Shown one piece after another: positions 1-23,346 of a DNA stretch of 23,346 nucleotides. Source of the DNA: a virus. Position numbers and translations under genes: made by a program. The notes under the pieces are model-generated. The model worked only from the letters and a program-made list of their open reading frames with translations, was not told the origin of the DNA and searched no databases. Location: the IMG/VR virus record IMGVR_UViG_3300009495_000081, positions 1-23,346 of that record; one strand, given 5' to 3'. Position 1 is the first letter of the stretch. Each line of letters starts with the position of its first letter.

Positions 1-23
1 TAACAATTCCAGGATAATTGATA

Positions 24-599
24 ATGGCATATACTACACCGGAATTTGTAACAAGTTTTCAAAGCGAGATTGATGATTTAGTTACTGAATTTCAAACATT
101 AAAAGTAACTAAAGATGCAGAGTCAGCAGCAATACCAGAAGAACTTGAAGATTTAGATATAGAACTTCGAAGCATTCGATTAACTGCTAACAGTACATTT
201 AGCGCAAACAATCCTGCTGGCGCATATAATCCATATCCTAATGCTGCTTCTGCGGGGCATATCGAAATAGATGCAAATCAAACAGTAAAAATTACAAACG
301 GGACAGTGACAATTACTGTTTCTGGTTCTTCGGTTACAGTGAGTGGCGCTACAACTGCAAATTTCGGGGCAGCAAATATTACTACAACAGGCAATATAAC
401 TGGAGCAACAGTCACAGGTACAACGGATGTCATTGCTGATACTATTAATCTGAAGACGCACGAACACTTCTTCACGGATGGTGGCGGTGCTTCTGGTACA
501 ACTGGATCAACTTCGGGTCTTGATTTCGCCGCGCACACTCATACATTCTCGGATGGATTTACTATTTCCGGCGACACCGGTGGTCCGAAAAACGCATAA
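24..599 (+). CDS. Baseplate central spike tip-like protein with two HxH motifs
   Basis: The 191-residue product probably forms or caps the membrane-piercing spike under the baseplate hub. Residues 1-60 are mostly helical and acidic. Residues about 80-145 are a run of short T/V/G-rich strands (TVKITNGTVTITVSG, then TGNITGATVTGTTDVIA), the pattern of the triple-stranded beta-helix at the C-terminus of Mu gp45, P2 gpV and T4 gp5. The helix runs into LKTHEHF, the usual spike-apex position where an HxH motif (H146, H148) from three chains binds a metal ion. A second HxH follows (H171, H173 in AAHTH), and the protein ends SGDTGGPKNA, like other spike tips. No OB-fold or lysozyme domain is visible, so it is not a full gp5. 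The ATG at 24 is preferred over an in-frame TTG at 18 because AGGA at 11-14 is well spaced for it. It sits just upstream of gp25. The spike role is inferred from sequence pattern alone. Confidence 0.65.
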   Translation: MAYTTPEFVTSFQSEIDDLVTEFQTLKVTKDAESAAIPEELEDLDIELRSIRLTANSTFSANNPAGAYNPYPNAASAGHIEIDANQTVKITNGTVTITVSGSSVTVSGATTANFGAANITTTGNITGATVTGTTDVIADTINLKTHEHFFTDGGGASGTTGSTSGLDFAAHTHTFSDGFTISGDTGGPKNA

Positions 600-609
600 G
601 GTATAACAG

Positions 610-1044
610 ATGGCCGCAAGAATCATAAAGAATAATCAGGAGTATAAGCAGACTGATGCTGACTATGAAATATATAGTGACTTTGATAAATCTTTTTTGC
701 CTAATCCCTTTACTAGGCAGTTGTCTCGTAAGACCAATGAATCTTCGGTTTCTATGGCAATTAGGAATCTTTTATTGACTAATAAATATGAGAGAAGAAG
801 AAATCCTGCTTTCGGTTCTACTATTTCGGCGTATCTGTTTGAACCTTTTTCTGAAACAGTATTGGGTGAGGTAGAAGATCGTGTTAGGAAAACAATTGAC
901 AATAATGAACCGAGGGTGCGAATTCTAGAACTGAATGTAACTACAAATGAGAAAGAAGACGAGTTAATTATAAGTTTAAAGTTTGCGACATCAACATCGC
1001 CGACACCCGAAAAACTCAACATTACACTTTATAGAGTAAGATAA
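610..1044 (+). CDS. gp25: Baseplate wedge protein gp25
   Basis: The 144-residue product matches the GPW/gp25 family, a small wedge component that joins the gp6 ring to the tail sheath and helps start sheath assembly. The recognisable stretch is about residues 20-110: SDFDKSF, then SVSMAIRNLLLTNKYERRRNPAFGS, then a segment with the FEP...TVLGEVEDRVRKTIDNNEPRV order. The conserved start of the family helix (AIRNLLLT) and the RV.I..L.V end are both present. Length is close to T4 gp25 (132 aa). The start codon follows TAAGG that overlaps the stop of the upstream gene. The stop TAA abuts the ATG of gp6 directly, so translation is probably coupled. Assignment is strong from sequence and gene order. 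Confidence 0.93.
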   Translation: MAARIIKNNQEYKQTDADYEIYSDFDKSFLPNPFTRQLSRKTNESSVSMAIRNLLLTNKYERRRNPAFGSTISAYLFEPFSETVLGEVEDRVRKTIDNNEPRVRILELNVTTNEKEDELIISLKFATSTSPTPEKLNITLYRVR

Positions 1045-2820
1045 ATGACTGACTTAACAACACTTGATTTTGATTCAATCAAGGGAAATTTAAAAAATTA
1101 TCTAAAAGAACAAACTGTCTTTCAAGATTATGATTTTGAAGGGTCAAACATCAATGTTCTTTTAGATATTCTTTCATATAATAGTTATCTTAATGGATTT
1201 TATTTGAATATGTTAGGAAGTGAAATGTTTCTTGACAGCGCTCAGCTGCGCGATTCTGTTATATCTCACACAAAAGAACTTAACTATTTACCTCGTTCTT
1301 TTAGGTCTGCTACTGCGAATGTCAATTTATCTATCTATGATGGTGACGCGGCCTCAGTTATTATTCCTCGCGGCACCTCGTTCACTGGAACATCGGGCAA
1401 TCGCAACTATACTTTTGTAACTGGTGATAATGTTGTTACGAAGCCGGGTGCTGCGGCTAATACTTTCATCGCAGAGAATATTAATTTATACGAAGGCGAT
1501 TATGTTTCAGATTCATTTGTAGTCAATAACGATGACTCACAACGATTTATATTATCAAATAAAACAATTGATGTTACAAGTCTTCTTGTAGGTGTGCTTG
1601 AAGATAACGGCGGCACTCTCAAGTCATATACCAGATCAGATTCTCTGTTTGGTCTTGGATCAACATCTGAGGTATTCTTTATTCAGCCGGCAGACAACGA
1701 CCGATATGAGATTGTATTTGGTGATGGTATCATTGGTCGCAAACCAAAAGATAGAGCAATCGTAACGATTCAGTATCGCGCTTGTAACGGTGAGTTACCT
1801 AACGGGATTGCGTTGTTCTCAGCTGATGGCAAAGTAGGAACAAGTCTCATTACAAATGTTGTTGTGAACGAGGCTGCTAAGGGTGGAACAATCTCAGAAA
1901 GTCTAGACTCCATTAAGTTCAATGCTCCTCGTGCGTTCACTACACAAGAGCGCGTTGTTACATCAAGGGATTATGAAACACTGCTGTCTAACCAGTTTAC
2001 TGAAATCAATGATGTCTCAGCTTATGGTGGTGAAGAGTTCGTGCCGCCGAAGTTTGGTAAAGTGATTATTGCTGTTGACTTGAAATCAACAGATGAGTTA
2101 CCTCCTTCACGAAGAGCGGCATTCGCTAGTTTCATAAAGAAGCGTTCGCCATTGGCCATTGATCCCATATTCGTGAAACCCGAATATACTTACATTAAAG
2201 TGGATTCTAAAGTTCGTTATAACCTGAACCAAACTCAGTTGACAGTAAACGATATACAGTTCATTGTCAAGTCATCAATTCAAAATTATAATGCGAGCAC
2301 CTTGAATGGATTTAATAAGACGCTTCGTTATAGTCGCCTTCTTGCTAGTATTGATAGTTCTCAGATATCAATCGTTAGTAACGATACTGAGATTCTCGCT
2401 GTCAAAACGATTGTGCCAGTGGTTAAGAAACCTACAAACTTCACCGTTGATTTTGGAGTCAAGTTAAAAGACAATATACCTAAGTTACCAAGTGTTCACG
2501 GTGCCAACGAAACTTCTATCATATCATCTTCTAAATTTATCTTTAGCGGGCACGAATGTTTCATTGAGGATGACGGCGGTGGTATACTGAATATCGGCAC
2601 AACATCATTCGGAACCCACGTTGCTCTTCGTAACATTGGTACAGTTAATTATGAGACAGGCGTTTTAGTAATAAATCAATTTGCGCCTACAGAACTGGTT
2701 GATAAATCTTTTAATATTTTTGCTAAAACTTTTGATCTAGATGTGAAGTCAGAGCGAAGAACCATTCTAAAAATCCGTCCAGAAGATATTACCGTGACTG
2801 TTGAACAGGTCAGACTCTAA
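1045..2820 (+). CDS. gp6: Baseplate wedge protein gp6 (baseplate J-like)
   Basis: The 591-residue product is the wedge subunit that forms the inner ring of the baseplate through dimers. The N-terminus (LTTLDFDSIKGNLKNYLKEQ, then GSNINVLLDILSYNSYLNGFYLNMLGSEMFLDSAQLRDSV) is typical of gp6 of marine T4-like phages. VFGDGIIGRKP near residues 225-240 and TQERVVTSRDYETLL near 300-315 are the usual baseplate J-like landmarks. The length is somewhat below T4 gp6 (660 aa). The gene starts immediately after the gp25 stop and its TAA shares a base with the ATG of gp7 (TAATG). No frameshift or odd segment was noticed. Confidence 0.93.
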   Translation: MTDLTTLDFDSIKGNLKNYLKEQTVFQDYDFEGSNINVLLDILSYNSYLNGFYLNMLGSEMFLDSAQLRDSVISHTKELNYLPRSFRSATANVNLSIYDGDAASVIIPRGTSFTGTSGNRNYTFVTGDNVVTKPGAAANTFIAENINLYEGDYVSDSFVVNNDDSQRFILSNKTIDVTSLLVGVLEDNGGTLKSYTRSDSLFGLGSTSEVFFIQPADNDRYEIVFGDGIIGRKPKDRAIVTIQYRACNGELPNGIALFSADGKVGTSLITNVVVNEAAKGGTISESLDSIKFNAPRAFTTQERVVTSRDYETLLSNQFTEINDVSAYGGEEFVPPKFGKVIIAVDLKSTDELPPSRRAAFASFIKKRSPLAIDPIFVKPEYTYIKVDSKVRYNLNQTQLTVNDIQFIVKSSIQNYNASTLNGFNKTLRYSRLLASIDSSQISIVSNDTEILAVKTIVPVVKKPTNFTVDFGVKLKDNIPKLPSVHGANETSIISSSKFIFSGHECFIEDDGGGILNIGTTSFGTHVALRNIGTVNYETGVLVINQFAPTELVDKSFNIFAKTFDLDVKSERRTILKIRPEDITVTVEQVRL

Positions 2821-5800
2821 TGCGTCAGATTGAAGACTTTATCAGTCCTCTTGTTGAGGGACAGTTTCCTGCGTTTTATCGTGACGAAGGAAAAATGTTT
2901 GTTACCTTTGTAAAGGCATATTATGAGTGGGCAGAAAATAATCTTCAACTACTGACACTTGAAGATACAACAAATTTCAATAAAAACGATACAGTCACGC
3001 AGGGAAATACCACTGGTAAAATCATTGCTGTGTATTCAACTTATTATATGGTTCAGCTGGATAAACTGGATCAGTTTAGGTGTAACACTCTCTGTAATGA
3101 CTTGACTCTTTGTACTAGTTCTTCCGGTGGTTCATCATACATTAACACCGCTGAAAGTTTTAATCACGAATACCTCGCAAGAAAGTTAGTAGATATTCGT
3201 GACATTGACACGACTATTGAGAAGTTCATTGTTTCATTTAAGAACAAGTATCTACCTGATATTCAGTTCAACACCGCGTCAAACAAAAGACTCTTTATCA
3301 AAAATGCTTTAGACTTTTATAGGGCAAAGGGCACCGAGAGAGCAGTAGATTTATTTTTCAAATTAATATACGGTATTGAAGCTGGTATATATTATCCTGC
3401 TGATGATTTGTTGAAAGCATCAGACAATGAGTTTGTCAATGTACAATATCTTGAAATTGATCCGAATGAAACCAATGTACAGTTGATTGGTCAGACAATC
3501 ACTGGCACTATAACTGGATCAACTGCCTATGCTGATAGACTGGTTCGTGTCAAGAAGAATTCTAGATTTATTGAAGTCGTTTATCTTGAGAATGTTTCAG
3601 GTAACTTTCAAACAGGTGAAGATGTAAGAACATATGATTTATCTACTAATGTAAGTGCGCGTATTCTCGGATCACTCTCATCGTTAACGATTGTTAAAAA
3701 TGACGAAGGATACAAATTGGGTGACATCATCGCTTTCACTGACGGTGATGGCCGTGGAGGTAAACTGCGTGTTGACTCGGTAGTAGACAAAACAGGTTTG
3801 GTAGAGTTTGAGTTAATAAATGGTGGTTGGGGTTATTCGGCGAATGCTAGCATTCTAGGATCAGAATCAATACTTTTAATGAATGACTTGACCAACGAGA
3901 ACGAGGAGTGGTTTTACCATCAGACAGCGTTTAAACAATTTGAAACAATCAAACAAAATCTGGTCAGTGTAAATTTAGCTAATACCAATGAAGATATGAG
4001 TTCATTTACAGTATCTTCTAATGTTGAGATTATCGATTCTGTAACCAATGCTGTGGTTTATGCGGGAAGAGTAACAAAGTCTTCAGCCACTGGATTTGTA
4101 ATGGACTATGATAGTTTTGTACCGATCGCCCCAACCCCTTATGTTTGGAATAAGTTCAACGGCAATTTAGACAACGATGGAAGTAGCAGTGGTTCTATAA
4201 ACATCACTTCTGGCGCTACACCAACATACGAAACTGGTCAAGATGGCGTGATCAATTCCGCGTTCGAATATACATCAGGCGACACTTTGCGCTTTGCAAC
4301 TTCACCCACGAATAACAACAGTGATTTTATGTGGGCGGTTTGGTTCAAACAAGACGGCTCTGCTTTTGGAGATACATCCGCAGTCATAGGCACTGGATAC
4401 AGCAATCAGTTAATCCACATAGGTGCAACAGCACCCAATTCAACCACTCCAAGCTTGCAGATACGGCACACTGTGAGCGGAGGTTGGCAAACTACTGTTG
4501 CTTCTACACAACCCACTTGGACAGACTGGAACCACTATACGTTAGTAAAGAGCGGAAATAATTTATACTTATATTTAAATGGTCTTTTGGTTGCTTCAGA
4601 TACTTTACCGGGGACTCAGACATATAATAATGATTTAAACCTTGGATTATATAACACTGGCAGAGTAACTGGCGATTTTGACGATCTTAAACTCTACACC
4701 ACCCTTCCCATTCCAGCAGGAGCTTCTTCCTTTAATACAGACTATATAGGCGATGTTAATACATTATCCTTAAAAAACGATACATTGTCAAGCGAAATAT
4801 CAACCAATACTGATATTTCTGCCACAGCAAATGTAATCGGAGTCAAAGACACTTTTAAAATTGATTATACAATCGGCGCCAATGATGCGATCACAGTGAA
4901 TGAAACAATATATCAACTGAATGATTCCGATCAAGAATATGCCAGTGCTAAAGTCAGTGAAATTAAAACTGAACCTCCATTGTATCAACTAACAGTAACA
5001 ACAAATCCGGGCGCAGGCGCGTTCAGAACAGATCGCCCAATATATTCGCGATCTACGGCACAGTCATATGCTATTGAAAAAATAAGTGAGTTTCAAGTTG
5101 GTGTAATCAGTATCAATAATATATTCTATGAAAATGCCAATACATACGGCGTTGAAACCGGATCTTATTCAAATGGTAGAGTTTTTAGTTATCGCACACC
5201 AGCAAACTTTACCGTCAGTAGTCGCAACAACCAGGTAACTTATACCAATTTTTACTCTAATACTATTATAGGTAATATTACTGGATACAACACTGCAAAT
5301 TTAGATGTCTCTACTACTTATGGCGGTGGCGCTGCCAATATTGATTATACGGCCACGACCGGTCTTACCTTCGAAGATGTTTCGATTGGTTCTGTTGAGT
5401 TCATTGTTCAGACCACTCAAGGCGAACTATACGCCAAAGACCCCATTTTTATAATACACGAACCAAAGTCTTATTATTTGGAAAGATATGATTATGAATT
5501 AAAATATTCGGGTGTCGGTCAAAACTTTGTCGTAGGCGAAACGATTGAAGGAAACACCGGTTATGCCAAGGCGGTAATCACCTCACATGACCTAAATACA
5601 CAGACTATCAACGCAACTAGAATTACACTACCCACATCAAGAGGTTTTCAATCCATTTCGGACGACGATCCATCAACAAACGATTTTGTTGTAGGTGAAA
5701 CTTTTACAAGTCTTGAAACGGGTCTTACAGTTACATTGTCATATGTCAACGAATTTAGAAACTATCCTAGGACTGGGTTAAACGCGAATGTCACTTCAGA

Positions 5801-6257
5801 GGCGCTGTCTGGTAATAATTTTATTTCTACTACAACCTTGATTGACTCTGGATTTGGTTACAGTGATGGTGAGACAGTAAACGCTACGCTTAATCGTGAT
5901 CCGACCGTCACATCATCTTTCAAACTAGGTCTTGGAAAACAGGGCATTGCTCCTGGTTACTTTACAAGTCGCAGGGGGTTTTTAAGTAGTGATAAATACC
6001 TACATGACAATGATTTTTATCAAGAGTATTCTTATCAAGTATTAACCTCATTACCTTTTGATACTTATCGTAAAGTTTTAGTTGATGTATTACATGTTTC
6101 AGGCACAAAACCTTTTGGTAAATATTTTAGTACGACATCATCTGATATTGGAGCTTCACTTGATATTACAGTAGATATAGTTCGTTTGACTGAGATGTTT
6201 GTTAGTTTTAGTTTGTTTGAGAATCAAAACACATTTTATACTGCTAGTATTTCATAA
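2820..6257 (+). CDS. gp7: Baseplate wedge protein gp7 with an inserted LamG-like lectin domain
   Basis: The 1145-residue product is the gp7 wedge subunit, which links gp6, gp8 and gp10-type outer parts of the baseplate. The N-terminus (LVEGQFPAFYRDEGKMF, then FVKAYYEW) and the segment IEKFIVSFKNKYLPDIQ with DFYRAKGTERAVDLFFKLIYG (about residues 135-185) are typical of marine T4-like gp7. Later parts carry short beta modules such as FVVGETIEGNTGYAKAVI and GFGYSDGETV. Residues about 436-632 look like an added LamG/concanavalin A-like domain (Laminin_G_3 type): FMWAVWFKQDG, WTDWNHYTLVKSGNNLYLYL, NGLLVASDT and a closing DFDDLKLYTTLP. That domain could bind glycans at the cell surface, which is inference. 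Total length is above T4 gp7 (1032 aa). The start ATG overlaps the gp6 stop, so coupled translation is likely. Confidence 0.9.
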   Translation: MRQIEDFISPLVEGQFPAFYRDEGKMFVTFVKAYYEWAENNLQLLTLEDTTNFNKNDTVTQGNTTGKIIAVYSTYYMVQLDKLDQFRCNTLCNDLTLCTSSSGGSSYINTAESFNHEYLARKLVDIRDIDTTIEKFIVSFKNKYLPDIQFNTASNKRLFIKNALDFYRAKGTERAVDLFFKLIYGIEAGIYYPADDLLKASDNEFVNVQYLEIDPNETNVQLIGQTITGTITGSTAYADRLVRVKKNSRFIEVVYLENVSGNFQTGEDVRTYDLSTNVSARILGSLSSLTIVKNDEGYKLGDIIAFTDGDGRGGKLRVDSVVDKTGLVEFELINGGWGYSANASILGSESILLMNDLTNENEEWFYHQTAFKQFETIKQNLVSVNLANTNEDMSSFTVSSNVEIIDSVTNAVVYAGRVTKSSATGFVMDYDSFVPIAPTPYVWNKFNGNLDNDGSSSGSINITSGATPTYETGQDGVINSAFEYTSGDTLRFATSPTNNNSDFMWAVWFKQDGSAFGDTSAVIGTGYSNQLIHIGATAPNSTTPSLQIRHTVSGGWQTTVASTQPTWTDWNHYTLVKSGNNLYLYLNGLLVASDTLPGTQTYNNDLNLGLYNTGRVTGDFDDLKLYTTLPIPAGASSFNTDYIGDVNTLSLKNDTLSSEISTNTDISATANVIGVKDTFKIDYTIGANDAITVNETIYQLNDSDQEYASAKVSEIKTEPPLYQLTVTTNPGAGAFRTDRPIYSRSTAQSYAIEKISEFQVGVISINNIFYENANTYGVETGSYSNGRVFSYRTPANFTVSSRNNQVTYTNFYSNTIIGNITGYNTANLDVSTTYGGGAANIDYTATTGLTFEDVSIGSVEFIVQTTQGELYAKDPIFIIHEPKSYYLERYDYELKYSGVGQNFVVGETIEGNTGYAKAVITSHDLNTQTINATRITLPTSRGFQSISDDDPSTNDFVVGETFTSLETGLTVTLSYVNEFRNYPRTGLNANVTSEALSGNNFISTTTLIDSGFGYSDGETVNATLNRDPTVTSSFKLGLGKQGIAPGYFTSRRGFLSSDKYLHDNDFYQEYSYQVLTSLPFDTYRKVLVDVLHVSGTKPFGKYFSTTSSDIGASLDITVDIVRLTEMFVSFSLFENQNTFYTASIS
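4125..4716 (+). other. LamG/concanavalin A-like domain encoded inside gp7
   Basis: This is the DNA for residues about 436-632 of gp7. The predicted strands follow the LamG_3 order: WNKFNGNLDNDG, SAFEYTSGDTLRFA, DFMWAVWFKQDG, then a sandwich segment, WNHYTLVKSGNNLYLYLNG, and FDDLKLYTTLP. The motif of a buried W-(H/N)-H-hydrophobic strand followed by a basic turn and LYLNG is the most diagnostic part. The reading frame is continuous with gp7 on both sides. Boundaries are approximate because no alignment could be run. Confidence 0.78.
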
Positions 6258-6260
6258 ATA
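6253..6260 (+). promoter_or_regulatory. Candidate T4-type late promoter before gp8
   Basis: CATAAATA matches the T4 late promoter octamer TATAAATA at seven of eight positions and overlaps the gp7 stop codon. It is 33 bases upstream of the gp8 start, within the 35-base gap between genes. It would supply gp8 and the genes after it. Confidence 0.5.
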
Positions 6261-6292
6261 ACATATAGAACCTTTAACCACTGAGATAAAAG

Positions 6293-8419
6293 ATGGCAAA
6301 GAAAATTGTACCCAGTGAAATAAAAACACTCATTCTGCAACAATTGGCGGAATCTGTTGGTGAACCGGCAAACACAACATATTATGCCTTTGCCGGTGAT
6401 CACATGGCCACTGGTGTAACTGAGAATGATGTCACCCAACCTAACGAAAGTTATCGTAACTTGACGGTTGAAACTTTTAGGAATATGATATTCGGTAAAA
6501 AGTTAACGCCTAGTGATATTACCCTAATGGTTAAAAGATACGATTGGGCCTCAGATACAAAATATGACATGTATGATGACGAAGATGCTCTATTAGGTAC
6601 AAAGAAGTATTTTGTTGTAGTGCAAGAGGTTAGTAACTATCATGTATACAAATGTCTATTCAATAATAATGGTCAAGCATCAACTGTAAAGCCTGTCTTT
6701 CAGGACAACACATTTGACGAGGCACTCTTTGCCGCCGGTGATGACTACTATGAGACTTCTGATGGATATCAGTGGAAATACATGTACACGATCTCTTCGG
6801 TTGATTTCAATAAGTTTTCTTCACAAGAATATATTCCTATGATTGCAAACACATCAGTGCAGAATACCGCTGTTGCTGGGGCAATCAATGTGGTTAAGGT
6901 TGATGCGGCCGGTAAAAATTATAATAATTATATCACTGACACGACATTTACTGCCAGTGATATTCATATTGACGGTAATCAGAGACTATTTAAGTTATCT
7001 GGCGTTACAAATTCAACTCAAAACTTTTATAGTAATACCATTATTACTCTTACTTCAGGCACCGGTGCTGGACAATTTAAGAAAGTTATAAGTTCCGTCG
7101 GAAATACTAGTGGTGTATTTGTAGAAATTGCAGGCGTAGATACTACAGACGCTAACACATTTTCAATAAGCCCAACACAGGATACACATTACGAAATATC
7201 GCCGCAAGTTTTGTTGACAGATAATGGCGAACAGACAGTGAATGCTTTCGCGAGAGCTATTATCGATCCTTTATCCTCTAATAGTGTAAGTAAGGTTGAG
7301 GTCTTAAATCCAGGGAAAAATTATTCTTTCTCAACTGCATCTGTTCTTCAAGGTATTGCTGATGTAGTAACACCATCAAATGCAACTGTGCGGCCAATAC
7401 TTTCACCTCCAGGTGGCCACGGTTTTGATCCTGCATCGGAGTTAGACTCGACCGCAATATGTTTTTCTTCATTATTTTCTCGTGATGAAAGCAACACACT
7501 CTCTGCCGAAAATACTTTTGGCACATTTGGTCTAATCCGTGATCCTCTCTATTCTAATGTAGAAATTTATATTGAAAAAGAAAGCAATAGCGCGGGATCA
7601 GATGGCATATTCAGAACCGGTGAACTTGTTAGACAAATTCAGACAATTGAGTTAAATGATTTGGTAACAGTAAATTCATCAATAAGCACAGTTGCTATAA
7701 CATCCCCATCAGCTGATACAAATGATCTTGAAAAGTTTTTTCAGACTGGCGATTTTATATATATATCTGATGAGACTGTCGGTGCCTCTGTTGAGAATAA
7801 GTTTATTTCAACCGTGACTTCGGTCAGCAATAGTTCGCACATCGTGGTTGCATCTAATGTTAACTTCACTTCAACATCAGCACGATTACACTTTGCCCGA
7901 CCGGTCGCTAATGGTGTGGTGAAATCTATCTCAAGTTCAACAAGATTGTATCTTGAGAAATGCAGTCCAGGTTTTTCGAAAGAAGGTTTTATTATTGCCG
8001 CGAACAGTTTCGCCTCTGCCACGATCACAGGCGTTGATGTGAATGAAAGAATTGGCGGATCAACTCCCGCATTTAATTATGTAACTTATAACCAGATGGT
8101 TCGTTGTGTGGGCACCGGAGGTGAGTTTACAAACGATGAAGAAGTCAAACAAACTAACTCAAGCAATGTTGTAATATCGACAGCTCGTGTACACTCATCA
8201 AACACAACTCAGCTGAGTTTAACAAGATTATCGGGCAATCTTGCAACAAATATCAATATTGTTGGTGTCACTTCTGGTGAGATTTTTGAGAGTGGGTTTT
8301 ATAAATATGATGGTGATATCGATCCAACGAGCGGCAATATCATCTATCTACAGAACGATGTATCCGTTACAAGAGAATCAACTCAATCAGAACAAATCCG
8401 TATTATTTTGGAGTTTTAA
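6293..8419 (+). CDS. gp8: Baseplate wedge protein gp8, extended
   Basis: The 708-residue product is a gp8-type wedge subunit, which in T4 bridges gp7 and gp10 in each wedge. The family signal is in residues 1-190: QQLAESVGEPANTTYYAFAGD, then YRNLTVETFRNMIFGKKL, MVKRYDW, YFVVVQEVSNYHVYKCLFNN and DGYQWKYMYTISSVDFNKF with SQEYIPMI. T4 gp8 is only 334 aa. The extra residues after about 190 are beta-rich modules, including a NPGKNYSFSTASV repeat-type segment also seen in gp7 and the next gene. The ribosome site before ATG is weak (GAG in CTGAGATAAAAG). The stop is followed after three bases by the next ATG. Confidence 0.9.
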   Translation: MAKKIVPSEIKTLILQQLAESVGEPANTTYYAFAGDHMATGVTENDVTQPNESYRNLTVETFRNMIFGKKLTPSDITLMVKRYDWASDTKYDMYDDEDALLGTKKYFVVVQEVSNYHVYKCLFNNNGQASTVKPVFQDNTFDEALFAAGDDYYETSDGYQWKYMYTISSVDFNKFSSQEYIPMIANTSVQNTAVAGAINVVKVDAAGKNYNNYITDTTFTASDIHIDGNQRLFKLSGVTNSTQNFYSNTIITLTSGTGAGQFKKVISSVGNTSGVFVEIAGVDTTDANTFSISPTQDTHYEISPQVLLTDNGEQTVNAFARAIIDPLSSNSVSKVEVLNPGKNYSFSTASVLQGIADVVTPSNATVRPILSPPGGHGFDPASELDSTAICFSSLFSRDESNTLSAENTFGTFGLIRDPLYSNVEIYIEKESNSAGSDGIFRTGELVRQIQTIELNDLVTVNSSISTVAITSPSADTNDLEKFFQTGDFIYISDETVGASVENKFISTVTSVSNSSHIVVASNVNFTSTSARLHFARPVANGVVKSISSSTRLYLEKCSPGFSKEGFIIAANSFASATITGVDVNERIGGSTPAFNYVTYNQMVRCVGTGGEFTNDEEVKQTNSSNVVISTARVHSSNTTQLSLTRLSGNLATNINIVGVTSGEIFESGFYKYDGDIDPTSGNIIYLQNDVSVTRESTQSEQIRIILEF
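8300..8307 (+). promoter_or_regulatory. Possible late promoter inside the 3' end of gp8
   Basis: A perfect TATAAATA lies 116 bases upstream of the 1592-aa gene. It is within coding sequence (reads through YKYD), and in AT-rich DNA a match of this kind is expected by chance a few times per window, so support is modest. Confidence 0.3.
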
Positions 8420-8422
8420 AGA

Positions 8423-11400
8423 ATGTCAATTGAAACAGACCTATCAGTCACTCCTTATTTCGATGATTATCGAGAAGATAAAGACTATTACAAAATACTG
8501 TTCCAACCGTCTGTCCCTGTTCAGGTACGAGAATTAAACCAACTACAGACTTTGTTGCAACAGCAGATAGAAACTTTTGGAGATCATATTCTACAGAGAG
8601 GAACAGTCCTTGAAGGTTGTCAATTCTCATTTCAGAAAAAGATTCCGTATGTTAAACTACGAGATACTACCGATCGAAATTTTGCAGTTGCGGTGTCCAA
8701 CTATGAAGGATTGTTTGCCAAGAATGCGCTTGGTAAAATTGCCAAGATCAATTCAACAGTCTCGGGTTTTGAATTACAGAATCCAGATTTAAACACTTTG
8801 TATGTCACTTATCTCAATGATGGCACTGCCGGTAATGTCGCATCATTTGCTGCTGACGAAAATTTAACAATATATAACAACGACAATCGAATAGAAGAAA
8901 TACGAGTGGTCGCTCGATCGAGTGGATTTTCTAACACCGACAGTATTGTAGTTCTAAGCGCAATTGAAGTGCAGAACACTACTGGCGGCACAACATTCTC
9001 AAATACGACTGGTTCAGTAGTGTTCGCGGCCGGCGACATCATTACTCAATCTTCCACCGGCGCGAATGCGACCGTGATTTCCGTTGACACAACCGCCAAT
9101 ACACAGGCAGTCACTTTACGGATCAAACCACTCACCAGCGACTTACAGATTGCGAACACCGATAATTGGGATTTTGAAATAAATCAGGACATTACTGTAA
9201 CCGCTAAAGGTATTTCAGATTCCGTATTAGCTAATTTCGTCGGACAGGGTGCGAACGCAAGTCTGACCACCACCGGTGAGGGTGGCATCAATACAGTCAC
9301 GATGACAAATAAAGGAACAGGATATCGGATTGTTCCTCACATTACAGTGTCCACCGAAAACAATCAACCGAGCACCATTACTGCACTGGTATTGACGGCA
9401 GATAACTTTTTAGCAAATGTTACTGTTTCTAATTCTGCCACTAATCCTATAGGATTCGGTTATGGTGTTTCTGTATCAGAGGGTGTGATTTATCAGAAAG
9501 GACATTTTCTGAGAACTGACGCACAATCTTTGATTATCAGCAAGTATAATACTTCACCTGACCAAGAGTCGGTTGGATATGTTACCCAAGAATCAATTAT
9601 AACTTCTTCTCAAGATACCTCACTCTTTGATAATTCTGCTGGATTCTTAAATGAAAATGCACCAGGAGCTGATAGACTTCAGTTAGTGCCGATACTTACA
9701 AATAAAACTAAAGAAGAGGCAGAAGGAAATTCAGAATACCTTCCTCTCGTGAATTTCTCCGAGGGTCGTGTATTTTCAATTTTAGAAGATACACAATATG
9801 ACAAGTTAGGTGACGAACTTGCCAGGAGAACATATGAAGAGTCCGGTAACTATGTACTGGATAGATTTAACTTACAAACTCGTTCAACACTGTCCATCGC
9901 CAACACCGACTCACACTTCTCTTATGTAATTGATCCTGGTCACGCATATATTAATGGTAAGCGTGTTCAGACAATTAGAAACTATTCAGAGAATGTAGAG
10001 AAGGGAACTAGGGAAACAACATTAGCAAATGCCAATATAGACATTTATTATGGTAACTATATTCGTGTTAGTGAGTTTGCTGGATTCCACAACTTCACTA
10101 CCGGCAGTCAAATAGAGTTACATAGTACTGCTAAAAATTATTTGAGTACCAGTATTGATATTGCGATTGCTACTCCCGGCGCCAAAATAGGTGACGCGAG
10201 AGTTCGTTCAATTATACACGAGAATGGTATTGAAGGTACACCAGAAGCAATTTATCGCGTGTACTTATTTGATGTTAAAATGAGTCAAGGCAAAAAGTTC
10301 TTTGATGTTAAATCAATCTTCGTTGCTGGGGCAATCGGCGATTTGATATTAGAACCGGTGGCAGGCGCGACCTCAGGTACCGGTGCTGTAATGAAAGAAA
10401 CAAACAGAAACTCTCTGTTGTTTGATACAGTATATCCTCTCAAGTCGGTAGCAAATGTTGACTATCAATACCGATCTACTGCGACCAATGTCGAATCCAG
10501 CACGGCGGGAATCTTCACACTTTCGGCAGACACCAACGCGACTTGGAATTATAGTGGCGCGTTATCTTTTGTTGAAGAAAGAGAATTGATCATTACTCCC
10601 GAAGAAGATTTTATTGACACTCTCTCGCTTGGCACTTGGGTCTCATCAACAACAGGGGTGCTCACCGCCAGCGCGTCTGCTTTTCTTACCACTCTAAGTG
10701 CAGGCGATTATATTAAAATTGGTGCCACCACTGTTCTTGTCAAGGAAGTTGTAAGTGATACAGTATTGAATTATTTGCCCACCTCAACGCTTTCTACTGG
10801 CGCTCTAACGCGGTGTTATCCTACCGGCGTCCCAATACCATTATCTGGCAGACCCGATGCTACTGCGACAGTGACCGGTTCTACTTTAACAGTAGATATG
10901 GACATTAACATCTCGGCAGCTGCAAATGTCTCCGTAGTATACAATCAACGCGCTGACGGAACATCGACCAACTCTGTTGCTAAAACTGCCGTAAGAAATG
11001 TTTTTGTGAAAATAAATACCGACCTCAATGCTGCTGGTTCGTCTGGTCCTTGGTGTCTTGGTCATTCAGACATCATTCGTCTTAGAAATGTTTATCTGGG
11101 TTCTGCTTCTGCTGTCGATGAGACCGATACGAATGTTACTGATCAGTTTTATATTGACGCAAATCACACTGAAAACTATTATGATCTCGGATCCTTACAC
11201 TTGAAATACGGATCAAGTCTGAGTTTAGAGAACAAGTTTATTCTCGTTGAGTTTGATTATACATCACACTCTGGACAAGGTGTCAAGACTGTCAGTTCAT
11301 ACACTGTTGAAGATGGTGTTGCTTTAACTGACCTGACGGCAAATGTCAATACACTTGAGATTCCAGAGTTTGTTGGCGGCACTGGTAACTATCACGATCT

Positions 11401-13201
11401 AAGAGAAGCGATTGATTTTAGACCAGTCACATCGAACACGGTAACTGCCAATACCGCGGCCGCAGACGCTCCGGTAAACCCATTAAAAGCAGTTGATGCA
11501 TCACGATTTGCTGGGACTATAAAGTTTCCCGCGCCAGAAAGTGATATGTTCTGTTCAATGGTATTTTATAATCCCCGAAAAGATATTGTGATTGCGAAGG
11601 ACGACCAAAGTCGGCCGTATACTGTTTTAACTGATGTTAAAAAAACACCCACTAAAACTGCATCAGAATTAAATCTTTATGAAATTAATGTACCTGCATA
11701 TCCAACTTTGCCTGGCGCATTGTCAACTGAAATTGTTGACATTCTCGAAACTGGACTTGCGGGTTCATCTGCTAAACTAAGAAGGCAACGATACACAACT
11801 AAAATCTCTTCAATCGATGATCAGGCACCCGGATATACAATGGAAGAGATTGGCAAACTTGAACGAAGAATTGCCACACTGGAGTATTATGTCAATTTAA
11901 GTGAAACAGAAGATCAGGTAAAAGACAAGACTATTCCGAGTTCAGTTGATTCAACATTAGAAAGATTTAAGTTTGGATTTTTTGTTGATAATTTTACAAG
12001 TGCCAGTTTTACTGATCTCGCACATCCAGAGCAGAACACAACTTTCTTTGGCGGATTATTATTGCCAGCGAGCGAGTCTTACAATATTAAGTTGAATATG
12101 GATGAAAATACAAAAAATAGTTTTGTCTCTTTACACGAAGCAAAATTATCCTCCGACAGACGCAAAATTATTTCTCAGAATGATATCACCGATGGACCGG
12201 TAATCGTTGATATCGATCCTCCGCCGCCGGAGATCACTGTTTGCAATACCGAGGTGTTTATTTCAAACCATCACCGAAAGAATGCAAACAACGGTACGGT
12301 ATTCGAAGAAAATACATTTACACTGTCTTCAAATGCCGATGCTGATGGGATGAACATTACGATCGAATTTGATTTGTACGGCGGAAAGGATAGATTCGAA
12401 ATTTTCCAATCGTCATCGCCGTCAACTGGATTTACAGAGATATATAATAGTCAGACTTTAACTCCTACTAATATCACACCAGACAGAAGGCGACAACTAC
12501 AGAATAAAGACCCAAACTATAACATAAACAAGCATTGGGCGCCAAACTGGACGGGTCGCAAAGACTTCGCACAATCGAGTAAGGACGCTGTGCAGAACTA
12601 TTGGACCACACATATTGGTGTTCTAACTTTTCCATATAATGCTAGTGCTGGTCGATACTTGAAGGTGAGAGTGGTGAAAGCTTCGTGGGCCCATGAGTAC
12701 TATATTACATATCCGAGAGACTGTCTAAATGATATACAGTTACCCGTTTGGGCAACTAATCCTGATAGACCACCTTCACCCAGTAATCCGGTCATCAAAC
12801 CCCCATGGCAGCCGACTTATAAGCCGCCTACGCGGCCAGTCCGTTGGCCAATATGTATACGACCGGTGAAAACTCCTGTGCCGATCAAGACACCTGATAC
12901 AGGACTTCCTAAGACAAATAGGGAAGATTTACTCGGGTTTAGTCCTAGTGCGAGTTTTGACCCGCCACCCGTCACCACTCAGATACCTATTGTACAGAAA
13001 ACTAAAATTGAAGAAGCGGTTCAGAAAATTAATTCAACATATCTGCCAACAAATCTCGGTGGCATGACAATACCTGATCTGACAGGATATAATATAACAG
13101 CACCATCAACAACAGATGTTAGTTATTCTTCTGGTGGTTCATTAGATAGATCGATGGTTGGTTCGGGCCTCGTTAGCACGGCCAGATTTTCACTTAAATA
13201 A
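8423..13201 (+). CDS. DUF4815-like giant baseplate/virion structural protein
   Basis: The 1592-residue product begins with the DUF4815-type pattern of T4-like marine phages: YFDDYREDKDYYKILFQP, then VQVRELNQLQTLLQQQIETF with GDHILQRGTVLEG. Other family landmarks are LARRTYEESGNYVLDRF with DPGHAYINGKRVQT (about 465-515), YHDLREAIDFRPVTSNTVTA (about 985-1005) and EEIGKLERRIATLEYYVNLS (about 1140-1160), a short predicted coiled coil. The middle is beta-rich and repetitive. Residues about 1440-1525 are unusually proline-rich (PDRPPSPSNPVIKPPWQPTY followed by KPPTRP). It takes the place after gp8 where T4 has gp9 to gp10, but it is not similar to those by eye. The likely role is an outer baseplate or fibre-attachment component. 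ATG is preceded by GGAG at 8410-8413 and the gene follows gp8 with a three-base gap. Confidence 0.8.
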   Translation: MSIETDLSVTPYFDDYREDKDYYKILFQPSVPVQVRELNQLQTLLQQQIETFGDHILQRGTVLEGCQFSFQKKIPYVKLRDTTDRNFAVAVSNYEGLFAKNALGKIAKINSTVSGFELQNPDLNTLYVTYLNDGTAGNVASFAADENLTIYNNDNRIEEIRVVARSSGFSNTDSIVVLSAIEVQNTTGGTTFSNTTGSVVFAAGDIITQSSTGANATVISVDTTANTQAVTLRIKPLTSDLQIANTDNWDFEINQDITVTAKGISDSVLANFVGQGANASLTTTGEGGINTVTMTNKGTGYRIVPHITVSTENNQPSTITALVLTADNFLANVTVSNSATNPIGFGYGVSVSEGVIYQKGHFLRTDAQSLIISKYNTSPDQESVGYVTQESIITSSQDTSLFDNSAGFLNENAPGADRLQLVPILTNKTKEEAEGNSEYLPLVNFSEGRVFSILEDTQYDKLGDELARRTYEESGNYVLDRFNLQTRSTLSIANTDSHFSYVIDPGHAYINGKRVQTIRNYSENVEKGTRETTLANANIDIYYGNYIRVSEFAGFHNFTTGSQIELHSTAKNYLSTSIDIAIATPGAKIGDARVRSIIHENGIEGTPEAIYRVYLFDVKMSQGKKFFDVKSIFVAGAIGDLILEPVAGATSGTGAVMKETNRNSLLFDTVYPLKSVANVDYQYRSTATNVESSTAGIFTLSADTNATWNYSGALSFVEERELIITPEEDFIDTLSLGTWVSSTTGVLTASASAFLTTLSAGDYIKIGATTVLVKEVVSDTVLNYLPTSTLSTGALTRCYPTGVPIPLSGRPDATATVTGSTLTVDMDINISAAANVSVVYNQRADGTSTNSVAKTAVRNVFVKINTDLNAAGSSGPWCLGHSDIIRLRNVYLGSASAVDETDTNVTDQFYIDANHTENYYDLGSLHLKYGSSLSLENKFILVEFDYTSHSGQGVKTVSSYTVEDGVALTDLTANVNTLEIPEFVGGTGNYHDLREAIDFRPVTSNTVTANTAAADAPVNPLKAVDASRFAGTIKFPAPESDMFCSMVFYNPRKDIVIAKDDQSRPYTVLTDVKKTPTKTASELNLYEINVPAYPTLPGALSTEIVDILETGLAGSSAKLRRQRYTTKISSIDDQAPGYTMEEIGKLERRIATLEYYVNLSETEDQVKDKTIPSSVDSTLERFKFGFFVDNFTSASFTDLAHPEQNTTFFGGLLLPASESYNIKLNMDENTKNSFVSLHEAKLSSDRRKIISQNDITDGPVIVDIDPPPPEITVCNTEVFISNHHRKNANNGTVFEENTFTLSSNADADGMNITIEFDLYGGKDRFEIFQSSSPSTGFTEIYNSQTLTPTNITPDRRRQLQNKDPNYNINKHWAPNWTGRKDFAQSSKDAVQNYWTTHIGVLTFPYNASAGRYLKVRVVKASWAHEYYITYPRDCLNDIQLPVWATNPDRPPSPSNPVIKPPWQPTYKPPTRPVRWPICIRPVKTPVPIKTPDTGLPKTNREDLLGFSPSASFDPPPVTTQIPIVQKTKIEEAVQKINSTYLPTNLGGMTIPDLTGYNITAPSTTDVSYSSGGSLDRSMVGSGLVSTARFSLK

Positions 13202-13214
13202 AGGAAGTAATTGA

Positions 13215-15968
13215 ATGAGTAACACAAAAAAAGGCGAGAAGTTGCTAGATATACCTAGTTCACTAGCCAATCGTGTTGGACTGTCTGATGCCACCGTAGA
13301 ATTTAAACTTAGAGGATATAATCAAGGATTCCGGGGTGGATATGGAGAGTTTGAATTTGAGAACCTAAAAGCAAACACGAAATACAAAGTATTAGTTCCC
13401 AATGAAAATTTTGTAGCGCCAAAGTCTGGTAATGTCAGAACAAGTAGTTATTATGATATCACAGGGTTTTGTTTCCCTCGGGGGCGTTCAAGATACTATA
13501 ATAACTTTGTTAATCGCTTAATAACAGGATCGAACCGCCGACTGATTTCAAACTCCAAGTATGGATACAGTTGGGGTGGAGACGACTTTTTAAGTGATGA
13601 CGATGGCGAATTAGAGTTGAGAATTTTCTGGCATGGATTGTGGCGCAGAGGAAACTTTAATCGTTCAGGTCTGTATACGCAGATTGAACAATCCTTAACT
13701 GAAAGCCCAAAATCTGATCTGATTGTTTTACCTGTATCTGAACTAACAGATGCCGGTGGTGGTGTCTTTACGATAAATTCAGGTTTATCAACCAACCCTG
13801 ATCCGGTAATCTTCGGATCCCCCGGATATCTTCACCCGGGTCCCGCACAAACTTATCAAGAAATACCTTTTGAGTTTATACAGACATTTGACTTGGATGT
13901 AAACAAACTCGACAATGTTGATGAAGTTGATATTTCTGATATTACACTGTTCTTCAAAGCAAAACCAGATGCAATTTCAAATGCATCTGGCATTCAAAGT
14001 CCAGGAGTTACTATATTTTTGGTTGATGTTGACAATGGGCAACCAGTGGTAACAAGTCAATATTCGAAATCAATTAAAAAAATGAAATATGGCAATATTA
14101 CTGCTTCTTCAGATGCATCTGTTGGTACAACCTTTGCGTTCTCTGATCCGATTTCGTTGAAGACCGGTCGGCAATATGGTATTGTGATTGACCTCGAAGA
14201 TCCAGGATACATTCTATGGGACTGTAAATCTGGCGATAGAACACTTGGTACTAACGATGCGTCACCAGGAGCAAAGAAAGATTATAGGGGTGGTTTATTT
14301 GAATATGGTAATTCTGACCCCAACAGTCAGATAAACAGTGCCTTTAAAAACCGACCCAAAACTGAACTAAAGTTCGAGATACACGCTGCGGAATATGACG
14401 TATCAACCAATATCGATCTTATTATAAACAACGATGAAGATGAATTCTTAACTGTCGATACTATCACCGCTCCTACTGGAGGTGGTTTAAAATTCTTCGC
14501 TGGTGAAATTGTGTATGTTTCCGCTACCGCGCAGACTGGAACCGTCTCTATCACCGCAGGCACGACAGATTTAATCGGTGTAGGCACCGACTTCACTGCT
14601 TTGACTGACGATGAAGTAATTGTTCTGATAGACACTGGTGATCCAACAAAAGTAGAGGTGGTTCAAATCGGAGATTCTCCAACAGCGTCCGGCGGCGGAC
14701 TTGAGAGTGCCACATTAGTTAAAGTTGGTGAACCTGTAATGAACACCATCGCTGGTACTTACATTAGAACTACAACAGCCGAAGTAACAAATTTTGCTGC
14801 TTCTAATAGTCGGTTGTATTTGACTGAAAGTACTGCTAACTCAACGCGAAAAATAATGGCTGGCAATACTATTATCGGCACTGAATCTGGTGTTTCAGCG
14901 AATGTTGTTTCTTTAGATAAAGTGCCTATCTCAGCATTCTCGACTAGCATGGATATGAAACTTCCCACAAACTATAAAGTCTCGGGAACATATAGTTTCG
15001 CCAATAGTACCAATGGAATGACCGCCCCGGCAACCCTAGATTTATTCAGATCAAATTTAATTGCCAACAATACTGCGTATATTTTATCTAGATCATTGGA
15101 AGTTGCCAACCTTTCAGGTGCTAAGTCTGCTAATATTGCTCTCCAAGTTGAATACACTGGACCGCAAGACTTGTTATCATTTGAGACACCCACGATTAAT
15201 ATCAATGATGTTAATATTTCATCAACACAGTGGGTTATTAATAATGATTCTACCAATGAGCATACTGCATACGGTAATTCTGCCTCTAAACACATATCAA
15301 GAATGTTAACATTTGGTGAAGGAAATGCAGCTGAAGACATTCGCGTTATATATAATTCATATAGACCACCTGGTACTGATGTTCTGTGCTTTGCGAAAAT
15401 TATAAATAGTGAAGACCCAGAACCGATCGGTGATAAGTCTTGGACGAAGTTGGAACTGAAGTCAGCTAATGAATTTAGTGTGACTAATCAATACGACGAT
15501 TTCCGTGAATATGAATTTGGATTTCCCTCGTTCCCACCAACTGATAGAACTTTAGTTGGAACGGCGAATACTGCACTGGCCAATTCAACTGTTAATGGTG
15601 CTGGTACAACTTTTACTTCTGATCTAGCAGATGGCGATGTGATTCGAATTTACGACCCTTTGTTTCCTGATGAGAACTATGGTATATTCTCTATCGCCTC
15701 GGTTGACAGCGATACTGCGATTACATTATCAACACCTGTCTCTAATAACAATATTGTTGCTGATGCCGGTTTGAAAATAGATAAGTTAACTACACCAAAT
15801 ACAGCATTTAATAATAAAGAAAATTTAAATATCGTGCGTTACTTTGGATCTACTGGTGAGATTTATGACACATATTCAGGAGTTGTAATTAAAACCGTGA
15901 TGTTGTCTACTAGTTCTGTGACTGTACCAAAGATAAATGATTATCGTGTAATCGGTGTATCTGCTTGA
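13215..15968 (+). CDS. Large virion structural protein, partner of the DUF4815-like protein
   Basis: The 917-residue product is not a recognised T4 gene. A central segment (about residues 205-390: LHPGPAQTYQEIPFEFIQTF, then DISDITLFFKAKP, PGVTIFLVDVDNGQP and LKTGRQYGIVIDLEDPGYIL) is the jelly-roll-like pattern found in virion proteins of marine T4-like phages next to DUF4815 genes. The C-terminal part has VLCFAKIINSEDPEPIGDKS and YDDFREYEFGFPS, then a repeat-like stretch GTANTALANSTVNGAGTTF. The N-terminal 170 residues are rich in aromatic, glycine and arginine residues (GYNQGFRGGYGEFEF). The likely role is an outer baseplate or tail-fibre network protein. AAGGAAG at 13201-13207 fits the ATG at 13215. 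The TGA stop overlaps the next small gene. Confidence 0.72.
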   Translation: MSNTKKGEKLLDIPSSLANRVGLSDATVEFKLRGYNQGFRGGYGEFEFENLKANTKYKVLVPNENFVAPKSGNVRTSSYYDITGFCFPRGRSRYYNNFVNRLITGSNRRLISNSKYGYSWGGDDFLSDDDGELELRIFWHGLWRRGNFNRSGLYTQIEQSLTESPKSDLIVLPVSELTDAGGGVFTINSGLSTNPDPVIFGSPGYLHPGPAQTYQEIPFEFIQTFDLDVNKLDNVDEVDISDITLFFKAKPDAISNASGIQSPGVTIFLVDVDNGQPVVTSQYSKSIKKMKYGNITASSDASVGTTFAFSDPISLKTGRQYGIVIDLEDPGYILWDCKSGDRTLGTNDASPGAKKDYRGGLFEYGNSDPNSQINSAFKNRPKTELKFEIHAAEYDVSTNIDLIINNDEDEFLTVDTITAPTGGGLKFFAGEIVYVSATAQTGTVSITAGTTDLIGVGTDFTALTDDEVIVLIDTGDPTKVEVVQIGDSPTASGGGLESATLVKVGEPVMNTIAGTYIRTTTAEVTNFAASNSRLYLTESTANSTRKIMAGNTIIGTESGVSANVVSLDKVPISAFSTSMDMKLPTNYKVSGTYSFANSTNGMTAPATLDLFRSNLIANNTAYILSRSLEVANLSGAKSANIALQVEYTGPQDLLSFETPTININDVNISSTQWVINNDSTNEHTAYGNSASKHISRMLTFGEGNAAEDIRVIYNSYRPPGTDVLCFAKIINSEDPEPIGDKSWTKLELKSANEFSVTNQYDDFREYEFGFPSFPPTDRTLVGTANTALANSTVNGAGTTFTSDLADGDVIRIYDPLFPDENYGIFSIASVDSDTAITLSTPVSNNNIVADAGLKIDKLTTPNTAFNNKENLNIVRYFGSTGEIYDTYSGVVIKTVMLSTSSVTVPKINDYRVIGVSA

Positions 15969-16159
15969 TAAATAGTGAGTACATAAAAAACGATGATGGT
16001 GTTGTAGTCAATAATAATCTCAGTGAATATGAGAAATATAAACAACGCCGGCGTGAGATTATTGATAAAAAAACATTGGAGTCGAAAGTAGACTCTTTAG
16101 AAAAAGAAGTTCGCGACCTACAAAGTAGGTTATATAACATAGAAAATAGGTTAACTTAA
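15965..16159 (+). CDS. Small coiled-coil protein with a probable TTG start
   Basis: The 64-residue product is not recognised by family. Residues about 20-62 form a heptad-like helix (YEKYKQRRREI, then LESKVDSLEKEVRDLQSRLY and NIENRL), a strong predicted coiled coil. No in-frame ATG or GTG exists before the helix. The only early start is TTG at 15965, which overlaps the TGA of the upstream 917-aa gene by two bases, without a clear ribosome site. Coupled reinitiation or a -1 shift from the upstream gene are alternatives. The stop TAA shares its last base with the ATG of the next gene, so it is clearly inside the operon. A plausible role is trimerising or attaching fibre parts; this is inference. 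Confidence 0.62.
   Translation: MINSEYIKNDDGVVVNNNLSEYEKYKQRRREIIDKKTLESKVDSLEKEVRDLQSRLYNIENRLT
15967..15974 (+). promoter_or_regulatory. Candidate late promoter overlapping the stop of the 917-aa gene
   Basis: GATAAATA matches TATAAATA at seven of eight positions and overlaps the TGATAA stop region. If active, it would supply the 290-aa fibre-like gene. It could not supply translation from the TTG at 15965, because that codon would lie upstream of the transcript start. Confidence 0.38.
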
Positions 16160-17031
16160 TGGCACTTAACTCAGGTTTTGATTTAATTGACGCTGCTAAC
16201 AACACGTTCAGTGATTGGTTGTTGAGAACCAACGACATGTCTACTTTGATGCGCGAAGATGTCCTCACTGCTAACTCCACTGTCGCTAACACAAATGGTG
16301 ATGCCAGATTAATTGGATCATTTGTTGCTAACACTGTTTCCGTGGTTGACAGTTTACAAGGCGGCAACTTAGATGTCAGCGGTAATATTTCCGCTGCTCT
16401 ATTGACTATCTCTTCAAACGCTACGTTTGATACTGACTGTAATTTGGTAACAGTCGCCAACACATTGACTGTTGATAGACAATTAAACTTTGGTTCAAGT
16501 AACACTGGTTTTGAAAATGTCATTGCAAACACCGATCTCACTTACACTGTAGGAAACACCACTTATCAATTCTCAGAGGGGCATTTTGCAAACATACACA
16601 TTACTCATACTGCTTTTTGTGCAAATCTGGATGTCTCTGATACTGCCAACCTTGTAAACCTGGATGTCACTGGAAACCTATCTGTTAGAGATATAACATT
16701 TCCTGATGGAGGAATGTTCACGGCCAATGCATCCACAACAAGTTCATCAACTTTTGTGATTGATCAGTTTGATAAAACAACTTCTAAAGGATTCAAATAT
16801 ATTATTCATGGAGTCAACAGTGACGCTTCCAGCGTGTTTACTCTTGAATTGATGTGTGGTCATAATGACACCGATATATTTTTTACTCGATACGGTGAAC
16901 TCACCAATAACTTTGACGCAGTAATAACACCAAGCATCAGCGGAGCGAATGTAGTATTGTCGGCCACCTGTGACTCAGCAACTGGCGCCAACACACATTC
17001 GTTTAACATTGTCAGAATAGAGACACGATAA
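16159..17031 (+). CDS. Fibre-like virion protein with gp9/gp10-style N-terminus
   Basis: The 290-residue product begins NSGFDLIDAANNTFSDWLLR and TNDMSTLMREDVLTAN (residues 4-39), a helical segment widely used by marine T4-like phages to join fibres to the baseplate. It is followed by a beta-rich stem with SVVDSLQGGNLDVSGNISAA and LVNLDVTGNLSVRDITFPDG. The last 90 residues (SSTFVIDQFDKTTSKGFKYI to SFNIVRIETR) resemble a terminal beta-sandwich common to structural proteins of these phages. The likely role is a short tail fibre or adhesin that contacts the host. The ATG overlaps the small coiled-coil gene stop; the TAA overlaps the next ATG by one base. Confidence 0.68.
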   Translation: MALNSGFDLIDAANNTFSDWLLRTNDMSTLMREDVLTANSTVANTNGDARLIGSFVANTVSVVDSLQGGNLDVSGNISAALLTISSNATFDTDCNLVTVANTLTVDRQLNFGSSNTGFENVIANTDLTYTVGNTTYQFSEGHFANIHITHTAFCANLDVSDTANLVNLDVTGNLSVRDITFPDGGMFTANASTTSSSTFVIDQFDKTTSKGFKYIIHGVNSDASSVFTLELMCGHNDTDIFFTRYGELTNNFDAVITPSISGANVVLSATCDSATGANTHSFNIVRIETR

Positions 17032-17363
17032 TGGGAACAAAGGCTAATCTCAATATTGATCAAGGATCGGATTTCATCACTTCTGTTACATTGACAGATG
17101 ATGATGGTACTGCGTTAAGTCTCACAGGATACACCGGTGAATCTCATATTAGAAAATATTATACCTCGACAACTTATAATAGTTTTACTGTAACGATAGA
17201 AGCTGACACTGGTACTGTTCAATTGGAACTTGATGCGGCTACTTCTAATGCTATGGATCACGGCCGATATCTTTATGATGTGGAACTAACTTATACCTCA
17301 GATGGTACTATTTCCAGGATCATGGAAGGAATCGTAACAATTAACCCAGGAGTCACACGATAA
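17031..17363 (+). CDS. Ig-like BppU-type phage protein
   Basis: The 110-residue product matches a common small tail protein pattern: an early IDQGSDFITSVTLTDDDG, then ALSLTGYTGESHIRK, a T-rich strand, and a closing GRYLYDVELTYTSDGTISRI followed by MEGIVTINPGVTR. The D-G-LTGYT and final EG.VT..P.VTR elements recur in tail modules of many unrelated phages and look like a single Ig-like or BppU-type beta-sandwich. It probably decorates or anchors a fibre or baseplate part. It overlaps the genes on both sides by a single base, which indicates tight coupling. Family assignment is from memory of the pattern. Confidence 0.62.
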   Translation: MGTKANLNIDQGSDFITSVTLTDDDGTALSLTGYTGESHIRKYYTSTTYNSFTVTIEADTGTVQLELDAATSNAMDHGRYLYDVELTYTSDGTISRIMEGIVTINPGVTR

Positions 17364-17608
17364 TGGCATTACAACAAGGTGGTTATAGAATTGCTTTAAA
17401 TCAATCTGGATCAGTTTTGAGTAGCACCAATAAACCAGTTTCTCTGAGAAATGTTGTTAGAGAAGGATCAACGGCAACAGTGAATACTATAGAATCAATA
17501 GGAAATGTTGAGGCTGTCAATAAAGTTGATGGAGCATTTCTTCAATACAATTCCTCAACCCTTAATTATGAAGTTGTTGAGGCGGAACTTGATGGTGGAA
17601 CATTTTAA
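17363..17608 (+). CDS. Small fibre-associated protein ending LDGGTF
   Basis: The 81-residue product is not recognised as a named protein. It starts MALQQGGYRIALNQSGSVLS and ends VEAELDGGTF. The last six residues match the end of the 635-aa fibre encoded next (GTLDGGTF). A segment DGAFLQYNSSTLNYEVVEAE resembles the GAFLVYD...WVDATL modules in that fibre. It may be a short fibre tip or cap, or the remnant of a larger fibre that kept its two ends. The ATG shares a base with the upstream stop, and a late-promoter-like octamer follows four bases after the stop. Confidence 0.6.
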   Translation: MALQQGGYRIALNQSGSVLSSTNKPVSLRNVVREGSTATVNTIESIGNVEAVNKVDGAFLQYNSSTLNYEVVEAELDGGTF

Positions 17609-17611
17609 TAT

Positions 17612-17619
17612 TATAAATA
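17612..17619 (+). promoter_or_regulatory. T4-type late promoter before the 635-aa fibre gene
   Basis: A perfect TATAAATA octamer lies in the 58-base gap between genes, 47 bases upstream of the ATG at 17667. It is the best late-promoter candidate in the window because it is intergenic, exact and well placed. A strong terminator lies after the gene it would serve. Confidence 0.7.
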
Positions 17620-17666
17620 ATAAGGTAATAAGAATAATAACCGGTACCATCAAATAGGAAAAAACA

Positions 17667-19574
17667 ATGGCAAACTTAATGCAAATCAAGCGTTCGTTAA
17701 ATAACGCGACCGTACCAAATTTAGCTAATGGCGAATTAGCCTACACCGCTAACGGCGATGTATTATATATTGGACATCCAGATGGTTCTTCTGCTAATAT
17801 TCGTATTGGCGGTGAACAGACACCTGGAGTTTTAACTGCAAATCAAGCACTCGTTGCGAATAGTACCGGAAAGATAGATTCATTGGATACAGCTAGTCTT
17901 ACAGTATCAGGCTATGCAGTAACATCTGTCATCGATGTAGACGGCTTTGACAGTGGTGTTTCAAATACTGCTCTCGCTACTTCTGAATCAATCAAAGCAT
18001 ATGTTGACTCGGTTGCAGGCGCTGGCGTTTCTAATCTAAATGATGTTTCAGATGTGAATGTTGCAACACCCGCTGAAGGTGCTTTCCTTGTTTATGACGC
18101 GACTGAAGCGAAGTGGGTTGATGCTACATTAACAGCAGGTAATGCCCTCTCAGGTTCATACGCGAATGGCACTGATACTTATACACTGGCAGTAGTCGAC
18201 TCTGATATCCGCGGATTGTTTAGTGCAGCTGGTGATCTCAGTTATAACTCAAGTACTGGTGAATTCAGTTTTACTAATGATGCAGGTGATATTGAAAGTG
18301 TTGTTGCTGGTAGCGGTCTTACAGGTGGTGGTACTGCGGGTGATGTCACACTCAATGTTGGCGCAGGTGACGGTATAACTGTGGCCGCAGATGACATTAG
18401 TGTTACTGGCGCGAACGGTATTTCCGTAACAGCTGCCGGAGTGAATGTCGATGATTCTGGCGATACTTCACTTGTTGCTAACTCAACTGGTTTGCATATC
18501 ATTGATAGTACACTTTCTATCACTGAATCACAAATCAGCGATCTGGGTACATACCTGACAACCGTAGCATTAAATGATGTGTCAGATGTTACAATCACTG
18601 CTGCTGCTACTGGTGAGTTCCTCCGATATAACGGAAGTGCTTGGGTTGACTCTACAATTCAAAATGGCGATATTACCTCCGGAATGATTACGCAGCACGA
18701 AGGTGATCTTTCAATTACTGCTTCTCAAATCTCTGATGATGTTACACTTGGCACTGATACTACAGGAAACTATGTTGCAACGGTAACTGGCGGAAACGGT
18801 ATTGAATCAACGGGTGCGACTACAGGTGAAACGATTGCACATTCACTGTCTGTTACTGCCGCCAACGGTATTTCCGTAACAGCTGGCGGAGTGAATGTCG
18901 ATGATTCTGGCGATACTTCACTTGTTGCTAACACGACTGGTTTGCATGTCATTGATAGTACACTTTCTATCGCTACTTCGCAACTGACTGGCGATTATGT
19001 AAGTGACATCACTGGTACCGCAAACGAAATTGAAGTTGATACATCGACTGGATCCGTAACCATCGGTCTCCCAGATGACGTAACCATTTCCGGTAACCTC
19101 ACAGTATCGGGTACCACAACAACTATCGACACAACTCAGTTGCTTGTTGAAGACAACATGATTGGTCTTGCGTCATCTAGTGCTAACACAACTACCGACT
19201 TCGGTGTATATGGTCAATATAATGACGGTGCTGAGAAGTATTCTGGATTCATTCGAGATGCGTCTGATTCAGGTACTTGGAAACTGCTCGATGGTCTTAC
19301 TGTTGAACCAACAGGAATGGCATATGATGCCACGGGACAATCTCTTGCTGCCTTAGACGTTGGTGCTCTTGACGCTGCTAGTTTAACACTGACAACCGCA
19401 CTCGCGGTGCCTCAAGGTGGTACTGGCGTAACTTCATTTACTGACAACGGTATCATCTACGGTGACGGTTCAAATGCACTTGACGTAACAGCCGCTGGCA
19501 CTGAAGGTCAAGTACTGCAAGCAGGTTCGGGTGGCGTGCCTGAGTTCGGAACACTTGATGGTGGAACGTTCTAA
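17667..19574 (+). CDS. Tail fibre protein with duplicated modules
   Basis: The 635-residue product is a tail fibre or adhesin of marine T4-like type. It begins with an Mtd-like N-terminal module (MQIKRSLNNATVPNLANGEL, then DVLYIGHPDGSSANIRI), which also starts the collagen-like gene at 22045. It contains SESIKAYVDSVAG, two LNDVSDV modules with FLVYD/FLRYNG...WVD strands, and two near-identical copies of an ANGISVTAAGVNVDDSGDTS module 150 residues apart. The C-terminal part (GNLTVSGTTTTIDTTQLLVE with DNMIGLASS, then PQGGTGVTSFTDNGIIYGDG and EGQVLQAGSGGVPEFG) is the usual fibre end and closes with LDGGTF. AGGAA at 17656-17660 precedes the ATG. It appears to be transcribed alone, between a late promoter and a terminator. 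Confidence 0.85.
   Translation: MANLMQIKRSLNNATVPNLANGELAYTANGDVLYIGHPDGSSANIRIGGEQTPGVLTANQALVANSTGKIDSLDTASLTVSGYAVTSVIDVDGFDSGVSNTALATSESIKAYVDSVAGAGVSNLNDVSDVNVATPAEGAFLVYDATEAKWVDATLTAGNALSGSYANGTDTYTLAVVDSDIRGLFSAAGDLSYNSSTGEFSFTNDAGDIESVVAGSGLTGGGTAGDVTLNVGAGDGITVAADDISVTGANGISVTAAGVNVDDSGDTSLVANSTGLHIIDSTLSITESQISDLGTYLTTVALNDVSDVTITAAATGEFLRYNGSAWVDSTIQNGDITSGMITQHEGDLSITASQISDDVTLGTDTTGNYVATVTGGNGIESTGATTGETIAHSLSVTAANGISVTAGGVNVDDSGDTSLVANTTGLHVIDSTLSIATSQLTGDYVSDITGTANEIEVDTSTGSVTIGLPDDVTISGNLTVSGTTTTIDTTQLLVEDNMIGLASSSANTTTDFGVYGQYNDGAEKYSGFIRDASDSGTWKLLDGLTVEPTGMAYDATGQSLAALDVGALDAASLTLTTALAVPQGGTGVTSFTDNGIIYGDGSNALDVTAAGTEGQVLQAGSGGVPEFGTLDGGTF
18411..18533 (+). repeat. First copy of a 123-base direct repeat in the 635-aa fibre gene
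   Basis: This segment recurs at 18861-18983, exactly 450 bases (150 codons) later, with only a few substitutions, mostly near its 3' end. It encodes ANGISVTAAGVNVDDSGDTS and the following strand with GLHIIDSTLSI. Confidence 0.9.
18861..18983 (+). repeat. Second copy of the 123-base direct repeat
   Basis: This is the partner of 18411-18533. It keeps the frame and encodes the same module with Gly for Ala (AGG in place of AAG) and GLHVIDSTLSI. The high DNA identity suggests a recent in-frame duplication or ongoing gene conversion. Confidence 0.9.
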
Positions 19575-19589
19575 ATAGTACTGAGAATC

Positions 19590-19615
19590 GGGGGAGAATT
19601 TCTCCCCCTTTTATT
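19590..19615 (+). terminator. Rho-independent terminator after the 635-aa fibre gene
   Basis: GGGGGAG (19590-19596) and CTCCCCC (19602-19608) form a seven-pair GC-rich stem with an AATTT loop, and an inner A-T extension is possible. It is followed directly by TTTTATT. It is the strongest hairpin seen in the window, 15 bases after the fibre stop codon. Confidence 0.88.
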
Positions 19616-19639
19616 ATGACAAATAGTATGGAGTAAATT

Positions 19640-19882
19640 ATGTCTGAAGATGCTAACGCGCAATTTGTGAATAAATATATACAAGTTTTAAGATCGAAAT
19701 TTGATACCCTTCAATCCGATGTCTTAAACATGGAAGTTCAAAACATATTTTTGAGAGAATCATTATTAGAAAAAGATGAGAAGATACGCGAACTTGATGC
19801 ATCAATCTACAAACTCGAACACGCGACACAAAAAAAAGAAACAAAGTCCGATCAAGTTAAGGGAGAGAAGGTAGGTGGCTAA
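19640..19882 (+). CDS. Small coiled-coil protein
   Basis: The 80-residue product is not recognised by family. Most of it is a predicted coiled coil: NKYIQVLRSKFDTLQSDVLN, then RESLLEKDEKIRELDASIYK, followed by a charged lysine-rich tail (KKETKSDQVKGEKVGG). It has no signal peptide or membrane segment. GGAG about six bases upstream supports the ATG. Its stop overlaps the GTG start of the next gene by eight bases. It is the second small coiled-coil gene in the cluster (the other is at 15965) and may help assemble or attach a neighbouring virion protein, which is inference. Confidence 0.65.
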   Translation: MSEDANAQFVNKYIQVLRSKFDTLQSDVLNMEVQNIFLRESLLEKDEKIRELDASIYKLEHATQKKETKSDQVKGEKVGG

Positions 19883-20306
19883 TGCGATTTATCCAAAATA
19901 TAAAGAGTCACTTATAAGCGGATCCACAGATATATCTCTTACAGGCACTAATGTAAAGGTATCCTTAATCAATACAGCTCTTACACCATATGATGTTAGT
20001 CATACATTTTATAGTGATTTAGATGATGTTACCGATCAAGGTGTGTTGTCAACAATAACTATAGGAAACACAACAGTTGTCGGTGGGTTATTTGATGGTG
20101 ATGATGTGATTTTTCCCGCAAGTGATCTGGCCCCCCGCGTTCCAGTAGCTACAGGTAATGCATTACTCATTTGGATTGATACTGGCGATGAAGCAACTTC
20201 GCGTCTTGTTGCGTTTTTAGATACTAGCGTTTCTGGTCTGCCTGTGTCGCCAAACAATTCAAATATCGAAATTGAGTGGAATGCTAGTGGTATTTTTCAA
20301 CTTTAA
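19875..20306 (+). CDS. Small virion-associated protein of marine T4-like phages
   Basis: The 143-residue product matches a pattern frequent in marine phages: AIYPKYKESLISGSTDISLT, then VKVSLINT, HTFYSDLDDVTDQG, a GLFDGDDVIFPA strand, NALLIWIDTGDEATSRLVAF and the end GLPVSPNNSNIEIEWNASGI with FQL. Function is not established; a tail or capsid decoration role is likely given the neighbours. The start is GTG at 19875, not the ATG at 19882, because GTG reads MANAIYP in frame and has GGAGAG at 19862-19867. It overlaps the upstream gene by eight bases, so translation is probably coupled. Confidence 0.72.
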   Translation: MANAIYPKYKESLISGSTDISLTGTNVKVSLINTALTPYDVSHTFYSDLDDVTDQGVLSTITIGNTTVVGGLFDGDDVIFPASDLAPRVPVATGNALLIWIDTGDEATSRLVAFLDTSVSGLPVSPNNSNIEIEWNASGIFQL

Positions 20307-20331
20307 AAGAATTTAAAAGAGAGTATAACTA

Positions 20332-21990
20332 ATGGCGAATAAGAAGTTTGAGACCCTCGATGGTATCAACTCAACTGGAGCGGTCAATGTTACAAATACA
20401 GTGACCGTTTCTGCCAATCTTATAGTCGATACAGACACCCTTTTTGTAGACACATCCGCAGATAGTGTCGGAGTCAACACAACACCCAGTTCTTCCTATG
20501 CACTTGATGTGGCAGGAGACATTCATACTTCCACCAGTGTAATCGTTGGTGGCAGTCCGAATGTCACTTTCACCCACAATGGCACTGTGTTAAACGTAAC
20601 GGGTTCAAATGTAAACTTCGATGCTAATACCCTATACATAGATACTACAAATAATAGAGTCGGCGTCAACACAGCACCTAGTTCTAATGCGCTTACCGTG
20701 GTAGGAGATGTTAGTGCTACTAAATTTTGGGGCGATGGATCGGGTCTCACAAACATCTCTGCTGATGGCGTTGAGATTTCAGGTAACGCAAATACATTTG
20801 ATAATTTAGATTCAACGTCGTTTTTAAGATCAGATGCACAGGATATTCATACCAGCGGATTTCTAATCTTCACTTCTTCTGGTCCAAGGGTTAATGATAA
20901 TATTCCGTTGTCGTTTGGTACTGGATCGGATGTTACAATAAAACATGATGGCACTGATTTAATAATTACTGGCGCGGTGCCAGCGGATTCAGCACACGTA
21001 ATCAATGGATTTATTGATGAAGATACCATGTTATCTAACAGTGATGCATTAGTTCCAACACAACAGTCAGTAAAAGCATACGTTGATACTCAAATATTAA
21101 CAAAAGATAATACGGATGAAATAACAGAAGGTTCGACTAACCTTTACTATACAGATGCTAGAGCAGATGCTAGAGTAGATGCAGGATTCACTGCTAAGTC
21201 AACAACAAATTTAAGTGAAGGAACAAACCTTTACTATACAGATGCTAGAGCAGATGCTAGAATTGCAGCAGCTGATACTGATGATGTATCAGAAGGTTCG
21301 ACTAACCTTTACTATACAGATGCTAGAGCAGATGCTAGAATTGCAGCAGCTGATACTGATGATGTATCAGAAGGTTCGACTAACCTTTACTATACAGATG
21401 CTAGAGTAGATACACATCTAAATCAAACCAATCCAACAAGTGGATATGTACTGAGTTGGAATGGAACAGATTATGCGTGGGTAGATAATGCTGGTTATAC
21501 CAATTCAGATGTAGATACTCACTTAAACACCAGTTCAGCAGCATCTTCTGAGGTGTTGAGTTGGACTGGCACTGATTATGACTGGATACCCGCTCCATCT
21601 GGTGTCGCCGGATCAGACACACAGGTTCAGTTTAATAATAGTGGAACATTAGCGGGATCATCTGGATTTGTTTTCAACTCTGGTACAAATTCTGTAACCA
21701 TAACAGGTGATATGTCGGCAGCTAATTTCAACTCAACTTCTGATGTGAGATTGAAAGACAACATAGAAACTCTTGATGGTACAAAAGTTTATGATATGCG
21801 TGGTGTTTCATACACGAAAGGTGGTAGAGAAGAAAGTGGTGTAATCGCACAAGAAATGCAAGAAATTGCTCCTGAACTAGTGGACAACACCGGAGAATAT
21901 CTCACTGTTTCTTATGGTAATTTGGTTGGATATTTAATTGAAGCAGTCAAAGACCTGAAGAAAGAAGTTGATATATTAAAAAATAAATAA
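20332..21990 (+). CDS. Tail fibre with C-terminal Peptidase_S74 chaperone
   Basis: The 552-residue product is a trimeric tail fibre. Its N-terminal part has beta modules such as DTLFVDTSADSVGVNTTPSS and a second copy, NTLYIDTTNNRVGVNTAPSS, then KFWGDGSGLTNISADGVEIS. ALVPTQQSVKAYVDTQI leads into tandem TNLYYTDARADAR repeats (about residues 265-360). A WVDNAGY / SWTGTDYDWIPAPSG region follows. The end is a Peptidase_S74 intramolecular chaperone: SDVRLKDNIETL, GVIAQEMQEIAPELV, YLTVSYGNLVGYLIEAVKDL and a final coiled coil. S470 and K475 are in the places of the catalytic Ser-Lys pair, so cleavage before S470 should release about 83 residues after folding. GAGAG precedes the ATG. Confidence 0.9.
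   Translation: MANKKFETLDGINSTGAVNVTNTVTVSANLIVDTDTLFVDTSADSVGVNTTPSSSYALDVAGDIHTSTSVIVGGSPNVTFTHNGTVLNVTGSNVNFDANTLYIDTTNNRVGVNTAPSSNALTVVGDVSATKFWGDGSGLTNISADGVEISGNANTFDNLDSTSFLRSDAQDIHTSGFLIFTSSGPRVNDNIPLSFGTGSDVTIKHDGTDLIITGAVPADSAHVINGFIDEDTMLSNSDALVPTQQSVKAYVDTQILTKDNTDEITEGSTNLYYTDARADARVDAGFTAKSTTNLSEGTNLYYTDARADARIAAADTDDVSEGSTNLYYTDARADARIAAADTDDVSEGSTNLYYTDARVDTHLNQTNPTSGYVLSWNGTDYAWVDNAGYTNSDVDTHLNTSSAASSEVLSWTGTDYDWIPAPSGVAGSDTQVQFNNSGTLAGSSGFVFNSGTNSVTITGDMSAANFNSTSDVRLKDNIETLDGTKVYDMRGVSYTKGGREESGVIAQEMQEIAPELVDNTGEYLTVSYGNLVGYLIEAVKDLKKEVDILKNK
21126..21410 (+). repeat. In-frame tandem repeats with a 78-base period
   Basis: The repeats encode variants of EGSTNLYYTDARADAR with IAAADTDDVS linkers. 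The copies beginning ATTGCAGCAG at 21262 and 21340 are 78 bases apart and nearly identical until the last copy breaks off at about 21408. Earlier copies near 21126 and 21218 have diverged linkers. Confidence 0.88.
21982..21989 (+). promoter_or_regulatory. Candidate late promoter before the collagen-like fibre gene
   Basis: AATAAATA matches TATAAATA at seven of eight positions and overlaps the stop of the 552-aa fibre gene. It is 56 bases upstream of the ATG at 22045. The poly-A context around KNK codons raises the chance of a fortuitous match. Confidence 0.4.
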
Positions 21991-22000
21991 TATTAGTATT

Positions 22001-22022
22001 AGGATTATATAATCCTTTATTG
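22001..22022 (+). terminator. Palindrome with T-rich tail after the S74 fibre gene
   Basis: AGGATTATATAATCCT (22001-22016) is a perfect 16-base palindrome followed by TTTATT. As RNA it would make a six-pair AT-rich stem with an ATAT loop, so it is a weak terminator at best. A second palindrome, CTCTATATAGAG, follows at 22025-22036. Confidence 0.45.
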
Positions 22023-22044
22023 AACTCTATATAGAGAATTAGAG

Positions 22045-23346
<1,302 letters not shown>

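Follow-up and report, generated by a model that had tools for sequence, protein, structure and literature searches.

A LamG-like module in the gp7-like wedge protein of a T4-like virus has a near-identical twin in a tail-fibre-like gene of another phage

The gp7-like baseplate wedge protein described here, from a marine phage, carries, joined in frame, a LamG-like module that is almost the same at the DNA level as part of a fibre-like gene in a podovirus-like contig. Our preferred reading, to which we assign a probability of roughly 0.6, is that the module is a recent copy from a tail-fibre gene in another phage, placed in a loop of the gp7 central arm, where it would act as an auxiliary binder of the host surface, likely of glycan. 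The whole stretch of DNA analysed, hereafter the window, is a virus record of 23,346 bases, and the features that concern us are listed below.

610..1044, + strand: gp25-like wedge protein (PF04965)
1045..2820, + strand: gp6-like wedge protein (PF21379, phrog_219)
2820..6257, + strand: gp7-like baseplate wedge protein, 1145 aa (phrog_17744, PF23786)
2820..3989, + strand: conserved N-terminal core of gp7, residues 1-390 (anchor profile, which matches 108 distinct sequences)
3990..5744, + strand: variable central arm of gp7, approximately residues 391-975, which holds the LamG module; the shortest gp7s from cultured phages lack most of it
4011..4126 (start approximate), + strand: left half of the small gp7 beta-domain that receives the insert (by eye, from the alignments of relatives and the strands of the L007 model)
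4127..4752, + strand: LamG-like module, putative transferred segment, residues 436-644 (95.0% DNA identity to L009 6027-6652)
4278..4700, + strand: Pfam Laminin_G_3 match, residues 487-627 (PF13385, 40 bits against a cut-off of 27.6)
4753..4823 (end approximate), + strand: right half of the same small beta-domain (by eye, from the alignments of relatives)
5745..6179, + strand: conserved C-terminal core of gp7 (anchor profile)
6293..8419, + strand: gp8-like wedge protein (phrog_438; PF09215 only below cut-off)

The product of the open reading frame at 2820-6257 is a gp7-like, T4-type wedge protein. It matched a baseplate wedge family of PHROGs (phrog_17744, E 4.9e-113) and PF23786 of Pfam (28.4 bits against a cut-off of 27), and with gp25 and gp6 upstream and gp8 downstream the gene order is gp25-gp6-gp7-gp8. 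The same order is seen in phiM12, except that a further gene separates gp25 from gp6, and T4 has gp6-gp7-gp8. Elsewhere in the window, 20332-21990 encodes a protein with a Peptidase_S74 chaperone match close to its C-terminal end, and a long run of GFTGS-type repeats occupies 22045-23346, in an open frame that extends to the window end. The longer contig of the window's lineage has an 864-aa open reading frame matching Pfam Collagen (L140 160-2751) and encodes an 877-aa protein in which glycosyltransferase domains of two kinds are matched (L139 6528-9158).

The preliminary description of this DNA had called gp7 a conserved internal assembly protein, and neither adjective survives well. It is mainly the two end regions that are conserved, and length varies widely, from 739 to 2072 aa among 79 complete sequences and from 523 to 1288 aa among seven from cultured phages, the extremes being cultured phage pf16 (523 aa) and a viral contig (2072 aa). 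In Ochrobactrum phage OC the N-terminal anchor ends at residue 202 and the C-terminal anchor starts at residue 205, and therefore nearly the whole central part is missing there. As to being internal, in the portion of a T4 review available to us gp7 belongs to the pins, on the periphery of the baseplate (PMC3004832).

Since relatives were misaligned into the LamG region of the fused gp7, we folded in its place residues 1-945 of L007, a relative in which the site is nearly empty (mean pLDDT 75.9, pTM 0.52). The first three Foldseek rows for this model were chains of 5iv5 (5iv5_BJ), 9f4a (9f4a_A0) and 5hx2 (5hx2_A), entries that contain gp7 chains (1032 aa) of T4 or its Klebsiella relative; the rows that followed had E values of 5e-3 or worse and were mostly unrelated beta-barrels. 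Residues 763-853 of T4 gp7 aligned within model range 203-852 with a Z of 10.2 over 88-89 residues, and searching the solved-structure sequences with a gp7 profile returned two chance-level rows only. The protein thus resembles T4 gp7 in core fold, as judged from the L007 model, and in gene order, whereas the central arm and the LamG module have no aligned counterpart in T4 gp7, a comparison in which long models can hide single-domain matches. We infer from the model that the central arm is probably an addition between parts of the gp7 core. The point of insertion falls in a loop of the L007 model, between predicted strands 424-428 and 445-448.

That a LamG-like domain is present in this gp7 and joined in frame, as first proposed, is borne out both by the PF13385 match and by the near twin in a fibre-like gene. 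The reading frame is intact over the 626 bases of the module and continues in frame on both sides. DNA identity to the twin starts with the third base of codon 436 (4127) and ends at about base 4752, residue 644, and both edges are sharp. The original limits of residues 436-632 were therefore correct to the codon at the start and approximately 12 residues short at the end (base 4716). The module has a G+C content of 43.5% against 36.8% in the rest of gp7, a weak contrast given that 187 of 1136 equal-length stretches of the window are as rich.

Structure prediction gave the expected fold at modest confidence. An AF2 model built from a 6-row alignment (mean pLDDT 61, pTM 0.69) is a beta-sandwich, and its VIA-align matches include the C-terminal part of a trans-sialidase (Z 12.4), the minor pilin PilC (12.4), AbnA domain 4 (11.8), laminin-511 (11.3) and galectin-8 (10.7). 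Among viral models, the matches included several phage proteins with LamG or concanavalin A-like in their names. The top Foldseek rows were chains of clostridial toxin complexes; this reflects the common jelly-roll fold and has no bearing on toxicity. Comparison with LamG folds, which the preliminary description had suggested, thus supports a predicted lectin-like beta-sandwich.

The twin lies at 6027-6652 of contig L009, where window positions 4127-4752 align with 31 mismatches over 626 bases and no gaps. It recurs at 4927-5552 of L008, which is 99.98% identical to L009, so that the two are records of nearly one sequence. No DNA similarity between the window and the twin's contig was found beyond the module, in a comparison that covered 20 kb of the 25.7-kb contig L138 and the overlapping 12.4-kb L009. 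The twin module, 93% identical to the window's, sits within a 1057-aa fibre-like protein that has a tail-fibre profile match and whose gene adjoins the head gene. L009 has an SU10-type portal match, a terminase and a major head protein, and among the best-placed named records for the last, at 28-34% identity, are Anabaena phage A-4L and Phormidium phage Pf-WMP3. Both of these are podoviruses, and we describe the contig as podovirus-like. At an E of 1 Pfam did not list LamG in the L009 fibre protein despite the close similarity of its module to the window's, which we suspect may be due to the low-complexity N-terminal part of that protein; PHROGs gave a weak match for the module region through phrog_14220.

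Beyond the window's lineage, all homologues of the module that we found (42-93% identical, L009 included) are in proteins with tail-fibre profile matches, in keeping with the earlier remark that such domains usually occur in fibres or decoration proteins. The protein of L051 (module 59% identical; L052 and L053 are identical to L051) also has Mtd_N and YadA_head. The modules of L054, L055 and L056 are 42-43% identical; Mtd_N is present in L055 and L056, while L054 lacks Mtd_N but matches a tail-fibre profile and has two LamG stretches, and L056 likewise has a second LamG stretch and a tail-fibre profile match. L051 also encodes a short, 350-aa gp7-like protein (3345-4394) that is followed directly by the LamG fibre gene, which thus stands beside wedge genes. 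A tblastn search of phage records with the module (E 0.01) gave no match, and no solved-structure sequence was matched either by the module alone (E up to 1) or by its profile (E up to 0.1). When genomes of bacteria and archaea were scanned, 32 stretches fitted the pattern and none of them was a relative.

It can be seen by eye that the piece following LamG in the fibres of L009, L051 and L055 is missing from gp7, and gp7 therefore carries a sub-piece of the fibre module. Over 3.1 kb upstream, L009 is 98.1% identical to contigs L236 and L237, which encode a 587-aa fibre without LamG. The difference is not a clean LamG-only one, as L009 4742-6762 differs from both apart from a piece of approximately 159 columns at 84%. 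From the fibre location of the homologues, the LamG-free fibre of L236 and L237 and the lack of the following piece in gp7, we infer that transfer probably ran from fibre to gp7.

The sequence of events that we favour would then begin with the recent copying of a LamG-like, lectin-fold module from a tail-fibre gene of another phage. The module would have landed in a permissive loop within gp7's variable central arm, where it presumably folds independently and may be exposed on the rim of the baseplate; the wedge would thereby display, beside the fibres, a further means of binding the host surface, with glycan as the most likely target. Of the roles considered, help in binding a surface or a glycan is the likeliest.

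LamG folds also serve protein-protein contacts. A less probable alternative, to which we would give perhaps one chance in five, is that the module is structural, acting as a clamp between gp7 and either a fibre or an adjacent wedge protein without contacting the host. Insertion domains of wedge proteins can hold fibres, as an excerpt of work on gp31B and the long tail fibre of Anabaena phage A-1(L) indicates (PMC10966104), and T4 gp7 contacts gp9 and gp10, again in the portion of the review cited above (PMC3004832). However, the module also occurs in fibre-like proteins of unrelated phages, where the same wedge partner is unlikely, and the closest complete gp7 relatives manage without it.

Somewhat less probable still is that the insert is a passenger tolerated in a permissive loop and has no present function. 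The twins differ by 22 nonsynonymous and nine synonymous changes, where approximately 24 to 7 would be expected under neutrality; with a pN/pS of 0.72 these differences are near neutral and give no sign of selection keeping a function. Moreover, the module is confined to a single gp7 lineage among the gp7s examined. Against this, the frame has stayed intact, with no gaps among the differences from the twin, and another gp7 lineage keeps a different module at nearly the same site; both observations are compatible with a passenger as well. We continue to favour host-surface binding over clamp and passenger alike.

The preliminary description had proposed aligning this gp7 to its relatives, and the segment is indeed missing from those examined. 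L005, L006 and L007, the closest complete relatives, are 60-62% identical to the window protein over residues 1-430 and 46-48% in the C-terminal part, and have no LamG. Residues 428 and 639 of the window gp7 correspond to 426 and 436 of L007, whose site is nearly empty, and L005 has approximately 115 aa of other sequence there, by eye partly a repeat of the small beta-domain. The gp7s of L005 (2287-5874) and L007 (2810-6172) also have a C-terminal extension of approximately 170-180 aa with imperfect repeats by eye, which the window gp7 lacks. An alignment in which gp7 and its relatives were cut in two was discarded, the C-terminal pieces having aligned poorly (15-21% identity).

Among the loci gathered, the N-terminal anchor was found in 124 open reading frames (108 distinct), of which 94 distinct sequences also have the later anchor and so span the site; 79 are complete, and some of the others are fragments. 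The LamG module is present in one of the 79 complete and three of the 94 site-spanning sequences, all of the window's lineage, in a limited sample to which one relative search contributed its best 80 of at least 563 relatives. The loci nearest by flank DNA, L059 (about 79%) and L027 (about 73%), both end before the site. Pfam, run on 61 gp7s (23 plus 38), found LamG in the window protein only; 54 of these are letter-identical to members of the 108 and the other seven apparently differ only in the reading of the start codon. None of the seven gp7s of cultured phages has LamG, by Pfam or by the module profile, and in phiM12 approximately 186 other residues align in the LamG interval. Set against the gp7 sequences of the relatives examined, the module is inserted sequence. 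That it is instead an old integral part of gp7, lost by most relatives, could draw on the highly variable length of the protein; it is very improbable, given that the DNA of the module is 95% identical to part of a fibre-like gene in a different type of phage and that 78 of the 79 complete sequences do not have it.

The same gp7 junction occurs in four database records, assemblies that possibly share reads: the window, L002 (four mismatches over 12.3 kb), L003 (four over 11.6 kb) and L004 (two over 4.3 kb). An assembly artefact joining two phages, conceivable with metagenome contigs when contig names place both kinds of phage in one metagenome (L002, L236), is the least credible reading of all, given a junction common to four records and in frame on both sides and a module that differs by 5% from its twin.

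The other gp7 lineage referred to above comprises L029, L018, L019 and L028, whose gp7s have a 283-aa insert, unlike LamG, approximately 20 residues beyond the same predicted beta-strand as at the LamG site.

L029 7177-8025: 283-aa module in gp7, near the LamG site

This module is found in gp7 only in the L029 lineage, across L029 and 79 of the 80 loci retained from 84 with relatives. When six other proteins that carry it were profiled, one matched a tail-fibre family best, one baseplate wedge families, one nothing, and three a family of unknown function and a protease family. It is also present at 60-80% identity in 85 phage records named Synechococcus, Prochlorococcus or cyanophage, for example in Syn33_094, annotated as a baseplate wedge subunit, beside gp8 and gp9. 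A tentative extension, which we regard as possible rather than probable, is that the gp7 central arm is an exchange bay, a loop where modules for binding or with enzyme activity are exchanged with fibre genes across phage families; attachment to the host would then also be set by the wedge.

A wedge protein with an added carbohydrate-binding module is already known, and Gp119 of the Herelleviridae phage Vp4 is a close precedent. According to the part of that study available to us (PMC11406892), Gp119 has two extra CBMs and decorates cells, whereas Deep-Blue Gp177, without CBMs, does not; like the gp7 described here it is a wedge protein with an extra carbohydrate-binding-type fold that its homologues lack. 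Cell binding is a feature of Gp119, while the present case is known from its sequence and predicted fold. Gp119 is also a BW3 wedge that forms the proximal part of a fibre, with CBM16-like and xylanase-CBM-like folds and a Bacillus host (same excerpt, PMC11406892), in contrast to the gp7 of a T4-like phage with a LamG fold and near-identical sequence in a fibre-like gene. The proteins of L051, L054, L055 and L056 have a homologous module (42-59% identical) but are fibre-like rather than wedge proteins.

Likewise, excerpts on phage AXL3 report a Laminin G domain in its central tail hub, gp21, a non-fibre tail protein, and note that others predicted a role in host specificity; this is a siphophage tail hub and not a wedge protein (PMC7504290). 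Smug et al. (2023) found that domains of receptor-binding proteins are shared with other classes, baseplate proteins included; the word 'Lectin' is absent from their text, of which section 11 names other domains, and unlike that survey the present case concerns one recent event resolved to the base (PMC10684548). Our literature search, in the portions of text it returned, recognised no description of a LamG domain in gp7, the closest being the Vp4 (PMC11406892) and AXL3 (PMC7504290) studies. For pelagimyophages, excerpts of PMC7029224 report unidentified structural proteins that carry concanavalin A, Mtd and YadA domains; there, pelagimyophages and cyanomyophages are said to lack T4 gp7, which VrlC apparently replaces. 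That absence sits uneasily with the gp7 found here, although the N-terminal part of this protein weakly matches Pelagibacter phage HTVC008M (23.7%, E 4e-8).

The move of a lectin-fold module has here been caught at 5% DNA divergence, between kinds of phage and between a fibre-like gene and one of the baseplate core. Were the module exposed and able to bind, attachment to the host could be altered outside the fibre genes, and prediction of host range from fibres only would miss it. Should the central arm prove to be a site of exchange, attachment would be changeable in a single recombination step and set by the wedge besides the fibres. The near-identical twin suggests that phages can add receptor-binding parts to the baseplate itself.
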